A stretch of DNA of 64,000 nt, taken from Ruminococcus sp. (lineage in GTDB: Bacteria > Bacillota > Clostridia > Oscillospirales > Ruminococcaceae). This document shows, piece by piece, positions 1 to 64,000 of this stretch. Both the position numbers and the translations under genes were made by a program. The first letter of the stretch is position 1. Every line of letters begins with the position of its first letter. The notes under the pieces are model-generated. The model saw only the letters and a list, made by a program, of their open reading frames with translations. It did not search any database and had not been told where the DNA came from. The DNA lies in contig SVNX01000001.1 of assembly GCA_015066665.1 (NCBI GenBank), forward strand, positions 62,001-126,000. Direction: 5' to 3'.

Positions 1-3000
1 GTGCATCTTGGCAATCCTTATGGCAAGACGGCTGACAATCAGAATAATAATGGTTCCAAGTTCACAAAGATCATTGCACAGGATGGTACGGAAACATGGA
101 TTTCCAGAGATTCTGTTGCCAGCGATGATAAGAGTAAGAACAACCATCCCGGTGTAACCAGCCTTCTGTACAACTTCTACGAAGCAAGTCAGACCTTGGT
201 CATCGGCAATAACTTCCAGGGTACCGTTCTGGCACCTAATGCCGATGTAACCGATGAGTGGATGTATCTGATCCGTGCAGAAATTGAGAAGAATCCGGAT
301 AAGACCGTACAGAAGCTTGTAGATGAAAAGTTTCAGCAATATCTGAGAGGTCACCTCTCCGGTGCGCTGATTGCCAAGAGCTTTGAAGGCGGTACGGAGT
401 TCGGTTACAGACCGTATGACGGCCCGGCTTCCATCCTCGGCATGACTTCCAATTATCAGATTGAAGTCAATAAGTTTGCTGAGGACGGCGAGAGTTTCCT
501 GGCCGGTGCGACCATCGGCATCTTCAATGTCAATGAGGATGGCACACAGGGCAATCTTGCCAAGAGCTTTGTTTCCAGCGGTACAGGTACCGATCTGGTG
601 AATCTGGCTCCCGGCAAGTACATGATGAAGGAAATTCAGGCACCCGACGGCTATGCAGTCGGTGATACTGTGTACTACTTCGAGATCAAGGAAGAAGGCA
701 TTGTAGAGGAAGAGGAGATCGACCTCGGTACACAGGTGTACTACACACCCAATGTCTACTATCTGGTTACCGAAGCAACGACAGAGGCCACAACGGAAGC
801 CACAACTGAGGCATCCACAGATGCTACGACTGCAGAGGAAACCACAGCTGAAGAAACCACAGCTGAAGAAACCACGGTTGAAGAGACAACTGTTGAAGAA
901 ACAACAGCCGAGGAAACAACCGTTGAAGAAACGACTGTCGAAGAGACGACAGCCGAGGAAACCACAGCAGCATCCGTGGTGTCTGACAATGTTTCCCAGA
1001 AATCCGCAAAGAGTGTTGCCAATGCGGTTCGTCCGCTTTCCGGCGATGGTGATGGCTTCACAGTGACACCTTCCGAGGTGGCTGAAGGCGGATATGAGCC
1101 CGCAGAAACACTGAAGACCTTTGAACTGGGTCAGTTCTGCTGGAACAACAGAAACAACACCGAGCTGAAGATTGCATCTGTCAAGTTCTGGTACTATGAC
1201 AACGAGAACAACATTCAGACTGCGGAGTTTGATGCTTCTCAGTTTACGGATGAGAATACTACAGGCTGGAGCAATGTTACACTTTCTCAGACTATTAAGG
1301 ATACCATCGGTAAGAAGGTTCTGAAGTTTGAAGTGACAACCACAGGCCCTGAGGGCGTGATTGCAAGCCTTGTTGCACAGCAGGTTCTGTCAAGCGGTAA
1401 TTGGGCTGAGCTTACGACAATTGACAATGTTGCTGCCGGTGATACTGTTTCCTACGGCGAAAGCGAAGTCACAAGATACTACAAGCTCGTGGATAACTGC
1501 CCTGAAGAAGGCTGCAAGTATGAGTGCACCATGGGCACAAGACAGCTCACCAGAACCGTAAGCTACACCGATAAGGTGAAGATCGAGGTGTTCAGTGACA
1601 ATACCTTCAAGGCACCCCATGTGGCAATGGCAGATTACTCTCCTCTGGAGATTCAGAATCATCTGTACATGACGGATGACAAGACCTTCGCTTTCACAGT
1701 TGAGGGCGAGACCGTAACCGCTTATGAAGTGGATGCCGAGGGCAACCGCACAGTGACAGACGATCCCAGGCTTAAGACAATTAAGGTGAAGCCTAACAAG
1801 TATCTGGTCTTCTATGACGGCGACAACGTAAGCACAACCATCAATCTGAATGAGAAGCTCGGCAACTTCACCTTCTCGTTCACAAACAACGAAGCGCTCA
1901 CCTTCAAGAAGGTGGACAAGGCCGGCGCACTGCTCAAGGGTGCAGTGATTGAGATGACAAGCGGCCGGTATACACCCGCAGGCTGGAATACTCCCGTTTC
2001 CTATGCACCCGGCGATGCATTTGAGGAATTTGACTGGGAGAATGGTGCTGCATCCGATTCCATGAGTCTTTCTGCGATCGATGAGGCAGTAACGGTTGGT
2101 ATTCCGAATGGATACTTTACAACATATGTATTCGATAATGTTTACAGAATTCATGAAACTGAGACACCCAGTGATATTTATGTTCCCGGTGATGATATTT
2201 TCATTGTAAAGTATCAGGGTATCCTTTACTGGACAACGGCTCCCAATGAAGACACACCGGAAACCTTCCCGCTGAGTGCGAATTGGAGGAATGGTGCTGT
2301 TTCTGTCAATGCCAACTCCGGCTGGAACGCTTTTGATACCGAGAACTGCACAGCGCAGGAGCGCACACTTTCCATGCAGAACCTCGAGATCGATGGTGTC
2401 AAGGTCGTTCTCTCCAAGATTGACGCACTGGTGAAGAATACAGTTGCAGGCGCTGAGCTGAATCTGTACGCTGTTCCGGCGGACGGTTCCGAGGACGTAC
2501 TGCTCTACACCTTCACCGATTTCTCCGGTATTGAGAACCTGGCACAGCATGCTGAGTTCCGTGCTCTTTCCGACGAGAAAACAAAGCCTTATGTAGAAAA
2601 GGGTTATCTCAAGCCCGGTACCTACTACTTCACAGAGACTGTTGCTCCCGATGGCTATGCGGAGAATCTTGTGGATAACGGCGACAAGATGTATTTCACA
2701 GTGAATGCGGATGAGACGGTTGCGGAAGGCTATTCTGTAGTATCCGGTACAGAAGAAGTGACCTACAATGTTGTAAATGGTCCCAGCTATGGACAGTGGG
2801 GAAATAAATATCAGTATTTCGTTACCAATCAGAATGGTGAGGTTTTGAATGATGGTGATGTAGCTGAGATTTCTCATTCCGGTCTGAGCAAAATCATTGT
2901 GACAACTGAGCAGGCAAACAGTGAGACAATGGAAATCTATTCCGATGATGAAAATTGGAATATGAAGACATATCCGTTCAACAATTCCAATACACTTGAA

Positions 3001-6000
3001 ATCACTGACCTGACCAGCTTCAATGGTAATAAGCTGGAGTTTCAGATTTTTAACCATAAGATCACAAGCATTACATTTGTAACAACAAGTTATGAGCAGA
3101 CCGCTCTGCACGACTCCCTGACCATCAATGGCACAAACATCGCCATTGCCAACAACCCGCTCATCTCTGTTGACAAGGTCAACGAGAGCGGTGAAAAGCT
3201 GACCGGTGCTTCCCTGAGCGTTTCCAAGGTCGGCGGCGTGACACTCGACAACGACGGCAATGTTTCCGAGCTGGTTCTTTATGCAGAGACCGTGCCCGTT
3301 GACAGCTGGATCACCGCTGAGGAAACCGTAACCGAAATGGTTGAGGGTACCGATGAAGAAGGCAATCCCACCATGGTAGAGCAGTCCAAGACTGTCATCA
3401 AGGTGCGTGAGCTGAAAACTGAAAACGGCGACCTGACTGACGGCGTGTATGCACTCGAGGAGAACAGTGCTCCTGCCGGCTATCTGAAGGCAGATACCAT
3501 CTACTTTGTAGTCGTAGGCGGCATGGTTCAGGACTTCATTGTGAACAAGACCGAGAATGGTTTTGTGATGACAACCGATGAGAATCCCGCTGTTACAGGC
3601 AACCGTATTACCATGGTCGATGAGAGTGCAAACCTCACCATCGGCAAGTATGACATCATGGGTCAGAATGAGATCGCCGGCGCAGAGCTGACACTCACCC
3701 TGACAGAAGCAGCACAGGGCGTGAACCTCGAGGATGTTGTGAATGCAGCAACCAAGACAAATGAAGGCCTGACCTTCAATGATGACTTCAGCGCACTGAC
3801 ATGGATCTCCACAACGGAGGATCTGGTGCTCTCCGGTCTGCCGAATGGCACATACAAGCTGGAGGAAACCGGTGATGTATTCACCTTTGACAACGACACA
3901 ACCGATGATATCCCTGCAAAGGAATATCAGGTAATCGAATCCGAACTCGTATTCACAATTACAGATGGCGTAGTGACCATCGTATCCGGCGCAGAAGCCA
4001 ACCTTGCAACTGAGGAACAGGAAGCAGGTTACTTCTACGCAGACGGCAACAAGATTCAGGTATGCGATGCTGAGGTCAAGGAAGCAACTGAAGTGACCAT
4101 CGGCAAGTATGACATCATGGGTCAGAATGAGATCGCCGGTGCAGAGCTGACACTCACCCTGACAGAAGCAGCACAGGGCGTGAACCTCGAGGATGTTGTG
4201 AATGCAGCAACCAAGACAAATGAAGGCCTGACCTTCAATGATGACTTCAGCGCACTGACATGGATCTCCACAACGGAGGATCTGGTGCTCTCCGGTCTGC
4301 CGAATGGCACATACAAGCTGGAGGAAACCGGTGATGTATTCACCTTTGACAACGACACAACCGATGATATCCCTGCAAAGGAATATCAGGTAATCGAATC
4401 CGAACTCGTATTCACAATTACAGATGGCGTAGTGACCATCGTATCCGGTGCAGAAGACAACCTTGCAACTGAGGAACAGGAAGCAGGTTACTTCTACGCA
4501 GACGGCAACAAGATTCAGGTATGCGATGCTGAGGTCAAGGAACCAACTGAAGTGACCATCGGCAAGTATGACATCATGGGTCAGAATGAGATCGCCGGTG
4601 CAGAGCTGACACTCACCCTGACAGAAGCAGCACAGGGCGTGACCCTCAAGGATGTTGTGAATGCAGCAACCAAGAAAAATGAAGGCCTGACCTTCAATGA
4701 TGACTTCAGCGCACTGACATGGATCTCCACAACGGAGGATCTGGTGCTCTCCGGTCTGCCGGACGGCACATACAAGCTGGAGGAAACCGGTGATGTATTC
4801 ACATACGACAACGACACAACCGATGATATCCCTGCAAAGGAATATCAGGTCATCGACTCCGAACTCGTATTCACAATTACAGATGGCGTAGTGACCATCG
4901 TATCCGGCGCAGCTGAAAAACTTGCAACTACGGAACAGGAAGCAGGTTACTTCTACGCAGAAGGCAACAAGATTCAGGTATGCGATGCTGCACAGTATCT
5001 CCCTGTTTCCGCAGTCATCTCCAAGCAGGATATCGCAGGCAATGAAATCCCCGGCGCTTCCCTGACTGTTTATGACGGCACAACAAAGATTGACAACTGG
5101 GTTTCTGTAGAAAATCAGAGCCACACAATCGATGGCCTGACACCCAATAAGGTGTACAGACTTGAGGAAGTTGCAGTTCCCGATGGCTTCACGAAGGCAC
5201 AGGATATCTACTTCAAGGTGGATGAGAAGGGCAATGTGACTGTTTCCGATGCGGAAGACGGTACATTCGCAGCTCCTGTTACCACGAACGACGCACATGC
5301 CAATAAGGTCATCATGACCGATGAGAAGACCAAGGTTGTCATCTCTAAGATCAATGTGGCCGGCGGCGAGATCGATGGTGCATTTCTGGAGATCACTTAT
5401 GAAGATGAGACCGGTATTCATACAGTCACATCCTGGACATCTGTTGAAGGCCAGAGCCATATGGTGGAAGGCCTCACCGCAGATAAGATCTACACACTGA
5501 CAGAGACACAGGCTCCCGAGGGCTATGAGATTGCGGAAAGCATTCAGTTCCGCATCGATGCTGAGGATGGCTATGTCTACATCATCACTGAGGATGAGCA
5601 GGGTAATAGCGTTGAAGTCGTGAAGCAGGATAATAAAATTGTCATGACTGACGCTTACGCCACAACCACAACGGAATCGACAACAGAATCGACAACTTCC
5701 ACAACCGAAACCACGACAGAGGAGACTACCGAGGAGACTACGGAATCGACGACCGAATCCACAACAACAGAAACCTCCACAGAAACCTCTACGACCGAGT
5801 CGACCACTGAGTCGACAACAACGACAACAACGACAACAACATCTACCACCACAACGACTACAACCACAACCACAACCACAACGACCACTACAACTACAAC
5901 AACGACTACAACTACAACAACAACTACGACTACAACAACAACTACTACCACAACGACAACAACAACGACAACTACCACAACAACAACAACAACGACAACA

Positions 6001-7659
6001 ACGACCACCACTACCACAACAACAACCACAACAACAACGACAACAACGACAACTACAACGACAACAACGACGACAACAACGACCACGACCACAACGACGA
6101 CATCGACAACCAAGGCTCCGGAGACAACTACGACAACAACAACCACCAAGGCTCCGGAAACAACCACAAGCACAACCACGACAACCACGACAACCACGAC
6201 AACCTCCACCACAGAGGCAACCACGACGACCGTGAAGGTAGTCATTGCTAAGCAGGATATCGCAGGCAATGAGATCGAAGGTGCAACACTCCGTGTATAC
6301 GAAGTGGCTCCCGACGGTACCAGAACTGAGGTCAAGGAATGGACTTCCGTGAAGGATGAAGTGCATGAAGTGGATGGCCTGAACGCAGATCAGATCTATG
6401 TACTCGAAGAAGTGACCGCTCCCGATGGCTATCAGGTTGCTGAGGACATCTACTTCCGTGTGGATGGCGACGGCAATGTTGAGGTCTCCAAGGATGCTGA
6501 AAACTGGAGTGCAGCGGATGAAAATATCGTAGTCATGGTGGACGCTCCCATCGTTTACATCTCCAAGCAGAATATTGCAGGCGATGAGATCGAAGGCGCT
6601 AAGCTCACCGTAACCTACGAGGATGAAAACGGCAATCTCGTGAATGTGGATTCCTGGACTTCTTCTGAAGGTCAGAGCCATGAGATCACCGGCCTCACCG
6701 CAGATAAGATCTACACACTGACTGAGACACAGGCACCCGAGGGCTATGAGATTGCGGAAAGCATCCAGTTCAAGATCAGCTCCGAGGATGGCAATGTCTA
6801 CATCATCACTGAGGATGAGCAGGGTAATGTCGTTGAAGTTGTGAAGGAGGACAACACTGTTGTTATGGTGGATGAGTACACAACCACCACCACCACGACC
6901 ACAACAACACCCGAAACCACAACGACAACCACCACGACCACTGCAGAAACCACGACTACGACAACGACAACCACCACTCCGGAAACAACAACAACGACCA
7001 CCACAACGACAACCACCACTCCGGAAACTACCACAACGACTACAACGACCACCACTCCGGAGACCACAACCACAACAACCACGACGACCACTCCGGAAAC
7101 CACAACGACAACAACTACTACAACTACTACCACTACCACTACAACAACAACAACAACCACCACCACTACTACTACAACTACAACAACAACAACAACAACA
7201 ACAACTACTACCACCACAACAACCACAACGACAACGACAACCACAACCACAACATCCACCACCACAACGACCACAACGACCAGCACAACAGAAACCACAA
7301 CGACAACAACCACCACAACCACCACAGAGGATACCACGACAACCACAACCACCACATACGATGTGCAGAATGAAACCCAGACCACACCGTATACGGATGA
7401 TGTGGATGTAGAGACAACGACCACACCGTGGATCGATGATGCGGATCAGAGCTCCAAGACAACAACGTCCGAGACTTCCACAGAAACGACCACCACAACG
7501 ACAACAACCACCGCAGCAACAACGACGACCAAGAAGACAGGCACAAGCTCTCCGCAGACCGGAGACCGTGCAATGACAGGTATCGTTGCAGTGGCAGGCA
7601 TCTCCCTGCTGGCAATGGCTGTTGCATGTGTCGGCTCTCGCAAGCGTGACGAAGACTAA
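1..7659 (+). CDS. Giant sortase-anchored adhesin, 5' end cut by window
   Basis: This is a cell-wall surface protein of at least 2,552 residues; the GTG at base 1 is an internal codon, not a start. Residues 1-150 resemble the end of a choice-of-anchor-A domain (motifs GTVLAPNADV and GHLSGALIAKSF). After that come many Cna-B/SpaA-like domains, each ending in a phrase such as KEIQAPDGY or ETQAPEGYEI, which in this family often carry Lys-Asn isopeptide bonds. A 153-residue domain is repeated three times (about 1214-1666), with copies 1 and 2 nearly identical. Acidic Thr/Glu repeats (257-322) and two almost pure Thr tracts (about 1887-2079 and 2293-2455) act as linkers and are likely O-glycosylated. 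The C-terminus has SPQTG, a hydrophobic helix and the basic tail SRKRDED, a variant LPXTG sortase signal. Its role in adhesion is inferred. Confidence 0.93.
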   Translation: MHLGNPYGKTADNQNNNGSKFTKIIAQDGTETWISRDSVASDDKSKNNHPGVTSLLYNFYEASQTLVIGNNFQGTVLAPNADVTDEWMYLIRAEIEKNPDKTVQKLVDEKFQQYLRGHLSGALIAKSFEGGTEFGYRPYDGPASILGMTSNYQIEVNKFAEDGESFLAGATIGIFNVNEDGTQGNLAKSFVSSGTGTDLVNLAPGKYMMKEIQAPDGYAVGDTVYYFEIKEEGIVEEEEIDLGTQVYYTPNVYYLVTEATTEATTEATTEASTDATTAEETTAEETTAEETTVEETTVEETTAEETTVEETTVEETTAEETTAASVVSDNVSQKSAKSVANAVRPLSGDGDGFTVTPSEVAEGGYEPAETLKTFELGQFCWNNRNNTELKIASVKFWYYDNENNIQTAEFDASQFTDENTTGWSNVTLSQTIKDTIGKKVLKFEVTTTGPEGVIASLVAQQVLSSGNWAELTTIDNVAAGDTVSYGESEVTRYYKLVDNCPEEGCKYECTMGTRQLTRTVSYTDKVKIEVFSDNTFKAPHVAMADYSPLEIQNHLYMTDDKTFAFTVEGETVTAYEVDAEGNRTVTDDPRLKTIKVKPNKYLVFYDGDNVSTTINLNEKLGNFTFSFTNNEALTFKKVDKAGALLKGAVIEMTSGRYTPAGWNTPVSYAPGDAFEEFDWENGAASDSMSLSAIDEAVTVGIPNGYFTTYVFDNVYRIHETETPSDIYVPGDDIFIVKYQGILYWTTAPNEDTPETFPLSANWRNGAVSVNANSGWNAFDTENCTAQERTLSMQNLEIDGVKVVLSKIDALVKNTVAGAELNLYAVPADGSEDVLLYTFTDFSGIENLAQHAEFRALSDEKTKPYVEKGYLKPGTYYFTETVAPDGYAENLVDNGDKMYFTVNADETVAEGYSVVSGTEEVTYNVVNGPSYGQWGNKYQYFVTNQNGEVLNDGDVAEISHSGLSKIIVTTEQANSETMEIYSDDENWNMKTYPFNNSNTLEITDLTSFNGNKLEFQIFNHKITSITFVTTSYEQTALHDSLTINGTNIAIANNPLISVDKVNESGEKLTGASLSVSKVGGVTLDNDGNVSELVLYAETVPVDSWITAEETVTEMVEGTDEEGNPTMVEQSKTVIKVRELKTENGDLTDGVYALEENSAPAGYLKADTIYFVVVGGMVQDFIVNKTENGFVMTTDENPAVTGNRITMVDESANLTIGKYDIMGQNEIAGAELTLTLTEAAQGVNLEDVVNAATKTNEGLTFNDDFSALTWISTTEDLVLSGLPNGTYKLEETGDVFTFDNDTTDDIPAKEYQVIESELVFTITDGVVTIVSGAEANLATEEQEAGYFYADGNKIQVCDAEVKEATEVTIGKYDIMGQNEIAGAELTLTLTEAAQGVNLEDVVNAATKTNEGLTFNDDFSALTWISTTEDLVLSGLPNGTYKLEETGDVFTFDNDTTDDIPAKEYQVIESELVFTITDGVVTIVSGAEDNLATEEQEAGYFYADGNKIQVCDAEVKEPTEVTIGKYDIMGQNEIAGAELTLTLTEAAQGVTLKDVVNAATKKNEGLTFNDDFSALTWISTTEDLVLSGLPDGTYKLEETGDVFTYDNDTTDDIPAKEYQVIDSELVFTITDGVVTIVSGAAEKLATTEQEAGYFYAEGNKIQVCDAAQYLPVSAVISKQDIAGNEIPGASLTVYDGTTKIDNWVSVENQSHTIDGLTPNKVYRLEEVAVPDGFTKAQDIYFKVDEKGNVTVSDAEDGTFAAPVTTNDAHANKVIMTDEKTKVVISKINVAGGEIDGAFLEITYEDETGIHTVTSWTSVEGQSHMVEGLTADKIYTLTETQAPEGYEIAESIQFRIDAEDGYVYIITEDEQGNSVEVVKQDNKIVMTDAYATTTTESTTESTTSTTETTTEETTEETTESTTESTTTETSTETSTTESTTESTTTTTTTTTSTTTTTTTTTTTTTTTTTTTTTTTTTTTTTTTTTTTTTTTTTTTTTTTTTTTTTTTTTTTTTTTTTTTTTTTTTTTTTTTTTTTTTTSTTKAPETTTTTTTTKAPETTTSTTTTTTTTTTTSTTEATTTTVKVVIAKQDIAGNEIEGATLRVYEVAPDGTRTEVKEWTSVKDEVHEVDGLNADQIYVLEEVTAPDGYQVAEDIYFRVDGDGNVEVSKDAENWSAADENIVVMVDAPIVYISKQNIAGDEIEGAKLTVTYEDENGNLVNVDSWTSSEGQSHEITGLTADKIYTLTETQAPEGYEIAESIQFKISSEDGNVYIITEDEQGNVVEVVKEDNTVVMVDEYTTTTTTTTTTPETTTTTTTTTAETTTTTTTTTTPETTTTTTTTTTTTPETTTTTTTTTTPETTTTTTTTTTPETTTTTTTTTTTTTTTTTTTTTTTTTTTTTTTTTTTTTTTTTTTTTTTTTTTTSTTTTTTTTSTTETTTTTTTTTTTEDTTTTTTTTYDVQNETQTTPYTDDVDVETTTTPWIDDADQSSKTTTSETSTETTTTTTTTTAATTTTKKTGTSSPQTGDRAMTGIVAVAGISLLAMAVACVGSRKRDED
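3643..5000 (+). repeat. Three 459-bp direct repeats inside the adhesin
   Basis: The 153-residue unit beginning TIGKYDIMGQNEIAG occurs three times in frame with a 459-bp period. The shadow antisense ORFs at 3663, 4122 and 4581 show the same spacing. Units 1 and 2 are nearly identical at DNA level. Unit 3 has scattered changes, for example NLEDVV to TLKDVV and FTFDND to FTYDND. This suggests recent duplication or gene conversion. Confidence 0.95.
5659..6237 (+). repeat. Poly-threonine codon tract 1 of the adhesin
   Basis: About 190 codons are almost all ACN, broken by a few Ser, Glu and KAPE residues. All four Thr codons (ACA, ACC, ACG, ACT) are mixed, so the tract is not a simple trinucleotide microsatellite at DNA level. 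That points to selection for the amino acid. The antisense poly-Val ORF at 5655-6335 is its shadow. Confidence 0.95.
6877..7365 (+). repeat. Poly-threonine codon tract 2 of the adhesin
   Basis: This is a second Thr-rich linker placed between the last Cna-B-like domain and the sortase signal. It begins with several TTTPETTT-type units and then becomes pure Thr. Codons are mixed as in tract 1. Its position suggests a stalk that carries the domains through the wall. Confidence 0.95.
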
Positions 7660-7670
7660 ACCCTGATGAA

Positions 7671-7701
7671 TCCCCCGCCTTCCGGCGGGGGGTTCTTTTT
7701 T
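7671..7701 (+). terminator. Intrinsic terminator of the adhesin gene
   Basis: The hairpin CCCCCGCC-TTCC-GGCGGGGG followed by a T run lies 12 bases after the stop codon. Confidence 0.9.
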
Positions 7702-7737
7702 GGAACAGAAGGCAGAAACAGTCCATTCTGCATCGAT

Positions 7738-7754
7738 TTAACAAAGATTTAACA
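7738..7754 (+). promoter_or_regulatory. Pho-box-like direct repeat before the response regulator
   Basis: TTAACA-N5-TTAACA, an 11-bp period repeat, matches the PhoP box pattern known from Bacillus (TTAACA-like hexamers with 5-bp spacing). The same element precedes both Na/Pi transporter genes in this window. Here it would mean autoregulation of phoP-phoR. No strong -10 box is evident downstream. Confidence 0.7.
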
Positions 7755-7829
7755 TACCCGTGATGACTTTTTTCATATTACTATGGGAAAATAAAAGGGA
7801 CAACAAATGGACATAAAGGAGATGTTCCG

Positions 7830-8513
7830 ATGATTTATTTTGTGGAGGATGACAACAGCATCCGCGAGCTTGTGATCTATACGCTGAATAATTCCGGCAT
7901 GGAGGCGGAGGGCTTTGAAAAGCCGTCGGGCTTCTGGCGTGCGATGGAATCAAAAAAGCCATCCCTCATTCTTCTTGATATCATGCTGCCGGAGGAGGAT
8001 GGCCTCACGGTGCTCCGGAAGCTCCGTGCAAATCCTGCCCATGCGCAGATCCCCGTCATGATGCTCACCGCCAAGGGCAGCGAGTTTGACAAGGTGGTCG
8101 GGCTGGATGCGGGTGCGGATGACTATCTGCCCAAGCCCTTTGGCATGATGGAGCTGATTGCCCGTGTCAAGGCACTGCTGCGTCGTTCGGGTGCGGGTTC
8201 TTCGGGCAAGGAATATCATCTCGGCCGGCTGATGGTCAATCCGGAAAAGCATCTTGTCCATGTGGACGGCAAGGATGTGGTGCTCACGTTCAAGGAATTC
8301 GAGATGCTCTGCCTGCTGCTCAAGAATCAGGGCATGGTGCTGACACGCGATCAGTTCCTCAATCAGGTCTGGGGCTATAATTTCGATGGTGAGAACCGGA
8401 CGGTTGATGTACATATCCGCACACTGCGGCAGAAGCTGGGTGAGGCGGGCTGTTATATCCGCACGATCCGCGGCATCGGCTACAAGATCGAGGAGACGGA
8501 AGATGAAGTATAA
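7830..8513 (+). CDS. PhoP/PhoB-type response regulator
   Basis: This 227-residue protein belongs to the OmpR/PhoB family. The receiver domain has the acidic pair EDD near the start, the phosphoacceptor Asp50 in LLDIMLPEEDG, and the Lys in LPKPF. A C-terminal winged helix (TVDVHIRTLRQKLGE, TIRGIGYKIEE) binds DNA. The start is set by the upstream AAGGAGATG. The gene overlaps the next one by 11 bases, so the kinase is translationally coupled. The Pho-box-like repeat upstream, and the same repeat before two phosphate transporters, suggest it governs the phosphate-starvation response; that role is inferred. Confidence 0.92.
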   Translation: MIYFVEDDNSIRELVIYTLNNSGMEAEGFEKPSGFWRAMESKKPSLILLDIMLPEEDGLTVLRKLRANPAHAQIPVMMLTAKGSEFDKVVGLDAGADDYLPKPFGMMELIARVKALLRRSGAGSSGKEYHLGRLMVNPEKHLVHVDGKDVVLTFKEFEMLCLLLKNQGMVLTRDQFLNQVWGYNFDGENRTVDVHIRTLRQKLGEAGCYIRTIRGIGYKIEETEDEV

Positions 8514-9861
8514 ACTGCTCAAACAGATCTTTATTGCCTGTATTGCGGTATTTCTGATGAGCTTCGGTCTGATGGTCTGGGTGATGTATGATTTCCAGAC
8601 GAAGCGGAGCTGGTCGGAGCTGGAGGACACGGCGGCCTATCTGTCGGCGGCCTCGGCGGAGCATGGCTGGGGCTTTGTGGAGGATGTGGCACGGGAGACG
8701 GAGCACCGCATCACGGTGATCGATCCGGCGGGCACGGTGCTGTATGACTCGGTGCTGGAGGCGTCGGCGCTGGGCGATCACAGCGACCGTGAGGAGATTG
8801 TGGAAGCCTGCGAGGGCGGACGTGGTGAGAGCGAGCGTTTTTCGGCATCGATGAGCAAGAAAACGATGAACTATGCGGTGATGCTGAAAAACGGCGATAT
8901 CCTGCGTGTTTCCATGACGGAGGACACGATTGTGAAGGTGCTGCTGAGCATGATTCAGCCGATGCTGGCAGTGATGATCCTGATGATTGTGCTGTCTGTG
9001 GTACTGGCATCGCAGTTTTCGAAAAAGATCATGCAGCCGATCAACCGGCTGGATGTGGAAAATCCGGATGACCGTGACTTATATCCTGAAATGAAGCCGT
9101 TTGTACGCCGCATCATGAAGCAGAACCAGCAGATTCACGCACAGATGAGCGAGCTGCAGCAGGAGCACAAGAAGCAGGATGCAATGCGCCGTGAATTCAC
9201 AGCGAATGTTTCACACGAGCTGAAGACGCCGCTGACATCGATTTCGGGGTTTGCGGAGATCATTCGTGACGGGATGGTGCAGGAGAAGGACATTCCTCGG
9301 TTTGCGGGGAATATTCATCAGGAGGCACAGCGCATGATCGTGCTGGTGAATGATATTCTGAAGCTTTCCCGACTGGAAGAGGGGCACACGGATCTTGCGG
9401 AGAAGATGGTGCCGGTGGACATGCATGCAGTCTGCGAGGAGGTAGCCGGACGTCTTGAGATGGCGGCATCGAAGGCGGGCGTAGCGATTCACTGTGAGGG
9501 TGAAAAAGCAATGGTATCGGGCATCCGGCTGATGCTGGAGGAGATCGTATACAATGTATGTGACAATGCGATCAAGTACAATCGGGCGGGCGGTTATGTA
9601 AAAATCCGGACGGAGTGCGAAGCCGGCGAAGTCCGGGTGACGGTGAAGGATAACGGCATCGGCATACCTGCGGAGGATCAGCCCCGTATTTTCGAGCGTT
9701 TCTATCGGGTGAACAAGAGTCATTCGAAGGAAGTGGGCGGCACGGGACTGGGACTTTCGATTGTCAAGCACGGCATGGCCTATCACAATGCACGGACGAT
9801 CCTTGAGAGTGAGGAAGGTGTCGGCACGGAGATCGTGCTGGTATTTCCGGGGATGAATTAA
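8503..9861 (+). CDS. PhoR-like membrane sensor histidine kinase
   Basis: This 452-residue kinase is the partner of the preceding regulator. I place the start at the ATG in the overlap (MKYKLLKQIF), not at the long upstream extension in the ORF track. Residues 8-28 form a first membrane helix, an extracellular sensor of about 115 residues follows, and a second helix lies near 152-170. The cytoplasmic part has a short linker, a HisKA dimerisation domain with H238 in NVSHELKTPLTS, and a HATPase domain with an N box (CDNAIKYN), G1 (DNGIGIP), F box (FERFYRV) and G2 (GGTGLGLSIV). All catalytic boxes are intact. No PAS domain is obvious. Confidence 0.92.
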   Translation: MKYKLLKQIFIACIAVFLMSFGLMVWVMYDFQTKRSWSELEDTAAYLSAASAEHGWGFVEDVARETEHRITVIDPAGTVLYDSVLEASALGDHSDREEIVEACEGGRGESERFSASMSKKTMNYAVMLKNGDILRVSMTEDTIVKVLLSMIQPMLAVMILMIVLSVVLASQFSKKIMQPINRLDVENPDDRDLYPEMKPFVRRIMKQNQQIHAQMSELQQEHKKQDAMRREFTANVSHELKTPLTSISGFAEIIRDGMVQEKDIPRFAGNIHQEAQRMIVLVNDILKLSRLEEGHTDLAEKMVPVDMHAVCEEVAGRLEMAASKAGVAIHCEGEKAMVSGIRLMLEEIVYNVCDNAIKYNRAGGYVKIRTECEAGEVRVTVKDNGIGIPAEDQPRIFERFYRVNKSHSKEVGGTGLGLSIVKHGMAYHNARTILESEEGVGTEIVLVFPGMN

Positions 9862-9904
9862 ACAATCGTTTGTTTGGTTGTTTTGCTCTTAAGCACATGA
9901 TTTC

Positions 9905-10045
9905 AAAAGGCGAAGCCTTTGGCGGTGCAGGTGCGCAGCACCTGCACCGAAGCCCCCCTCCCTTCAGGGAGGGGGGTGAGGGGGGAGGGTTAAGCAGCTG
10001 CAGGAGCGGAGGGCAGCGCCCTCGGCGAGTGCAGCTGCCCCGATC
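9905..10045 (+). repeat. GC-rich multi-hairpin repeat element
   Basis: Serial hairpins: AAAGGC-GAA-GCCTTT, then GGTGCAGGTGC-GCA-GCACCTGCACC, then CCCCCCTCCC-TTCA-GGGAGGGGGG. It has no credible ORF. It belongs to the same general family as elements at 12.5, 15.9, 16.5, 18.0, 19.2, 19.6, 19.9, 22.9, 58.1 and 60.8 kb. The first hairpin may also end transcription of the kinase operon, but no T run follows. Confidence 0.75.
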
Positions 10046-10059
10046 CCCAAAAAATCCCC

Positions 10060-10088
10060 TTGACATTTGCGCCGTTTTTGTATATAAT
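10060..10088 (+). promoter_or_regulatory. Promoter of the cysE-cysS T-box transcript
   Basis: TTGACA and TATAAT are separated by 17 bp, a perfect sigma-A-type promoter. Confidence 0.9.
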
Positions 10089-10094
10089 AAAGTA

Positions 10095-10322
10095 AGAATA
10101 GGAAAACAGCGTAGCAGTCAGAGTAGCATGAGCAGGAGCTTTCCAGAGAGTGCCGGGTTGGTGGAACGGCATGAGCGGCTGATGTGAAGTGCGGCTGTCA
10201 GCTTTGGCGGGGAAAGCAGAGTATCCGCCGACGGCTCGTCCCCGTTAACGGACTTCGTAAGTTTCAGAGTGGAACAGCGTTTTTTGCGTCTCTCTTGCGT
10301 CTGCCGCAAGGGGGATTTTTTG
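10095..10322 (+). promoter_or_regulatory. T-box leader, probably cysteine-specific
   Basis: The leader has an AGAGAGTGCCGGGTTGG stem-I start and a T-box-like segment AGAGTGGAACAGCG (10266-10279) whose ends can pair with GCGTCTCT to form the antiterminator. The competing terminator is CTCTCTTGCG/CGCAAGGGGG followed by T7 (10290-10321). The two structures share the CTCTC strand, as in classical T-boxes. The likely specifier codon is TGC (Cys) at 10190-10192, just after GTGAAG. Cys fits the two genes downstream. The stem-I fold was not computed. Confidence 0.85.
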
Positions 10323-10355
10323 TTTATCCGTGCATTCCGAAAGGAGGTATGCCCA

Positions 10356-11036
10356 TTGTTCCGACAATTAAGAGACGATATCCGCCTTGTCAAAGAGCGT
10401 GACCCCGCGGCAAGGAATGCCTTTGAAATTCTGCTCACCTATTCGGGGCTGCATGCCATCCATCATTACAGGGTGGCGCACTGGTTTTACAAGCATAAGA
10501 TGTTTACGCTCGCCCGGATGATCTCGCAGAGCTCACGGTTTTTCACGGGGATTGAGATTCATCCCGGTGCGACGATCGGCAAGGGCTTCTTCATCGACCA
10601 CGGCATGGGTGTTGTGATTGGTGAAACCGCTGTGATCGGCGATAACTGCCTGATCTATCAGGGGGTAACGCTGGGCGGTACGGGTAAGGATAAGGGCAAA
10701 CGCCATCCTACCCTTGGCAATAATGTGATGGTCGGCTCCGGTGCCAAGGTACTCGGGCCGTTCACAGTGGGAAATAATGTGAAGATCGCTGCAAATGCGG
10801 TGGTACTCGATGCCATCCCCGATAATTGTACGGCGGTGGGCATTCCCGCACGCATCGTCCGGCGTGACGGCGTGCAGATTCAGGAGCGTCCCGTTGTGCA
10901 GGAGCTCGATCAGGTGCACATTCCCGACCCCGTTTCCATGGAGCTTTGCGCACTGCGGGCAAGGCTGGAACGGCTGGAGCAGTCCTCGCGCGGGGATGCC
11001 GGTGCTGCGGCGTCCGATCCCCCGCCGACGGCGTGA
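10356..11036 (+). CDS. cysE: Serine O-acetyltransferase
   Basis: The enzyme transfers acetyl from acetyl-CoA to L-serine to give O-acetylserine, the carbon acceptor for cysteine synthesis. I set the start at a TTG 8 bases after AAGGAGG. This gives [20 protein letters not shown], the normal N-terminus of the family, and 226 residues. The SATase signature [15 protein letters not shown] is followed by a left-handed beta helix of hexapeptide repeats with the catalytic-site region [12 protein letters not shown] and the loop QGVTLGGTG. It is co-transcribed with cysS behind the T-box, so both respond to uncharged tRNA-Cys. Confidence 0.94.
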
Positions 11037-11102
11037 AGCCTGCGGCGGCATAGCGGCTCGCTCCTGAAAAGCAGAACAGAATCGTAAATGGAGGTAACTA
11101 TC

Positions 11103-12497
11103 ATGCAGATTTTTAACACAATGACCGGTCAGAAGGAAGAATTCAAGCCCATGGAAGAGGGCAAGGTGCGCATGTATGTATGCGGCCCGACGGTATATAA
11201 TTATATTCACATCGGCAATGCACGTCCGATCTGTGTATTCGACGTGTTCCGCCGCTATCTGCAGTACAAGGGCTTTGATGTGACCTTTGTACAGAATTAC
11301 ACCGATGTCAATGACAAGATCATCCGTCAGGGTGCCATGGAGGGCATTTCTCCCGAGGCCTGTGCGGAAAAATACATTGCGGAATATGAGAAGGATGCAA
11401 AGGGTCTGAACGTGATGCCCGCCACCATTCATCCGAAGGTTTCCCTGTATATGGACAAAATCATTGCATTCATCCAGAAGCTGGTGGACAATGGCTATGC
11501 CTATGCGGTGGAGGGTGATGTCTACTACAGAACCCGCAAGTTCAACGGCTACGGCAAGCTTTCCGGTCAGTCCCTGGACGATCTGAATGCCGGTGCACGA
11601 GTGGAGATCAACGATATCAAGGAGGATCCGCTGGATTTTGCACTCTGGAAGGGCTGCACGACTGAGGAGCAGCACTGGGATTCTCCGTGGGGTCCGGGTC
11701 GTCCGGGCTGGCACATTGAGTGCTCGGCCATGGCGAAGGACTGCCTTGGCGACACGATCGACCTGCACTGCGGCGGCCGTGATCTGGTTTTCCCGCATCA
11801 TGAGAATGAGATTGCACAGTCCGAGGCGGCCAATGGTGTCCCCTTCTCCAACTACTGGATGCACAATGGTCACATCAATGTGGATCACAAGAAGATGTCC
11901 AAGTCCGAGGGTAATTTCTTCCTGACCCGTGATGTGGCTGCAAAGTATGGCTATGAGGTGATTCGTTACCTGATGATTCAGGCGCAGTACCGTGCCCCGA
12001 TGAACTACACAACCGAGCTTCTGGATGCCTGCAAGGCATCTCTGGACAGACTGTACCAGTGCCGTGACACGGTGAAGCGTGCGGCAGCAGCGGCTTCTGA
12101 CGGCACGATTGCTGCATCTGCACAGGAGGCTTTTGACAAGTACCGTGCGCAGTTTGAGGCAGCACTGGAGGATGATCTGAACACAGCGGATGCACTGACG
12201 GCTGTATTTGAGCTGGTGCGTGAGCTGAACATCATGGCAGCGGATGCATCGGTATCGAAGCAGCAGCTGGAGGCAGGCAGCAAGGTCTTTGAGGATCTGA
12301 CGGCTGTACTGGGTCTTCTGTACGAGCGTACAGAAGACGATGCGGTACCGGCTGAGGTCATGGCACTGGTAGAGAAGCGTGCAGAGGCAAGAAAGGCAAA
12401 GGATTTTGCGCTGGCCGATCAGATTCGTGATGAGATTGCGGCACTGGGTTATTCGGTAAGAGAGACCAGACAGGGTCTGGAGATCAAGAAGCTGTAA
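11103..12497 (+). CDS. cysS: Cysteinyl-tRNA synthetase
   Basis: A class I aminoacyl-tRNA synthetase of 464 residues, the usual length. It shows the zinc-ligand Cys in YVCGPTVYN, the HIGH-type motif HIGN, the zinc-site motif FPHHENEIAQSE, and the KMSKS loop. The C-terminal DALR/helical region binds tRNA. The start is the ATG 9 bases after GGAGG (MQIFNTMTG); the ORF-track start 5 codons upstream lies over that site. It lies 66 bases after cysE with no terminator between them, so the T-box controls both. Confidence 0.96.
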   Translation: MQIFNTMTGQKEEFKPMEEGKVRMYVCGPTVYNYIHIGNARPICVFDVFRRYLQYKGFDVTFVQNYTDVNDKIIRQGAMEGISPEACAEKYIAEYEKDAKGLNVMPATIHPKVSLYMDKIIAFIQKLVDNGYAYAVEGDVYYRTRKFNGYGKLSGQSLDDLNAGARVEINDIKEDPLDFALWKGCTTEEQHWDSPWGPGRPGWHIECSAMAKDCLGDTIDLHCGGRDLVFPHHENEIAQSEAANGVPFSNYWMHNGHINVDHKKMSKSEGNFFLTRDVAAKYGYEVIRYLMIQAQYRAPMNYTTELLDACKASLDRLYQCRDTVKRAAAAASDGTIAASAQEAFDKYRAQFEAALEDDLNTADALTAVFELVRELNIMAADASVSKQQLEAGSKVFEDLTAVLGLLYERTEDDAVPAEVMALVEKRAEARKAKDFALADQIRDEIAALGYSVRETRQGLEIKKL

Positions 12498-12503
12498 TGG
12501 ATG

Positions 12504-12640
12504 AAAAGGCGATAGCCTTTGCCGGAGCCGGTGCGGAGCACCGGCTCAAACGCCCCCCTCCCCTGTGGGGAGGGGGGGAGGGGGGGAAGGGCAAGCCCTG
12601 CGGGAATGGGATGCAGCGCATCCCATGAGTAAAGGGCCCT
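12504..12640 (+). repeat. GC-rich multi-hairpin repeat element
   Basis: Contains GGC-GATA-GCC, GCCGGTGC-GGA-GCACCGGC and CCCCTCCCC-TGT-GGGGAGGGG in series, directly after cysS. Layout matches the element at 9.9 kb, with a different loop sequence in each hairpin but preserved stems. No gene is visible. Confidence 0.75.
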
Positions 12641-12693
12641 GCCGCAGCACCCTCATTTTTCTGCATTCCCTTAAAAAATACAAGGAGGCCGCC

Positions 12694-13515
12694 ATGCATA
12701 AAAAAAGCAAAGCCCTGTCCAGACTGGGCATTTTTTTGATTTTTACTTCCATCATCAGTTTCATCGTTTTCTATCTTGTGGTCATGATCTCTCAGGAGAA
12801 TTACAGCTATGTCGATGTCGATACCCTTGAGCTTGTCCAGACACAGGAGATCGAACAGGGTGCACCGATCGCCATCATCCGCACGACCGCCGGCGAAATG
12901 CGTGCCGTGCTCTATCCCGAGCAGGCACCCAAGACCGTTGAGAGCTTCATCGCTCTTGCCGAATCCGGCTACTATAACGATTCCTATGTCTTCGAACAGA
13001 AGGCCGATGTCTATTTTGCCGCAGGCAGCCCCAATCCCGATGGCTCCCTCGGTGATCAGGGCAAGGAGGAATATGAGAAGATCCCCAGAGAGCTTCATCA
13101 GAACCTTTGGCCGTTCAAGGGTGCACTCTGCGTGATGAATACCACTGTTGAGGGCGGCTTCTTTGACCGGCTTTTCGGCGATTCTACCTACTATACCGGC
13201 TCTCGCTTCATGGTGATCGGATCAATGGATTTTGAGGATGAGGCATTCGTGACGGAATTCCGTGAGGCCTCCGGCAGTGAGCTGATCGCCGATGCTTTCA
13301 TTGAGCGGGGCGGTGTGCCCAATTTCTCACAGCAGCAGGCTGTCTTTGGTCAGGTCTATGCCGGATTTGATGTGCTTGATGCGCTTCTGGCTGCCGAAGT
13401 GGAGGAAACAACCAATGCCGGCGGCTATACGCCCCCCGTGGAAGAGTGTCGGATTCTTGAGATTTCCATTGGTTCGTACAGCGAGGAAGACGCCGCAATG
13501 AACGAATTGCCGTGA
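12694..13515 (+). CDS. Membrane-anchored cyclophilin-like protein, degenerate active site
   Basis: The protein has 273 residues, with one N-terminal membrane helix (about 12-32) and an extracytoplasmic cyclophilin-like domain from about residue 60 (TTAGEMRAVLYPEQAPKTV). The canonical cyclophilin FHRV and SQFF(I) motifs are replaced by YVFEQKADVYF and GSRFMVIG, so the catalytic Arg appears to be missing. It may be a non-catalytic binding or folding factor; enzyme activity is doubtful. The start is the ATG after AAGGAGGCCGCC. The next gene encodes an intact cyclophilin lipoprotein, so the two may work at the same site. Confidence 0.85.
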   Translation: MHKKSKALSRLGIFLIFTSIISFIVFYLVVMISQENYSYVDVDTLELVQTQEIEQGAPIAIIRTTAGEMRAVLYPEQAPKTVESFIALAESGYYNDSYVFEQKADVYFAAGSPNPDGSLGDQGKEEYEKIPRELHQNLWPFKGALCVMNTTVEGGFFDRLFGDSTYYTGSRFMVIGSMDFEDEAFVTEFREASGSELIADAFIERGGVPNFSQQQAVFGQVYAGFDVLDALLAAEVEETTNAGGYTPPVEECRILEISIGSYSEEDAAMNELP

Positions 13516-13594
13516 TTTTTCACAAGGATTGCGCGATTGAAGTCAGGTTTATCATCATAAGTTCTAAATGATGGAAAGAAATTGATGATTTCTC

Positions 13595-13623
13595 TTTACA
13601 AAATACGGAGAATGCGGTATAAT
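13595..13623 (+). promoter_or_regulatory. Promoter of the cyclophilin lipoprotein gene
   Basis: TTTACA and TATAAT are spaced by 17 bp, about 100 bp before the start codon. Confidence 0.8.
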
Positions 13624-13720
13624 AAGCTTTGTGGGGCTCATTGCGCCCAAATTATGTGTCTGACTTTTGATGCAATTCAGGGCATCATACTATATAGGAT
13701 ATGTGTGAAAGAGGAATCGT

Positions 13721-14482
13721 ATGAAGAAACGAATTTTTGCGGCATGCATCAGTGCAATGATGCTGTGTGCAGGACTTTCCGGCTGCGGCAAGGAGCTGCA
13801 GATTGAAGAGAAGCCCGTGCTCAATTTTACCGCACCCGCTGAGGGTGAGGAGATCGTGGTCATCCATGTGCGTGACCGCGGCGATATCAAGATCAAGCTC
13901 TTTGCTGACGTACTGCCCGAGGCTTGTGAGAATTTCACAACACTGGCAAGCAGGGATTACTACAACGAGCTGATTTTCCATCGTGTTATCAACAACTTCA
14001 TGATTCAGGGCGGCGACCCCACGGGCACCGGCCGCGGCGGCGAGAGCTGCTGGGGCGGTAAGTTCAACGGCGGCGTGAGCGATCAGCTCTGCAATTTTGC
14101 AGGTGCGCTCTGCTATGCCAACAGTGCCGGCCCCTCTACCGACGGCAGCCAGTTCTACATTGTGACAGGTACTGTGCCGACGGCTGAGGATCTGAAGTAT
14201 TATGAAGAGGAATATGACCAGAACCCGCAGGTGACCTATGATATCAACTTCACTAAGGAAGCGGAGGAGATTTATCAGAAGGTCGGCGGTGCGCCCCATC
14301 TCGACGGCGGTTATACCGTATTCGGTCAGGTGTTCGAGGGTCTGGACATTGTATTTGACATTGCCGCTGTGGCAACGGATGGCAATAACAAGCCCCTGGA
14401 TGCTGTGTACATCGAGAGTGTGACAGTGGAGAAGTATGATGGCAGCGAGCTGCGCTGGTATCTTGAGGATTATGCAGAGTAA
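13721..14482 (+). CDS. Peptidyl-prolyl cis-trans isomerase lipoprotein (cyclophilin)
   Basis: A 253-residue exported PPIase. The signal peptide MKKRIFAACISAMMLCAGLSGC ends in the lipobox LSGC, so the mature protein is tethered to the outer face of the membrane. The cyclophilin core is complete: FHRVINNFMIQGGDP with the catalytic Arg, then ANSAGPSTDGSQFYIVTG. It has its own TTTACA/TATAAT promoter and a GAGGA ribosome site. It probably helps fold exported proteins such as the large surface adhesin; that client is a guess. Confidence 0.93.
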   Translation: MKKRIFAACISAMMLCAGLSGCGKELQIEEKPVLNFTAPAEGEEIVVIHVRDRGDIKIKLFADVLPEACENFTTLASRDYYNELIFHRVINNFMIQGGDPTGTGRGGESCWGGKFNGGVSDQLCNFAGALCYANSAGPSTDGSQFYIVTGTVPTAEDLKYYEEEYDQNPQVTYDINFTKEAEEIYQKVGGAPHLDGGYTVFGQVFEGLDIVFDIAAVATDGNNKPLDAVYIESVTVEKYDGSELRWYLEDYAE

Positions 14483-14524
14483 GGCAGCAAAGAGAGAGAG
14501 CTGCGCTTGTAAGGAGAGAATGAC

Positions 14525-15808
14525 GTGGATAAATATGTAATCAGGGGCGGTAATCCCCTGCACGGAGATATCTTAGTAAGCGGTGCCAAGAATGCTGCGG
14601 TTGCCATCATTCCGGCTGCACTGCTCTGTGATGAGGAATGTATCATCGAGAACGTTCCGAATATCAGCGATGTTTCTATCTGCCTGCGCATCCTGTATGA
14701 GCTGGGCGCACAGGTGGATATGCTCAAGAAGGATACCTACCGCATTTCCTGCAAGGGTGTGCGGAGTTTCAATGTACCCTATGAAAGTGCAAAGCAGATG
14801 CGTGCATCCTATTATTTTCTGGGTGCGCTGCTTGGTAAATTCGGCAAGGCAAGAGTTTCCATGCCCGGCGGATGTCCTCTGGGTGACAGACCGATTGACC
14901 AGCACATCAAGGCATTCAATGCACTGGGTGCAAGACACTGCAATGATCATGGCATGATCGATCTGGCAGCGGACAAGCTCCGCGGCAATCAGATCTATTT
15001 TGACGTGGTGACGGTGGGTGCGACAATGAATGCGATGCTGGCGGCTGTCAAGGCTGAGGGTCTGACCATCATCGAGAATGCAGCCAAGGAGCCGCACATA
15101 GTAGATCTGGCGAATTTCCTGAATTCCATGGGTGCGGACATCATGGGTGCGGGCACGGATGTGATCAAGATCCGTGGTGTGAAGTATCTGCACAGCACAA
15201 CATACGCTGTGATTCCCGATCAGATCGAGGCCGGTACCTTCATGGTGGCAGCAGCGGCTACGGGCGGCGATGTAATGGTTCGTGGTGTCATTCCGAAGCA
15301 TCTTGAGCCGATCACAAAGAAGATGAAGAAGATCGGTGTGAATATTGAAGAGTTTGACGATGCAGTCAGAGTCTGGGTGGATGGCCCTCTTGTGAAGACG
15401 AGCATCAAGACACAGCCCCATCCCGGCTTCCCGACGGATATGCAGCCCCAGATGGCGACCCTGCTGACACTTGCGGAGGGCACGAGCATTGTGACGGAGG
15501 GCGTCTGGGAACAGCGTTTCCGTTATGTGGATGAGCTGCGCCGCATGGGTGCGGACATTTCTGTGGACGGCAAGGTAGCAGTTATTGCGGGTACCGGCAA
15601 GCTCATGGGTGCGCCTGTGAAGGCATGTGACCTGAGAGCGGGTGCGGCACTTGTGATTGCGGGTCTGGCGGCACAGGGTGTCACTGAGATTGAGGATATT
15701 CATCATATTGAGCGCGGTTACGGCGATATTGAGGAGAAGCTCCGCGGTATCGGCGGCTGCATTGAGAAGGTATCCTCGCCTTCTGTCAGAGTAAAGAAGG
15801 CACTGTAA
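14525..15808 (+). CDS. murA: UDP-GlcNAc 1-carboxyvinyltransferase
   Basis: This enzyme makes the first committed step of peptidoglycan synthesis, adding enolpyruvate from PEP to UDP-GlcNAc. The 427-residue protein is full length. It has the substrate-binding SGAKNAA near residue 20, the catalytic loop GGCPLGDRPIDQH with Cys117 (the fosfomycin target Cys in this family), and the C-terminal DLRAGAALVIAGL. The start codon is GTG, 7 bases after AAGGAGAG. The gene follows the cyclophilin lipoprotein by 42 bases and is probably co-transcribed with it. Confidence 0.96.
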   Translation: MDKYVIRGGNPLHGDILVSGAKNAAVAIIPAALLCDEECIIENVPNISDVSICLRILYELGAQVDMLKKDTYRISCKGVRSFNVPYESAKQMRASYYFLGALLGKFGKARVSMPGGCPLGDRPIDQHIKAFNALGARHCNDHGMIDLAADKLRGNQIYFDVVTVGATMNAMLAAVKAEGLTIIENAAKEPHIVDLANFLNSMGADIMGAGTDVIKIRGVKYLHSTTYAVIPDQIEAGTFMVAAAATGGDVMVRGVIPKHLEPITKKMKKIGVNIEEFDDAVRVWVDGPLVKTSIKTQPHPGFPTDMQPQMATLLTLAEGTSIVTEGVWEQRFRYVDELRRMGADISVDGKVAVIAGTGKLMGAPVKACDLRAGAALVIAGLAAQGVTEIEDIHHIERGYGDIEEKLRGIGGCIEKVSSPSVRVKKAL

Positions 15809-15821
15809 TATTGAGGTGTGA

Positions 15822-15853
15822 GCCTGCCTGCATGATGCGGGCGGGCTTTTTTT
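15822..15853 (+). terminator. Intrinsic terminator after murA
   Basis: GCCTGCCTGCAT-G-ATGCGGGCGGGC stem followed by T7, 14 bases after the stop. Confidence 0.9.
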
Positions 15854-15865
15854 GTGGGGGTGGGG

Positions 15866-16037
15866 CGTCTGCACTCACCCAAGGCGCTGCCTTGGGATCC
15901 TGCAGGCGCTTGCCCCTCACCCCCCTGCCCCCTCTCCCCAGCGGGGAGAGGGGGGGTAAGGCCGGGGCTTCGCCCCGGCACCCCGCTGGGGGACGAGCTG
16001 ACGCCGTCCCCCAGCCCCTCGACGCCCTGCTTGGGGG
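15866..16037 (+). repeat. GC-rich multi-hairpin repeat element
   Basis: Series of hairpins: CAAGGC-GCT-GCCTTG, CTCTCCCC-AGCG-GGGAGAG, CCGGGGC-TTCG-CCCCGG and TGGGGGAC...GTCCCCCA. A closely similar copy lies at 19.15 kb. No coding potential. Confidence 0.85.
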
Positions 16038-16506
16038 TGAATCGGCTTAAATCCTGTGCCGATATACCCGCTCACTTCGGGCAGAATCCTGCCTCGGCTC
16101 GGGGCGCATCGGCTTAAATCCAGTGCCGGTATACCCGCTCGCCTCGGGCAGAATCCCGACTTGTCTCGGGGCGCATCGGCTTAAATCCAGTGCCGGTATA
16201 CCCGCTCGCCTCGGGCAGAATCCCGACTTGTCTCGGGGCGCATCGGCTTAAATCCTATGCCGATATACCCGCTCGCCTCGGGCAGAATCCTGACTCGGTT
16301 CGGGGCGCATCGGCTTAAATCCTATGCCGATATACCCGCTCACCTCGGGCAGAATCCTGCCTCGGTTCGGGGCACATCGGCTTACATCCTGTGCCGATAT
16401 ACCCGCTCGCCTCGGGCAGAATCCTGACTCGGTTCGGGGCGCATCGGCTCAAATCCTGTGCCGATGTACCCGCTCGCCTCGGGCAGAATCCCGACTCGGC
16501 TCGGGG
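16038..16506 (+). repeat. 67-bp tandem array, 7 copies
   Basis: Seven head-to-tail 67-bp units of the form CGCATCGGCTTAAATCC...CTCGGGG fill the interval exactly. Each unit contains the inverted repeat ATCGGC...GCCGAT around an AT-rich loop. Units differ by a few substitutions. The array ends in the linker CATGTGCTTTGGGAAAGCATATGG, itself a hairpin, and then a GC-rich hairpin element. Confidence 0.93.
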
Positions 16507-16536
16507 CATGTGCTTTGGGAAAGCATATGGAAATTG

Positions 16537-16681
16537 CCCCCACCCCCTGACCCCCTCCCCGTGGGGAGGGGGAAATAAGAGGGGGGCTTCGCCCCCCTTC
16601 CCCGCCTGGGGGCAACGTTTCGCTCGCCCCCAGACCCCAGAGGGGACTTAAAGGACAGAATCCTGACTCGGCTCGGGGCAT
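16537..16681 (+). repeat. GC-rich hairpin element plus 67-bp-unit remnant
   Basis: CCCCCTCCCC-GT-GGGGAGGGGG, then GGGGGGC-TTCG-CCCCCC, then CTGGGGGC...GCCCCCAG. It ends at 16655-16681 with the last 25 bases of a 67-bp unit. The 15809-16733 gap therefore holds only repeats and a short leader. Confidence 0.88.
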
Positions 16682-16733
16682 GTCTCCAATATCAAAAAAA
16701 CTAACCCTGAATGCTATGATCGGAGAGTGAAAT

Positions 16734-17519
16734 ATGGCGAAATTTTATCCCTTATTCAGTTCCAGCAGTGCCAATGCATCCTATATCGGCGGGAGAAATG
16801 CCGGTGTGCTTGTGGATGCGGGCGCAAGCTGTAAGAAAATTCTTGAGGCACTCTCCTGCAATGGCCTGCAGCCGCAGTGCATTCAGGGCATCTGCATCAC
16901 ACATACCCACTCCGATCACATCAAGGGGCTGCGTGTGCTCGCCGGTAAGCTCCGTGTGCCGGTTTATGGCTCGCAGAAAACCCTTGAAACCCTCACACAG
17001 GCAGGACATATTCCTGCGGGAGTGGATGTCATTCCGATCGATACCCGTGCCATTGCCTGCGGGGACTGTGAGATCACTGCGTTTCCCACGATGCATGATG
17101 CACCGGGCAGCTGCGGCTATCGGATTCACACGGCGGATGACAAATTCTGTGCGGTCTGCACGGATCTGGGTGTGGTGACACCCGAGGTGATGCAGGCACT
17201 GGAGGGCTGTGACATGGTTCTGCTTGAATCGAATTACGACCCAGCCATGCTGCAAAACGGCCCCTATCCGCCCGAGCTGAAGCGGCGGATTGCTTCGGAA
17301 TTCGGTCATTTATCGAATCATGAGAGTGCATGGCTTGCGGCACAGCTTGTGCAGCGGGGCACGACACGGCTGCTGCTGGGGCATCTGAGTCCGCACAACA
17401 ACACGCCGGAAAAGGCATCCGAGGCGGCATTCCAGGGGCTGCAGGATTTTACACATGGAATGGACTATTTACTTGGCATTGCGCCGGTGGAGACACAGGG
17501 AGGAGCGGTGATTTTCTGA
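16734..17519 (+). CDS. WalJ/YycJ-like metallo-beta-lactamase-fold hydrolase
   Basis: A 261-residue cytoplasmic MBL-fold protein. It opens with FSSSSANASYIGG, typical of the YycJ/WalJ branch, and carries the metal-binding motif THTHSDHIKG, further ligands in TMHDAPGS and CTDLG, and a late His in LLLGHLSPHNN. Members of the branch have nuclease-like or cell-cycle-linked roles, but the substrate is not settled. The start follows CGGAGAGTGAAAT. The stop codon overlaps the rlmH start (TGATG), so the two are coupled, a pairing often seen in Firmicutes. Confidence 0.88.
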   Translation: MAKFYPLFSSSSANASYIGGRNAGVLVDAGASCKKILEALSCNGLQPQCIQGICITHTHSDHIKGLRVLAGKLRVPVYGSQKTLETLTQAGHIPAGVDVIPIDTRAIACGDCEITAFPTMHDAPGSCGYRIHTADDKFCAVCTDLGVVTPEVMQALEGCDMVLLESNYDPAMLQNGPYPPELKRRIASEFGHLSNHESAWLAAQLVQRGTTRLLLGHLSPHNNTPEKASEAAFQGLQDFTHGMDYLLGIAPVETQGGAVIF

Positions 17520-17992
17520 TGCTGGTACAGCTTTTGACGGTAGGAAAGCAGAAGGAGCCGCATCTTCTGGCGGCGCAGGATGTTTATATGAAGCGGTTGA
17601 CGCCGTTCTGCAAGTTTGAATTCACGCAGCTGCCGGCGGTACGGCTTTCGGACAAGCCTTCGGAAAAGGAGATTCAGGCGGCACTGGAGCAGGAAGCAGC
17701 GGCCATTCGCAAGGCGGCGAAGGGCACACTGATTGCGATGTGCATTGAGGGGAAGCAGATGTCGAGTGAGGGCTTTGCTTCGCTCATGACACGGGAGCTG
17801 CCGATGCGGGGCAGTGCGGTGACCTTTGTGATCGGCAGTTCGTTCGGGCTTTCGGAGGGCATCAAGAAGGAGGCATTCCGGCGGCTTTCGATGTCGGAAA
17901 TGACGTTCCCGCATGCGCTGGCGGCGGTGATGCTGATGGAGCAGGTGTACAGGGCGTATCAGATCGAGAAGAATAGTGGGTATCATAAATGA
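17519..17992 (+). CDS. rlmH: 23S rRNA pseudouridine-1915 N3-methyltransferase
   Basis: RlmH methylates pseudouridine 1915 in helix 69 of 23S rRNA, using SAM, on assembled ribosomes. The 157-residue length and the knotted SPOUT core are typical: the SAM-binding stretch FVIGSSFGLSEGI and the C-terminal MTFPHALAAVMLMEQVYRAYQI are both present. The real start is the ATG in the TGATG overlap with the preceding gene; the ORF-track start 63 codons upstream is spurious. Confidence 0.95.
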   Translation: MLVQLLTVGKQKEPHLLAAQDVYMKRLTPFCKFEFTQLPAVRLSDKPSEKEIQAALEQEAAAIRKAAKGTLIAMCIEGKQMSSEGFASLMTRELPMRGSAVTFVIGSSFGLSEGIKKEAFRRLSMSEMTFPHALAAVMLMEQVYRAYQIEKNSGYHK

Positions 17993-17996
17993 GGGG

Positions 17997-18112
17997 TGTC
18001 CCCTCACCCCCCCAGCCCCCCTCTCCCCAGCGGGGAGAGGGGGGAGTAGAGAGGGGGGCTTCGCCCCCCTCCCCCGACTGGGGGACGAGCTTCGCCGTCC
18101 CCCAGACCCCCG
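17997..18112 (+). repeat. GC-rich multi-hairpin repeat element
   Basis: CCCCTCTCCCC-AGC-GGGGAGAGGGG, GGGGGGC-TTCG-CCCCCC and TGGGGGACGAGCTTCGCCGTCCCCCA follow the rlmH stop directly. The TTCG loops are preserved. Confidence 0.85.
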
Positions 18113-18362
18113 ATTGTGGCATAGGGATGAGCTGCCGTCCTGATTGTGGCAGAGGGCGGCAAGTCTGCCATACCCGAATGCAGCAAAGGGGGCGATTCTG
18201 CCGTATCCGACTGTGGTGAAGGGATGTTCTGCCGCACTCGATTGTGGCGAAGGGATGGTCTGCCGTATCCGACTGTGGTGAAGGGATGGTCTGCTGCACT
18301 CGATTGTGGTGAAGGGGGATGATCTGTCGGCCCTGACTGTGGAAAAGGGCGGAAAGCCTGCC
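18113..18362 (+). repeat. Degenerate ~31-bp tandem array, about 8 copies
   Basis: Units alternate between 'attgtggcgaagggatggtctgccgtatccg' and '...actgtggtgaagggatggtctgctgcactcg' forms, about 31 bp each, with the outer copies more divergent and up to 35 bp. Repeats are contiguous with no spacers, so this is not CRISPR. The remaining 18363-18511 bases hold no supportable gene, only the ribosome site of the next one. Confidence 0.8.
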
Positions 18363-18511
18363 AATTTTCCAGTGGATGCAAAAGGTATTGGACTTTGGCG
18401 GGGCAGGTCGGTTCCCTATGGGGAATGTACTGTGGAAAACCCATCTTCCCTTGGATTCGATTGGTTTTTGAAATTGAATGAAATGATTGATGATATCAGG
18501 AGGTAATGATT

Positions 18512-19150
18512 ATGGCAAAAGCAATGACGATGAGCTATGAGGCCGGCGAGAATTTATACATCAATGTGACCAATCGCTGCCCCTGTGCGTGCACATTCTG
18601 TATCCGCAACAATGGTGACGGTGCCTATGGCTCCGATCCGCTCTGGCTGGAGCATGAGCCTTCTATGGAGGAAATGCAGGCAGATCTTGCAAAACGTGAC
18701 ATGTCGAAATACAAGGACATTGTGTTCTGCGGTTATGGTGAGCCGCTTATGCGGCTGGATTATGTCTGTGCGCTGGCAGCCTGGCTGCGTGAGACATATC
18801 CGGGCATTCGCCTGCGTCTGAACACCAATGGTTTGGCGGATCTCTACAATGCGGAGGAAGCCTCTGCGGAGGGTACTTCTGCGGCAGCGCGTACGGCGCC
18901 CTTATTTGACAAGATTTCCATCAGTCTCAATGGCGGTACAACGGAGGTTTACAACCGTGTGACCCGTCCCCGCGGCGGCGGTGAGGCCCCCTATGAGACG
19001 ATGCTGCGCTATGCCGAGACCTGCAAGGCACTGGGTACGGATGTGATGTTCACTGTTGTGGATGTGATCAGCCCCGAGGAGATTGCACAGGCACAGGCAA
19101 AGGCGGATGCGGTTGGTATTCCGCTTGATGTAAGAGAATATGTGGGGTAA
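18512..19150 (+). CDS. Radical SAM protein, TatD-associated type
   Basis: A short radical SAM enzyme of 212 residues. The iron-sulfur cysteines are in NRCPCACTFCIRNN (CxxxCxxC), followed by VFCGYGEPLMRL, the usual SAM-contact motif, and a conserved LRLNTNGLADL. The sequence looks like the family named for its genomic link to TatD nucleases, but no tatD gene is in this window. Its substrate is unknown. I choose the ATG 8 bases after AGGAGG, two codons inside the ORF-track start. Confidence 0.83.
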   Translation: MAKAMTMSYEAGENLYINVTNRCPCACTFCIRNNGDGAYGSDPLWLEHEPSMEEMQADLAKRDMSKYKDIVFCGYGEPLMRLDYVCALAAWLRETYPGIRLRLNTNGLADLYNAEEASAEGTSAAARTAPLFDKISISLNGGTTEVYNRVTRPRGGGEAPYETMLRYAETCKALGTDVMFTVVDVISPEEIAQAQAKADAVGIPLDVREYVG

Positions 19151-19327
19151 GGGGGCGCCTGCACTCACCCAGGGCGCTGCCCTGGGATCCTGCAGACGCT
19201 TGCCCCTCACCCCCCTGCCCCCCTCTCCCCAGCAGGGAGAGGGGGGTAAGTCCGGGGCTTCGCCCCGGCGCCCCGCTGGGGGACGAGCTGACGCCGTCCC
19301 CCAGACCCCCGATGGCCTGACTGGGGG
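19151..19327 (+). repeat. GC-rich multi-hairpin repeat element
   Basis: Near-copy of the 15.9-kb element: CCAGGGC-GCT-GCCCTGG, CTCTCCCC...GGGAGAG, CCGGGGC-TTCG-CCCCGG, TGGGGGAC...GTCCCCCA. It begins at the stop codon of the radical SAM gene. Confidence 0.85.
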
Positions 19328-19528
19328 CGCATCGGCTTAAATCCAGTGCCGATGTACCCGCTCACCTCGGGCAGAATCCCGACTCGGTTCGGGGCGCATC
19401 GGCTTAAATCATGTGCCGATGTACCCGCTTACCTCGGGCAGAATCCCGACTCGGCTCGGGGCACATCGGCTTAAATCCAGTGCCGATATACCCGCTCGCC
19501 TCGGGCAGAATCCTGCCTCGGTTCGGGG
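19328..19528 (+). repeat. 67-bp tandem array, 3 copies
   Basis: Three exact-length 67-bp units of the same family as 16038-16506, again followed by the CATGTGCTTTGGGAAAGCATATGG linker hairpin. Confidence 0.93.
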
Positions 19529-19700
19529 CATGTGCTTTGGGAAAGCATATGGAAACTGCCCCCACCCCCTGACCCCCTCCCCGTGGGGAGGGGGAAATAA
19601 GAGGGGGGCTTCGCCCCCCTTCCCCGCCTGGGGGCAACGCTTCGCTCGCCCCCAGACTCCAGAGGTGACTTGAAGGGCGGAAGCTTGCCTCGGTTCGGGG
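19529..19700 (+). repeat. Linker plus GC-rich hairpin element
   Basis: Same order as at 16507-16681: linker hairpin, CCCCCTCCCC/GGGGAGGGGG, TTCG hairpin, CTGGGGGC/GCCCCCAG, then a truncated 67-bp unit tail ending in GTTCGGGG. Sequence identity with the 16.5-kb copy is very high by eye. Confidence 0.9.
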
Positions 19701-19834
19701 TGCATCGGCTCAAATCCTGTGCCGATGTACCCGCTTGCCTCGGGCAGAATCCTGACTCGTCTCGGGGCGCATCGGCTCGAATCTTATGCCGATGTACCCG
19801 CTCGCCTCGGGCAGAATCCTGACTCGGTTCGGGG
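19701..19834 (+). repeat. 67-bp tandem array, 2 copies
   Basis: Two more 67-bp units. The linker and another GC-rich hairpin element follow (19835-19990), making the third composite copy in the window. Confidence 0.92.
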
Positions 19835-19990
19835 CATGTGCTTTGGGAAAGCATATGGAAACTGCCCCCACCCCCTGACCCCCTCCCCGTGGGGAGGGGG
19901 AATTGAAGTCGTGGCCTGCTGCCCCGACGCCCTGCTTAGGGGGCAACGCTTCGCTCGCCCCCGGACCCCAGAGGGAGCTTGAAGGGCGGA
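19835..19990 (+). repeat. Linker plus GC-rich hairpin element, variant end
   Basis: The CCCCCTCCCC-GT-GGGGAGGGGG stem is intact, but the TTCG hairpin is replaced by GAAGTCGTGGCCTGCTGCC, so this copy is partly degraded. The terminal GGGGGCAACGCTTCGCTCGCCCCC hairpin remains. Confidence 0.85.
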
Positions 19991-20076
19991 CTTCAAGCTC
20001 AGGATATCGTTCCACGGAGTGAGGGGAAATGCTTCGCTCATGGCTCTGATTTTTTCGAAAAAAATAACTGATTTGA

Positions 20077-20106
20077 AAAAAGTTGTACGTTTGTGTACAA
20101 CTTTTT
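20077..20106. promoter_or_regulatory. Perfect 12-bp palindrome upstream of the terminase genes
   Basis: AAAAAGTTGTAC-GTTTGT-GTACAACTTTTT, followed by CTGTTTTTT. It could be an operator dyad for a repressor or a terminator. No gene upstream within 900 bp needs a terminator, so a leader attenuator or operator for the phage module is plausible. Confidence 0.6.
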
Positions 20107-20141
20107 CTGTTTTTTCACCCCCTACTGAAAGGAGGTTCCTG

Positions 20142-20444
20142 ATGAGAAAGAAGAAAGATACGGAGCTTGCGCTGGAGGGACTGCGGAAACTGGCCTTCGG
20201 GTCGGTCAATGATGCGGTCACGCTTGTGTTCGCTGAAGAAGTGCCCTCCCCTGCCATGCTCGCGAAGATGGATCTCTTTAATGTTTCGGCCATCAGTACG
20301 CTCAAAGGCGGGGTGGAGGTGCGCTTCTATGACAGGCAGAAGGCTCTTGAACGTCTCTATGAGTACGGTCATGCCGGCCAGAACGGAGCGGCGGCGGAAA
20401 GCCTGCTGGCGGCACTGACGGGAGCGGATGAGGATGCGGTTTGA
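20142..20444 (+). CDS. Small protein at terminase small-subunit position
   Basis: A 100-residue protein starting at the ATG after AAAGGAGGTTCCTG. It has a basic N-terminus (MRKKKDTELALEGLRKLAFG) and a compact alpha/beta look. Position directly before the large terminase, with a 17-base overlap, and size suggest a terminase small subunit, which recognises DNA for packaging. I see no clear helix-turn-helix, so the call rests on context more than on motif. Confidence 0.6.
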   Translation: MRKKKDTELALEGLRKLAFGSVNDAVTLVFAEEVPSPAMLAKMDLFNVSAISTLKGGVEVRFYDRQKALERLYEYGHAGQNGAAAESLLAALTGADEDAV

Positions 20445-21702
20445 TCGGTTCTCCCAAAAACAGCTGCTTGCCATGCGCTGGTGGGCACTTGATGACTACC
20501 GTAACTGTGATGCGCTGATCTGTGATGGCGCTGTCCGCAGCGGCAAGACGCTTTCCATGTCGCTGGGATTTGTCTGCTGGGCAATGGCCTGCTTTGACGG
20601 CAGGAGCTTTGCCATCTGCGGCAAGACCATCACATCGCTGGAACGCAATCTCGTACGGCCGCTTCTGCAGGTGCTTGAGGATACGGGCTTTTCCTGCGTG
20701 TTCAGTGCGAGCCGTCACTATGTGGATGTCAAGGCACTGGGGCATACGGGGCGGTTCTATCTTTTCGGCGGCAAGGATGAGGGCTCGGCGGCACTGATTC
20801 AGGGGATGACGCTGTGCGGCGTGCTCTTTGATGAGACGGCACTCATGCCGCGTTCGTTTGTGGAACAGGCATTGGCACGCTGTTCGGTGGCGGGTGCGAA
20901 GCTCTGGTTCAACTGCAACCCATCCCATCCGTACCACTGGTTCTATCGTGAATGGATTTTACAGGCACAGGAAAAGCGTGTGCTCTATCTGCATTTCACG
21001 ATGGATGACAATCCCTCCCTTTCGGAATCGGTGAAGGAACGCTATCGCCGCATGTATGCGGGGGTGTTCTATGACCGTTTTGTACTGGGCAAATGGACGG
21101 CATCCGAGGGGCTGGTTTATCCGATGTTCCGCAAGGGCTGCCATGTTGTGAAGCGTGTGCCGGAATGCAGACGCTATGTGATCTCGTGCGACTATGGCAC
21201 TGTGAACCCGACTTCAATGGGGTTATGGGGCGAATGCGGCGGCACCTGGTATCGTCTGCGGGAGTATTATTACGATGCAAGGCGGGAGGGGCTGTCACGC
21301 ACGGATGAGGAGCATTATCGGGGACTGGAGACGCTTGCGGGGGATCTGAAGATCGACTGTGTGGTTGTGGATCCTTCGGCGGCGAGTTTTATTGCGTGCA
21401 TTGCATCGCACAAGAAATTCCGTGTGCAGAAGGCAAAGAATGATGTGCTCATGGGCATCCGGCAGGTCAGCGATGCGCTGCAGAAGAATCTTCTGCGGAT
21501 TCATGAGGGCTGCGAGGACATCCTGCGGGAATTCACGCAGTACTGCTGGAATGAGAGTGCGGTCGGGGATGCACCGAAGAAGGAGCATGACCATGCGATG
21601 GATGACATGCGGTATTTTGTGAGCACGGTGCTCTGCGGGAAGCAGGGGGATGCATTTGCTGTGCTGTCGGTGACGAGGCAGAGCGGCGGGCATCCGGCAT
21701 AG
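20428..21702 (+). CDS. Phage terminase large subunit (PBSX type)
   Basis: The DNA-packaging motor, 424 residues. The ATPase half has a Walker A variant GAVRSGKT at about residue 34-41 and a Walker B-like LFDETALMP, followed by the coupling-type motif FNCNPSHPYHWFY. The nuclease half shows the acidic RNase-H-like core VISCDYGTVNPTS and VVVDPSAASF, and a late conserved EHDHAMDDMRYF. All core motifs look intact. It overlaps the preceding gene and is followed by the portal gene. Confidence 0.92.
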   Translation: MRMRFDRFSQKQLLAMRWWALDDYRNCDALICDGAVRSGKTLSMSLGFVCWAMACFDGRSFAICGKTITSLERNLVRPLLQVLEDTGFSCVFSASRHYVDVKALGHTGRFYLFGGKDEGSAALIQGMTLCGVLFDETALMPRSFVEQALARCSVAGAKLWFNCNPSHPYHWFYREWILQAQEKRVLYLHFTMDDNPSLSESVKERYRRMYAGVFYDRFVLGKWTASEGLVYPMFRKGCHVVKRVPECRRYVISCDYGTVNPTSMGLWGECGGTWYRLREYYYDARREGLSRTDEEHYRGLETLAGDLKIDCVVVDPSAASFIACIASHKKFRVQKAKNDVLMGIRQVSDALQKNLLRIHEGCEDILREFTQYCWNESAVGDAPKKEHDHAMDDMRYFVSTVLCGKQGDAFAVLSVTRQSGGHPA

Positions 21703-21719
21703 AAAAAAGAGGTGATCAT

Positions 21720-22859
21720 TTGCGAATCGGAAGAAAAAAGACGGAAACACCGCCTGCGGTCGTGCAGACGGCGGCACAGGGGCGGCTTGCGGTCTCGGAT
21801 TATCCGGTGCAGCTCTATGCGTATGAGCTGTTTGAAAAAGTACGCCGCACAGTGCCGCTTGTGGATGCGGCCATCTCCAAGCTTGTGCGGCTGATCGGTT
21901 CGTTCCATGTGGAATGCACCGATCCGCATATGCAGGTGCAGCTGGACCGTTTTCTGCGTGAAGTGCCGGTGGGACTGACGGGACAGTCAGTGTACAGCTT
22001 TGTGGACAGCTATTTTGACAGTCTGCTGGTTTACGGCAATGCAGTGGGTGAAATTGTCCTCGATACGAAGGGCACCTATGTAGCCGGATTATGGAATGGC
22101 AGGGTGACGGATGTGGCGGTGAGAGCGGGGGCTTCTCCGCTGGAACGGCAGTATGTGCTGCGAAAAGGGGATACGGAGCAGCTGCTTCCCCATCCGGAAC
22201 GCATTCTGTTTACGGCACTGAGACCGCCGGACGGCGGGGTCTATGGTGTTTCACTGCTGCAGGGGCTGCCGGTGTTTGCGGGGATTCTGCTGCGTATTTA
22301 TGAATGCATGGGGCAGAATTTTGACCGTGCGGGGAACATTCGTTATGCGGTGACCTATCGGCCGTCGGCGGATCCGGCGGACATGGCCTATGCGGGTGAG
22401 CGTGCCAAAAGCATTGCGAAGGAATGGAGCGAGGGCATGCAGGCGGCGAGTCATGGAGAAATCAGGGATTTTGTTTCGGTGGGTGATGTGGACATCCGTG
22501 TGATCGGGGCGGAGGCACAGATGCCGGAGACGGAGATTCCGGTGCGGCAGCTGCTGGAACAGCTGCTCTCGAAGCTCTCGGTGCCGCCGTTCCTGCTGGG
22601 CCTGAGCTGGTCGAGCACGGAACGCATGTCGGCGCAGCAGGCGGATATTCTGACCTCGGAGCTGGATTACTACAGGCGGCTTCTGGAGCCGGTGATCTGC
22701 CGCATTGCGGGGATGTATCTGCAGCTTTGCGGCAGTACGGCAGCGGTCAGGGTGCACTGGGATCCGATCAATCTGCAGGACGAAGTGGAGCTGGCACAGG
22801 CACGGCTGCACAATGCACAGGCTGCGGAGATTGAAGCGGGGCTTGCCCCCACCCCCTGA
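21720..22859 (+). CDS. Phage portal protein, 3' end inside a repeat element
   Basis: Portal of 379 residues, forming the ring through which DNA enters the head. Typical portal features are DAAISKLVRLIG near the start, a central YGNAVGEIVLD, and the C-terminal LLGLSWSSTERMSAQQADIL. The start is a TTG after GAGGTGATCAT. The last residues (GLAPTP) and the TGA stop are encoded by the first bases of a GC-rich hairpin repeat (CCCCCACCCCCTGACCCC), so the natural C-terminus was probably altered by insertion of the element. Confidence 0.88.
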   Translation: MRIGRKKTETPPAVVQTAAQGRLAVSDYPVQLYAYELFEKVRRTVPLVDAAISKLVRLIGSFHVECTDPHMQVQLDRFLREVPVGLTGQSVYSFVDSYFDSLLVYGNAVGEIVLDTKGTYVAGLWNGRVTDVAVRAGASPLERQYVLRKGDTEQLLPHPERILFTALRPPDGGVYGVSLLQGLPVFAGILLRIYECMGQNFDRAGNIRYAVTYRPSADPADMAYAGERAKSIAKEWSEGMQAASHGEIRDFVSVGDVDIRVIGAEAQMPETEIPVRQLLEQLLSKLSVPPFLLGLSWSSTERMSAQQADILTSELDYYRRLLEPVICRIAGMYLQLCGSTAAVRVHWDPINLQDEVELAQARLHNAQAAEIEAGLAPTP

Positions 22860-22990
22860 CCCCCTCCCCTCGGGGAGGGGGAAAAAGAGGGGGGGCTTTG
22901 CCCCCCTCCCCCGACTGGGGGCAACGCTTCGCTCGCCCCCAGACCCCGGAGGGGGCCTGAAGGGCGGAATCCTGCCTCGGTTCGGGGCAG
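22843..22990 (+). repeat. GC-rich hairpin element between portal and capsid genes
   Basis: Begins in the portal coding region and ends with the 67-bp unit tail GAATCCTGCCTCGGTTCGGGG. Contains CCCCTCCCC-TC-GGGGAGGGG, GGGGGGC-TTTG-CCCCCC and CTGGGGGC...GCCCCCAG. Confidence 0.9.
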
Positions 22991-23054
22991 CCCCCCGTAC
23001 GCAATTGCATCGGATCAAAGAGGAAAGTTTCAACACAAACAAGGAGGAAATCAG

Positions 23055-24023
23055 ATGTATAATGATGTAAAACTGGAAAAGGGTATGTATCATCTCGCCG
23101 GCAAGAGCTTTATGCAGGCTCTGGAAGAAGCCGATCCGGCGGCACAGTATGCCGGTACGCCTCTGGCTCGTCTCGATGCCTATGAGCGTCAGCTCAAGCG
23201 TTTCGACATCCGTGTCAGCGGCCCGTGCTGCGATCGTGTGGAAAAGTTCTTCACCAGCACCGAAAGTGCCGTGCTTTTCCCCGAATTCGTCAGACGTGCT
23301 GTGATGCAGGGCATGGAAGAGGCTGTGCTGTCCGATATGGTCGCTGTGGTGTCCCGCAGTGAATCCAATCGTTATCAGGGCTGCAGCCTGACCGATGAGG
23401 CCGATTACACGACCACTGAGGCAGGTAAGGCCATGCCGGCTTCTGGCATTATGGAGAGTGCGGAGGTCGTCAACCTCTCCAAGTATGGCCGTCTGATCAA
23501 TGCATCCTATGAGGCTGTGCGTCAGCAGAGACTCGATGTGTTTGCCCTCATGCTGCGCAGAATCGGCAAGAAGCTTGCGGACAGCGTGGTTTCTGAGGCA
23601 GTTTCCGTGCTGAAGACGGCATCCGCATCCGATGCACTCACTGTGGCCGGCAATACGCTTGCCTACAGTGATCTGGCGGCACTGTATGGCCGATTTGATT
23701 CCTGCAGCATGACGGCTGTGCTGGCCTCTCCTGCGGTAATGGCGGAGATTCTGGTCATGAATCAGATGCTGGAGGCTTCTTCTGAGGATGCAGCGCAGAT
23801 TCGTCTGCCCTTCGGTGCGAAGCTCATCAAGTGTCCGCAGCTGGATGACGGTACCATTCTGGGTATGGATACGGCTTTTGCACTTGAGCAGATTCAGAGC
23901 TCCGATGTCGTTCTGGAGACGGATAAGCTGATTGACCGTCAGCTCGACTGCATTGCGGTGTCTGTGAATGTGGGCTTCCGCACGCTGATTGCGGATGCGG
24001 TGCAGATGCTGAAGCTGGCGTAA
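23055..24023 (+). CDS. Phage major capsid protein
   Basis: A 322-residue protein in the position expected of the major head subunit. It has a N-terminal helix-rich arm, then a region (about 70-320) compatible with an HK97-type fold: LFPEFVRRAV, SGIMESAEVVNLSKYGRLINASYEAVRQ, and a C-terminal ASPAVMAEILVMNQ and VNVGFRTLIADA. The start follows AAGGAGGAAATCAG. Unlike typical HK97-type clusters, the putative protease gene lies after, not before, the capsid gene. The family is not identified by a signature motif, so the call relies on overall pattern and context. Confidence 0.78.
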   Translation: MYNDVKLEKGMYHLAGKSFMQALEEADPAAQYAGTPLARLDAYERQLKRFDIRVSGPCCDRVEKFFTSTESAVLFPEFVRRAVMQGMEEAVLSDMVAVVSRSESNRYQGCSLTDEADYTTTEAGKAMPASGIMESAEVVNLSKYGRLINASYEAVRQQRLDVFALMLRRIGKKLADSVVSEAVSVLKTASASDALTVAGNTLAYSDLAALYGRFDSCSMTAVLASPAVMAEILVMNQMLEASSEDAAQIRLPFGAKLIKCPQLDDGTILGMDTAFALEQIQSSDVVLETDKLIDRQLDCIAVSVNVGFRTLIADAVQMLKLA

Positions 24024-24028
24024 GGTGA

Positions 24029-24075
24029 GGGGGAGCGGATCCCCCACCCCCTGCCCCCTCCCCCAGGGGAGGGGG
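24029..24075 (+). repeat. Short GC-rich hairpin remnant
   Basis: CCCCCACCCCCTGCCCCCTCCCCCAGGGGAGGGGG directly after the capsid stop. It is the first hairpin of the GC-rich family and leads into the 86-bp array. Confidence 0.8.
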
Positions 24076-24945
24076 ATGAGAGCGGGGTGTTGCACACCCC
24101 GCCCCCGCCCAAAGGCTGCACCTTTGGAATCCGGAGGCATGATTCCCCACATCAAGAGGGGGATGAGAGTGGGTGCTGCACACCCGCCCCCGCCCAAAGG
24201 CTTTGCCTTTGGAATCCGGAGGCATGCTCCCCCACATCAAGAGGGGGATGAGAGCGGGTGCTGCACACCCCGCCCCCGCCCAAAGGCTGCGCCTTTGGAA
24301 TCCTGATTCCCCACATCAAGAGGGGGATGAGAGCGGGTGCTGCACACCCCGCCCCCGCCCAAAGGCTGCGCCTTTGGAATCCGGAGGCATGCTCCCCAAC
24401 ACCAAGAGGGGGATGAGAGCGGGTGCGGCACACCCCGCCCCCGCCCAAAGGCTGCGCCTTTGGAATCCGGAGGCATGCTCCCCCACACCAAGAGGGGGAT
24501 GAGAGCGGGGTGTTGCACACCCCGCCCCCGCCCAAAGGCTTAGCCTTTGGAATCCGGAGGCATGCTCTCCCACATCAAGAGGGGGGTGAGAGCGGGTGCT
24601 GCACACCCCGCCCCCGCCCAAAGGCTTAGCCTTTGGAATCCGGAGGCATGATTCCCCACACCAAGAGGGGGATGAGAGCGGGTGCGGCACACCCCGCCCA
24701 AAGGCTGCGCCTTTGGAATCCGGAGGCATGCTCCCCCACACCAAGAGGGGGATGAGAGCGGGTGCTGCACACCCCGCCCCCGTCCAAAGGCTGCGCCTTT
24801 GGAATCCGGAGGTATGCTCCCCCACATCAAGAGGGGGATGAGAGCGGGGTGCTGCACACCCCGCCCTCGCCCAAAGGCTGCGCCTTTGGAATCCGGAGGC
24901 ATGATTCCCCACACCAAGAGGGGGATGAGAGTGGGTGCGGCGCAG
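24067..24945 (+). repeat. ~86-bp tandem array, about 10 copies
   Basis: Unit: GAGGGGGATGAGAGCGGG, TGCTGCACACCCCGCCCCCGCC, CAAAGGCTGCGCCTTTGG, AATCCGGAGGCATGCTCCCCCACATCAA. Each unit can form CCAAAGGC-GCA-GCCTTTGG and GGGTG...CACCC stems. Units run from about 78 to 89 bp and are contiguous. The spacing is not a multiple of three, yet several frames stay open on both strands, so repeat-derived ORFs appear in the track. Confidence 0.93.
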
Positions 24946-24981
24946 TCCCCGATAACAAAACGATTGACAAGGAGGCCATCC

Positions 24982-25821
24982 ATGAAAGAAAAGCTTGAAA
25001 AGCTCAACCGTTTTACCCGCAGGGAGCATACGGAGGAGGAGGTCTATCTCTTCAGCGTGATTCTCTGCGACAATGATATTGACCGTGATACCGAGCGTTT
25101 TTCCGAAGAGGCACTCGCTGAACTCCAGAAGCGTTTCATCGGCAAGACCGGTATCTTTGACCATAATCCCACGTCCTGCGGACAGACCGCACGCATCTAT
25201 GACACGGAGATTGTCCGTGAACCCGGCAGAATGACTGTCGACGGCCGTCCCTATACCGCCCTTAAGGCGTATGCGTATATGATCCGTACCGATGCCAATG
25301 CCGATCTCATCCGTGAGATTGAGGGCGGCATCAAGAAGGAAGTCAGCGTTTCCTGTGCGGCGGCCAGGCAGCTTTGCTCTGTCTGCGGTGCGGACAGACG
25401 TCAGACAGCATGCAGCCATGTGCCGGGACAGACGTACGGTGACAAGACCTGCCATGTGATTCTTGACGAGATTCAGGATGTCTATGAATGGAGCTTTGTG
25501 GCCGTGCCGGCACAGGTGCAGGCAGGCGTGACGAAATTTTATCAGGGGGAGAACACCATGCATTCAGATAAAACCGATCAGACGCAGGCAGCACTGCTTG
25601 CGGAAGTGGAAAAACAGATGCGTGCCGAGGTCATGCAGCTGTGTGCCAGAGAAAAGAGCGGTGCGGTGTCCAAGGCACTGCAGATGGCTTCGGAGAAGCT
25701 CGGGCTGCAGGAGCTGATGACATTTAAGCAGGCACTGCTTGCGGAGCAGACCGGCAGAGCGCAGGTGCAGCTTCTGGGTGAGACCGAGGATGCACAGCTC
25801 GACGGCTACTGCTATCGCTGA
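24982..25821 (+). CDS. Putative prohead protease/scaffold fusion
   Basis: A 279-residue protein; the true start is the ATG after AAGGAGGCCATC, not the upstream ORF start inside the 86-bp array. Residues 1-185 look like a prohead-protease-like domain with VILCDNDIDRDTERF, a candidate catalytic His in IFDHNPTSCG and a candidate Ser in KKEVSVSCAAARQL. A Cys-rich insert with CSVCGADRRQTACSH could bind a metal. The tail (186-279) is Gln/Glu-rich and helical, as in a scaffold. Role is inferred from the pattern and the position in the module. Confidence 0.7.
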   Translation: MKEKLEKLNRFTRREHTEEEVYLFSVILCDNDIDRDTERFSEEALAELQKRFIGKTGIFDHNPTSCGQTARIYDTEIVREPGRMTVDGRPYTALKAYAYMIRTDANADLIREIEGGIKKEVSVSCAAARQLCSVCGADRRQTACSHVPGQTYGDKTCHVILDEIQDVYEWSFVAVPAQVQAGVTKFYQGENTMHSDKTDQTQAALLAEVEKQMRAEVMQLCAREKSGAVSKALQMASEKLGLQELMTFKQALLAEQTGRAQVQLLGETEDAQLDGYCYR

Positions 25822-25847
25822 CGCATCAATAAAACGGGAGGGATACC

Positions 25848-26207
25848 ATGAATTTACAGATGATTGCTTCATTGTTCACACTGTTTTCCGGCGAGGAGAA
25901 TCAGGAGAAGTATCTCCCCTTGCTGACGGCGGCGGTGCAGGAGGTGCAGTCGCAGCTTGTCAGCGGGGCGGATGGCAGTGCGGTGCGGCTGTGCTATCTG
26001 GCCGCAGCCATCGCCAATCTCCGCTATACCCAGATCTATGGGGCAAGGGATAAGGCACTGGCAACCTATGCCGGAACCATTGCCTATCAGACAAATGCCG
26101 AGCAGCAGCTGCGCTTTGCCATGCATCTGGTGCAGTGCTATCGTGCCCTGTGCAGGGATCTGCTCAGGGACGGCGAGTTTGTTTTTGTCGGCATCAGGGG
26201 GCATTGA
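25848..26207 (+). CDS. Small phage-module protein, head-connector-like
   Basis: 119 residues, mainly helical, starting after GGGAGGGATACC. No recognisable motif. Size and place after the protease/scaffold gene resemble head-tail connector proteins, but I cannot assign a family. The next gene begins one base after its stop. Confidence 0.6.
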   Translation: MNLQMIASLFTLFSGEENQEKYLPLLTAAVQEVQSQLVSGADGSAVRLCYLAAAIANLRYTQIYGARDKALATYAGTIAYQTNAEQQLRFAMHLVQCYRALCRDLLRDGEFVFVGIRGH

Positions 26208-26208
26208 G

Positions 26209-26616
26209 ATGAAGACGCTTTTTATGCAGGCATATGACGCATTGTCGGCACATCTGCCGGTGTATCCGTCCTTTGATGCGGTGCCGCTGGAGAAGAAACC
26301 GGCGGCGCTCTTTGCTGTGCTCGATCAGGCGGAAACGGTGCTGGACACGCCGGCTGTGACGCCCGAGGGGCGAATGCATCCGGTGGAGACAATGCTGACG
26401 GTGACGCTGCTTTTGCCGGTATACGGCGATTTCCGGCAGGCAGTGGACTGCTTTTATGAAACCGTGGTGCCGGTAATGCTTTCGCTTGACGGGTGCGTGA
26501 CGCACATCCGCACGGATGCGGTCAGGGTGGATCACAAGCTGCGCAGGCTTGTCTTCAGCGGCCGCTTTACACTGAAGGGGCTGTATCTGGTACGCAGTGA
26601 GGAGGCATCGGCATGA
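26209..26616 (+). CDS. Small phage-module protein, tail-completion-like
   Basis: 135 residues from the ATG in TTGAGATGAAG; the ORF-track start far upstream is in the preceding gene. Content such as MHPVETMLTVTLLLPVYG and a beta-rich C-terminal half resembles head-completion or tail-terminator proteins by size and position only. It overlaps the next start by 4 bases (ATGA), so the cluster is tightly coupled. Confidence 0.6.
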   Translation: MKTLFMQAYDALSAHLPVYPSFDAVPLEKKPAALFAVLDQAETVLDTPAVTPEGRMHPVETMLTVTLLLPVYGDFRQAVDCFYETVVPVMLSLDGCVTHIRTDAVRVDHKLRRLVFSGRFTLKGLYLVRSEEASA

Positions 26617-27005
26617 ATCAGACATTTTTTGATCCGAACAGACGCTATCCTGTGACGCTCGGGCCGCATACGATCTATTTGCAGACCTGTCGGATGACGG
26701 GGCTGTGCACGGTGCAGGAACAGGCGGCGGCCAATGGGCTGAGTGCGGTGACGGGCATCACCCCGAAGGGACTGCGTCTGGAGCTGCGTGGATTTCTGCC
26801 GCCGTCGCTGTCCTATGAAGAGGCAGCGGTGCTGCTGGCATCATATCTGCGTGAGGGCACGGAGCAGGCGCTTCAGTTCGGCACGCTATGCTGTAATGCG
26901 GCAAGGCTCTGGGGCTACACGCTCAGCGATGAAAAGCAGCCGGTGCAGCTTGTACTGCGGTTCTATGTGCCTACTCTTCCGGAACGAATGGAGGATGTCA
27001 CATGA
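26613..27005 (+). CDS. Small phage-module protein, unknown function
   Basis: 130 residues, no motif recognised. Predicted mix of beta strands with the segment LRLELRGFLPPSLSYEEAA. It overlaps both neighbours by 4 bases (ATGA junctions), which is a strong sign of a maintained operon. Confidence 0.65.
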   Translation: MNQTFFDPNRRYPVTLGPHTIYLQTCRMTGLCTVQEQAAANGLSAVTGITPKGLRLELRGFLPPSLSYEEAAVLLASYLREGTEQALQFGTLCCNAARLWGYTLSDEKQPVQLVLRFYVPTLPERMEDVT

Positions 27006-27934
27006 GTGCGGACTTTATGCTGCGTCTGTATGACGGCGACCGGTTTGTGGATGAACAGCCCTGTCTGCAGGTGATGCTTGAGCGTGAGGCCTACACGCCC
27101 TATGAAAAGATGTCGGGTGTGTTTTTATCATCCGGCAGGGATTACGGCAATGTGAATGCGGTGGCTCTCTATCATCACAATGTGCGGATCTATTACGGCA
27201 TGGCCGATCAGATCCGGCAGTACACGGTGAAGGGACGCACATTTGTGCGTGCGGCTTCGAAGAGCTTTACTTCGGTGCTGGCGCAGAATGAGATTGTGCC
27301 GGGGCTGCATTTTGATGTGACGATGGAGACGCTGATGACGTCGTTCTATCAGTTCCCGTATGTGCAGTATGAAAATTATGCAGGTACGGGGTATATTTAT
27401 GTGAAGGACGGCAGCAGCATCTGGGACAGCATTGTGACCTTCGGGTATAAGCTCTCGGGCAATTACCCGTATATCTATGGAAACACGGTGCGTCTGACGC
27501 CGCATGCCTCGCCGAAAACGACGGTTCTGACGGATGGCATTGTCACGGAATGGGGCGAGGAACGGGATACCACAAGGCTTGTGAGTATGTATCATATGGC
27601 TGATATTCAGGGAAATTATGATGCTTACAGCCTTGCAAATCCGGAGGCTGCGAAGGCGGAGATCGTCCGTCACAAGCAGATTGCAATGGAACAGCAGTTT
27701 TTGTACGATCCGCAGCAGGCACTGGTCTTCCGGAATAAATTCTCCTGCCGAGGGGAATATGCACGATATGCAGAATATGCAGGATTTCACAATGAATGCA
27801 TTCATGATCGTGTATCGTGGGGAACATTTCTGCCGGAAGCGGAGATCGGCCGTGTACGAATGACGTACAGCGGCGGAAGGCTGCGCACACGGCTCTGGGC
27901 ATATGACGACGGCTTTTATCATATTGCTGTGTGA
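27002..27934 (+). CDS. Tail-hub/late-control-D-like protein
   Basis: 310 residues. Tyr-rich, beta-rich sequence with VKDGSSIWDSIVTFGYKL, the kind of segment found in baseplate hub proteins of the gpD/XkdQ type. The N-terminal part (RLYDGDRFVDEQPCLQVML) fits the hub barrel of that family. If correct, this is the only tail-type component in the module: no tube, sheath, tape-measure or lysozyme gene is seen. Family identity is tentative. Confidence 0.55.
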   Translation: MSADFMLRLYDGDRFVDEQPCLQVMLEREAYTPYEKMSGVFLSSGRDYGNVNAVALYHHNVRIYYGMADQIRQYTVKGRTFVRAASKSFTSVLAQNEIVPGLHFDVTMETLMTSFYQFPYVQYENYAGTGYIYVKDGSSIWDSIVTFGYKLSGNYPYIYGNTVRLTPHASPKTTVLTDGIVTEWGEERDTTRLVSMYHMADIQGNYDAYSLANPEAAKAEIVRHKQIAMEQQFLYDPQQALVFRNKFSCRGEYARYAEYAGFHNECIHDRVSWGTFLPEAEIGRVRMTYSGGRLRTRLWAYDDGFYHIAV

Positions 27935-28009
27935 CGGACATTTTTCCGTCGTCTGCATATAATGGAACTGGGGAGGAACAGCCGCTCCCCGGGAAGCAGG
28001 TCGAACGTG

Positions 28010-28246
28010 ATGGAAGCACGCACACAGCCGCTCTGCACACTTGCGGAGGGAGCGGAGGCCACGGTATCGGCACTGATGCTGGACGGCATGATCCGCAGGC
28101 GGCTGCAGGACATCGGATTGATTGTGGGAGCACGCATCCGGTGTCTGTACCGCAGTCCTTCCGGAGATCCGGCGGCTTATCTGATCTGCGGGGCAGTGAT
28201 TGCCCTGCGCAGGCAGGATGCTGCCGGTGTGATTGTGGAGAGATGA
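28010..28246 (+). CDS. FeoA-domain protein at the end of the phage module
   Basis: 78 residues from the inner ATG (MEARTQPLCTLAEG). The FeoA-type SH3-like fold is indicated by LAEGAEATVSAL, RRRLQDIGLIVGARIRCLYRSP and the closing GAVIALRRQDAAGVIV. FeoA normally partners the FeoB iron transporter, but no feoB is nearby. It lies 75 bases after the hub-like gene in the same direction and ends at a terminator, so it may be part of the phage-derived operon. The start is uncertain, since no strong ribosome site precedes either candidate. Confidence 0.75.
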   Translation: MEARTQPLCTLAEGAEATVSALMLDGMIRRRLQDIGLIVGARIRCLYRSPSGDPAAYLICGAVIALRRQDAAGVIVER

Positions 28247-28247
28247 G

Positions 28248-28281
28248 AAAAAGCACCCCCATGTGGGGGTGCTTTTTATTT
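28248..28281 (+). terminator. Intrinsic terminator after the FeoA gene
   Basis: AAAAAGCACCCCC-ATGT-GGGGGTGCTTTTT, then ATTTTT. Perfect 13-bp stem. Confidence 0.93.
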
Positions 28282-28341
28282 TTGGGGAAAATCATATGTT
28301 TTTGCGGACGCACTGACTGTTCGGAATTCTCGCCATTGACC

Positions 28342-28372
28342 GAAAAAGCACCCCCGAATGGGGGTGCTTTTC
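28342..28372 (-). terminator. Terminator of the GH94 gene, bidirectional
   Basis: GAAAAAGCACCCCC-GAAT-GGGGGTGCTTTTTC-like stem, nearly the same sequence as the hairpin 65 bp away. It lies 12 bases beyond the phosphorylase stop codon. Confidence 0.88.
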
Positions 28373-28384
28373 AAATTGCATAGA

Positions 28385-30799
28385 TTAGCCCAGTACGATC
28401 ACGATCTCATTGCAGTCAGTCAGATCAGCTGCCTTGATATAGCCGCCGTCGAGCTGCTGGCCGTTGAGTGTGACGCTTGCAACACCGCTCTGTACATGGT
28501 TCGGGTTCTGTACATCGATGCACAGCTTCTTGCCGCGGAAGTTCTTCTTCATCTTGAAGCCATCCCATGCGGCAGGAATGGACGGAGAAATGGTGATGCC
28601 GTCGGCATCCGGACGAATGCCGCAGATACCCTCTGTGCAGCCTACCATTACGGTGGATGCAGTACCTGTCAGCCAGTGAACATGGGATCTGCCCTCGAAG
28701 GGAGATGCCTTGGACTCGGTGAACTGACCATGTACATAGGGTTCGAGCACACGGATCTCTGCCTTGTCATTCATGGCAGCCGGTGCGGATTCCATGAAGT
28801 ATTCAAATGCTCTGTCGCCGTGACCCAGGAGACCCTCTGCGAGGATCAGCCAGCCCTGGGACTGGGAGAAGATACCGCCGTTTTCCTTGGTATCGGCATT
28901 GAAAATATGCATCAGTGCGCCGTCGAAATAGTGCTCCTTGTAGGGCGGTTCGAGCAGCTTTGCACCATAGGGTGTGTTCAGGATCTCGTGAACGGAGTTC
29001 ATGGCCTTTTCAGCCTGCTCCTCACTTGCAAAGCGGGATACAACTGCCCAGCTCTGGGGGTTCAGCCACATATTGGCCTCGGGATCCTTCTTTGCACCAA
29101 CGATCACGCCGTCCTCACGGATGCCGCGGATGAATCTGTCCTCATCCCAGCACTTTTCGAGGGTTTCGCCAAGCTTTGCCTGTACTTCGTCAATATAGGC
29201 AACATACTCTGTATCGTTCTTGTCCTTTGCCATGTCACGGATGACGCTCATTGCATAGTACAGCTGGAATGCCACGAATGTGGATTCGCCCTTTGCACCC
29301 ATGCGCAGGCAGTCGTTCCAGTCAGCATGCAGACCGGCGGGCATATTGTTGGCACCGAGTCTCTCCATGGAGAAGCGGATCGCATTCTTCAGATGCTCAT
29401 AAACGGTAGCCTCGCCGCCGCCCTCTTCTGCATAGGTAATCACTTCATCGAGGAAGCCCTTGTTGCCGCTCTCGCCGATGTACTTAACAATAGTCGGGAA
29501 CAGCCACAGTGCATCGTCTGCACGATAGGACGGATGGCCGGTTTCCTTTGCATAAGCGCTGTTTTCGTTCTGCTCATCGGGGCAGTTCTCGTGGCCGGCA
29601 TTGTGATCGAACTTAACCAGAGGCAGGCCGCCGCCGTTGCTGACCTGAGCGGAGAGCATGAAGCGGATCTTTTCTGCTGCCATTTCGGGATCCAGATGGA
29701 TGATACCCTGGATATCCTGAACGGTATCTCTGTAGCCGTAGCCGTTACGCAGGCCGCAGTAAACGAAGGAGGCGGCTCTCGACCAGATGAAGGTGATGAA
29801 GCACTGGTAGGCATTCCACACGTTCATCATGTTGTTGAATTCCTCGGAGGGTGTCTCCACCTCGAAGTTGGAGAGCTTTTCATGCCAGTAGGACTTGAGG
29901 GCGCACAGCTCCTCATCCACCTTGCCGGGGGTCTCATAGGCAGCCAGAATTTCAGCGGATTCTGCGTCATTCTTCTGACCGAGCACATAGATGATCTCCT
30001 TGGTCTCGCCGGGCGCAAGTGTCAGCTCGGAACGCAGTGCAGCGCAGGCATTGGAGTTGAAGTTCATGGAATCATCGCACTTGCCCTCTTCCACCATGAT
30101 GGGGTTGGAGTAGGTTCTGTAGGCGCCGATGAACTTGTCCAGATTGCCGCAGCCGTCAACAACTTCTGCACCGGCCACACCGAAGAAACGCTCTCTGTGG
30201 TTGGAGCCGTCAGCCCACTTGCCGGAGTTTTCGTTGATGTGCTGGAGGATCTTGTTGCCCTTGCGCTCTGTGCGGGTGATGAACAGGGTGTACTGGAGGT
30301 TAACCTGATCCTGCTCATAGTTATTGTCGTTTGTGAATTCAATGAAACCGAATGCGGAAAGCTTTCTTTCCTTGGAATCATTGTTTGTCACCTTCATGCG
30401 CCATACTTCGTAGGTCTGACCTGCGGGCACATAGTAGGTGGTTTCGGTTGCGATCTTGGCATACTCGGAAGTCATGATGGAGTATGCGGTACCGTGGCGG
30501 CACTCGGACTTATAGGCGTCGAGGGGCTTGCCCACGGGCTGCCATGTAGCGGACCAGAAGTCGCCGTCCTCTGCATCACGCAGATAGATGTATCTGCCGG
30601 GCAGGGCCATCATGGAATTGAAGCGGAATCTTGCGATTCTGCCGTTGGCACCGGACTGCACGAAGCTGTAGCCGGCGGCGTTGTTGGATACGATGGCACC
30701 GTATGCGGGGGAACCCAGATAATTAACCCACGGTGCGGGGGTGTCGGGTCTTGTGATGACGTATTCCTTGTTTGCAAGGTCGAAATGGCCGTACTGCAT
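28385..30799 (-). CDS. GH94 disaccharide phosphorylase, cellobiose-type
   Basis: An 804-residue intracellular phosphorylase, close to the usual length of cellobiose phosphorylases (about 810). The N-terminus MQYGHFDLANKEYVITRPDT matches that family. The catalytic (alpha/alpha)6 barrel holds GYRDTVQDI, whose Asp is the expected general acid, and GLHADWNDCLRMG; VMVGCTEGICGIRP is near the C-terminus. Cellobiose plus phosphate gives glucose 1-phosphate and glucose, saving ATP. Characterised cellobiose phosphorylases, as I recall them, usually read RDSNQD, so chitobiose or another beta-glycoside remains possible. The start follows AAAGGAGAG; the ORF-track start 18 codons upstream is unlikely. Monocistronic. 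Confidence 0.88.
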   Translation of the reverse strand: MQYGHFDLANKEYVITRPDTPAPWVNYLGSPAYGAIVSNNAAGYSFVQSGANGRIARFRFNSMMALPGRYIYLRDAEDGDFWSATWQPVGKPLDAYKSECRHGTAYSIMTSEYAKIATETTYYVPAGQTYEVWRMKVTNNDSKERKLSAFGFIEFTNDNNYEQDQVNLQYTLFITRTERKGNKILQHINENSGKWADGSNHRERFFGVAGAEVVDGCGNLDKFIGAYRTYSNPIMVEEGKCDDSMNFNSNACAALRSELTLAPGETKEIIYVLGQKNDAESAEILAAYETPGKVDEELCALKSYWHEKLSNFEVETPSEEFNNMMNVWNAYQCFITFIWSRAASFVYCGLRNGYGYRDTVQDIQGIIHLDPEMAAEKIRFMLSAQVSNGGGLPLVKFDHNAGHENCPDEQNENSAYAKETGHPSYRADDALWLFPTIVKYIGESGNKGFLDEVITYAEEGGGEATVYEHLKNAIRFSMERLGANNMPAGLHADWNDCLRMGAKGESTFVAFQLYYAMSVIRDMAKDKNDTEYVAYIDEVQAKLGETLEKCWDEDRFIRGIREDGVIVGAKKDPEANMWLNPQSWAVVSRFASEEQAEKAMNSVHEILNTPYGAKLLEPPYKEHYFDGALMHIFNADTKENGGIFSQSQGWLILAEGLLGHGDRAFEYFMESAPAAMNDKAEIRVLEPYVHGQFTESKASPFEGRSHVHWLTGTASTVMVGCTEGICGIRPDADGITISPSIPAAWDGFKMKKNFRGKKLCIDVQNPNHVQSGVASVTLNGQQLDGGYIKAADLTDCNEIVIVLG

Positions 30800-30861
30800 A
30801 ATGGAACTCTCCTTTTTCGGGGATAAATTTTTGTCTTTGTGTAGTATATACACTCATAATC

Positions 30862-30890
30862 ATTGTATCATATCGTGACTTTTTTTGCAA
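30862..30890 (-). promoter_or_regulatory. Promoter of the GH94 gene
   Basis: On the minus strand TTGCAA and TACAAT are spaced by 17 bp, about 60 bp before the start codon. Confidence 0.7.
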
Positions 30891-30992
30891 GGGGTTTTGC
30901 GAATGTTTTTCAGAAAAATTCTGGAGTCACCCCCTCTGAACTGTCCGAGGGGCGGGGCGGAAATTTGACATTTTCCATAAAATGGTGTATAC

Positions 30993-31508
30993 ATGGTGCT
31001 GGATTACACCATGTCCGGTTTTTCCAAGGACGGCAATATGGAAAAGACCTTTGACGGCGAGTGGGATCTGACGGAGAAGCCCGAGGCGGGCGGCGGCCGG
31101 ACGATCGTGCAGGGGGATTACACGGTTACGAGACTGGATGACGAATATATCTGCATCCTGTTTGAGGGTGGTGCAGGCGGCCGTTCGGCGGTGCAGACGA
31201 TGAAGTTTGCCGAGGGACTGATTCTGGATGGCAGCACGATGGAGCGGTACACGCTCGGTGATCTGTACACGGTGGATGCGGGCTTCACTGCGGTTGTGGA
31301 GGCGGCTCTGACTGCGCATGGCGGCGAGAGCAAGCTCAAGGGCAGCGATCTGCAGACATCACTGGAGCACAGCGGAACGCGTGCCTATGGCATTGGTGCA
31401 TATCTGAGGCCCGAGGGGCTGGTGATTGTCCTGCCCGGCATGAGCATCCTTGAGGACTGGATCGAGCTGACACTTCCCTATGATGATGTGGCGGCATATC
31501 GGAAATAA
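30993..31508 (+). pseudogene. Probable N-terminally truncated DUF3298-like protein
   Basis: 171 codons without a ribosome site or signal peptide. The pattern TFDGEWDLTEKP, GLILDGSTMERYTLGDLYT and YLRPEGLVIVLPGM resembles the C-terminal half of DUF3298-type (RsiV-like) exported proteins, which normally start with a signal and a DUF4163-like part. A TTGACA-N17-TATACA promoter overlaps the first codon, so the first ATG could not be translated from it. I read this as a gene remnant; the family call is weak. Confidence 0.5.
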
Positions 31509-31737
31509 AAGATACTGCGAAGCAGCCTGAGGATTCCAAAGGGAATCATTCCCTTTGGCAGGGGGTATGGGGGACAGCGTCCCCCATGAATACTTAAGAA
31601 TACGAATAATAGTTAAATTCAGCCTAAAAGAATATTTTTCCTTTGGTCTTGATTTCTCCTTCCTCTGCGATGCGTGAGCGAGCAGACGCATACCCCTTTG
31701 CTCCATAAAAGAAAAGCCCCCCTTTTTCAACAAACTG
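31509..31737. other. Intergenic region with hairpin repeats, no gene
   Basis: Contains CCAAAGGGAA-TCA-TTCCCTTTGG and ATGGGGGAC-AGC-GTCCCCCAT hairpins (31535-31590), a small relative of the GC-rich elements, then AT-rich sequence. I find no supportable ORF. Confidence 0.7.
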
Positions 31738-31765
31738 AAAGCACACCGGAAAGGTGTGCTTTTTA
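31738..31765 (-). terminator. Terminator of the XRE regulator gene
   Basis: AAAGCACACC-GGAA-AGGTGTGCTTTTT; it overlaps the gene's stop codon. Confidence 0.85.
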
Positions 31766-32083
31766 TGTTGATTCAGTCCGATTCTGCCGGCGCATCAGGT
31801 CAATCAGCGCTGTGATGATTTCCTGCTGGTCTTTGCGGAGGTGGTGGAATGCCGTCATCATGCGTTTATCCTCGCCGGTCGTTTCCGGAGTATAGGAAAG
31901 CAGATCATCCACGGAGATATTGAACACCGCCGCAATCCGGACAAGTGTGGTGCAGTCCGGTTCATGCTTATTCCTGATATAGCCGTTGAGCGTGGTAGGG
32001 GCGATTTTCAGCCGTGCGGCAAGCTCCCGCTGGGACATGCTGCGCTCCTCCAGTAAATTCAGAATCACGTCTCCGATGTTCAT
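31763..32083 (-). CDS. XRE-family transcriptional regulator
   Basis: 106 residues. An N-terminal Cro/cI-type helix-turn-helix (SQRELAARLKIAPTTLNGYIRNKHEPD) is followed by a leucine-rich C-terminal helix that may dimerise (MTAFHHLRKDQQEIITALIDLM). The gene faces away from a membrane-protein gene across 136 bp of AT-rich DNA with inverted repeats, so it most likely represses itself and its neighbour. The start follows GAGGTGATAGT. Confidence 0.9.
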   Translation of the reverse strand: MNIGDVILNLLEERSMSQRELAARLKIAPTTLNGYIRNKHEPDCTTLVRIAAVFNISVDDLLSYTPETTGEDKRMMTAFHHLRKDQQEIITALIDLMRRQNRTEST

Positions 32084-32112
32084 ACTATCACCTCATCCCT
32101 ATTATAAGGCAA

Positions 32113-32138
32113 TATCGGATTTTATGCATAAAAATTCG
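32113..32138. promoter_or_regulatory. Candidate operator of the XRE regulator
   Basis: ATCGGATTTTATGCATAAAAATTCGG is a near-perfect dyad centred on ATGCAT. Related half sites TCGGATTTT and TTCGAATTTTCGG flank the -35 box and lie just after the -10 box of the divergent gene. Confidence 0.55.
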
Positions 32139-32157
32139 GAAAAATCGGATTTTCTTC

Positions 32158-32186
32158 TTGACAAATACGAGAATATGGTATATAAT
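32158..32186 (+). promoter_or_regulatory. Promoter of the membrane protein gene
   Basis: TTGACA and TATAAT with 17-bp spacing, 34 bp before the start codon. Confidence 0.88.
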
Positions 32187-32219
32187 TAGGATAAATTCGA
32201 ATTTTCGGGAGGTATTATT

Positions 32220-32828
32220 ATGGATTCGACTAAAAAACGAAGCGTACCGCTGATGGTGGTTTGTGTGCTGGGACTGCTGATGGTGCCGGGGGAACTTGTT
32301 CCCGTATTACTCGCTTATGTTTCTTTGACAGGAAATTTTCCATTCATTATGGTAAGTCTTGTCGCAGCGATTTCCTTTATTCTGCTGATGATAGATAAGA
32401 ATTCAAAATTCTGTGCAGTCGTTCCGCTGCTTTGCATACCGATCTATCTGGTGGATATAATAGATTTCATACGATATCTGGTGGATACAAAAGATATCAT
32501 ACATCAATTTCATTCTTACGATTTTTTTGACATTCTCTACTTCGGAGCAGTAATTTTCACATCTCTTTTTGCAGTGGCTTGTTTTATACTGTCGCTTTTG
32601 GGCTGTATAAAACCAAAGTTCTCCTGGATGGCACTGGCATCATCTGTAGCAGCAATCGCGTTGAATCTTATGTCTATCATATCAGCAATATATGTTGACC
32701 CTACATATATTGCTTTTTCCCAAATTATCCGTGTAATTTTCAGCGTGAATCACATTTTCTTCTTCTTCGGCATTGCCGTATTCCTGTACGGCCGCTGGAA
32801 GAGAAAACAGGGGGAGTTGTCAGTATAA
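32220..32828 (+). CDS. Small polytopic membrane protein, unknown function
   Basis: 202 residues with about six hydrophobic helices (for example VPLMVVCVLGLLMV, FIMVSLVAAISFILLMI, IFTSLFAVACFILSLLG, FFFFGIAVFLYG) and a basic C-terminus. No family recognised. Base composition is clearly more AT-rich than the surrounding genes, which suggests later acquisition together with the divergent XRE regulator. The start follows GGGAGGTATTATT. Confidence 0.75.
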   Translation: MDSTKKRSVPLMVVCVLGLLMVPGELVPVLLAYVSLTGNFPFIMVSLVAAISFILLMIDKNSKFCAVVPLLCIPIYLVDIIDFIRYLVDTKDIIHQFHSYDFFDILYFGAVIFTSLFAVACFILSLLGCIKPKFSWMALASSVAAIALNLMSIISAIYVDPTYIAFSQIIRVIFSVNHIFFFFGIAVFLYGRWKRKQGELSV

Positions 32829-32858
32829 TGCAAAAGCCACGGCAACAGCGATGTCCTC

Positions 32859-32887
32859 TTGACTTTTTATAAAAAATCGTGTATAAT
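32859..32887 (+). promoter_or_regulatory. Promoter of the antitoxin RNA
   Basis: TTGACT and TATAAT with exact 17-bp spacing. It points toward the toxin gene's 3' end with no ORF following. Confidence 0.85.
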
Positions 32888-32893
32888 ATAAAA

Positions 32894-32985
32894 AAGAGAG
32901 CATACCGATGACGGTCGCTCCCGAGTAAAACAGCTAAAGAATAACCGCCTAACTTTGGAACGTGGGGCGGTTATTTCTTTTTATC
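32894..32985 (+). ncRNA. Putative type I antitoxin RNA
   Basis: A short transcript predicted from the promoter at 32859-32887 to the terminator AATAACCGCC...GGCGGTTATT with TTTCTTTTT. Its last 45 or so bases are antisense to the 3' end and stop codon of the holin-like toxin gene on the other strand. Its 5' part (GAGCATACCGATGACGGTCGCTCCCG) resembles the toxin mRNA leader, with an ACCG-ATGA-CGGT hairpin. The layout matches convergent pairs such as txpA/ratA. Confidence 0.75.
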
Positions 32986-33075
32986 ATTGTGAAAAATCAT
33001 ATACAAAAGTGAAGTGAATCCGACAAGGAAAATGCCTGTCTGGATCAAATCTGACACTGTTATGTATTGTTCCAT
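32971..33075 (-). CDS. Holin-like type I toxin peptide
   Basis: A 34-residue peptide, MEQYITVSDLIQTGIFLVGF then TSLLYMIFHNDKKK: a polar start, one membrane helix and a Lys-rich end, as in putative holin-like or TxpA/Fst-type toxins that disturb the membrane. It has its own promoter and a ribosome site GGGAG that sits in a hairpin, CTCCC-GGAA-GGGAG, so translation is likely restrained. The stop codon lies in the shared terminator stem. It appears in the ORF track only as the end of a longer spurious frame. Confidence 0.8.
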   Translation of the reverse strand: MEQYITVSDLIQTGIFLVGFTSLLYMIFHNDKKK

Positions 33076-33136
33076 GATATCACTCCCTTCCGGGAGCAAG
33101 GAATGACCGCCACCGTTATGATATGCTCTTATGATT

Positions 33137-33165
33137 ATTATACAAATATCTACAGGGTTTGTCAA
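33137..33165 (-). promoter_or_regulatory. Promoter of the toxin mRNA
   Basis: On the minus strand TTGACA-N17-TATAAT, a consensus promoter about 60 bp upstream of the toxin ATG. Confidence 0.9.
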
Positions 33166-33232
33166 GAATTTCCCTGATTTTAGAGCGGAAAATAATCGAG
33201 GCGGACAGTCACATTGTCCGCCTCGTAATATT

Positions 33233-34582
33233 TTACACCAGAGAAGAAGTGATAAACACATCATATGTGCGGCGCACTGCCACATCATAGATGCAGCGGA
33301 TGGCCTGATGCAGATCGTGCTCGTTTACGCCGACAATGACGTTCAGCTCGCTGGAGCCCTGGTCGATCATCTTTACATTGATTCTTGCATGTGCCAGTGC
33401 TGCAAAGATACGGGCTGCTGTACCATGTGTGCGGCGCATGCCCTTACCGACGACTGCCAGCAGTGCAACCTCATGCTCGATCTCAACATGATCGGGATTC
33501 ACTGTCTTGCGCAGTGCCTCGAGGAGCTGGTCTTCCTTGCCCTTCAGACTGTCTGTGTCAACAATCACGCTCATGGTGTCAATGCCGGAAGGCATGTGCT
33601 CGAAGGAAATGCCAAGATCGGCAATGACATTCAGTACGTCACGGCAGAAGCCGATCTCGCTGTTCATCATGGACTTTTCAATATTGATCGCAGAGAAGCC
33701 CTTCTTGCCGGCAATACCGGTGATGGTGCGCTGGCTCTCTTCTGCGGAATCGTCCGGAATGATCATTGTGCCGGCATCCTCAGGACGGTTGGTGTTGCGG
33801 ATGTTGATCGGGATGCCTGCGGTTCTTACAGGGAAAATGGCATCCTCATGCAGTACGGATGCACCCATATAAGCCAGCTCACGCAGCTCCTTATAGGTGA
33901 TGACCGGAATTTCAAGGGGCTGGTCAACGATTCTCGGGTCAGCAACCAGCATGCCGGATACGTCCGTCCAGTTCTCATATACGGAAGCACGAACGGCTCT
34001 TGCCAGCAGAGAACCGGTCACGTCGGAACCGCCTCTGGAGAAAGTGCGGACAACACCGCTCACGGAACGGCCATAGAAACCGGGAATGACAGCACACTCT
34101 ACGCCTTCCAGACGCTCACGGAGCTTGGCAACGGTCTCGTGACGCATCATCATGCCCTCATCGTTGAAGACAATGACATCGGCAGCATCAACAAACTCAA
34201 AGCCCAGATATGCTGCAATGATGATGCCGTTGAGGAACTCGCCGCGGCTGGCAGCATATTCTCTGCCGGCAGTGGCCAGATTCTGTCTGATCTGCTCGAA
34301 CTGTGCTTCAAGAGAAACATCCACGCCAAGGTCAGCAATGATGCCGTTGTAACGATCCTTGATCATCTGGAAATCGGCTGTGAAATCCTCGCCCAGGCTT
34401 GCCTTTTCATAGCAGGCATAGAGCATGTCGGTCACCTTGATATCAGCATCAAAACGCTTGCCGGGTGCGGAGGGCACCATGAAGCGTCTCTCGGGATCTG
34501 CCTTTATGATTGCGGCTGCCTTCTTGATCTGGCCTGCATCTGCAAGGCTGCTGCCGCCGAACTTAACTACTTTAACACCCAT
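33233..34582 (-). CDS. Aspartate kinase
   Basis: The enzyme phosphorylates aspartate, the entry to lysine, threonine, methionine and diaminopimelate synthesis. The 449-residue protein has the N-terminal kinase motif VKFGGSSLADA, the substrate-binding FSRGGSDVTGSLLA, and two C-terminal ACT-type domains (SEIGFCRDVLNVI, ALLAVVGKGMRRTHGTAARI) for feedback by amino acids. The start is the ATG after GAAAGGAAACAGATT. It is a single gene with its own promoter; no lysine riboswitch fits in the short leader. Confidence 0.94.
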   Translation of the reverse strand: MGVKVVKFGGSSLADAGQIKKAAAIIKADPERRFMVPSAPGKRFDADIKVTDMLYACYEKASLGEDFTADFQMIKDRYNGIIADLGVDVSLEAQFEQIRQNLATAGREYAASRGEFLNGIIIAAYLGFEFVDAADVIVFNDEGMMMRHETVAKLRERLEGVECAVIPGFYGRSVSGVVRTFSRGGSDVTGSLLARAVRASVYENWTDVSGMLVADPRIVDQPLEIPVITYKELRELAYMGASVLHEDAIFPVRTAGIPINIRNTNRPEDAGTMIIPDDSAEESQRTITGIAGKKGFSAINIEKSMMNSEIGFCRDVLNVIADLGISFEHMPSGIDTMSVIVDTDSLKGKEDQLLEALRKTVNPDHVEIEHEVALLAVVGKGMRRTHGTAARIFAALAHARINVKMIDQGSSELNVIVGVNEHDLHQAIRCIYDVAVRRTYDVFITSSLV

Positions 34583-34662
34583 AATCTGTTTCCTTTCTGA
34601 ATCAACGGTGTTCCGCCGGTGTGCGGAACGCCTGTATTTATCGCTGTTTTTCCATGTTTTTA

Positions 34663-34690
34663 TTATATTCCATTTTATACAAAAAATCAA
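34663..34690 (-). promoter_or_regulatory. Promoter of the aspartate kinase gene
   Basis: On the minus strand TTGATT and TATAAT with 16-bp spacing, about 80 bp before the start codon. Confidence 0.7.
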
Positions 34691-34790
34691 TTGGGATTTG
34701 AGACAAATTTTTATCGCTCTCATTTGCTTTTTTGGTGAATACGACTGTTTTTCTGTGGCGTACAGGCTGAAGGGCAGGGCCGGATCAGGT

Positions 34791-34846
34791 TTAACCTGAA
34801 TTTAACGGCCGCATGCTGTCGGATTTTACAATCCGCAGGGTATAAT
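34791..34846 (+). promoter_or_regulatory. Pho-box-like promoter of Na/Pi transporter 1
   Basis: TTAACC-N5-TTAACG (34791-34807), then TTTTAC at +33 from the first hexamer and TATAAT at 34841-34846. No good -35 box lies at the right distance, which fits activation by a bound regulator. The same spacing recurs before transporter 2. Confidence 0.72.
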
Positions 34847-34884
34847 AGAAATGTAAACTACATCCGATGAAAGGACGTTTTCCC

Positions 34885-36654
34885 ATGGACAATATGATTC
34901 TGAGTGTCATTGTATTCGCCGGCGGTCTGGCATTTTTCCTGTACGGCATGCACGTTATGTCATCCAGCCTTGAGAAGATGGCGGGCGGCAAGCTTGAATC
35001 CATTCTCAAGAAGCTTACCTCCAACCGGTTCAAGGCGTTGGCAGTGGGTGCGGGCGTCACAGCGGTCATTCAGTCTTCCTCCGCTCTGACGGTCATGCTG
35101 GTGGGTCTTGTGAACAGCGGCATCATGTCCCTGACACAGAGCATCGGCGTGATTATGGGTTCCAATATCGGCACGACCATGACGGCATGGCTCCTCAGTC
35201 TGATGGACATCAGCGGCAGCAGCCTTGCGATGAAGCTGATGAAGCCCGACTACTTCTCCCTCGTGCTTGCCCTGATCGGTGCCTTCATGCTGATGCTGTG
35301 CAAGAGCGTGAAGAAAAAGGACATTGCCAACATCATGGTCGGCTTTGCTGTACTGATGTACGGCATGAAGATCATGGGCGATACAGTTGAGCCGCTTGCC
35401 GAAGTGCCCGAGTTCCAGAACCTGATGCTCGCATTCAAGAATCCCATCCTCGGTGTGATCGTGGGTGCGGTGGTCACCTGCATCATCCAGAGTTCCTCTG
35501 CTTCCGTCGGCATCCTGCAGACACTGGCAAGCCAGACCGGACAGGTCACAAACGGCATGGCCATCCCGATCATCATGGGACAGAATATCGGTACCTGCAT
35601 CACTGCGCTGATTTCCAGTATCGGTGTCAGCCGCAATGCCAAGAAGGTGGCCATTGTCCATGTTTCCTTCAACCTGATCGGCACCACCGTCCTGCTGACG
35701 CTGTATCTGATCCTGAATTCTATCTTCGTGTTTGCCTTCTCCGATCTGCCTGCCAATGCGACAAGCATTGCGGTCATCCACTCCGTATTCAACATCACAA
35801 CGACCGTGGTTCTGCTGCCGTTCACATGGCTGCTTGAGAAGATTGCAAACACCATTCTCCCTGACAAGACAGAAGAGCAGCCCATGAAGAAGGGCGTCAT
35901 GATCGACAAGAGACTGCTGGCGACCCCCTCTGTTGCAATCTCCGAGTGTCAGGAAGCCTCCGCACGCATGGCACAGCTGGCAAATACCACGCTGCTTGAT
36001 GCCATTTCCCTGATCACTGCCTATGACGAAGCCAAGGCGGATCAGATCCGGAAGAACGAGGATATGCTCGATAACTATGAGGATCTGATCGGCACCACAC
36101 TGGTGCAGGTGTCCTCCCAGGCACTGTCCGAGCATGACAGCCAGACGACCACTCGTGTGCTCCGTGCGATCGGCGACTTTGAGCGTCTTGGTGACCACGC
36201 ACTCAATATGGTCGATATTGCGAAGGAAATCCACGATAAGAAGATTCAGTTCACACCGGAAGCCCAGAAGGAGCTGTCCGTGCTCACCGATGCCCTGACC
36301 GAGATCCTGCACAACACCTTCACGGTCTATGACAATGCCGATGAAAAGGCTGCAGCGGATATCGAGCCTCTGGAGCAGGTAATCGATTACCTGACACGGG
36401 ACATCCGTGCCAACCACATCCAGCGTCTGCAAAAGGGCATGTGCTCGATTGAAACGGGCTTTGTGCTTGCCGATATGCTGACGAATTTCGAGCGCGTCTC
36501 CGACCACTGCTCCAACATTGCCGTGGCCATCATTGAGACCTCTCACAGCACATTCGATACACATAAGTATCTGAGCAAGGTGAAGTTCGGCAACAAGAAC
36601 TTCAACGAGCAGTTCGACCGCTATGCGGCACAGTATCAGCTGCCCCGTGCATGA
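34885..36654 (+). CDS. Na+/phosphate cotransporter with PhoU-like domain (1)
   Basis: A 589-residue NptA-type symporter. The membrane half has the two family QSSSA repeats (IQSSSALTVMLVGLVNSGIM and IQSSSASVGILQTLA), a sign of an inverted-repeat transport fold with re-entrant loops. The cytosolic half (about 340-589) is a PhoU-like helical domain (RAIGDFERLGDHALNMVDIA, FERVSDHCSNIAV). The ribosome site GAAAGGA lies inside the ORF-track start, so translation begins at the ATG at 34885. It takes up inorganic phosphate with sodium. The Pho-box-like promoter suggests induction on phosphate limitation. Confidence 0.92.
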   Translation: MDNMILSVIVFAGGLAFFLYGMHVMSSSLEKMAGGKLESILKKLTSNRFKALAVGAGVTAVIQSSSALTVMLVGLVNSGIMSLTQSIGVIMGSNIGTTMTAWLLSLMDISGSSLAMKLMKPDYFSLVLALIGAFMLMLCKSVKKKDIANIMVGFAVLMYGMKIMGDTVEPLAEVPEFQNLMLAFKNPILGVIVGAVVTCIIQSSSASVGILQTLASQTGQVTNGMAIPIIMGQNIGTCITALISSIGVSRNAKKVAIVHVSFNLIGTTVLLTLYLILNSIFVFAFSDLPANATSIAVIHSVFNITTTVVLLPFTWLLEKIANTILPDKTEEQPMKKGVMIDKRLLATPSVAISECQEASARMAQLANTTLLDAISLITAYDEAKADQIRKNEDMLDNYEDLIGTTLVQVSSQALSEHDSQTTTRVLRAIGDFERLGDHALNMVDIAKEIHDKKIQFTPEAQKELSVLTDALTEILHNTFTVYDNADEKAAADIEPLEQVIDYLTRDIRANHIQRLQKGMCSIETGFVLADMLTNFERVSDHCSNIAVAIIETSHSTFDTHKYLSKVKFGNKNFNEQFDRYAAQYQLPRA

Positions 36655-36689
36655 CCCTTCTTTTACCCTCTCCCCGAAAGGGGAAACAG

Positions 36690-36720
36690 ACCCGCCTCCC
36701 GCAGGAGGCGGGTTTTTCTG
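36690..36720 (+). terminator. Terminator after Na/Pi transporter 1
   Basis: ACCCGCCTCC-CGCA-GGAGGCGGGT with TTTTT. Confidence 0.9.
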
Positions 36721-36801
36721 TTTTCGACCGGAATCATACGGACTGTTATTTTTTCAGACTATTTTAAGAAAACCCCATGCCTGCGTGGGTTTTTGCGTTA
36801 T

Positions 36802-36856
36802 TTAACATAGATTTAACATGAACGCCCTATCAGATTTTACAATTCTGCGCTATAAT
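36802..36856 (+). promoter_or_regulatory. Pho-box-like promoter of Na/Pi transporter 2
   Basis: TTAACA-N5-TTAACA (36802-36818), TTTTAC at +33, and TATAAT at 36851-36856. The half sites are identical to those before phoP and better than those of transporter 1. Confidence 0.75.
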
Positions 36857-36903
36857 AAAGCTATGTAAATTTCGTGTAAAATCGACACCAAAGGAGCAGA
36901 ATT

Positions 36904-38667
36904 ATGAACGGAATCATCCTTGCGCTGATCAAGGTCGCCGGCGGTCTGGCCTTCTTCCTGTACGGCATGCATGTCATGTCCTCGGGTCTGGAGAAAATGG
37001 CGGGCGGCAAGCTTGAAATGGCACTCAAGAAAATGACATCCAACCCCTTCAAGAGTCTGGCACTGGGTGCGGGCATTACCGTTGCCATCCAGTCGTCCTC
37101 GGCCCTGACAGTCATGCTGGTTGGCCTTGTCAACAGCGGCATCATGCAGATCGGGCAGACGGTCGGCGTCATCATGGGCTCGAACATCGGTACGACCTTT
37201 ACGGCCTGGCTGCTCAGTCTGATGGATATCAGCGGCGACAGCCTGCTGTTGTCACTCATCAAGCCCGAGAACTTCTCGCTGGTGCTTGCGCTGATCGGTG
37301 CGTTTATGATTATGAGTGCCAAGAGCGTGCGGAAGCGTGATATTGGTGCCATCATGGTCGGCTTTGCGGTGCTCATGTACGGCATGAAGCTCATGGGCGA
37401 TGCCTGCAAGCCCCTTGCGGATGTGCCCGAGTTCCAGAATCTGCTCGTGGCGTTCAATAATCCCGTCTTCGGCGTGGTGATTGGTGCGTTGGTAACGGGT
37501 ATCATCCAGAGCTCGGCGGCGTCCGTCGGCATTCTGCAGACCCTTGCCATTCAGACCGGCCAGATTACATACGGCATGGCCATTCCGATCATCATGGGCC
37601 AGAACATCGGTACCTGCGTGACTGCGCTGATTTCCAGTTTCGGTGTCAGCCGCAACGCCAAGAAGGTGGCGGTCATCCACATTTCCTTCAACCTCATCGG
37701 TACAGTCGTTCTCCTGACGCTGTATCTGATTGCCGATGCTCTCTTCAAGTTTGCCTTCTCCGATCTTCCCGTCAATGCGGCAGGCATTGCCGTGGTGCAC
37801 TCCATTTTCAACGTGGCAACGACCGTTCTGCTGCTGCCGTTCGGCAAGCTGCTGGTGAAGATTGCAAACACCGTTCTGCCGGATAAGGGCGAGGAGCCTG
37901 TAAAGAAGAAGAGCGTCATGATCGACGAGCGTCTGCTTGCCACACCTTCTGTGGCGATTGCGGAGTGTCAGGCTGCTTCCACAGAGATGGCAAAGCTTGC
38001 AAGAGAAACCCTGCTGACCAGTATCGATCTGATCGGCAACTATAATGAAGAAACCGCACAGCTGATCCTGAAGAACGAGGACAAGCTCGATGATTACGAG
38101 GACAAGCTGGGCACAAGTCTGGTACAGATTTCGGCCCAGGCACTGTCCGAGCACAACAGCCAGATGGCGTCCCGTATTCTGCGTGCGATCGGCGATTTCG
38201 AGAGACTGGGTGACCATGCGGTCAATCTGGTCAGCATTGCCGAGGAGATCCACACAAAGAAGATCCAGTTCACCCCTGAGGCCAACAAGGAAATCAGCGT
38301 GCTGACGGGTGCACTCAAGGAGATTCTGGAGAATATGTGTACCGTTTATGAGAGCTGTGACGAATCCGCCGCAGCGGACATTGAGCCGCTTGAGCAGGTC
38401 ATTGACTGCCTGACCAAGGAAATCAAGGCGAACCATGTCAGCCGTCTGCAGAAGGGTCTGTGCACGATCGAGACCGGTTTTGTGCTGATGGATCTGCTGA
38501 CGAACTATGAGCGTGTTTCCGACCACTGCTCGAACATTGCGGTATCGGTCATTGAGACATCGCACAGCACATTTGAGACGCATAAGTATCTGAGCAAGGT
38601 GAAGTTCGGCAACAAGAACTTCAATGACAACTTCGAGAAATTCTCGGAGAAGTACAGTCTTACATGA
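36904..38667 (+). CDS. Na+/phosphate cotransporter with PhoU-like domain (2)
   Basis: A 587-residue paralogue of the preceding gene, with the same QSSSALTVMLVGLVNSGIM and QSSAASVGILQTLA repeats and the same PhoU-like C-terminal domain ending in FETHKYLSKVKFGNKNFN. The two proteins align end to end and look like a tandem duplication. Each copy keeps a separate promoter and terminator, so they can be tuned independently. The start follows AAAGGAGCAGAATT. Confidence 0.92.
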   Translation: MNGIILALIKVAGGLAFFLYGMHVMSSGLEKMAGGKLEMALKKMTSNPFKSLALGAGITVAIQSSSALTVMLVGLVNSGIMQIGQTVGVIMGSNIGTTFTAWLLSLMDISGDSLLLSLIKPENFSLVLALIGAFMIMSAKSVRKRDIGAIMVGFAVLMYGMKLMGDACKPLADVPEFQNLLVAFNNPVFGVVIGALVTGIIQSSAASVGILQTLAIQTGQITYGMAIPIIMGQNIGTCVTALISSFGVSRNAKKVAVIHISFNLIGTVVLLTLYLIADALFKFAFSDLPVNAAGIAVVHSIFNVATTVLLLPFGKLLVKIANTVLPDKGEEPVKKKSVMIDERLLATPSVAIAECQAASTEMAKLARETLLTSIDLIGNYNEETAQLILKNEDKLDDYEDKLGTSLVQISAQALSEHNSQMASRILRAIGDFERLGDHAVNLVSIAEEIHTKKIQFTPEANKEISVLTGALKEILENMCTVYESCDESAAADIEPLEQVIDCLTKEIKANHVSRLQKGLCTIETGFVLMDLLTNYERVSDHCSNIAVSVIETSHSTFETHKYLSKVKFGNKNFNDNFEKFSEKYSLT

Positions 38668-38670
38668 TGA

Positions 38671-38697
38671 AAAACGCCGCCCGATGGGGCGGCGTTT
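38671..38697. terminator. Bidirectional terminator between Na/Pi 2 and spoVAE
   Basis: AAACGCCGCC-CGAT-GGGGCGGCGTTT lies between the two convergent stop codons and can serve both. Confidence 0.85.
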
Positions 38698-38715
38698 GAT
38701 CTTGTCAAGGAGGCG

Positions 38716-39078
38716 CTATTTCTTCCCCCTCTTCCGGAACAGCACCGCTGCGGCAAGGCCTGCGGTGATGGCTGCGGTGATGCCGCCGGCCGCTGCGGTG
38801 AGGCCGCCTGTCAGAATGCCGAGTGCCCCGTCCTCGGCAATGGCTTCCCGCACGCCCTTTGCCAGCAGATGTCCGAAGCCCGTCAGCGGCACGCTTGCCC
38901 CCGCTCCGGCAAATTCGGCAAGCGGCTCGTACCAGCCCAGTGCCGATAAAATTACCCCGCAGACCACAAAGCTCGTCAGAATCCGTGCGGGCGTGAATTT
39001 GGTATAATCGATCAGCACCTGACCGATCGCACAGATCACACCCCCGATCAGAAACGCTTTCAGCAGATCCGTCAGCAT
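38716..39078 (-). CDS. spoVAE: Stage V sporulation protein AE
   Basis: A 120-residue membrane protein with the SpoVAE pattern AFLIGGVICAIGQVLIDYTKFTPARILTSFVV and a Gly/Ala-rich end. With SpoVAC and SpoVAD it forms the channel complex that moves dipicolinic acid into the forespore and out at germination. Its start overlaps the spoVAD stop. It supports the idea that this organism can form spores. Confidence 0.93.
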   Translation of the reverse strand: MLTDLLKAFLIGGVICAIGQVLIDYTKFTPARILTSFVVCGVILSALGWYEPLAEFAGAGASVPLTGFGHLLAKGVREAIAEDGALGILTGGLTAAAGGITAAITAGLAAAVLFRKRGKK

Positions 39079-40097
39079 GTGCCGTCCTCCTTTGCAAATG
39101 AAATGTCCACCAGATGTGAGATGCCCGGAATGCTCTCCCCCTGCTGCACAATCATCGGGGAAAGCAGGGCACCGGTTGCGGCAAACAGCATCCGGCGGAT
39201 GCTGCCCTGCTGCACCTGCGGCAGGAAATGCCCGCAGAGAATGCTGCCCGCACAGCCGCAGCCCGAGCCGCCGGCATGGGTATCCTGTGCATCGGCATCG
39301 AACATCATGGCCCCGCAGTCCTGATGCTGCGGGGCGATATCGATACCCTCCTGCTGCAGAAGCATTCGCACGAGCTTTGTGCCGATGTTGCCCAGATCCC
39401 CCGTCACGATCGCATCATAATCCGAGGGCTGTGTGCCGGTATCGGAAAGATACCGTGCGATGGTATCCGCTGCCGCCGGAGCCATGGCCGCTCCCATATT
39501 GTTGGCATCGGTGATGCCGAGATCCTGGATCCGCCCGATGCATACGCCCCGCACATAGGGCGGGCCGCCGCTTTCTGTGAGCACAAGCGCCCCCGATGCG
39601 GTGCAGGTCCACTGGGAGGTGGGCGTGCGCTGACCGCCGTAGGAGAGCGGGAACCGGAACTGCCGCTCGGCTGTGGAGAAATGCGATGAAGTCACGGCGG
39701 CGGCACGCTTGCAGAAGCCGCCCTCGACCAGAAGGCTGCCGGTGAGCAGTCCCTCGGCCATGGTCGAACAGGCACCGTAAAGCCCGAGGAAGGGAATGCC
39801 GAACTCACGCAGGGCGAAGGAAGAGCTGGTGCACTGGTTGATGAGGTCGCCTGCGAGGACACAGTCGAGAACGGCGGCATCGAAGCCGCTTTTGCGCAAG
39901 GCGAGCTGCAGCGTCTCGCACTGCAGGCGGCTTTCGGCTTTTTCCCAGGTCTTTTCGCCGAAATCGTCACGCAGTTCGATCCGGTCAAAGCAATGGCCGA
40001 GGGGGCCGTCCCCTTCCTTCTGCCCGACAATGCTGGCAAAGCTGCGGATGCTGGGGGGATGCGGCAGACGAATGCTGCTGCCGATGCGTTTCTCCAT
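39072..40097 (-). CDS. spoVAD: Stage V sporulation protein AD
   Basis: 341 residues with the thiolase-like fold of SpoVAD, the dipicolinate-binding part of the SpoVA complex. Family phrases include CVLAGDLINQCTSSSFALREFG, FLGLYGACSTMAEGLL and GGSGCGCAGSILCGHFLP. I place the start at the ATG after CAGGAGGTACATGCC; the ORF-track extension of 56 codons has no support. spoVAC, normally the gene just upstream, is not here. Confidence 0.93.
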   Translation of the reverse strand: MEKRIGSSIRLPHPPSIRSFASIVGQKEGDGPLGHCFDRIELRDDFGEKTWEKAESRLQCETLQLALRKSGFDAAVLDCVLAGDLINQCTSSSFALREFGIPFLGLYGACSTMAEGLLTGSLLVEGGFCKRAAAVTSSHFSTAERQFRFPLSYGGQRTPTSQWTCTASGALVLTESGGPPYVRGVCIGRIQDLGITDANNMGAAMAPAAADTIARYLSDTGTQPSDYDAIVTGDLGNIGTKLVRMLLQQEGIDIAPQHQDCGAMMFDADAQDTHAGGSGCGCAGSILCGHFLPQVQQGSIRRMLFAATGALLSPMIVQQGESIPGISHLVDISFAKEDGTC

Positions 40098-40175
40098 GGC
40101 ATGTACCTCCTGAATATTGATCAGAAGAAGTATGCCACAAATGGGCTGAAATATGTATGCATGACATGTTTGCAA

Positions 40176-40210
40176 GAAAAAAGGGACGCCTTTCCGGCTG
40201 TCCCTTTTTC
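40176..40210 (-). terminator. Terminator of the baseplate-like gene
   Basis: On the minus strand AAAAGGGAC-AGCCGGAAAGGC-GTCCCTTTTTT. Confidence 0.88.
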
Positions 40211-40212
40211 CG

Positions 40213-40914
40213 TCATTCCGCCCGCAGCACATACAGCGTATCCGCCGCCGGGGCTTCGAGCGCATTGAATTCGGCTTCTGTCATGGCGATGACCGGCGTC
40301 ATGTCCGCACGCAGCGCACCGATCTCCATGGTCTGCTGCTCCGTTGCGGCGGAAAGGCTGGCAATCTGCGTGGTGTGCATGGCCAGACTTGTGTCGATGA
40401 CAGCAAACTGGTCGGCTTCCCTTGCCTCGAAATCGGCCACAAGTGCATTGATTTCCTCAATGGCCGCATCCGCAGCGGCACGCACTTCAAGCAGAAATGC
40501 CGTATAACTGCGGCTTTCGAGCTTGGCATCGCTGTCGGGCAGGCCGCGGACGGTCACATCCGGCAGCTGATAACGGAGGATCCTGTCGGGCGGCTGCGTC
40601 AGATCGGGCACTTCGTTCTGGTAATAATAGCCGAACAGATCGAGTGCAAGGCGTCCGGCCTCCGTTGTGAACAGGGCATCGACAGTCCAGTACAGATGCA
40701 GCACGGTATCCTCTGTCTCCGCACGGAGAGCGGACTGGGTTTCGCCGCCGGATTCGGTGATGCCGCGGATCATGAAGGAAAACTCGCTCAGGTCGAGACC
40801 GTCATGGAAGCGATCCACCTCGAACACAATGGTATCCGTCCTTGTTTCATCCTGCGACAGCAGATCCGCAATGGGCGTGGTATCAATATACTTGCCGATG
40901 GCTTTCAGCATCAT
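40213..40914 (-). CDS. Isolated phage baseplate/tail-fibre-like protein
   Basis: 233 residues. The N-terminal 110 or so residues (TIVFEVDRFHDGLDLSEFSF, then LYWTVDALFTTEAGRLALDL) resemble the N-terminal domain of phage baseplate upper proteins. A coiled-coil stretch follows (AAADAAIEEINALVADFEAREADQF), and the C-terminus MTEAEFNALEAPAADTLYVL resembles the short end module of some tail-fibre proteins. It is a lone gene with its own terminator, far from the head module at 20-28 kb and next to spoVA genes. The start follows GAAAGGAGCATGCCCT. Confidence 0.65.
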   Translation of the reverse strand: MMLKAIGKYIDTTPIADLLSQDETRTDTIVFEVDRFHDGLDLSEFSFMIRGITESGGETQSALRAETEDTVLHLYWTVDALFTTEAGRLALDLFGYYYQNEVPDLTQPPDRILRYQLPDVTVRGLPDSDAKLESRSYTAFLLEVRAAADAAIEEINALVADFEAREADQFAVIDTSLAMHTTQIASLSAATEQQTMEIGALRADMTPVIAMTEAEFNALEAPAADTLYVLRAE

Positions 40915-41037
40915 AGGGCATGCTCCTTTCGGTAAATTGGCAGGCATCCCTGCAATTCTGCTGAAAACAGACAGAAAGTGGGACGCTTTTGTACAACTGA
41001 CCGGAAATCAGCGTATTTTTCACCCGCAGAAACGCAC

Positions 41038-41065
41038 AAAGCCTGTATGTTTCCATACAGGCTTT
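41038..41065 (-). terminator. Terminator after the repeated-motif membrane protein gene
   Basis: AAAGCCTGTATG-TTTC-CATACAGGCTTT, a perfect 12-bp stem, 15 bases beyond the stop. Confidence 0.85.
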
Positions 41066-41079
41066 GCAGTATATCCTCT

Positions 41080-42258
41080 TTATGAATTCCCGTGTTTGTA
41101 ATACATGTTGATCTTGTCGTTGGTGGTCAGCATCACGGTGGAGAATCCCATCAGCAGCAGGGCTGCGGCAAAGAATACACCGTTGAGCAGGCCGTTTCCA
41201 TCCTTCTGAATCAACAGCGGAATGCCCGGGAACAGCATCAGAACGAATGAGAGACCATCAAGGAACCGCACAATACCGCGGATTGCGCCGATCGGTGCAA
41301 TCAGTGCCAGAGAACCGACACCCACTGCCATGCCAAGATACGGTGCATACTGCTTCACAATATTCATGAAGCCCTGCTCCTCAATGACATCCTTGTAGCC
41401 GAGTCCGAAGGCACCGGAGAAGAAGATCGCCAGCGATGCACCGCCGATCACACCCAGAATGGCCATCAGAATCAGCAGACGGAAGCCCTTCTTTGCGGCT
41501 TCCTTTTCACGCTCCTCACGCAGCTCATTCATGAACTGACGGCTCTGCTTCTTCTGCTCTTCCGTCATTTCCTGCTGCGGGGGCGGGCTGTAGCTGCGTG
41601 CTTTCTTGGAATCCTCCTTGGCACGCTCCAGATCCTCATCCTTGAACTTGGGTACATAGGCCTGGGGCTTGGGCGCTTCCTCGAGTGCGGGCGCTTCTAC
41701 AGGGGCTTCGGCAGAGGCTTCCTCACCGGCAGGGGCTGCGGTCAGTGCAGGACGCAGCTCACGGGGTACCTGCGGCACGGGAATGCCCATCTGCTTGGCA
41801 CGCATTTCCACGACCTGAATCTGCTTTTCAGCATCCAGCGTGCTGAAGGCCTTTTTCAGATCATCGGTAAACTTCAGTTTTTCATAGAATTCTGTCACCG
41901 GATCGTAGGCAGCCGGTTCTGCACCCAGCAGATCGGCCTGCAGATCCTCTGCAGCGGGCAGGGCTTCCTTTGCGGGAGCGGCTGTCTGTGCATAGGCAGT
42001 GGGGGCATCCAGTTCGGGTGCCTCAATCTGCGGTGCACCCTTCTTTTCGCCCTGCCATGCGGTGGGCGTATCCTCCAGAAGAACCGGCTCATCCACAACG
42101 GGAGCGCCCTTCTTCTCGCTTGTGGGCGTCCATGCGGCGGGAGGCGGTGCTAAAATATCGTCAAGCTCAGGTGCATCGATCTGCGGTGCACCCTTCTTTT
42201 CCTGCGGAATGTAGGAGGTATTCTCCAGACCTTCCAGCATATCATTGAGATCTGCCAT
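41080..42258 (-). CDS. Membrane protein with repeated KKGAP cytosolic motif
   Basis: 392 residues, no family recognised. The first 260 residues are acidic, Pro/Ala-rich and probably disordered. They hold three copies of EKKGAP(Q/V)(I/V)(D/E) followed by a PEL or PVL phrase. A charged helix (EDLERAKEDSKKARS, EEQKKQSRQFMNELREERE) leads into about four membrane helices (LLILMAILGVIGGASLAIFF, APYLGMAVGVGSLALIAP, LSFVLMLFPGIPLLI, GVFFAAALLLMGFSTVML). It lies 36 bases after purA in the same operon. The repeated motif may bind a cytosolic partner; that is inference. Confidence 0.75.
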   Translation of the reverse strand: MADLNDMLEGLENTSYIPQEKKGAPQIDAPELDDILAPPPAAWTPTSEKKGAPVVDEPVLLEDTPTAWQGEKKGAPQIEAPELDAPTAYAQTAAPAKEALPAAEDLQADLLGAEPAAYDPVTEFYEKLKFTDDLKKAFSTLDAEKQIQVVEMRAKQMGIPVPQVPRELRPALTAAPAGEEASAEAPVEAPALEEAPKPQAYVPKFKDEDLERAKEDSKKARSYSPPPQQEMTEEQKKQSRQFMNELREEREKEAAKKGFRLLILMAILGVIGGASLAIFFSGAFGLGYKDVIEEQGFMNIVKQYAPYLGMAVGVGSLALIAPIGAIRGIVRFLDGLSFVLMLFPGIPLLIQKDGNGLLNGVFFAAALLLMGFSTVMLTTNDKINMYYKHGNS

Positions 42259-42294
42259 GTGATTCACCTCGTTTGTCGGAATAGCAGAAGCGGC

Positions 42295-43572
42295 TTACTT
42301 CCGCTCGATCATCTGGTCACGGCCGGGGCCGACACCAACCATGGCAACCTTGCACTCGCACAGCTCTTCCAGACGCTTGATGTAGTCCTGGCAGGTCTGG
42401 GGGAGTTCTTCGAAGGTACGGCAGCCGGTGATATCCTCGTCAAAGCCCGGGAAATCCTCGTAGATCGGAGCGCACTCGGCCAGCTCCTCCAGAGAGGACG
42501 GGAAGTCACGCAGCTCGGTGCCGTCGTTCTTTCTGTAGCCGACGCAGATCTTGAGATCACCGATGCCGCTGAGGGTATCGAGCTTGTTGATGGCCAGACC
42601 ATCGAGACCGTTGACACGAACGGAATGACGTACGATGACTGCATCGAACCAGCCTGTACGACGGGGACGGCCTGTTGTTGTGCCGAACTCACCGCCCTTG
42701 TTGCGGATGGTATCGCCGGTCTCATCGAACAGCTCGGTCGGGAACGGGCCCTTGCCCACACGGGTGGTGTAAGCCTTGGCAACGCCGATGATGCAGTCGA
42801 TCATGCGGGGGCCCACGCCTGTGCCGACGCAAACGCCTGCGGACAGGGGATGGGAGCTTGTCACATAGGGATAAGTACCGAAGTCAATGTCGAGCAGGGT
42901 TGCCTGTGCACCCTCAAAGAGGATGGTCTTGCCTGCCTTGTAGGCTTCGTAAGTCAGAACGGAAACGTCGGCCATGTAGGGGCGCAGACGCTCGCCGTAT
43001 GCAGTATATTCAGCAATGACAGCATCGAGGTCGTGCGCCTCGCCGCCGTATACAGCAGTGATGATCTTGTTCTTCAGCTCGCCTGTGGCTCTTGCCTTTT
43101 CCGCAAAAACAGCGGGATTAACCAGATCGCACATACGGATGCCGCAGCGCTCATACTTATCCATATAAGTCGGGCCGATGCCTCTCTTGGTTGTACCGAT
43201 ATCGCTGCCGCCGCGGAATGCCTCGGACAGGCCATCGAGGGTGATGTGCCAGGGCATAACGATGTGTGCACGGGGATCGATCTTGAGGTTGGCAGTGGAA
43301 ATACCACGGCTTTCCATTTCATCCAGCTCGCTGATGAAATCCTTGGGGTCGAGTACGACACCGGCACCGATCAGGCACTGGGTCTCTGGGTACAGGATAC
43401 CGGAGGGCACCAGATGGAGCTTATAGGTCTGACCGCCGCTGACAACGGTGTGGCCGGCATTGTTGCCGCCCTGAGAACGGACAACGACTTCGGCACGGGA
43501 AGCAAGGATGTCGATGACCTTACCCTTACCTTCATCGCCCCACTGTGTTCCGATTACAATATTTGCAGGCAT
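42295..43572 (-). CDS. purA: Adenylosuccinate synthetase
   Basis: Catalyses the GTP-dependent joining of IMP and aspartate, the first step from IMP to AMP. The 425-residue protein is full length: GTQWGDEGKGKVID with the GTP loop, the catalytic His and Gly loop GGNNAGHTVV, IGTTKRGIGPTYMDK, and the late GTTTGRPRRTGWFD. The start is the ATG following AGAGGAACATGC. The upstream promoter and the short gap to the next gene show it leads a two-gene operon. Confidence 0.96.
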   Translation of the reverse strand: MPANIVIGTQWGDEGKGKVIDILASRAEVVVRSQGGNNAGHTVVSGGQTYKLHLVPSGILYPETQCLIGAGVVLDPKDFISELDEMESRGISTANLKIDPRAHIVMPWHITLDGLSEAFRGGSDIGTTKRGIGPTYMDKYERCGIRMCDLVNPAVFAEKARATGELKNKIITAVYGGEAHDLDAVIAEYTAYGERLRPYMADVSVLTYEAYKAGKTILFEGAQATLLDIDFGTYPYVTSSHPLSAGVCVGTGVGPRMIDCIIGVAKAYTTRVGKGPFPTELFDETGDTIRNKGGEFGTTTGRPRRTGWFDAVIVRHSVRVNGLDGLAINKLDTLSGIGDLKICVGYRKNDGTELRDFPSSLEELAECAPIYEDFPGFDEDITGCRTFEELPQTCQDYIKRLEELCECKVAMVGVGPGRDQMIERK

Positions 43573-43643
43573 GCATGTTCCTCTTTTCTTTTTTGATGAT
43601 TTGAATTCGTCCGGTTTAACGGACTGAATTGACATACACATAT

Positions 43644-43672
43644 ATTATAACAGATACCCGCAGAGAATGCAA
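43644..43672 (-). promoter_or_regulatory. Promoter of purA
   Basis: On the minus strand TTGCAT and TATAAT with 17-bp spacing, about 70 bp upstream of the start. Confidence 0.78.
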
Positions 43673-43938
43673 GGGTTTTTTGAAAAAAAGTGGGTGGGAC
43701 GGACGGCACCCGCATAAGAGCTTTCTTTATGCCGCAGGAGGCGTACGGGGAATTCGTATCGGGTTTCGTTCCTTGGATCACCATCATTTCCCTGTTGCAT
43801 TTCCTGCGATTCTGCATAGAATAAAAGTAGCAGTGATGATGCATCGGCCGGGAGGGGGTGGCATCCCCTGCGGATCAGGAGATGTCCGCAGAACAGCCTT
43901 CTCCAGAAACGCTCCTGCATGCCTGCTTTTCCGATAAC
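43673..43938. other. Intergenic region, no gene seen
   Basis: About 270 bp beyond the purA promoter. ORFs here have no ribosome site or family likeness. No strong repeat or RNA structure stands out. Confidence 0.6.
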
Positions 43939-43965
43939 AAAAGCCCCCGGATTCCGGGGGCTTTT
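43939..43965 (-). terminator. Terminator after the anti-sigma gene
   Basis: AAAAGCCCCCGG-ATT-CCGGGGGCTTTT, a 12-bp stem, 7 bases past the stop. Confidence 0.9.
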
Positions 43966-43971
43966 GTGCGG

Positions 43972-44646
43972 TCATTCCGCCTGTGCATACAGCTCGGAAA
44001 TCGGTATGGTCATTTCCTGATCCCAGCAGTGCACCGTGAGCGTGCTGCCATTTTCGGCGTCCTTGACGGGCAGGTACCAGTTAAATTGATGGGAATTCTT
44101 ACCAAGATCGTCAAAGGGGAATCCCAGAACCGGATAGATCGTGATCTCATAGTGACTGATCATGCTGCCGTCACTCAGATACTCGTACTGTACATTATGA
44201 GAATTGCGGATGTTTTTGCAGTCCCCGCTGAAATTGACGAGCAGGAACTGCTGCTCCTCCTTGTCAACATTGGTCGGTGCGCCGTCCTCATCCATTTCCC
44301 AGCTGCTGACCACGTCCGTGAAAAAGGACGGTGTGATCGTCAGCTGATCGGAATGAATCGGAATCACGCCATAACAGCAAAATAAAACGATGCTGCCCAG
44401 CAGCAGTGCGCCTGCTCCGAAGCCGATGGCGGCCCGGATCATCGTGGAACGCTTCACCTTTTTCAGCGGACGGAGATCCTTTTCCGTCTCCGGAAGGGGA
44501 AGCTCTGTTTTTTTGCACATGGCTTCGTAGATTTCTGTGCAGTCCCCGCAGTCATGCAGATGCGCTTCGATCAGCTCGTTGCTTTCCTCCGATGTCAGCT
44601 TGTCGCAGTACAGCGGAAGAAGATCCTGTATCACCTTACATTTCAT
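43972..44646 (-). CDS. Zinc-finger anti-sigma factor
   Basis: 224 residues. The N-terminal zinc-finger-type anti-sigma domain reads LYCDKLTSEES and EAHLHDCGDC, the HxxxCxxC core. A membrane helix (about 73-95, IGFGAGALLLGSIVLFCC) and an extracellular domain of 130 residues follow. It probably holds the ECF sigma factor encoded just upstream at the membrane until an outside signal releases it. The start overlaps nothing but lies 5 bases after the sigma stop. The GTG seen in the ORF track is part of the ribosome site region (AAAGGAGTGAATGCT). Confidence 0.87.
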   Translation of the reverse strand: MKCKVIQDLLPLYCDKLTSEESNELIEAHLHDCGDCTEIYEAMCKKTELPLPETEKDLRPLKKVKRSTMIRAAIGFGAGALLLGSIVLFCCYGVIPIHSDQLTITPSFFTDVVSSWEMDEDGAPTNVDKEEQQFLLVNFSGDCKNIRNSHNVQYEYLSDGSMISHYEITIYPVLGFPFDDLGKNSHQFNWYLPVKDAENGSTLTVHCWDQEMTIPISELYAQAE

Positions 44647-44651
44647 AGCAT

Positions 44652-45125
44652 TCACTCCTTTGATAATTTCTGTTTGGTACGGTAATAGGTGACTCTTGCC
44701 CAGTTTTCGGTCTTTCCAAACAATTCTCCAATCTCACGGAATGACAATGCACCGGTTGCCCGCAGCAGAATCAGCTCCTTTTCCTGCTCGGGCAGGGCAT
44801 GGATCTGCCGCATGAGAGAGAGCTTCTGCTCCTTCAGCTCGGCCATCTTGTCCGGTGCGGCATTGGGGTCGGGGATGGTTTCATCCGGTTCGGCGATGGG
44901 ATGGCGTTTTCGCCGATCGAGTTCCCGCAGCCAGAGGTGCTTTGCAATACTGCACAGCCAGCTGTAGACCGAACAGCTGCCGTCATACCGATTCAGGCAG
45001 CGCAGTGCCTCGCAGAAGGTCTCCTGCATCAGCTCCTCCGCCGTATCGGCGTCACGGGACAGACTGAGCAGGTACAGATACACTTTTTTGCCGTATTCCT
45101 GATAATAGTCTTTGATCTCGGACAA
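44652..45125 (-). CDS. ECF RNA polymerase sigma factor
   Basis: 157 residues with sigma region 2 (DADTAEELMQETFCEALRCLNRYDG, SVYSWLCSIAKHLW) and region 4 (LPEQEKELILLRATGALSFREIGELFGKTENWARVTYYRTKQKL). The start codon is TTG after AAAGGAGGTGGGGAC. It is paired with an anti-sigma gene and preceded by an ECF-type promoter, so it very likely activates its own operon. Confidence 0.92.
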   Translation of the reverse strand: MSEIKDYYQEYGKKVYLYLLSLSRDADTAEELMQETFCEALRCLNRYDGSCSVYSWLCSIAKHLWLRELDRRKRHPIAEPDETIPDPNAAPDKMAELKEQKLSLMRQIHALPEQEKELILLRATGALSFREIGELFGKTENWARVTYYRTKQKLSKE

Positions 45126-45171
45126 GTCCCCACCTCCTTTCGTGAGCGGATCGCAGAACGTTCTGTAGATA

Positions 45172-45198
45172 TATCCGTTTCAGAACGCATTCGTTACA
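45172..45198 (-). promoter_or_regulatory. ECF-type promoter of the sigma/anti-sigma operon
   Basis: On the minus strand TGTAAC-N15-CGGATA, with an AAC-like -35 and a CGGA-type -10 as used by ECF sigma factors. No housekeeping promoter is evident. Confidence 0.6.
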
Positions 45199-45205
45199 GC
45201 ATTTC

Positions 45206-45244
45206 TCAAAAAAATCAGCCCTTCCCGCAATGCGGGAAGGGCTG
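45206..45244 (-). terminator. Terminator of the ftsH operon
   Basis: On the minus strand CAGCCCTTCCCGCA-TTGCGGGAAGGGCTG followed by ATTTTTTT, just after ftsH. It also separates ftsH from the ECF promoter. Confidence 0.93.
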
Positions 45245-45255
45245 TTCGGTTTCTT

Positions 45256-47208
45256 TTATGCCTCGGGCTTCTCTTCAGGAGCGGCATCGGCCGGTTCCTC
45301 GGGCATTTCCACGGTCTTTTCCATGTCGATGTCCGCATCGGTTACCGCAGGGGCCGCAGCTTCCTTCGGTTCGTCCGGTGTCAGTTCACCCTTCATGAGC
45401 TTCTCGAAGTCCGCACCGTCGATCTTCTCATGCTTGATCAGATACTGAGCCACAGTGTGGAGCTGATCCATATGCGTGCTGAGGATATCCTCTGCACGGG
45501 CATAGCCCTCTTCCACATAGGCACGGATCTCGGCGTCGATCTCCGCTGCCACCTGCTCGGAGTAGTTCTTGGTGCTGCCGAAGTCACGGCCGAGGAAGAC
45601 CTCGTTCTGATCGCTGCCGTAAACGACGGGGCCAAGATTCTCACTAAAGCCATAGCGGGTGATCATGTTGCGTGCAGTTGCGGTAGCACGCTCCAGATCG
45701 TTGGAGGCACCGGTGGAAATATCATCAAGGATGAGCTTTTCAGCCACACGGCCGCCCAGCAGCACGATGATCTCTTCACGCATTTCCATCATGCTCACAT
45801 AGGACTTGTCATGCTCGGGCAGGGACATGGTGTAGCCGCCCGCCATACCTCTGGGGATGATGGAGATCTGGTGCACCTTATCCTGATGCGGACAGTAATA
45901 GGTGCAGACTGCGTGACCGGCCTCGTGATAAGCGGTCAGGCGGATCTCCTTTTCGGTCTTGATGCGGGACTTCTTCTCGGGACCTGCCACAACCTTGATG
46001 GTGGCCTCCTCGATGTCCTCGTTTGTGATGGCTCTTCTGTCGGCACGGGCAGCCAGCAGAGCCGCTTCGTTGGCCAGATTCTCCAGATCCGCACCGGTGA
46101 AGCCCGCAGTACCCTTGGCGATGTTCGAGAGATTCACATCGGGAGCGAGGGGCTTGTTTCTGGTGTGCACCTTGAGGATTTCCTCACGGCCCTTGATGTC
46201 GGGATAGCCGACCACGATCTGTCTGTCGAAGCGTCCGGGACGCAGCAGAGCCGGATCGAGGATGTCACGGCGGTTGGTGGCCGCAATGACGATGACGCTT
46301 TCATTGGCCGAAAAGCCGTCCATTTCAACGAGAAGCTGGTTGAGGGTCTGCTCACGCTCGTCATGACCGCCGCCGAGGCCTGCACCTCTGTGACGGCCGA
46401 CCGCATCGATCTCATCGATGAAGATGATGGCGGGGGCATTCTTCTTTGCGGTTTCGAAGATGTCGCGGACACGGGATGCACCCACGCCGACGAACATTTC
46501 TACGAAGTCAGAACCGGAAATCGGATAGAACGGGCAGCCGGCCTCACCTGCCACAGCTCTGGCAAGCAGGGTCTTACCGGTACCGGGCGGGCCCAGAAGC
46601 AGGACGCCCTTGGGGATTCTTGCGCCGATTTCGGCATATTTCTTGGGATTCTTGAGGAAGTCCACGACTTCGGCCATCTCAAACTTCTCTTCCTCCGCAC
46701 CGGCCACATCTGCAAAGGTGGCACGCTTGCCCTGAGGCTGGTTCTTGATGTTGGCCTTGCCGAAGGAATTATACTTGCCGCCGCTGGCCTGACGCATCAT
46801 GAAGACGAAGAGCACCACGCCCATGATCAGGATGATGAAGGTGGGCAGATAGGTGACAAGCCAGGTGTTGTCAGTGATTTTGAAGTAATCCTGTTCGAGC
46901 GGCGCATCAGGATTGGCCTTATTGTATTCCAGTCGGTAATTTTCAGTATCATTCAGGAAGATCTGGACATGGGGCACGGTGTACTCCACTTCTTCGCCGT
47001 CCTCCAGCACCAGCTCCAGTTCACCGGAACCGAGATCGAGCGTGTAGCGTTTTACTTCCAGATCGTCAAAATGGGCAATGATTTCAGAGTATTCATACTC
47101 CTCCTTGGGGCCGCTCAGCCTGGGCAGCATGAATACAACGAGGAAGATCAGAACCGCTGCCACAATCAGATATGCCAGCAAGCCTTTGCCTTTCTTCAAA
47201 ACATCCAC
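45256..47208 (-). CDS. ftsH: ATP-dependent zinc metalloprotease FtsH
   Basis: 650 residues. It is a membrane-bound hexameric protease that removes misfolded or regulatory proteins. Two N-terminal helices (about 10-29 and 120-138) flank a small outside domain. The AAA+ domain has Walker A GPPGTGKT, the pore motif [11 protein letters not shown], Walker [13 protein letters not shown] and the SRH region [21 protein letters not shown]. The zinc site HEAGH and the third ligand region [18 protein letters not shown] are intact. The C-terminal tail is acidic and Pro/Ala-rich. It ends the operon and follows tilS, as in many Firmicutes. Confidence 0.97.
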
Positions 47209-47281
47209 TCCTTTTCATGTATCGTTTCGTCTGTATGACGGGATGTCATCGGGATGATACATAGTATACCGTCCCGCCGTG

Positions 47282-48643
47282 TTACGACTGTGTCCGCATC
47301 GTGTCCGTTTGGTGAGAAATGGTCAGAAACAGCATCCGCTGCGTTGAATCCGTCACAGCCGCATGCGCTGCCGCCCCGAGTCCTTCGCACCAGAGCAGTC
47401 CGTCTGCGTCGGACAGAAAATGCACATAGGGGCGTCTGGCCGGCGAGACTTCGGCATTCAGCCATTTCTTGATGGAAACATGATGCGCCCGCCCCTGCGG
47501 GATCATCCGCAGACCGGGTCGTCTGCCGTGAAGCACGGCATACTCTTTTATTATATCATAATCGAGAACACAATTTGTAAAGTTTTTGTGAACATATGCG
47601 AATTTTTCCGCATCCTCCCGTGCAATCACCTCCGCATGGAGACACACTGCGGGAAACAGCTGCTGCGTTCCGCGTTTCAGCGGGAGGTCAGCGGGTGTCT
47701 CCGCCGGCGGCAGGAGATAGAGCACGCCGTGGCTCACATGGGCGCAGAGACCGCCGCGTTCGAGCTCGGCATGACCGTTTGCGGCGAGCACCTGCTCGGT
47801 CAGAGTGATGCGTCTGTAATCAGGGGGAAGCCCGTTTTCCGCAAGAAACTGCGCAATGCAGCGTCTGCGCAGGGCGGGATGGAGCGCATCCGGCAGGGCG
47901 AGTCCCCCATCGGGCCGGAGACTTTCGGCGTACTGTGCAGATGCGGCGGCTGCGAGGAAATCCTGCTCCGCCCGGAGGGTATCGGCCATGTGGCTGACGG
48001 CATCCTCTGCGGCGGGATGGCACTGCCGGAGTGCCGGCACGACATGCATCCGCAGGAAATTGCGGGTATGGACATCCTCAAGGTTCGTGCTGTCGGTCAC
48101 ATAGGACAGCCCCTGTTCTGCGATATAGTCTTCCACCTCGGCACGGGTCACATGCAGCAGCGGCCGCAGAAAGCGGTCACGCACGGGCGGAATCCCGCAC
48201 AGCCCCTTCAGCCCCGTGCCCCGGGTCATGCGGAAAAGAATGGTCTCGAGATTATCCGAGGCCGTGTGTGCCGTGGCAACAAAGCCCTCGGGGCAGAGCG
48301 TTTCAAAGAGCCGGTAGCGGCAGTCACGAGCGGCTGTTTCGACGGAGCAGCGATGGCTGCGGGCATATTCCTGCACATTGCAGGTGCCGACGACGAGGGG
48401 GATGCCCCGTTTTTCGCAGAAATCACGGCAGAACTGCTCGTCCCGCAGACTCTCCTCCCCCCGCAGGCCGTGCTGTACATGGACAGCATGCACCTCGAGT
48501 CCGAAGGCATCACGCAGTCTGCAGAGCACATCCAGCAGGCAGATGCTGTCCGCACCGCCGGAGAGGGCGGCATGGATGCGGCAATTCCGGATGCCGTGCT
48601 CCTGCAGGAACTGCCCTGCCGCATCAAGCGGGCGCATCGGCAT
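47282..48643 (-). CDS. tilS: tRNA(Ile)-lysidine synthetase
   Basis: TilS adds lysine to C34 of tRNA-Ile(CAU), changing it to read AUA. The 453-residue protein has the PP-loop ALSGGADSICLL for ATP, the family's VHVQHGLRGEES and ATAHTASDNLET, and a C-terminal tRNA-binding domain (LRMIPQGRAHHVSIKKWLNAE). It overlaps the dnaB 3' end by about 20 bases. The start is either of two ATGs two codons apart; the ribosome site is weak, so coupling to dnaB translation is likely. Confidence 0.93.
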   Translation of the reverse strand: MPMRPLDAAGQFLQEHGIRNCRIHAALSGGADSICLLDVLCRLRDAFGLEVHAVHVQHGLRGEESLRDEQFCRDFCEKRGIPLVVGTCNVQEYARSHRCSVETAARDCRYRLFETLCPEGFVATAHTASDNLETILFRMTRGTGLKGLCGIPPVRDRFLRPLLHVTRAEVEDYIAEQGLSYVTDSTNLEDVHTRNFLRMHVVPALRQCHPAAEDAVSHMADTLRAEQDFLAAAASAQYAESLRPDGGLALPDALHPALRRRCIAQFLAENGLPPDYRRITLTEQVLAANGHAELERGGLCAHVSHGVLYLLPPAETPADLPLKRGTQQLFPAVCLHAEVIAREDAEKFAYVHKNFTNCVLDYDIIKEYAVLHGRRPGLRMIPQGRAHHVSIKKWLNAEVSPARRPYVHFLSDADGLLWCEGLGAAAHAAVTDSTQRMLFLTISHQTDTMRTQS

Positions 48644-49973
48644 GCGTTTCCAGACTGGAGAAGCGGGTGTACTGGCCGTCCCATGCAAGGTTCACGGTAC
48701 CCGTTTCGCCGTGACGGTTTTTGGCCACGATGCACTCGGCCACATTGGGCGTGGTGCTCTCCTTGTTATAGTATGCGTCACGGTAGAGGAAGAGAACGAT
48801 GTCGGCGTCCTGCTCGATTGAACCGGATTCACGCAGGTCGGAGAGCATCGGACGCTTGTCCGTACGGCTTTCAGGGCCTCGGGAGAGCTGGGACAGCAGG
48901 ATCACGGGCACGTCCAGTTCCTTGGCCATGATCTTGAGCTGACGGGTGATTTCGGAGATGATCTGCACACGGTTCTCAGTCTTCAGCGTGGTCTGGATGA
49001 GGCCGAGGTAGTCGATCATGACAAGCCCCAGATTCTTCATGCGGCGGAGCTTCGCCTTGATCTGCTGCACGGTGATGCTGGCGGTATCATCGATATACAG
49101 GGGCAGACCGGACAGAAAGCTGGCACCGGCGGCAAGGCGCACCCAGTCATCGCCGTTGAGACGGCCGTTGCGGAGCTTGTTGGAATCCACCTGTGCGGCC
49201 GTGGAGAAGAGACGGGAGACCAGCTGCTCCTTGGGCATTTCCAGGGAGAAGATGCAGACCTCCTTGTCCCCGTGTGTGGCGACATAGGTGGCGATGTTCA
49301 GGGCGAATGCGGTTTTACCCATCGCAGGACGGGCAGCGACCAGGATGAGGTCGGATTTGTTCAGACCCGAGGTCACGCTGTCGAGTCCCGAAAAGCCCGT
49401 GCGGGCACCGAGATACAGCTCACGGTCGGGGCCGGCGATCTTGCCGATGTGGTTGTATGTAGAAGCGACAATCTCCTTCAGGGGGACAAGTCCGGTAACG
49501 TCACGGCCCTGACGGATGTCGAAGATGCGCTGTTCTGCGGCATCGAGCAGCAGGGAGGCATCGGTTTCGCCACTCTGGATATCCGAGAGGATGCCCCTTG
49601 CGGTTTCGGCGAGCATACGGATGTAGTACTTGCCGGCGACGATCTTGCAGTAGCTTTCGATATTGGAAACCGAGGGCACCATATTGGCGAGATTGCCGAG
49701 ATAGTTACGCCCCTCAGCGGGGGTTTCGAAGATGCGGGCCGCCACAGCCTCATTGAGCACGGTGATGACATCGGCCTTGGCGCCGGAGGTGAACATCTGG
49801 CTCATGATGGCAAACAGGGCACGATGCTGGTCGAGATAGAAGCACTCGGGCTTGATGGTCTCCATGACAACGGAGAGCACATCGGGTTCGATCAGGACGG
49901 CACCGAGGATGGTCTGCTCGGCCTCAAGGCTGTAGGGCATTTCCATATCCTGTGTCAATCCGGGTTCGGGCAT
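48624..49973 (-). CDS. dnaB: Replicative DNA helicase
   Basis: The hexameric 5'-3' helicase at the replication fork, 449 residues. The N-terminal DnaB domain (PYSLEAEQTILGAVL) is followed by the RecA-like core with Walker A ARPAMGKTAFALN, SLEMPKEQLVSRL, Walker B LVMIDYLGLI, and the end motifs LLSQLSRGPESR and DLRESGSIEQDADIVLFLYR. No intein. The start follows AAAGGAGGATTCCCC. It sits in the classic rplI-dnaB order. Confidence 0.97.
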   Translation of the reverse strand: MPEPGLTQDMEMPYSLEAEQTILGAVLIEPDVLSVVMETIKPECFYLDQHRALFAIMSQMFTSGAKADVITVLNEAVAARIFETPAEGRNYLGNLANMVPSVSNIESYCKIVAGKYYIRMLAETARGILSDIQSGETDASLLLDAAEQRIFDIRQGRDVTGLVPLKEIVASTYNHIGKIAGPDRELYLGARTGFSGLDSVTSGLNKSDLILVAARPAMGKTAFALNIATYVATHGDKEVCIFSLEMPKEQLVSRLFSTAAQVDSNKLRNGRLNGDDWVRLAAGASFLSGLPLYIDDTASITVQQIKAKLRRMKNLGLVMIDYLGLIQTTLKTENRVQIISEITRQLKIMAKELDVPVILLSQLSRGPESRTDKRPMLSDLRESGSIEQDADIVLFLYRDAYYNKESTTPNVAECIVAKNRHGETGTVNLAWDGQYTRFSSLETHADAPA

Positions 49974-50051
49974 GGGGAATCCTCCTTTCATCGGCCGGCC
50001 GGAGCCGGCTTGTCACGAAATGCCCCACCGGTGGTGGGGCAATCTGTGGAA

Positions 50052-50498
50052 TTATGCTTCTGTGACAGCAACCTTGATCATTGCAGAGATGCCGTTGTAC
50101 AGGCGCACCTCGGCATCGAATGTACCAAAGCTCTTGATCTCCTGCTTGAGGGCGATCTTCTTCTTGTCGATCTTGCAGCCGTACTGCTCAGCGAGGAACT
50201 GTGCCACCTGGCTTGCAGTTACCGAGCCGAAGAGACGGCCGCCGGTACCGGCCTTGCAGGTGATGCGGACAATCTGGCCCTCGATCTTGGCCTTGATTTC
50301 CTGTGCATTCTGACGCTCCACATCGATCTTGTGCTGTGCGGAGGACTGCTGACCCTTGAGGTGGTTGATGTTCTCGGGGGTAGCTTCTACGGCCAGCTTC
50401 TTGGGCAGGAGCATGTTGCGTGCGTAGCCGTCAGCAACCTCCTTCATCTCACCCTTCTTGCCGGAGCCTTTGACATCCTGTAAAAAAATAACCTTCAT
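50052..50498 (-). CDS. rplI: 50S ribosomal protein L9
   Basis: 148 residues, with the N-terminal [30 protein letters not shown] signature (rRNA-binding domain), a long connecting helix and the C-terminal domain ([14 protein letters not shown]). The start is the inner ATG after GAAAGGACGAGAGAT. It lies between gdpP and dnaB, the usual Firmicute order. A GCCCCACC/GGTGGGGC hairpin in the rplI-dnaB gap (50020-50042) may adjust expression of the distal genes. Confidence 0.96.
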
Positions 50499-50537
50499 AT
50501 CTCTCGTCCTTTCCATGCCGCAGTGAGCGGCGTTTTG

Positions 50538-52481
50538 TTATGCCTCCGAGAGGACGCCGACCAGACGGTCGCGGGCTTCCTTCGGGGAAATATCGGGAAT
50601 CTGTGTGGCGGCCATGGTCTGATGTCCGCCGCCGCCGAGGGCTTCCATGATCACCTGCACATTGACCGCACCGAGCGACCGTGCAGAAATGGAGATCGAG
50701 TGGCCGATCTCGTAGATCACAAAGGCCGCATCCACATTCTGGATGCTCAGCAGCTCATCCGCTGCCTGCGGTGCCACAAGACGCACCTCGGGCACATCGG
50801 CCGGTGCAATGGCAATGGCGTGGCGTCCGACGATCTCCGCCGACCCGACGATGTCCGTGCGGGAGCGGTAGGCCTCGATGGAGCCGGAGAACAGCCCCTT
50901 GACCTTGACGGTATCCGCACCGATCTTGCGCAGATAGGCGGCCGCTTCAAATGTACGCACACCGGTGCGCATGACAAAATTCTTGGTATCGAGCATGATG
51001 CCCGAGAGCAGACAATCCGCATAACAGCTGTCGATGGTCTTGTTCATCTTGAAGTACTGAATCAGCTCGGTGACCATCTCGCAGGCGGAAGAGGCGTAGG
51101 GCTCGTGGTGGAAAACCACGGCATTGTCCACATAATTGACGTTTTTGCGGTGATGGTCGATGACCACCACATGCGAGGCGGCTTCATAGAGCCGTTCGCT
51201 CTCGAGAATGTCCTTGTTGTGGGTGTCCACAATGATCAGCAGACTGCGGCTGGTGATGGTGGAAATGGCATCCTCGGGGGTCATGAAGAGGCTGTCGCCG
51301 ATGGTTTCCCGCATCTGTGCAATCAGCTGCGGTGCAAGGTTCTTCTTGGGATCGACCACAACGGAAACGGGCACGCCCATGAGCTTGACCGCACCTGCCA
51401 GACCGCAGGCGGAGCCGATTGAATCGAGGTCGCCGAAGCGATGCCCCATGATATAGACATTGCTGCTGGCAAGAATCATATCCTGCAGTGCGCAGGCAAT
51501 GACACGGGTCTTGGCACGGGATTTCTTTTCAACACCCTTGGACACGCCGCCGAAGAAGCGGAAGCCGCTGTCGGTCTTGACCGCCGCCTGATCGCCGCCG
51601 CGGCCGAGTGCCATATCCAGGCTCTGTGCCGCAAAGGCCTCGCTTTCCTGAAGGGTGGCGGCACCATGACCGACACCGATGGAGAAGGTGACGGTGTTCT
51701 TGTCATCCACACGGATCTGGCGGGCGTCATCGAGGATCTTGAACTTCTCATTGATCATCTGCTGGAGATGCTGCTCCTCAATCACCGCAAGGAAGCGGTC
51801 GTTCTTCATGCGGCGCAGCACACCGTTTGTCTGCGAGATGAAGTCCTCAAGCAGCTTTTCGACAGCCATGCTGGTTTCCAGACGTGTGCTGTCCTTTGTA
51901 TTCTGGAGAAGATCGTCAAAGCTGTCCACCATGATGAGCAGCACACAGGGACGGGTTGCCGCATATTCCTGCTCAAGGGTACGCAGATCGGTCATATCCG
52001 ACCAGATATAGGCCGTCAGATCGGTATCCGTGTCGGTGTCATGGTAGGGTATGGCGGAAATCAGGTAGTACCGTTCCTGCCAGATGATCTCCTGCTCGGG
52101 GAGCGACGGGTCGAAATCGAGCAGTGTGAAGAGATTTCTGCCGAAGCAGTCCGACCCCTTCACAATGCGGTTCAGAAAATAGGCATTGTGATGGATCAGG
52201 ATGCCGTCTTCATCCAGCACACAAAGTCCCAGCGGCATCTTCTGCATGGCCTCCAGCCGGCTGCGCTCGCAGGTGTCATTGAGCTGTGCCACATAGCGGA
52301 TGTGGTGCTTGTGAGCATAGAACATCTGCACGCCGATGAGCACGGTGAACAGCACCGCCGGCAGAATACAGAGCACGCAGTGCGCAATGCCGTGGCGGTA
52401 CATCACAATGGATGGCAGTGCGATGGACAGAATCAGCAGCAGAATCAGAATCCAGAGCGACCAGTGATGTCGTGGCTTCAC
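50538..52481 (-). CDS. gdpP: c-di-AMP phosphodiesterase GdpP
   Basis: GdpP degrades the essential second messenger c-di-AMP. The 647-residue protein has two N-terminal helices (9-28, 34-55), a PAS-like domain (MPLGLCVLDEDGILIHHN), a degenerate GGDEF domain without the GGDEF core, a DHH phosphoesterase domain (GHRFGDLDSIGSACG, VIVDTHN, VIDHHRKN) and a DHHA1 domain (GGGGHQTMAATQI). All metal motifs are present. The start codon is GTG after AAGGAGGTGACGGG. It precedes rplI by 39 bases. Confidence 0.95.
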   Translation of the reverse strand: MKPRHHWSLWILILLLILSIALPSIVMYRHGIAHCVLCILPAVLFTVLIGVQMFYAHKHHIRYVAQLNDTCERSRLEAMQKMPLGLCVLDEDGILIHHNAYFLNRIVKGSDCFGRNLFTLLDFDPSLPEQEIIWQERYYLISAIPYHDTDTDTDLTAYIWSDMTDLRTLEQEYAATRPCVLLIMVDSFDDLLQNTKDSTRLETSMAVEKLLEDFISQTNGVLRRMKNDRFLAVIEEQHLQQMINEKFKILDDARQIRVDDKNTVTFSIGVGHGAATLQESEAFAAQSLDMALGRGGDQAAVKTDSGFRFFGGVSKGVEKKSRAKTRVIACALQDMILASSNVYIMGHRFGDLDSIGSACGLAGAVKLMGVPVSVVVDPKKNLAPQLIAQMRETIGDSLFMTPEDAISTITSRSLLIIVDTHNKDILESERLYEAASHVVVIDHHRKNVNYVDNAVVFHHEPYASSACEMVTELIQYFKMNKTIDSCYADCLLSGIMLDTKNFVMRTGVRTFEAAAYLRKIGADTVKVKGLFSGSIEAYRSRTDIVGSAEIVGRHAIAIAPADVPEVRLVAPQAADELLSIQNVDAAFVIYEIGHSISISARSLGAVNVQVIMEALGGGGHQTMAATQIPDISPKEARDRLVGVLSEA

Positions 52482-52518
52482 CCCGTCACCTCCTTATTTT
52501 TCAACTTTATGCAGCACC

Positions 52519-54390
52519 TCAGATTTCCATGATGATCGGGAGAATCATGGGGCTGCGCTTGGTTTTCGCATAGATATAATCGGACAGTGCATCACGCAGC
52601 TTGCCCTTGAGGGAAGTCCATTCCTTCAGCTCATACGAAGAGCATTCTGCAAGTGTATGGCAGAGCAGCTGTCTTGCCTCGACCATCAGTTCCTCGGCCT
52701 CACGCACATAGACAAAGCCGCGGGAGATGATATCGGGTCCGGAAATCACGGAATTTGTGGACTTTTCGATGCCGACCACGATGATGATCAGGCCATCCTC
52801 CGCCAGATGCTTTCTGTCACGCAGGACGATGGAGCCGACATCGCCGACGCCCAGACCATCCACCAGTACTCTGCCGGCGGGCACCTGGGAGACGATACGC
52901 ATGGAGGCACCGTCGGTTTCGATCACATTGCCGATGGAGGCAAGGATGATGTTTTCCTTCGGGATGCCCATTTCCACGCCGAGGTTGGCGTTCTTGACCA
53001 TGTGCTTGTATTCGCCGTGCACGGGGAAGAAGTACTTCGGGCGGGTCAGCGCCAGCAGGAGCTTCAGCTCTTCCTGACAGGCGTGGCCGGATACATGCAC
53101 TTCGTACATGGACTCATAGATGACCTCGGCACCGGACTTCATCAGCTCATTGACCACACGGGTCACATGCTTCTCGTTGCCGGGGATGGGCGTAGCGGAG
53201 ATGATGATGAAGTCAAGGGGTGTGATGTTCACCTTCTTGTGGTCATGCATGGCCATGCGGGTGAGTGCGGACATCGGCTCGCCCTGGCTGCCGGTGGTGA
53301 TCAGAACGATCTGCTCCGGCGGATACTGGTTCATGTTTTCAATATCGATGATGATGTTCTTCGGGACTTCCAGATAGCCAAGCTCCAGTGCGGTGGAGAT
53401 GACATTGATCATGCTCCGGCCGAGCACGGCCACCTTTCTGCCGTATTTTGCAGCCATGTTGATGATCTGCTGGACACGGTGGATGTTCGAAGAGAAGGTT
53501 GCAATGATGATGCGGCGCTGTCCGGCCTTGGTGAAGAGCTTTTCAAAGGACTCGCCGACCTTGCGTTCGGACTGGGTATAGCCGGGACGTTCGGCATTGG
53601 TGGAGTCGGCCATGAGGGCGAGAACGCCGCGGCTGCCAAGCTCAGCAAAGCGGGCAAGGTCGATCGGGCCGCCGTCGATGGGAGAATAATCCACCTTGAA
53701 GTCGCCCGTGTGGACGAGGACGCCTGCGGGGGTATGAACGGCCATGCCCATGGCACCGGGGATGGAGTGGTTCACCTTGATGAATTCCACAGCCATGCAG
53801 CCCATCTTGATGGTCTTGCGGGACTCGATGACATTGAGGGAGACCTTGTTGAGAAGGCCGTGCTCCTCGAGCTTATGCTTGATCAGGCCGATGGTCATGC
53901 CGGAGCCGTAAACGGGAGCATTGACCTTCTTGAGCAGATAGGCCAGACCGCCGATGTGATCCTCGTGACCATGGGTGATGACGATGCCGCGGAGCTTGTC
54001 CATATTGCGCTCCACATAGGTGAAATCGGGGATGACGATGTCAACACCGGGCATTTCGGAATCGGGGAAGGCAAGGCCGCAGTCGAGGATGAACATATCG
54101 TTGCAGCACTCGAAAACGGTCATATTCTTGCCGATTTCATTCAGACCGCCGAGCGGAATGATGCGTACGGGTGTGCGATGCTCACGGCGCTTCTGATTCT
54201 GTGCCGGCTGCTTCTGTACGGACGCTGCCTGTGCAGCCTGCTGGGGCAGATTCTGGTTCTGCTGGGGCTTGTTCTGACCGCTGTTCTTTCTTGCGCCGGC
54301 GCCCATTTTCTGGGCATGATTCTTGGAAGAGCGCACAGTAAAGCGCTTTCTTCTCTGGTTGTGATTGCTGTTATTGTTGTTTGCGTTCAA
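52519..54390 (-). CDS. Ribonuclease J
   Basis: RNase J combines endonuclease and 5'-3' exonuclease action in mRNA decay and rRNA processing. The MBL/beta-CASP core starts near residue 75 (VRIIPLGGLNEIGKNM) and has the metal motif THGHEDHIGGLAYL, GDFKVDYSP, the beta-CASP segment FSSNIHRVQQ, and SGHACQEELKLLL followed by FPVHGEYKH. The first 70 residues are Asn/Gln-rich and basic, an extension found in many clostridial homologues and possibly RNA-binding. I set the start at the TTG 7 bases after GAGG; an upstream ATG 14 codons earlier (MESVSAC) has no ribosome site. Confidence 0.94.
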   Translation of the reverse strand: MNANNNNSNHNQRRKRFTVRSSKNHAQKMGAGARKNSGQNKPQQNQNLPQQAAQAASVQKQPAQNQKRREHRTPVRIIPLGGLNEIGKNMTVFECCNDMFILDCGLAFPDSEMPGVDIVIPDFTYVERNMDKLRGIVITHGHEDHIGGLAYLLKKVNAPVYGSGMTIGLIKHKLEEHGLLNKVSLNVIESRKTIKMGCMAVEFIKVNHSIPGAMGMAVHTPAGVLVHTGDFKVDYSPIDGGPIDLARFAELGSRGVLALMADSTNAERPGYTQSERKVGESFEKLFTKAGQRRIIIATFSSNIHRVQQIINMAAKYGRKVAVLGRSMINVISTALELGYLEVPKNIIIDIENMNQYPPEQIVLITTGSQGEPMSALTRMAMHDHKKVNITPLDFIIISATPIPGNEKHVTRVVNELMKSGAEVIYESMYEVHVSGHACQEELKLLLALTRPKYFFPVHGEYKHMVKNANLGVEMGIPKENIILASIGNVIETDGASMRIVSQVPAGRVLVDGLGVGDVGSIVLRDRKHLAEDGLIIIVVGIEKSTNSVISGPDIISRGFVYVREAEELMVEARQLLCHTLAECSSYELKEWTSLKGKLRDALSDYIYAKTKRSPMILPIIMEI

Positions 54391-54764
54391 ACGAATACCT
54401 CTTTTCTGGGGGCACGCAGATACTGATTCCATGGGAATGTTGACCGTTCTCACAAATACAGAAAAATCCGTTCGGTGAACGAGAACGGGTCCGTCGGATG
54501 CAGGGTACAAAAACAGGGTCCATATCTGTGTCGGGATACAGTGATGCTGTTGTTCAGGCAGAGCTGCAGATGCGGAAAACCGCAGAAAACGGACGGAGCA
54601 GGGGTGAGTTGGAAGCAGATATTTGCTCTGTGGAAGCTGCGCATCGGAGCGGCAGCACGGATAAGTAAGGGAAACGAAGCCGTCGTTTCCGAATATTTAA
54701 AGGCACGCATGCCAGAAAATCATGAACCGTCACCTCGTGCACATGCACGAGGCCATCATCAGAT
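54391..54764 (-). promoter_or_regulatory. Long 5' leader of the RNase J operon
   Basis: About 375 transcribed bases lie between the promoter and the RNase J start without a credible gene. A perfect CCTCGTGCA-CA-TGCACGAGG hairpin (54732-54751) is placed near the 5' end of the predicted transcript. Such leaders can allow feedback by the nuclease on its own mRNA; that is inference. Confidence 0.55.
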
Positions 54765-54770
54765 ACTACA

Positions 54771-54799
54771 ATTATAAAGGAAATTCCGACTTTTGTCAA
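54771..54799 (-). promoter_or_regulatory. Promoter of the rnj-gdpP-rplI-dnaB-tilS-ftsH operon
   Basis: On the minus strand TTGACA-N17-TATAAT, full consensus. No terminator or other clear promoter lies between here and the ftsH terminator, and gaps between genes are at most 78 bases. Confidence 0.88.
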
Positions 54800-54893
54800 G
54801 TATGCAGCAAAGAACGTGCACACAATTGGTCAGAATGGATAAAAACCGGATACAATCTCATTTTTATTATGCATTTTGACGCTAAGCACGCCG

Positions 54894-56705
54894 TCAGGCG
54901 GAAGGGGCTTCGGGCGTGCCGAGCTTCTGTTCCCAAAAGCCGCAAAGCTCCTGTGCCGCTTCCATTGAATCGGCATGCACACGGAGCTGTACAAGGCGGC
55001 TGTGCAGCGGCATTGCAATGTGCACGGCAGGGTCGGGATTCTCGCGGATGCAGTTTTCCACATGCGAGCGGCCTTTTGGGGAAAGCAGCGTCCGTTCAAG
55101 GGTATACAGCGGCGGCAGCAGTGCGGCAGCCGTTCCGGCGGAGATGTGCCTTTCTGAAAGAATCCGCAGAAAATGGGCGAAAAGCTGGATGCCGTCACCG
55201 ATCGCCCCTTCCCTGCGCAGGATCCGGCCGCCATGGCGTGCGGCAAAGGCTTCGGCGGCGGGATGGAAGGCATCGGGCAGCACCAGCGGCTTGCCCTGCG
55301 TCTTCAGGGAGAGCAGGCTCAGCAGCCGGAGCGCATCGGGGCGGATGAGGCCGCATTCTGTGGAAAATACGCTCGCCGATGCGCCGTCCTCGGAAAGTCC
55401 CAGCACAAGCCTTGCGCCCTTTCCGCCGGAAAGCAGGCGTTCTGCCGTTTCCCGCAGTGCTGCATTGCCGCAGCTGACTGCGATTTCGTAATCCGTTTCG
55501 GGGAGGAGTTGCCGGATATCCGCTTCCCAGAGATGATGAAGTCCCCGACCGTCCGTGCGTTTTCCACAGAAAACGGGCCGTGCCGAGCAGCGGCTCCCGA
55601 GTGTACGGGTGAGGGCGGCCGCATGTGCCTGTGTGAGAGGACGGCCATCGGCTTCAAACGGCCGCAGAAGGGGCGTGCTGCCGCCCTGCACCCAGAGCAT
55701 CACGCCGCAGTGCGCACGGAGGGAAGCCGCTGCCATCTGTGGAAGACTGCACACGCCCATATCCCAGACTTCTGCCCCCTGACAGACTGCGCCCGCTGCG
55801 GCCGCATCGGCAAGGGGGCGGGCATCCGGTGTGCTGCAGCCGATGGCGATCCGCTCGGAGAGTGCTGTCATTGCACAGCCCGCCTGCAATGCCGTTTCGG
55901 GCGAATGCCACCTCGGCAGACCACGGCAGATGCCGTCCTCACTGTGGTACTGCATACGGGGGTTGACGGGCGTTTGTCCCGCCGGCGGGACGATGGCGCC
56001 CTCTTCAATGACGGCATCTTCAAGCTCGGCTTCCCTGTCCACAAGGGCATGCCGGCAGATGACGCAGCGGCGGAGTCTGCATCCTGCCCCGATCTGCACG
56101 CCGTCCCCGATCACGCAGTCCGTGAGTTCTGCGTGATCCCCGATGCGGCAGTCATGCCCGATGATGGTGCGGGCATCGATCGTGACGTTCCGCCCCATCT
56201 CCACGCCCTCGCCGATTCGGTGCGGATCCGGCCTGTCCATCTGCATCAGACGATATTCTGTGGGATTTTGCGGCATGGCAAAGCCCGACTGCACTGTAAT
56301 AACTGCGGCTGGCGGCACATCGGGGCGCAGTCCCGCAGGCCACAGCTCGGCCGCAGGATCCGTGCCGTCCGTCCGCCGCAGACGCAGCGGTTCGCTGCCG
56401 CAGAGAGCGCAAAGCTCCCCCGCATCCCAGTCCGGCAGACACAGCCGCCGCAGGACGAGCGTGGGCGCATCACAGACGGGGAGCCGCGCTTCGTATCGAA
56501 GCTGCATACGCAGATTGAGGGCATCGGCACAATGCCGCACGCTGTCATCCGCATCAATGAGAATGGTCTCCGTACAGCCGCACTCTGAAAGAAATCGCAG
56601 AAGATGGACAATAAGCGGCGTGCATCCGATGGGCAGCAGCGCCTCGGGGAGGTCACGGACGGGCAGGCAGCGGACGGGTGCACCGCAGCAGAGAATGGCT
56701 TTCAT
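54894..56705 (-). CDS. Nucleotidyltransferase-hexapeptide-phosphomutase-like fusion
   Basis: 603 residues in three parts, as in fused mannose-1-phosphate guanylyltransferase/phosphomannomutase-like proteins. Residues 1-110 resemble an NTP-transferase start (MKAILCCGAPVRCLPVRDLP, PLIVHLLRFL), but the usual GGxGTRL loop is reduced. Residues 165-245 are left-handed beta-helix hexapeptides (VTIDARTIIGHDCRIGDHAEL). Residues 265-600 look like a phosphohexomutase, but the TASHNP serine loop is replaced by GVMLWVQGGSTPLL. Both activities may therefore be lost. The start follows GGAAAGGAAGTTTGCC. Confidence 0.72.
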   Translation of the reverse strand: MKAILCCGAPVRCLPVRDLPEALLPIGCTPLIVHLLRFLSECGCTETILIDADDSVRHCADALNLRMQLRYEARLPVCDAPTLVLRRLCLPDWDAGELCALCGSEPLRLRRTDGTDPAAELWPAGLRPDVPPAAVITVQSGFAMPQNPTEYRLMQMDRPDPHRIGEGVEMGRNVTIDARTIIGHDCRIGDHAELTDCVIGDGVQIGAGCRLRRCVICRHALVDREAELEDAVIEEGAIVPPAGQTPVNPRMQYHSEDGICRGLPRWHSPETALQAGCAMTALSERIAIGCSTPDARPLADAAAAGAVCQGAEVWDMGVCSLPQMAAASLRAHCGVMLWVQGGSTPLLRPFEADGRPLTQAHAAALTRTLGSRCSARPVFCGKRTDGRGLHHLWEADIRQLLPETDYEIAVSCGNAALRETAERLLSGGKGARLVLGLSEDGASASVFSTECGLIRPDALRLLSLLSLKTQGKPLVLPDAFHPAAEAFAARHGGRILRREGAIGDGIQLFAHFLRILSERHISAGTAAALLPPLYTLERTLLSPKGRSHVENCIRENPDPAVHIAMPLHSRLVQLRVHADSMEAAQELCGFWEQKLGTPEAPSA

Positions 56706-56753
56706 GGCAAACTTCCTTTCCCGATGGTCTTTGCGGGAAGTATGGACGGTTTG

Positions 56754-58049
56754 TCAGGATTTATGCAAAAGCCGCCGAAGCACGGGCACAAGAAGCAGAA
56801 GGGCGGGCAGATGACACCAGGCCATGCAGGCGTTGGCGATGTCCGCAAGCAGCCAGACCGTATCGAGCCGCAGTACTGCCCCCGCTGCCGCCGCCAGACA
56901 GAAGACGATTTGGAAGAGCCGGCATCCCCGTCCCTTCGTCAGATAGGAAAATGCCGTACTGCCGCAGTATGACCAGCCGATCAGCGTGCACAGGGCAAAG
57001 AGTGCTGTCACGAGCGGAATGAAGCCGTCCGCACCCCGTCCCAGTCCTCGTCGGAAGGCCTCAAGCACGAGAGCGCCGCCGTCCGCACCGGTTTCCATGG
57101 CACCGGTTGCGAGGATGACGAGGGCCGTTGCCGTGCAGCAGACAAAGGTATCGAGCACGACCTCGGCCATGGCCCAGAGTGCGGGGACTTTGGGGTCACG
57201 GCAGTCGGTTTCGCCATGGAGCAGGCCGCTGCTGCCGAGTCCTGCTTCGTTTGAGAAGACGCCCCGCCGCACGCCCACGGAAAACGCATGCCGTACTGCG
57301 GCACCGCTGATGCCTCCGCCAAGGGCGGACAGCCCGAAGGCCTCCTCAAAAATCTGCCTGCATACTGCGGGCAGAGCAGTGCGGAAACGCCAGAGGACAA
57401 TGCCCGATGCGATCAGATAGGCAAGGGAAAGCACGGGAATCAGGGCTTCTGTGACTTTGCCGATGCGGCTGACACCGCCGAGGATGACCGCACCCGTCAG
57501 TCCCGCTGCAAGAATGCCCGTGAGCAGGGGCGGCATCCTGAATGCGGCATGCAGGGTGGCGGCCATGGTGTTGCTCTGGGTCATATTGCCCATACCGAAG
57601 GCGGCGGCCGTGCAGCACAGCGCAAAAAGCCACGCAAGCCATGGGGCATGCAATCCGTCATGCAGGCAGGCGATGGCACCGGTGCGCAGGGTCCCGTCCG
57701 GCTGACGGCTGCGAAAGTGCGTGCCGAGGCGGTTTTCCGCATAGAGCAGAGCCATGCCGATGAGGGCGGCGACCCACATCCAGAAGAGTGCGCCTGCGCC
57801 GCCCAGTGTCAGTGCGGTGGCGACGCCTGCAATGTTGCCCGTTCCCATGGCGGCAGCGAGCGAGGTGGTGCAGGCCTGCAGCGGCGAGAGGGCATGGGCA
57901 CGGCCCTCATTCCGGCGGAAAAGCTGCGGGATGCGGGCCGGCACACGCCATACCCCCGCAAACAGGCAGAGCAGCCCCGTCCCGAGCAGGAGCACAAGCA
58001 GTGCATCGCCCCAGACGATGGCATTGACATCGGAAAGGATGCGGTTCAT
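56754..58049 (-). CDS. Sodium:alanine symporter family (AGCS) transporter
   Basis: 431 residues with about eleven membrane helices. The AGCS hallmark region reads ACTTSLAAAMGTGNIAGVATAL, and FSNEAGLGSSGLLHG and IGWSYCGSTAF are also typical. It imports alanine or glycine with sodium. The start is the ATG after GAAAGGAGTCCTCT (MNRILSDVNAIVWG); the ORF-track extension is in the repeat array. A 48-base gap joins it to the following fusion gene on the same strand. Confidence 0.92.
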   Translation of the reverse strand: MNRILSDVNAIVWGDALLVLLLGTGLLCLFAGVWRVPARIPQLFRRNEGRAHALSPLQACTTSLAAAMGTGNIAGVATALTLGGAGALFWMWVAALIGMALLYAENRLGTHFRSRQPDGTLRTGAIACLHDGLHAPWLAWLFALCCTAAAFGMGNMTQSNTMAATLHAAFRMPPLLTGILAAGLTGAVILGGVSRIGKVTEALIPVLSLAYLIASGIVLWRFRTALPAVCRQIFEEAFGLSALGGGISGAAVRHAFSVGVRRGVFSNEAGLGSSGLLHGETDCRDPKVPALWAMAEVVLDTFVCCTATALVILATGAMETGADGGALVLEAFRRGLGRGADGFIPLVTALFALCTLIGWSYCGSTAFSYLTKGRGCRLFQIVFCLAAAAGAVLRLDTVWLLADIANACMAWCHLPALLLLVPVLRRLLHKS

Positions 58050-58086
58050 AGAGGACTCCTTTCGGTGTGGGCAGGATCCGGAGCAG

Positions 58087-58700
58087 TACCGCCCGTCAGC
58101 CAGATTTTTTGTCAGTGTCAAGGCCTTGGGCGGGGTGCCGGGGCCGCCAGGCCCCGGCCTTTCCCCCCTCCCTCTGGGAGGGGGTCAGGGGGTGGGCAGT
58201 CCGGCGGGAAACCCATCATCATGGTCAGGGCTTTGCCTTGAATCGTACCGCCCGTCAGCCAGATTTTTTGTCAGTGTCAAGGCCTTGCCTTGGGCGGGGT
58301 ACCGGGGCCGCCAGGCCCCGGCCTTTCCCCCCTCCCTCTGGGAGGGGGTCAGGAGGCGGCAGTCCGGCGGGAAGCCCATCATCATGGTCAGGGCTTTGCC
58401 TTGAATCGTACCGCCCGTCAGCCAGATTTTTTGTCAGTGTCAAGGCCTTGGGCGGGGTGCCGGGGCCGCCAGGCCTCGGCCTTTTCCCCCCTCCCTCTGG
58501 GAGGGGATCAGGAGGCGGCAGTTCGGCGGGAAGCCCATCATCATGGTCAGGGCTTTGCCTTGAATCGTACCGCCCGTCAGCCGGATTTTTTTTTCAGTGT
58601 CAAGGCCTTGGGCGGGGTGTCGGGGCCGCCAGGCCCCGGCCTTTCCCCCCTCCCTCTGGGAGGGGGTCAGGGGGTGGGCAGTCCGGCGGGAAACCCCCTC
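58087..58700. repeat. ~160-bp tandem array, 4 copies
   Basis: Copies start near 58087, 58246, 58409 and 58568 (spacing 159, 163, 159). Each holds TACCGCCCGTCAGCCAGATTT, GGGCGGGGTGCCGGGGCCGCC, CCCTCCCTCTGGGAGGGGGTCAGG and a CATCATCATGGTCAGGG phrase. The internal CCCTCCC/GGGAGGG segment reads as the GC-rich element in reverse orientation (GCCCACCCCCTGACCCCC on the minus strand). The array fills most of the gap between the divergent AGCS and PH-domain genes. Confidence 0.92.
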
Positions 58701-58730
58701 TTGCATTTTTCATAGCCTTTATGCTATAAT
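58701..58730 (+). promoter_or_regulatory. Promoter of the PH-domain genes
   Basis: TTGCAT and TATAAT with 18-bp spacing directly after the repeat array. GACGTCC-TGC-GGGACG, a small hairpin, lies in the leader. Confidence 0.75.
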
Positions 58731-58785
58731 ATGGATAGGCTGAAAAAAATAGACGTCCTGCGGGACGGAAGGAAGGTGCACCGGT

Positions 58786-59232
58786 ATGAAGACCTATTAC
58801 GCCGATCTGCAGGCGATGCAGCTGATACAGTTTATTTCAATGCTCACGGGCGGATTGCTTGCGCTTGCGGCAGGTCTTACGCTCTATCGCTGGCCGGTCG
58901 TGATGTGGTGCGCCGCCGGTATCTGCGGCGGGGCTGCACTGCTCTTCAGTCTGCTCTTTCTTCCGCTCTGGTTCCGGCAGTTCTCCTGCATCGTCACATC
59001 GTCCCAGATCACACGCCGTACCGGCATTTTCTTCCGGCGGGAACAGTCCGTGCGGCTGCAGACCATTCAGTTTGTGCAGATCGTTACAGGGCCGTTCGAT
59101 GGACGCTGCGGCATGAATTTCATCCTGCTGCATGTCTATGGCGGCCGCATGCTCCTGCCCTGCCTGCGGCAGGAGGACAGAATTGCACTCACTGAGTACC
59201 TCCGTGCAAAGGGGGTCTACCATGCACCATGA
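58786..59232 (+). CDS. Small bacterial PH-domain membrane protein (YdbS-like)
   Basis: 148 residues: two adjacent membrane helices (about 14-32 and 36-58), then a bPH2-type domain (QITRRTGIFFRREQSVRLQTIQFVQIV, RMLLPCLRQED). The start follows GGAAGGAAGGTGCACCGGT. It overlaps the next gene by 11 bases. In Bacillus, ydbS-ydbT pairs have been linked to antimicrobial-peptide resistance; function here is unproven. Confidence 0.85.
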   Translation: MKTYYADLQAMQLIQFISMLTGGLLALAAGLTLYRWPVVMWCAAGICGGAALLFSLLFLPLWFRQFSCIVTSSQITRRTGIFFRREQSVRLQTIQFVQIVTGPFDGRCGMNFILLHVYGGRMLLPCLRQEDRIALTEYLRAKGVYHAP

Positions 59233-60664
59233 GCATCCGCTGCGCATCATCCGCTACAGCATCAAAAATATCTGGCTGCTGATTTTTCCGCTGCTGCGCG
59301 GTGTCAACAGCTTCCTCATTACCCCCGAGGCCGTGGTGGAATGGGTCAGAGGTACCTGGTTTGACCTGCTGATTCTGCTGTGCATTCTTGGCTTTGGCTT
59401 TCTGCGATGGCGTCTGCGGCGGTTCACGGTCAGGGAAAACGATCTCTATCTCGAGGACGGCATCTTCTTTCGCAGCCGATGCTATATGCCGATGGAACGG
59501 CTCTCGGCAATGACCCTCGAGACGCCCTTCTGGCTGGCACCCTTCCGAGGGGTCTATCTCTATGTCAATACCGCAGCCGGACAGTCCGATGATACCGATG
59601 TCCGCCTGCTCATCCGCCGTCAGGATGCGGCCATGTTTGAGCGTGCCGTCCCGAAAATGCGGCGCAGTGCCCAGCATTCCTGCCGGTACAGGGTGCATCC
59701 GCTCCGGATTCTTGGCTTTTCCGTCATCTTTTCAAGCAGCTTTTACGGCTCGTTCTATCTTGCGGCATTCTGGTTTCAGGGCGGCCGCATCAGCCGTGAT
59801 CTGATCGAAGAATTCCGGCTCAATGAACGCCTGACGCAGGCATCCGAGGAGCTGGCACACCGGCTCTCCGGCATTCCGCCCGCAGCAGTGGCGGTGGGTA
59901 TTGTGGTCGTGTGCATGTGGCTGCTCTCGCTTTTTGCGAATCTCATGCGCTATGGTGCGTTCTATATGCGTACGGATAAGAAGCTTGTCTATATCCGCAG
60001 CGGCCTGCTGATGCGGCGGCGGCATTTTCTGCAGACCGACCGCATCAACTACCTCGACATCCGCCAGAATCTGCTGACCAAGCTCTTCTGCCTGTTTGCA
60101 CTGGCGGTGAATTGCCCCGGCTACGGCAATACGAGGGGGAGCATTCCCGTCTGTCTGCCGCTTCTGACACGGCGTGAGCTGGAGGAGACGCTGCCGCTGC
60201 TCTTCCCCGGCGTGCGGATGCAGAAGAATCATCTCCGGCCGGCATGGACGGCACTTTGGGGCTATATCTGGCTGCCCGTGCTGATGGCGGCGGCGATTCT
60301 GCCGGCGGCATGGATGGCAAGGCAGCTGCTTCCGGCGTGGGAAGAGGTGATTGACTTCTTCCGGATCATGCTGCTGATTCCGATCTGCTGGAAGCTGCTG
60401 GTGCAGATCCTCTCGCTCCTGACGAGCGGTGCAAGCATGGAGGATGGCTGCCTCTGTCTGCGGATGTGCCGGGGTCTTGTATTCCATACGATTCTGGCGG
60501 GGACGGAGCGTGTGGTAAAGGTGCGCATCCGGCGGAATCCCTGGCACCGGATTTTCGGCAAATGCCATGTGGATTTCTATCTCCGCTCGGAAGTACGGCG
60601 GCGTTATGCTTTGCGGAATGTGGATTATGAGACCGCATGTGCCATGCTGGAAGCGTATCTGTGA
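59222..60664 (+). CDS. Multi-PH-domain membrane protein (YdbT-like)
   Basis: 480 residues from the ATG in the overlap with the preceding gene. Pairs of membrane helices alternate with bPH2 domains: helices near 15-65, then ENDLYLEDGIFFRSRCYMPMERLSAMTLETP; helices near 165-245, then RTDKKLVYIRSGLLMRRRHFLQTDRINYLDIRQNLLTKLF; helices near 345-405, then a third domain with GLVFHTILAGTERVVKVRIRRNPWHRIFG. The usual YdbS/YdbT pairing supports a joint membrane complex. Confidence 0.87.
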   Translation: MHHEHPLRIIRYSIKNIWLLIFPLLRGVNSFLITPEAVVEWVRGTWFDLLILLCILGFGFLRWRLRRFTVRENDLYLEDGIFFRSRCYMPMERLSAMTLETPFWLAPFRGVYLYVNTAAGQSDDTDVRLLIRRQDAAMFERAVPKMRRSAQHSCRYRVHPLRILGFSVIFSSSFYGSFYLAAFWFQGGRISRDLIEEFRLNERLTQASEELAHRLSGIPPAAVAVGIVVVCMWLLSLFANLMRYGAFYMRTDKKLVYIRSGLLMRRRHFLQTDRINYLDIRQNLLTKLFCLFALAVNCPGYGNTRGSIPVCLPLLTRRELEETLPLLFPGVRMQKNHLRPAWTALWGYIWLPVLMAAAILPAAWMARQLLPAWEEVIDFFRIMLLIPICWKLLVQILSLLTSGASMEDGCLCLRMCRGLVFHTILAGTERVVKVRIRRNPWHRIFGKCHVDFYLRSEVRRRYALRNVDYETACAMLEAYL

Positions 60665-61075
60665 GGAAAAACGCCCTTTTGGTGCGACACCTTCAATAGC
60701 CCTCCTGCGGAGTGCTTTTTGACAGACGAAAAACCCCTGCCATAAGGCGGGGGTTCAGCTTGTCAAAAAAGTATGATTTCGCTTAATTTTGCCCCACCCC
60801 CTACCCCCTCCCCAAAGGGGAGGGGGAAAGAGGGAGGGTGCTGCCGCACCCTCAACCCGCCCTCTTGCAGAGTGCTTTTTTGCTATTTATTGAGGGTTAT
60901 AGGGGGCACAGCCCCCTATATGCGCCGAATGCCCTAAGCTGAGGGAGGATGCTGTACGAAGCGATGGGTATGTCGACATTGGATGTGAGTCGGCAGGCGC
61001 AACGAAACTAAAAATACGAGTCCAGCCCTGCGCCGTTCAGGTGCAGTGGCTGGACGGGACTTTTTCGACAGACTG
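60665..61075. other. Repeat-rich intergenic region, possible small RNA
   Basis: Holds a hairpin AACCCCTGCC-ATAA-GGCGGGGGTT nested in TTTTTGACA/TGTCAAAAA (60712-60776), a GC-rich element (60793-60870, CCCCTCCCC-AAA-GGGGAGGGG), ATAGGGGGC-ACA-GCCCCCTAT (60900-60920), and GTCCAGCC...GGCTGGAC followed by GGGACTTTTT (61020-61060). The last could terminate a small + strand RNA. No ORF is credible. Confidence 0.6.
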
Positions 61076-61101
61076 AAACCCCTGCCATAAGGCAGGGGTT
61101 T
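61076..61101 (-). terminator. Terminator of glnA
   Basis: AAACCCCTGCC-ATAA-GGCAGGGGTTT, nearly the same as the hairpin at 60740. Confidence 0.85.
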
Positions 61102-61112
61102 TCACATTGATC

Positions 61113-62537
61113 TTACAGATTATAATAGCGGTCAAATTCAGCAGGATGCGGAATGGCAGCCAGTTCACGGCATTCAGCACGCTTTGTGCGGATGAAGTTG
61201 TTGATCAGCGCCTCGGGGAAGACGCCGCCGGCCATCAGATAGTCATGATCGGCTTCGAGGGCATCGAGTGCCTGCTCGAGAGAGGTCGGCAGGTGTGTGA
61301 GCTTTGCCTTCTCCTCATCGCTCAGATGGAAGAGATTCATATCATACGGACCCCAGCCGTTTGCATGCGGGTCGATCTGGTTCTTGATGCCGTCCAGACC
61401 GGCCATCAGAATGGCCGCATAGCAGAAGTACGGATTGCAGGTCGCATCGGGGTTTCTCAGCTCGAAACGTCTGCGGTCGGGTGTCTTTGCATAGGCCGGA
61501 ATGCGGATGACCGCACTGCGGTTGGAGGTTGCATAGCCAACAGTAACCGGAGCCTCAAAGCCCGGAACCAGTCTCTTGAACGAGTTTGTGCTGGGATTTG
61601 TGATGGCACACAGGGAATTGATGTGCTTTAAGAGACCGCCCATGAAGTAGTGGGCTTCCTTGCTCAGGTGTGCATAGCCCTCGTCATCGGAGAATACGGG
61701 CTGGCCGTCCTTCAGCAGGAGCATGTGTACATGCATGCCGTTGCCGGCCTCACCCATCACGGGCTTGGGCATCAGGGTGGCGGACTTGCCGTACTTCTTT
61801 GCCACATTGTGGATGATGTACTTGATGGTCATGGTCGCATCCGCCATCTTGGACATCTCACCCAGCTTCGGCTCGATCTCATACTGACCGGCTGCACCGA
61901 CCTCGGGATGATGATAGTTGATGCCGATGCCGGCTTCTTCCATCAGCAGGCACATTTCACTTCTGGCTTCATAGGATACATCAAAGGGCTTGGCAGCGTG
62001 ATAATTCTTCTGCTTCGGGACAACGCAGCCGGTGCCCTCTACAGCGGAATTCCAGTGTGCCTGATTGGCATCCACAGAATAGCCAACGCCGCTTGCGCCG
62101 ACTTCCCAGCCCACATTGTCAAAGAGATAGAACTCAAACTCAGGGAGGATCAGCATGGTATCCGCCACGCCGCAGTCCTTCATGTACTGCTCTGCCGCAG
62201 CAACAATGTTTCTCGGATACTGTGCCAGCGGACGATTCTCGGGATAATCGATGATCATTGCATTGCCGACCATGGAAAGTGTCGGGATCTCACAGAACGG
62301 GTCAATGGCCGCACTGTCAGGATCGGGGATGAAAACCATGTCGCTCTTCTCAACAACGGCATAGCCATAGTTCGAAGCATCGAAGCCGATGCCGTTTTTC
62401 ATGACATCTTCGCTGAAATCTTTTGCGGGAATGGTCACATGACGGAACTGGCCATTGATGTCCACCATCTTGAAGTCCACCATCTTGATGTCCTTTTCGC
62501 GGATCAGTTCCATAATCTTTTGTACTTTTTCGTTCAT
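61113..62537 (-). CDS. glnA: Glutamine synthetase, type I
   Basis: Condenses ammonia and glutamate with ATP to glutamine. The 474-residue length fits the type I (bacterial) class. Visible motifs are DPFCEIPTLSMVGNAM, LPEFEFYLFDNV with metal-binding Glu, GEAGNGMHVHMLL, NRSAVIRIPAYAKTPDRRRFELRNPD and, near the C-terminus, INNFIRTKRAE. The start follows CAAAGGAGAATGACCA. It is a single gene with its own promoter and terminator. Confidence 0.96.
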   Translation of the reverse strand: MNEKVQKIMELIREKDIKMVDFKMVDINGQFRHVTIPAKDFSEDVMKNGIGFDASNYGYAVVEKSDMVFIPDPDSAAIDPFCEIPTLSMVGNAMIIDYPENRPLAQYPRNIVAAAEQYMKDCGVADTMLILPEFEFYLFDNVGWEVGASGVGYSVDANQAHWNSAVEGTGCVVPKQKNYHAAKPFDVSYEARSEMCLLMEEAGIGINYHHPEVGAAGQYEIEPKLGEMSKMADATMTIKYIIHNVAKKYGKSATLMPKPVMGEAGNGMHVHMLLLKDGQPVFSDDEGYAHLSKEAHYFMGGLLKHINSLCAITNPSTNSFKRLVPGFEAPVTVGYATSNRSAVIRIPAYAKTPDRRRFELRNPDATCNPYFCYAAILMAGLDGIKNQIDPHANGWGPYDMNLFHLSDEEKAKLTHLPTSLEQALDALEADHDYLMAGGVFPEALINNFIRTKRAECRELAAIPHPAEFDRYYNL

Positions 62538-62610
62538 TGGTCATTCTCCTTTGTCTCATTTGCCGCTGACGGATGCAGATTACATGCCTCCCTCCGGCCT
62601 CATACCATAA

Positions 62611-62639
62611 ATTGTAGCATATTTTCTTCAGAATGTCAA
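62611..62639 (-). promoter_or_regulatory. Promoter of glnA
   Basis: On the minus strand TTGACA-N17-TACAAT, about 70 bp before the start codon. Confidence 0.85.
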
Positions 62640-62680
62640 TAATAAATGGAGAAAATCAACAAAAAGAAGATGCGCAGGCA

Positions 62681-62723
62681 AAAAATCCGCTCCCCGGCAC
62701 GATGGCAGAGGGAGCGGATTTTT
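62681..62723 (-). terminator. Terminator of the lipoprotein gene
   Basis: AAAAATCCGCTCCC...GGGAGCGGATTTTT, a 14-bp stem next to the stop codon. Confidence 0.9.
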
Positions 62724-62726
62724 GCA

Positions 62727-63206
62727 TCAATAGGAAATATACCACATATCTTCGATCAGAACGAGGGTGACATCCATGGTCTGCGGCGGCGGAACTTCGC
62801 CCATCTGCGTCTGCATTTCTTCACTGACAACATAGGTGACAGTGACGTTCATCACGCAGCGTTCATTGGTGATGTCCTCACGGGAGTTGATTGTGATCTG
62901 CATTTTCGGCAGGGCACCGCCGGAGAAATCGTCATAGAGATTGGCAAAGGCACCGGCGCCCGTGATGATGCTGCCCAGATCCACATCACCCAGCAGCGAG
63001 CCGCCCAGCTCCACAGCACCGTCATACACGGACTGCACAGCGGGGTCATAGCACTCCATCATCAGATCCACATCATAATTGTTGAAGGCATGCTCGAGCT
63101 TATAGATCGTGGTTTCCGGCTTGGGTCGTGAACAGCCCGTGAGTGCGCCCGTCAGCATGAGTGTGAGCGCCAGCAGGGCTGCCATTTTTTTCAGTCCTGT
63201 TTTCAT
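62727..63206 (-). CDS. Small lipoprotein, DUF4878/NTF2-like
   Basis: 159 residues. The signal peptide MKTGLKKMAALLALTLMLTGALTGC ends in the lipobox LTGC. The mature part (TIYKLEHAFNNYDVDLMMECYDP ... MDVLTLV-like strand near the end, VLIEDMWYISY) has the pattern of NTF2-like DUF4878 lipoproteins, with a helix pair and a curved sheet. Function is unknown. The start follows AAAAGGGGAACCATT. It lies 39 bases after cdd in the same direction. Confidence 0.82.
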   Translation of the reverse strand: MKTGLKKMAALLALTLMLTGALTGCSRPKPETTIYKLEHAFNNYDVDLMMECYDPAVQSVYDGAVELGGSLLGDVDLGSIITGAGAFANLYDDFSGGALPKMQITINSREDITNERCVMNVTVTYVVSEEMQTQMGEVPPPQTMDVTLVLIEDMWYISY

Positions 63207-63245
63207 AATGGTTCCCCTTTTCATGGAATCTCTGTCAGAGATGGG

Positions 63246-63629
63246 TTACAGCACGAATCGTTTCGGCAGAAAGTCGGCGAGGCGATGGGTACCATCGCTG
63301 AGAATGACCGGAAAGTCATCGCCGCAGAATTCGGCCATCACCTGCAGGCAGGCGCCGCAGGGAATGCAGGGGGCATCGGCAGGGGCATCCTTCGGGCCGC
63401 CGCAGATGCAGATGGCAGCAAATGATACGCAGCCTTCCGAGACGGCCTTGAAGATGGCTGTGCGTTCGGCACAGCAGCCGAGGGAATAAGACGCATTTTC
63501 GACATTGCAGCCGGTGAAGACCCGGCCGTCCTCTGTCAGAAGTGCCGCACCCACGGCAAATCCCGAATAGGGACAGTGGGCATGGCTGCGGGCCTGCTGC
63601 GCTCTGGTCATGAGATCGGCAGTATTCAT
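63246..63629 (-). CDS. cdd: Cytidine deaminase
   Basis: Converts cytidine and deoxycytidine to the uridine forms for salvage. The 127-residue protein has the substrate loop TGCNVENASYSLGCCAERTA, with the zinc Cys and the catalytic Glu of CAE, and the second zinc motif PCIPCGACLQV. It is the tetrameric, short type. The start follows AGGAGGTGCACGC. A GTGGACCG/CGGTCCAC hairpin (63652-63677) lies in its leader. Confidence 0.95.
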   Translation of the reverse strand: MNTADLMTRAQQARSHAHCPYSGFAVGAALLTEDGRVFTGCNVENASYSLGCCAERTAIFKAVSEGCVSFAAICICGGPKDAPADAPCIPCGACLQVMAEFCGDDFPVILSDGTHRLADFLPKRFVL

Positions 63630-63697
63630 GCGTGCACCTCCTGATACAAGAGTGGACCGGCAGGAATGTCGGTCCACGAATTGTTTGAGCAAACCAC

Positions 63698-63726
63698 TTG
63701 CATTTCCAAAGTGAGAATGCTATAAT
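63698..63726 (+). promoter_or_regulatory. Candidate antisense promoter facing ackA
   Basis: TTGCAT-N17-TATAAT on the + strand, 21 bp before the ackA stop. No + strand gene follows within the window, so a transcript would be antisense to ackA. Confidence 0.5.
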
Positions 63727-63747
63727 AGAATCAGCACATCGGTTTGA

Positions 63748-64000
63748 TTACTTGGAGATCAGAGCGAGTGTATCGCGGGCGATGAGCAGCTCTTCGTTTG
63801 TCGGTACAACCCAAACCTCAACCTTGGAATCGGACTGGGAAACCTTAGCGAGCTTGCCCTTGATGCCGGCATTGGCTACGGTGTCGATCTTGATGCCGAG
63901 GATGTCCATATCGGAGCATACGCATTCACGAACGTCCGGTGCATTTTCACCGATACCGCCTGTGAACAGAACTGCATCGAGGCCGTTCATGGCAGCAGCG
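63748..64000 (-). CDS. ackA: Acetate kinase, C-terminal fragment (cut by window)
   Basis: Only the last 80 or so residues are inside the window. The phrase LDAVLFTGGIGENAPDVRECV is the conserved nucleotide-binding GGIGEN region of acetate kinase, and the end (WVVPTNEELLIARDTLALI) is typical. It converts acetyl phosphate and ADP to acetate and ATP. The ATG in the ORF track (63990) is an internal Met. Confidence 0.92.
   Translation of the reverse strand, partial: AAAMNGLDAVLFTGGIGENAPDVRECVCSDMDILGIKIDTVANAGIKGKLAKVSQSDSKVEVWVVPTNEELLIARDTLALISK

What the first reader, a model, noticed from the sequence alone, without database searches (positions are those of the whole stretch)
32859..33165. 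Convergent type I toxin-antitoxin locus
A 34-residue peptide with one membrane helix and a Lys-rich tail has a consensus promoter, and its ribosome site lies in a CTCCC-GGAA-GGGAG hairpin. A second consensus promoter 200 bp away faces it and gives a short RNA that shares the terminator and overlaps the toxin 3' end by about 45 bases. The two RNAs also have similar 5' leaders (inverted relative to each other), which may allow loop contacts. The pieces fit the txpA/ratA or Fst design, but it has no ORF-track entry of its own.
Basis: partly seen in the sequence, partly recalled or inferred. Interest (0 to 1): 0.7.

Follow-up and report, generated by a model that had tools for sequence, protein, structure and literature searches.

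The report
Type I toxin-antitoxin gene pair
A tiny membrane-peptide gene and a facing antisense RNA gene, which share one terminator, form a probable toxin-antitoxin pair of a kind found in many gut Clostridia, where the two RNAs carry matching 5' ends that change together.

Summary
A 34-codon ORF (33075-32971, minus strand) and a short plus-strand RNA are driven by facing near-perfect sigma-70 promoters, the only such facing pair within 400 bp in the 64 kb. They share a bidirectional terminator that begins at the toxin stop codon, and the Shine-Dalgarno sequence sits in a hairpin. The genome is Ruminococcus-like. I found 120 related records in Clostridia and a few beyond. The peptide is under purifying selection (pN/pS 0.08-0.47). 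The antisense promoter is conserved: 11-12 of 12 consensus bases in 71 of 109 loci, against 0.3% of shuffles. No Rfam family matches. Relatives link the peptide to the Hol_Tox/PepG1 type I toxins, though the window peptide itself scores below every cut-off. Type I toxin-antitoxin is therefore well supported by comparison; toxicity and transcription are untested. The layout is Fst-like, but the toxin lacks the Fst PxxxG motif. Within a locus the two RNA leaders match far better than between loci (own partner ranks first in 24 of 28), while the promoters barely do. Direct contact of the leaders with each other or with the ribosome site is only weakly supported family-wide. Verdict: a new variant of a known kind.

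The parts
32971..33075 (-). Toxin ORF, 34 codons plus stop
   Evidence: Sequence; homologues in many genomes; purifying selection in relatives
33137..33165 (-). Toxin promoter TTGACA-17-TATAAT
   Evidence: 12/12 consensus
32859..32887 (+). Antitoxin RNA promoter TTGACT-17-TATAAT
   Evidence: 11/12 consensus; conserved in relatives
32936..33130 (-). Predicted toxin mRNA, about 195 nt
   Evidence: Ends inferred from promoter and terminator; fold z -3.86
32894..32982 (+). Predicted antitoxin RNA, about 90 nt
   Evidence: Ends inferred from promoter and terminator; fold z -3.47 (folded to 32985)
33083..33096 (-). Hairpin that closes the Shine-Dalgarno sequence (CUCCC-GGAA-GGGAG)
   Evidence: Minimum-energy fold; Shine-Dalgarno pairing is common in relatives
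32940..32975 (.). Shared bidirectional terminator; the toxin stop codon TAA (32973-32971) lies in its arm and the Lys codons before it read as the U-run of the antitoxin RNA
   Evidence: Inverted repeat; sequence
32898..32920 (+). 5' hairpin of the antitoxin RNA (GAGC..ACCG-AUGA-CGGU.GCUC)
   Evidence: antitoxin 5' parts of 71 relatives fold with mean z -2.04
32936..32949 (+). Direct repeat copy 1, AAAGAATAACCGCC, in the antitoxin terminator arm
33098..33111 (-). Direct repeat copy 2; reads GGCGGUCAUUCCUU in the mRNA leader, complementary to copy 1 in 12 of 14 bases
32880..32904 (+). Inverted copy of promoter end and 5' leader, antitoxin side
   Evidence: pairs I1 and I3
33122..33144 (-). Inverted copy of promoter end and 5' leader, toxin side
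   Evidence: pairs I1 and I3

Best explanation
A chromosomal type I toxin-antitoxin module. The minus-strand mRNA encodes a small membrane peptide, predicted to harm the cell's own membrane when overproduced. The plus-strand RNA of about 90 nt is the antitoxin: it is antisense to the last 47 or so nt of the mRNA through the shared terminator. Inferred steps: the mRNA is made with its ribosome site closed in a local hairpin; the antitoxin RNA meets it at the complementary terminator loops; pairing spreads over the overlap, possibly with a second contact at the leader (mRNA GGCGGUCAUUCC with the antitoxin terminator arm, then the Shine-Dalgarno region); this blocks translation and/or offers a duplex to RNase III. 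Supported here by comparison: coding ORF, facing promoters, shared terminator, closed ribosome site, matched leaders. Not shown: transcripts, toxicity, the order of contacts, any RNase step.
For: Same parts in the same order in about 100 loci. Antisense promoter 11-12/12 in 71 of 109 loci against 0.3% of shuffles, usually 77-107 nt past the stop codon. ORF under purifying selection, pN/pS 0.15, 0.47 and 0.08 in three groups. Hydrophobic segment and at least two K/R in the last five residues in 62 of 63 diverse peptides. Relatives match Hol_Tox (20 of 44, best 2.7e-9) and PepG1 (5 of 44, best 5.4e-7). Both window RNAs fold better than shuffles. Antitoxin complementarity to the mRNA leader in the window z -3.25. 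Up to nine copies in a genome, tandem copies, patchy presence and copies in viral contigs fit a toxin-antitoxin module.
Against: No transcript or toxicity data. The window peptide alone has no Pfam hit and only sub-threshold NCBIfam hits. Antitoxin-to-leader complementarity is weak across the family (mean z -0.54) and not partner-specific.
Confidence: 0.86

Rival explanations
1. The peptide is a benign small membrane protein (stress, signalling or competence-type peptide) whose level is set by an antisense RNA; the module is antisense-regulated but not a toxin-antitoxin pair.
For: Toxicity is untested; six relatives match the ComI model better than chance (best 6e-6).
Against: Family matches to Hol_Tox and PepG1; multiple and tandem copies, patchy presence and phage carriage are unusual for a housekeeping peptide.
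Confidence: 0.1
2. The peptide is a phage holin or a lysis remnant, and the facing promoter is incidental.
For: Weak PHROG holin match (E 0.07); family name 'holin-like'; some copies lie in viral contigs.
Against: The window neighbours are metabolic genes, not phage genes (GH94, aspartokinase, Na/Pi transporters). The facing promoter is conserved far beyond chance.
Confidence: 0.03
3. Chance: a random short ORF between two random promoters and a terminator of the neighbouring genes.
For: The nearest genomes lack the module beside lysC, so it is not a fixed feature of this site.
Against: Relatives at unrelated sites keep every part; purifying selection on the ORF; only facing promoter pair of this quality in 64 kb.
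Confidence: 0.01

Closest known systems
Hol_Tox (Pfam PF16935, putative holin-like toxin) and PepG1 (NCBIfam NF041589, a type I toxin)
   Same: Peptide of about 30 aa, one membrane helix, Lys-rich end. 20 of 44 relatives match Hol_Tox and 5 of 44 match PepG1; the family profile matches PDB chain 7ns1, a 31-aa peptide, at 5e-5.
   Different: The window peptide is below all cut-offs by itself. Those models describe the peptide only, not this antisense gene, terminator and leader arrangement.
Fst / par of plasmid pAD1 (described in PMC7472228)
   Same: Facing promoters, one bidirectional terminator shared by both RNAs, Shine-Dalgarno in a hairpin, a direct repeat giving a second stretch of complementarity, a possible U-turn in a terminator loop.
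   Different: The toxin has no proline, so no PxxxG motif. The repeat here is one element, and one copy is the terminator arm itself. The two 5' leaders are alike (inverted in the DNA) instead of complementary. The U-turn-like motif is in the antitoxin loop.
txpA/RatA of B. subtilis (PMC3531473)
   Same: Facing genes, antisense overlap at the 3' ends, small membrane toxin, complementary terminator loops as likely start of pairing.
   Different: txpA and RatA overlap by about 120 nt; here about 47 nt through a single shared terminator. Whether RNase III acts here is unknown.
C. difficile type I modules such as CD2517.1-RCd8 (PMC6563280)
   Same: Facing overlapping genes, small toxins with hydrophobic start and Lys-rich end, often on prophages.
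   Different: Described as lacking sequence homology to known type I toxins. I did not compare those sequences directly.

Membership tests
Type I toxin-antitoxin (general) | Small hydrophobic peptide gene | tested here: met
   One membrane segment, KD mean 1.86; purifying selection in relatives
Type I toxin-antitoxin (general) | Antisense RNA gene with its own promoter | tested here: met
   By sequence and comparison: in the window, 71 of 109 relatives with 11-12/12 promoters. The RNA itself was not observed.
Type I toxin-antitoxin (general) | Peptide is toxic and the RNA relieves it | not testable with these tools
   Needs expression tests in laboratory strains
Hol_Tox (PF16935) | Score above the curated cut-off of 23.3 bits | tested here: not met
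   Window peptide: no hit. Relatives: one at 23.8 bits and 20 of 44 at E up to 0.01. So the family is linked to Hol_Tox; the window peptide is not filed as a member.
PepG1 (NF041589) | Score above the curated cut-off of 70 bits | tested here: not met
   Window peptide 13 bits; five relatives match weakly, best 5.4e-7
Fst / par | Facing promoters and one bidirectional terminator | tested here: met
Fst / par | Intramolecular hairpin closing the Shine-Dalgarno sequence | tested here: met
   in relatives (median pairing 0.82 against 0.68 for shuffled upstream sequence)
Fst / par | Direct repeats DRa/DRb that make the RNAs complementary at the translation start | tested here: inconclusive
   One 14-nt direct repeat, upstream of the Shine-Dalgarno hairpin, not at the start codon; pairing not partner-specific across the family
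Fst / par | PxxxG(C) motif in the toxin | tested here: not met
   The window peptide contains no proline
txpA/RatA | 3' overlap with RNase III-dependent decay of the toxin mRNA | not testable with these tools
   Overlap present (about 47 nt); decay needs experiments
Rfam families (all 4227) | Covariance-model match | tested here: not met
   None in 30000-36000 at E up to 1; none in ten relatives at gathering score

The most novel reading that the evidence does not exclude
In this family the toxin mRNA and its antitoxin RNA begin with matched 5' hairpins whose sequences change together from locus to locus, while the promoters that drive them barely match. Because the sequences are alike rather than complementary, recognition would rest on stem exchange between twin hairpins or on a shared binding partner, a principle different from the complementary repeats of Fst.
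Probability: 0.3. Interest if true: 0.65.

Novelty: new variant of a known kind. Interest (0 to 1): 0.5.

Why it matters
The 'putative holin-like toxins' of gut Clostridia and their phages are usually annotated as lone peptides. The comparison shows that this branch of them comes with a conserved antisense RNA gene, so both parts can be annotated and tested together. The co-changing leaders raise a direct question: how do many similar copies in one genome (up to nine, some in tandem) keep to their own partner, or do they share?

Tried and rejected
Antitoxin 5' part as a direct anti-Shine-Dalgarno: no better than shuffles across 86 loci (mean z -0.2) and not partner-specific. Leader with terminator arm as a partner-specific contact: not supported (p 0.38). 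Covariation of leader base 6 with the stop codon as proof of a 5'-3' lock in the mRNA: mostly a single clade split. RNAalifold consensus of the antitoxin hairpin: none found, because the arms were misaligned; single-sequence folds used instead. Leader likeness as gene conversion of the whole promoter region: disfavoured, since promoter spacers share 33% against 31% identity (p 0.16; local score 4.7 against 4.1, p 0.01), far less than the leaders. Plasmid collection: no match. Second copy in the own genome, which is about 77% complete: none by protein or DNA pattern.

Full report
Observation. The ORF 33075-32971 (-) encodes MEQYITVSDLIQTGIFLVGFTSLLYMIFHNDKKK. Its promoter (33165-33137) is a perfect sigma-70 consensus; the facing promoter (32859-32887) has 11 of 12 bases. 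The 64 kb hold seven sites this good and only this one facing pair within 400 bp. The two RNAs share a terminator at 32940-32975 and overlap by about 47 nt (ends inferred). The mRNA and the antisense RNA fold better than shuffles (z -3.86 and -3.47). The Shine-Dalgarno sequence is in the CUCCC-GGAA-GGGAG hairpin.

Compact anatomy (read directly from the sequence). On the toxin strand the stop codon TAA runs straight into the terminator (TAA-CCGCC). The Lys codons before it (AAA AAG AAA) read, on the other strand, as the U-run that ends the antisense RNA. One stretch of about 40 bases thus codes the peptide tail, stops translation and terminates both RNAs.

Relatives. Searches gave homologues in 10 of 100 relatives, the window's own genome included, 27 of 394 genomes of the order, 11 of 391 of the class and 6 of 399 of the phylum, four of them outside the class; the latter keep the same layout. 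Named ones include Ruminococcus MAGs, Lachnospiraceae, Enterocloster bolteae, Petralouisia muris and Anaeromassilibacillus. Nine places were found in viral contigs and one in an unannotated gut phage record. One complete genome has nine copies, five of them 331-344 bp apart. Within the genus five of 37 other genomes have a copy, and the four genomes with the most similar lysC lack the module beside it. The distribution is patchy.

The peptide is real. Three groups of relatives give pN/pS of 0.15, 0.47 and 0.08, and 62 of 63 non-redundant peptides have at least two K/R in the last five residues. Relatives match Hol_Tox (20 of 44, best 2.7e-9) and PepG1 (5 of 44, best 5.4e-7); the family profile matches PDB chain 7ns1, 31 aa, at 5e-5. 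The window peptide alone reaches none of the cut-offs.

The antisense gene is real as a conserved sequence feature. In 109 loci with enough flank, the best sigma-70 match on the antisense strand downstream has 11-12 of 12 bases in 71 (65%), against 0.3% of dinucleotide shuffles, usually 77-107 nt past the stop codon. The mRNA promoter is as good in 25 of 109. Some loci are near relatives of each other, so the 109 are not independent, but they span several families of bacteria. No Rfam family matches.

RNA features across the family. CCGCC follows the stop codon in most records. In 68 diverse loci its last two bases are CC in 66, while the opposite terminator arm offers GG in only 15. The mRNA leader has GGCGG in 59 of 71 loci (15% expected from shuffles), whereas the antitoxin leader has GG before its CGG[TC] core in only 2 of 66. 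So CCGCC seems kept for more than its own hairpin, and pairing with the leader GGCGG is the obvious candidate. Many of the changes in the opposite arm still leave G-U pairs in the antitoxin terminator, so this is suggestive only. Antitoxin terminator loops are enriched in UUGG- or UUUGC-like motifs (41 of 68 against 11.4 expected), compatible with a U-turn used for loop contact; in Fst the motif lies in the toxin RNA (PMC7472228).

Matched leaders. The mRNA leader and the antitoxin leader of one locus resemble each other: mean local score 14.0 against 7.2 for mismatched pairs; own partner ranks first in 24 of 28 non-redundant loci; none of 20,000 permutations reached it. Promoter spacers hardly share this (33% against 31% identity, p 0.16; local score 4.7 against 4.1, p 0.01), so the likeness is concentrated in the transcribed part. 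The antitoxin leader folds as a hairpin (mean z -2.04). Predicted duplexes of true leader pairs are slightly better than mismatched ones (-21.2 against -19.9 kcal/mol, p 0.015). The reason for the likeness is open: stem exchange, a shared partner, or both.

Second contact. In the window, the direct repeat 32936-32949 / 33098-33111 makes the antitoxin terminator arm complementary to the mRNA leader, and in line with it the antitoxin 5' part can pair with the Shine-Dalgarno region (naive duplex -40.9 kcal/mol; z -3.25 against shuffles). Family-wide this is weak (mean z -0.54), so I keep it as an inference for this locus.

Mechanism. I commit to a type I module (0.86): peptide made only when the antisense RNA is low; antisense RNA binds by loop contact at the terminator and then spreads, blocking translation and/or inviting RNase III, as shown for txpA/RatA (PMC3531473). 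Toxicity, transcripts and RNase steps are inferred.

Place among known systems. It works like Fst/par in layout but fails the Fst toxin motif, and its repeat and leaders differ. It works like txpA/RatA in its 3' overlap, but with one shared terminator. The peptide family belongs to the broader Hol_Tox/PepG1 group by linkage through relatives. In seven text searches I found no paper describing this antisense gene or the matched leaders; the library holds open-licence papers only, so absence is weak evidence.

Noticed in passing
G167 contig C1, 291064-292498 (locus L101): Five copies of the module in tandem, 331-344 bp apart, in a complete genome that has nine copies in all.
   Followed up: partly
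L153 (viral contig); L159-L163: Here the stop codon is separate from the terminator, or the terminator has other flanks, yet an A-rich stretch still precedes the arm. The link of stop codon and terminator is therefore common but not obligatory.
   Followed up: partly
L006 (G005 contig C163): Two toxin genes face away from each other about 100 bp apart in a short contig; may be a rearrangement or an assembly fault.
   Followed up: no
L003, L013, L040: Leaders of these loci carry an extra hairpin of about 40-50 nt between the 5' end and GGCGG.
   Followed up: no
window 31763-32083 (-) and 32220-32828 (+): A helix-turn-helix regulator (HTH_3) and a 202-aa protein without Pfam match, rich in hydrophobic stretches, lie divergently next to the module; neither is found beside lysC in 29 same-genus lysC loci.
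   Followed up: partly
window 34867-36654 and 36904-38667 (+): Two neighbouring Na+/Pi cotransporter-PhoU fusion genes, apparently a tandem duplication.
   Followed up: no

Follow-up and report, generated by a model that had tools for sequence, protein, structure and literature searches.

The gamma and epsilon subunits of eIF2B, a eukaryotic exchange factor, place a nucleotidyltransferase (NT) domain before a left-handed beta-helix (LbH, or hexapeptide) domain in a non-enzymatic role, and they have no mutase domain. Neither does GMPPA, which combines a dead NT domain with an LbH domain. GMPPA is a non-catalytic feedback inhibitor of GMPPB that still binds GDP-mannose (PMC11228364). Active alpha-D-phosphohexomutases (hereafter mutases) are defined by four loops, for phosphoserine, metal, sugar and phosphate (PMC6443537). 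One of them, GlmM, also docks on CdaA, blocks its oligomerisation and inhibits c-di-AMP synthesis, with acidic contacts in GlmM domain 2 binding Arg126 of CdaA (PMC8573169). Our literature search found no paper on the pseudo-mutase described below or on the dead half of its fusion with NT and LbH domains. A cyanobacterial protein, sll1558, named once or twice in each of five papers, is presumably a relative of this fusion. Here, we describe such a fusion from a Ruminococcus sp. genome, encoded in a stretch of 64,000 nucleotides (the window), in which the catalytic motifs of both enzymes are gone. The best explanation, to which we give a probability of about 70%, is a selectively maintained double pseudoenzyme that works by binding, with the pseudo-mutase as a regulatory or scaffold module.

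Domain structure and lost motifs

The open reading frame is uninterrupted from an ATG start, and the full-length gene with a strong ribosome site described in the sequence-only reading is as stated (Table 1). The order NT, hexapeptide, phosphohexomutase proposed there is also borne out, by Pfam, by alignment with relatives and by the AlphaFold/Foldseek fold. In Pfam only the LbH hexapeptide repeats clear the threshold (PF00132, 39.9 bits for a cut-off of 27; hexapeptide/LbH_EIF2B match at residues ~164-239). PGM_PMM_I on residues 294-337 stays under its cut-off (18.3 versus 22.5 bits), and the sole trace of the NT part is a sub-threshold NTP_transf_3 match (E 0.059). Around the locus (50000-62000), Rfam found no riboswitch or other known RNA.

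Table 1 Features of the locus in window positions, and loci of the stand-alone form in the family
Feature	Position	Strand	Description or evidence
Putative double pseudoenzyme ORF	54894..56705	minus	603 aa: NT-like, LbH, pseudo-phosphohexomutase
Ribosome-binding site GGAAAGGAAG	56712..56721	minus	6 nt before the pseudoenzyme ATG; read from the sequence
Degenerate, shortened NT-like domain, residues 1-158	56232..56705	minus	Alignment with intact relatives; purifying selection
Former NTP-binding signature loop, now CCGAPVRCLPVRDLPE	56643..56690	minus	Comparison with AGGxGxRLRPLTxxxPK
LbH domain, about residues 159-245	55971..56231	minus	Pfam LbH_EIF2B / Hexapep; model pLDDT 37-61
Pseudo-phosphohexomutase region, residues 252-598	54912..55952	minus	Predicted four-domain fold; pLDDT mostly 85-95; Foldseek GlmM/PMM
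WVQGGSTP at phosphoserine-loop site, residues 338-345	55671..55694	minus	Replaces (T/S)ASHNP
SEDGAS at metal-binding-loop site	55377..55394	minus	Replaces DGDADR
Stretch with MPLHSRL at phosphate-binding-loop site	54981..55019	minus	Replaces RPSGTEP
AgcS-type Na+:alanine symporter	56754..58121	minus	TIGR00835, E 1.5e-110; real start probably about 58049
Sigma-70 promoter TTGACA-17-TATAAT	54771..54799	minus	Pseudoenzyme-rnj gap; 12/12 consensus positions
RNase J (rnj)	52519..54510	minus	Pfam; conserved downstream neighbour by synteny
GdpP-like c-di-AMP phosphodiesterase	50538..52481	minus	Pfam; conserved downstream neighbour by synteny
Stand-alone pseudo-mutase loci			L128, L129, L130, L131, L147, L148, L149, L151, L160, L166

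Comparison of a predicted structure with active homologues, which the sequence-only reading had called for, recovers the mutase fold. In the AlphaFold model (pLDDT 78.8), confidence is high for the pseudo-mutase and for most of the NT remnant, and low for the LbH domain. Its best Foldseek matches are GlmM and PMM/PGM enzymes (E 1.5e-14), with the CdaA-bound form of GlmM among the top ones. The window protein is thus predicted to retain the four-domain fold of the GlmM/PMM-PGM superfamily, from which it differs in lacking all four loops, in being shorter and in having only 14% identity to the GlmM of its family. By sequence, the best PDB matches are the gamma and epsilon subunits of eIF2B, mainly through the LbH repeat (E 7e-10).

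The mutase loops were compared against true GlmM proteins of related genomes. At the phosphoserine loop, WVQGGSTP in the window protein stands for the ISASHNP of active mutases from its own bacterial family, as the earlier reading had noticed from the absence of TASHNP. The metal loop with its three Asp (DGDxDR; DGDADR in the relatives) has become SEDGAS, the sugar-binding loop GEQSGH with its Glu and Ser is deleted, and the phosphate-binding loop RPSGTEP reads MPLHSRL. The possibility of an active mutase with shifted motifs was rejected, as no alternative motif was found in the protein. Alignment with intact relatives likewise confirms the reduced NTP-binding loop, with CCGAPVRCLPVRDLPE in place of the signature. 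The metal-binding Asp motif SGD is replaced by RRLC (LRRLCLPDWD), the distal segment YWxDIG is shortened and unrecognisable, and about 80 aa that relatives have are missing from the distal half of the NT part. Given these changes, the window protein probably has no enzymatic activity.

Conservation in the genus

Among the 38 genus genomes, 29 have a full-length orthologue with 40-50% identity and no stops, as do 11 of the 12 good-quality ones, the genomes surveyed being mostly metagenome assemblies. Because of these orthologues, and because the AlphaFold model matches GlmM/PMM, the reading frame is not a chance one. The sequence-only reading had held that intact relatives beside a single broken copy would mean simple decay. 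This is not what is seen: the 23 genus orthologues read in detail are all equally motif-less (23/23). Whole-gene dN/dS is 0.05-0.17, taken from close genus pairs with dS saturated in distant ones, and is similarly low in the NT remnant, the LbH domain and the pseudo-mutase. The rnj and gdpP genes of the same pairs give 0.03-0.19, with the pseudoenzyme somewhat above rnj in most pairs. Across the 23 sequences, 68 residues are invariant, scattered through all domains.

Catalytic residues gone under purifying selection is the pattern of a maintained pseudoenzyme. A dying gene that is open by chance is very improbable: its motifs are lost, and one genus genome (G163) gave a match in three separate segments, but the genus-wide conservation without stops, the low dN/dS and the invariant residues in every domain all speak against it, and decay is rejected at the level of the genus.

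Some of the conserved residues lie where catalytic ones used to be. Cys7 (23/23), Cys13 (21/23) and Cys89 (22/23) occupy former NTP or metal residue sites, and a Cys at the first Ala of AGG is also found in most NT-degenerate forms (L079, L134, L136, L138, L139 and L152). They would suit a new enzyme, either with the NT cleft rebuilt as a catalytic or metal site or with the mutase cleft turned to another sugar-phosphate reaction. We regard this as improbable, given that Cys13 and Cys89 are each missing from some members, that stand-alone forms do without the NT part and that no known catalytic constellation was recognised. A three-cysteine metal site had seemed invariant in 13 sequences and is kept as a lead only, with Cys13 and Cys89 lost in some of the 23. 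In 22/23 genus sequences Glu21 has taken the place of the PK-motif Lys.

A canonical GlmM scores above the cut-off in 28 of the 38 genus genomes, so no replacement for a missing GlmM is needed and that role was rejected. With the window protein as a single query, named genomes gave no match; a profile of the genus members did match them, mostly in gut metagenome assemblies of Ruminococcus, Oscillospiraceae or Clostridia, many from herbivores, so that the window probably comes from an uncultured Ruminococcus relative of the herbivore gut.

Relatives in the family and phylum

At family level, 59 of 149 sampled genomes match, some weak LbH-only matches being counted in, and in the phylum an NT-LbH-PGM fusion of 780-860 aa is common. 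The phylum-wide fusions share the domain order of the window protein, are homologous along its length and show the same mutase-loop loss. They keep an intact NT domain, and most of them lie near alpha-glucan genes, in contrast to the window genus, whose NT domain is dead and short and whose gene lies upstream of rnj-gdpP. Their nearest NCBIfam model, mannose-1-phosphate guanylyltransferase NF052502, stays below its cut-off. The only models to which such fusions score are catalytic NT, GlmU-like and GlmM-like ones, and annotation would call them enzymes, whereas in the entire phylum set read the mutase half has no catalytic loops.

All fusions read come from within the phylum, and none, from family to phylum, has the mutase loops, even where the NT signature is perfect. 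Because the motifs are missing in every one of them, the loss of the mutase motifs is ancient and predates the family. The pseudoenzyme fusion of the sequence-only reading stands, but the loop loss as a change of the present gene does not. In a PGM_PMM_I control on 71 phylum genomes, the strong matches listed (at least 111 bits) contained no fusion-sized frame; they were ordinary-mutase frames with one 1037-aa fused exception. This exception (L242:719-3832) joins a ManC-type NT to a phosphohexomutase in a different architecture, with its motifs intact, TASHNP included.

The loss of the NT domain appears younger and repeated several times within the family. Outside the genus, 46 family loci divide into 25 with an intact NT domain, 9 with a degenerate one, 10 that lack both it and the LbH domain, and 2 that are unscorable. 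The ten NT-absent loci encode a stand-alone pseudo-mutase of 355-417 aa (Table 1); at L166 two adjacent ORFs divide the fusion between them. When NT presence and loss are placed on a tree of the pseudo-mutase region, at least six changes are needed, a number that is approximate as many inner branches are weakly supported, and that assumes that NT domains were not swapped by recombination. Grouping all NT-lost forms in one clade is rejected (p-AU about 1e-105). The stand-alone form L011, whose gene is also that of L128, matches nothing in Pfam, yet its model (pLDDT 86.9) shows the phosphohexomutase fold in full (Foldseek E 3.5e-22). Because stand-alone forms persist and this one models as a complete fold, the four-domain pseudo-mutase is the constant part of the family. 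As a separate observation, an N-terminal part of the fusion (324-aa ORF) and a cysteine-desulfurase-like neighbour occur twice in one family genome (L083:7542-14835).

Outside the family, 12 of the 19 fusion loci read adjoin a gene for a GT4/5 glycogen-synthase-like protein or a GH57 branching-enzyme fusion, four of these genes being confirmed by Pfam and the others recognised by their start motif. Such neighbours suggest that the fusion arose in the metabolism of alpha-glucans or NDP-sugars. The window genome itself has a GlgC-like gene adjoining a second NT gene, presumably glgD. Together with the GH57 and GT4/5 neighbours, this could fit a GMPPA- or GlgD-like regulatory subunit whose dead NT half pairs with an active NT such as GlgC and senses its product, much as GMPPA, like our protein a dead NT with an LbH domain and a probable regulatory role, acts on GMPPB (PMC11228364). 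We find such a pairing unlikely: the family can do without the NT half but keeps the pseudo-mutase, the NT remnant is short by about 80 aa, and the gene does not adjoin glg genes in the family. GMPPA also differs in that it binds GDP-mannose (PMC11228364); the NT part of the window protein is truncated, and in relatives it is gone altogether.

Proposed role

A binding role of the double pseudoenzyme is most likely because the catalytic loops of two enzymes are lost and the protein is conserved all the same. The window gene would be the positional orthologue of the phylum-wide fusion of NT, LbH and pseudo-mutase. The four catalytic loops would all have disappeared from its mutase half by the time the family emerged, and its NT half would then have lost NTP and metal binding in the genus and, separately, in other lineages. 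The functional unit retained throughout would be the four-domain pseudo-mutase, most likely as a regulatory or scaffold module that may recognise a sugar-phosphate-like ligand or a partner protein, while the LbH domain and the remnant NT parts may serve assembly. A sensor or scaffold, as put forward in the sequence-only reading, is thus a candidate role. The family would in this way record how an enzyme turned step by step into a non-enzyme, with intermediates in which the NT domain is intact, dead or gone at one locus, and these make the reason for keeping a pseudo-phosphohexomutase directly testable.

Genomic neighbourhood

Family-wide, the gene lies upstream of rnj-gdpP-rplI-dnaB-tilS in most loci, whatever the state of its NT domain; in the window, too, the rplI (L9) and dnaB genes lie downstream with rnj and gdpP. 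The rnj gene follows in 21/25 NT-intact, 8/9 NT-degenerate and 7/10 NT-absent loci, and gdpP was found at 22/23 genus loci, several of the rnj and gdpP misses being contig ends or ORF-picking artefacts. The gap between pseudoenzyme and rnj is usually 120-650 bp, and in the window it holds a perfect promoter (Table 1), so that rnj need not depend on the pseudoenzyme transcript. An operon of the two genes is weakened by this promoter, and pseudoenzyme-rnj-gdpP stands as a stable gene order, not as a proven operon.

Genes in the order gdpP-rplI-dnaB are commonly found together in Firmicutes as a housekeeping neighbourhood. The position of the pseudoenzyme gene two places upstream of gdpP in most family loci suggests, together with the precedent of GlmM and CdaA (PMC8573169), a link to c-di-AMP. 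As a specific form of the binding reading, the pseudo-mutase would dock on CdaA, as GlmM does, or on GdpP, and block or tune the enzyme. The GlmM-like fold of the window model, with the CdaA-bound form among its top matches, favours this. Against it stand the housekeeping nature of the neighbourhood, the long gap before rnj in most loci and rnj's own promoter here, the low sequence identity to GlmM, an alignment in which the placement of the CdaA contacts of GlmM is not reliable, and the fusions read outside the family, which are not near gdpP; on balance we think it unlikely. For the binding reading as a whole, it is a weakness that the nearest genes, rnj-gdpP in the family and alpha-glucan genes in the phylum, point to no one partner. 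We hold it slightly less likely still that pseudo-mutases repeatedly freed from the NT fusion became a regulator tied to the rnj-gdpP locus, one that answers to cell-wall or glycan precursor sugars by controlling c-di-AMP turnover or RNA decay. If the neighbouring c-di-AMP or RNase J genes were indeed regulated by the pseudo-mutase, sugar metabolism and signalling would be tied together in a major group of gut bacteria.

On the upstream side, the symporter gene agcS lies on the same strand 48 bp from the pseudoenzyme, and the two are probably co-transcribed in the window. The operon with an amino-acid symporter put forward in the sequence-only reading is thus plausible here, but the arrangement is common to only 9 of ~70 family loci, none of them NT-intact, and these nine sit in one part of the tree and are not independent. 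In several genus members the upstream place of AgcS is taken by a protein of ~180 aa whose C-terminus carries a zinc ribbon (L077:11983-12519). Upstream of agcS in the window, a tandem array at 58086-58696 repeats a GC-rich unit of 159 bp in 3.8 copies; pieces of it are also found at 38 further genome sites, and the ORF at 58067-58729 is just the array in translation.
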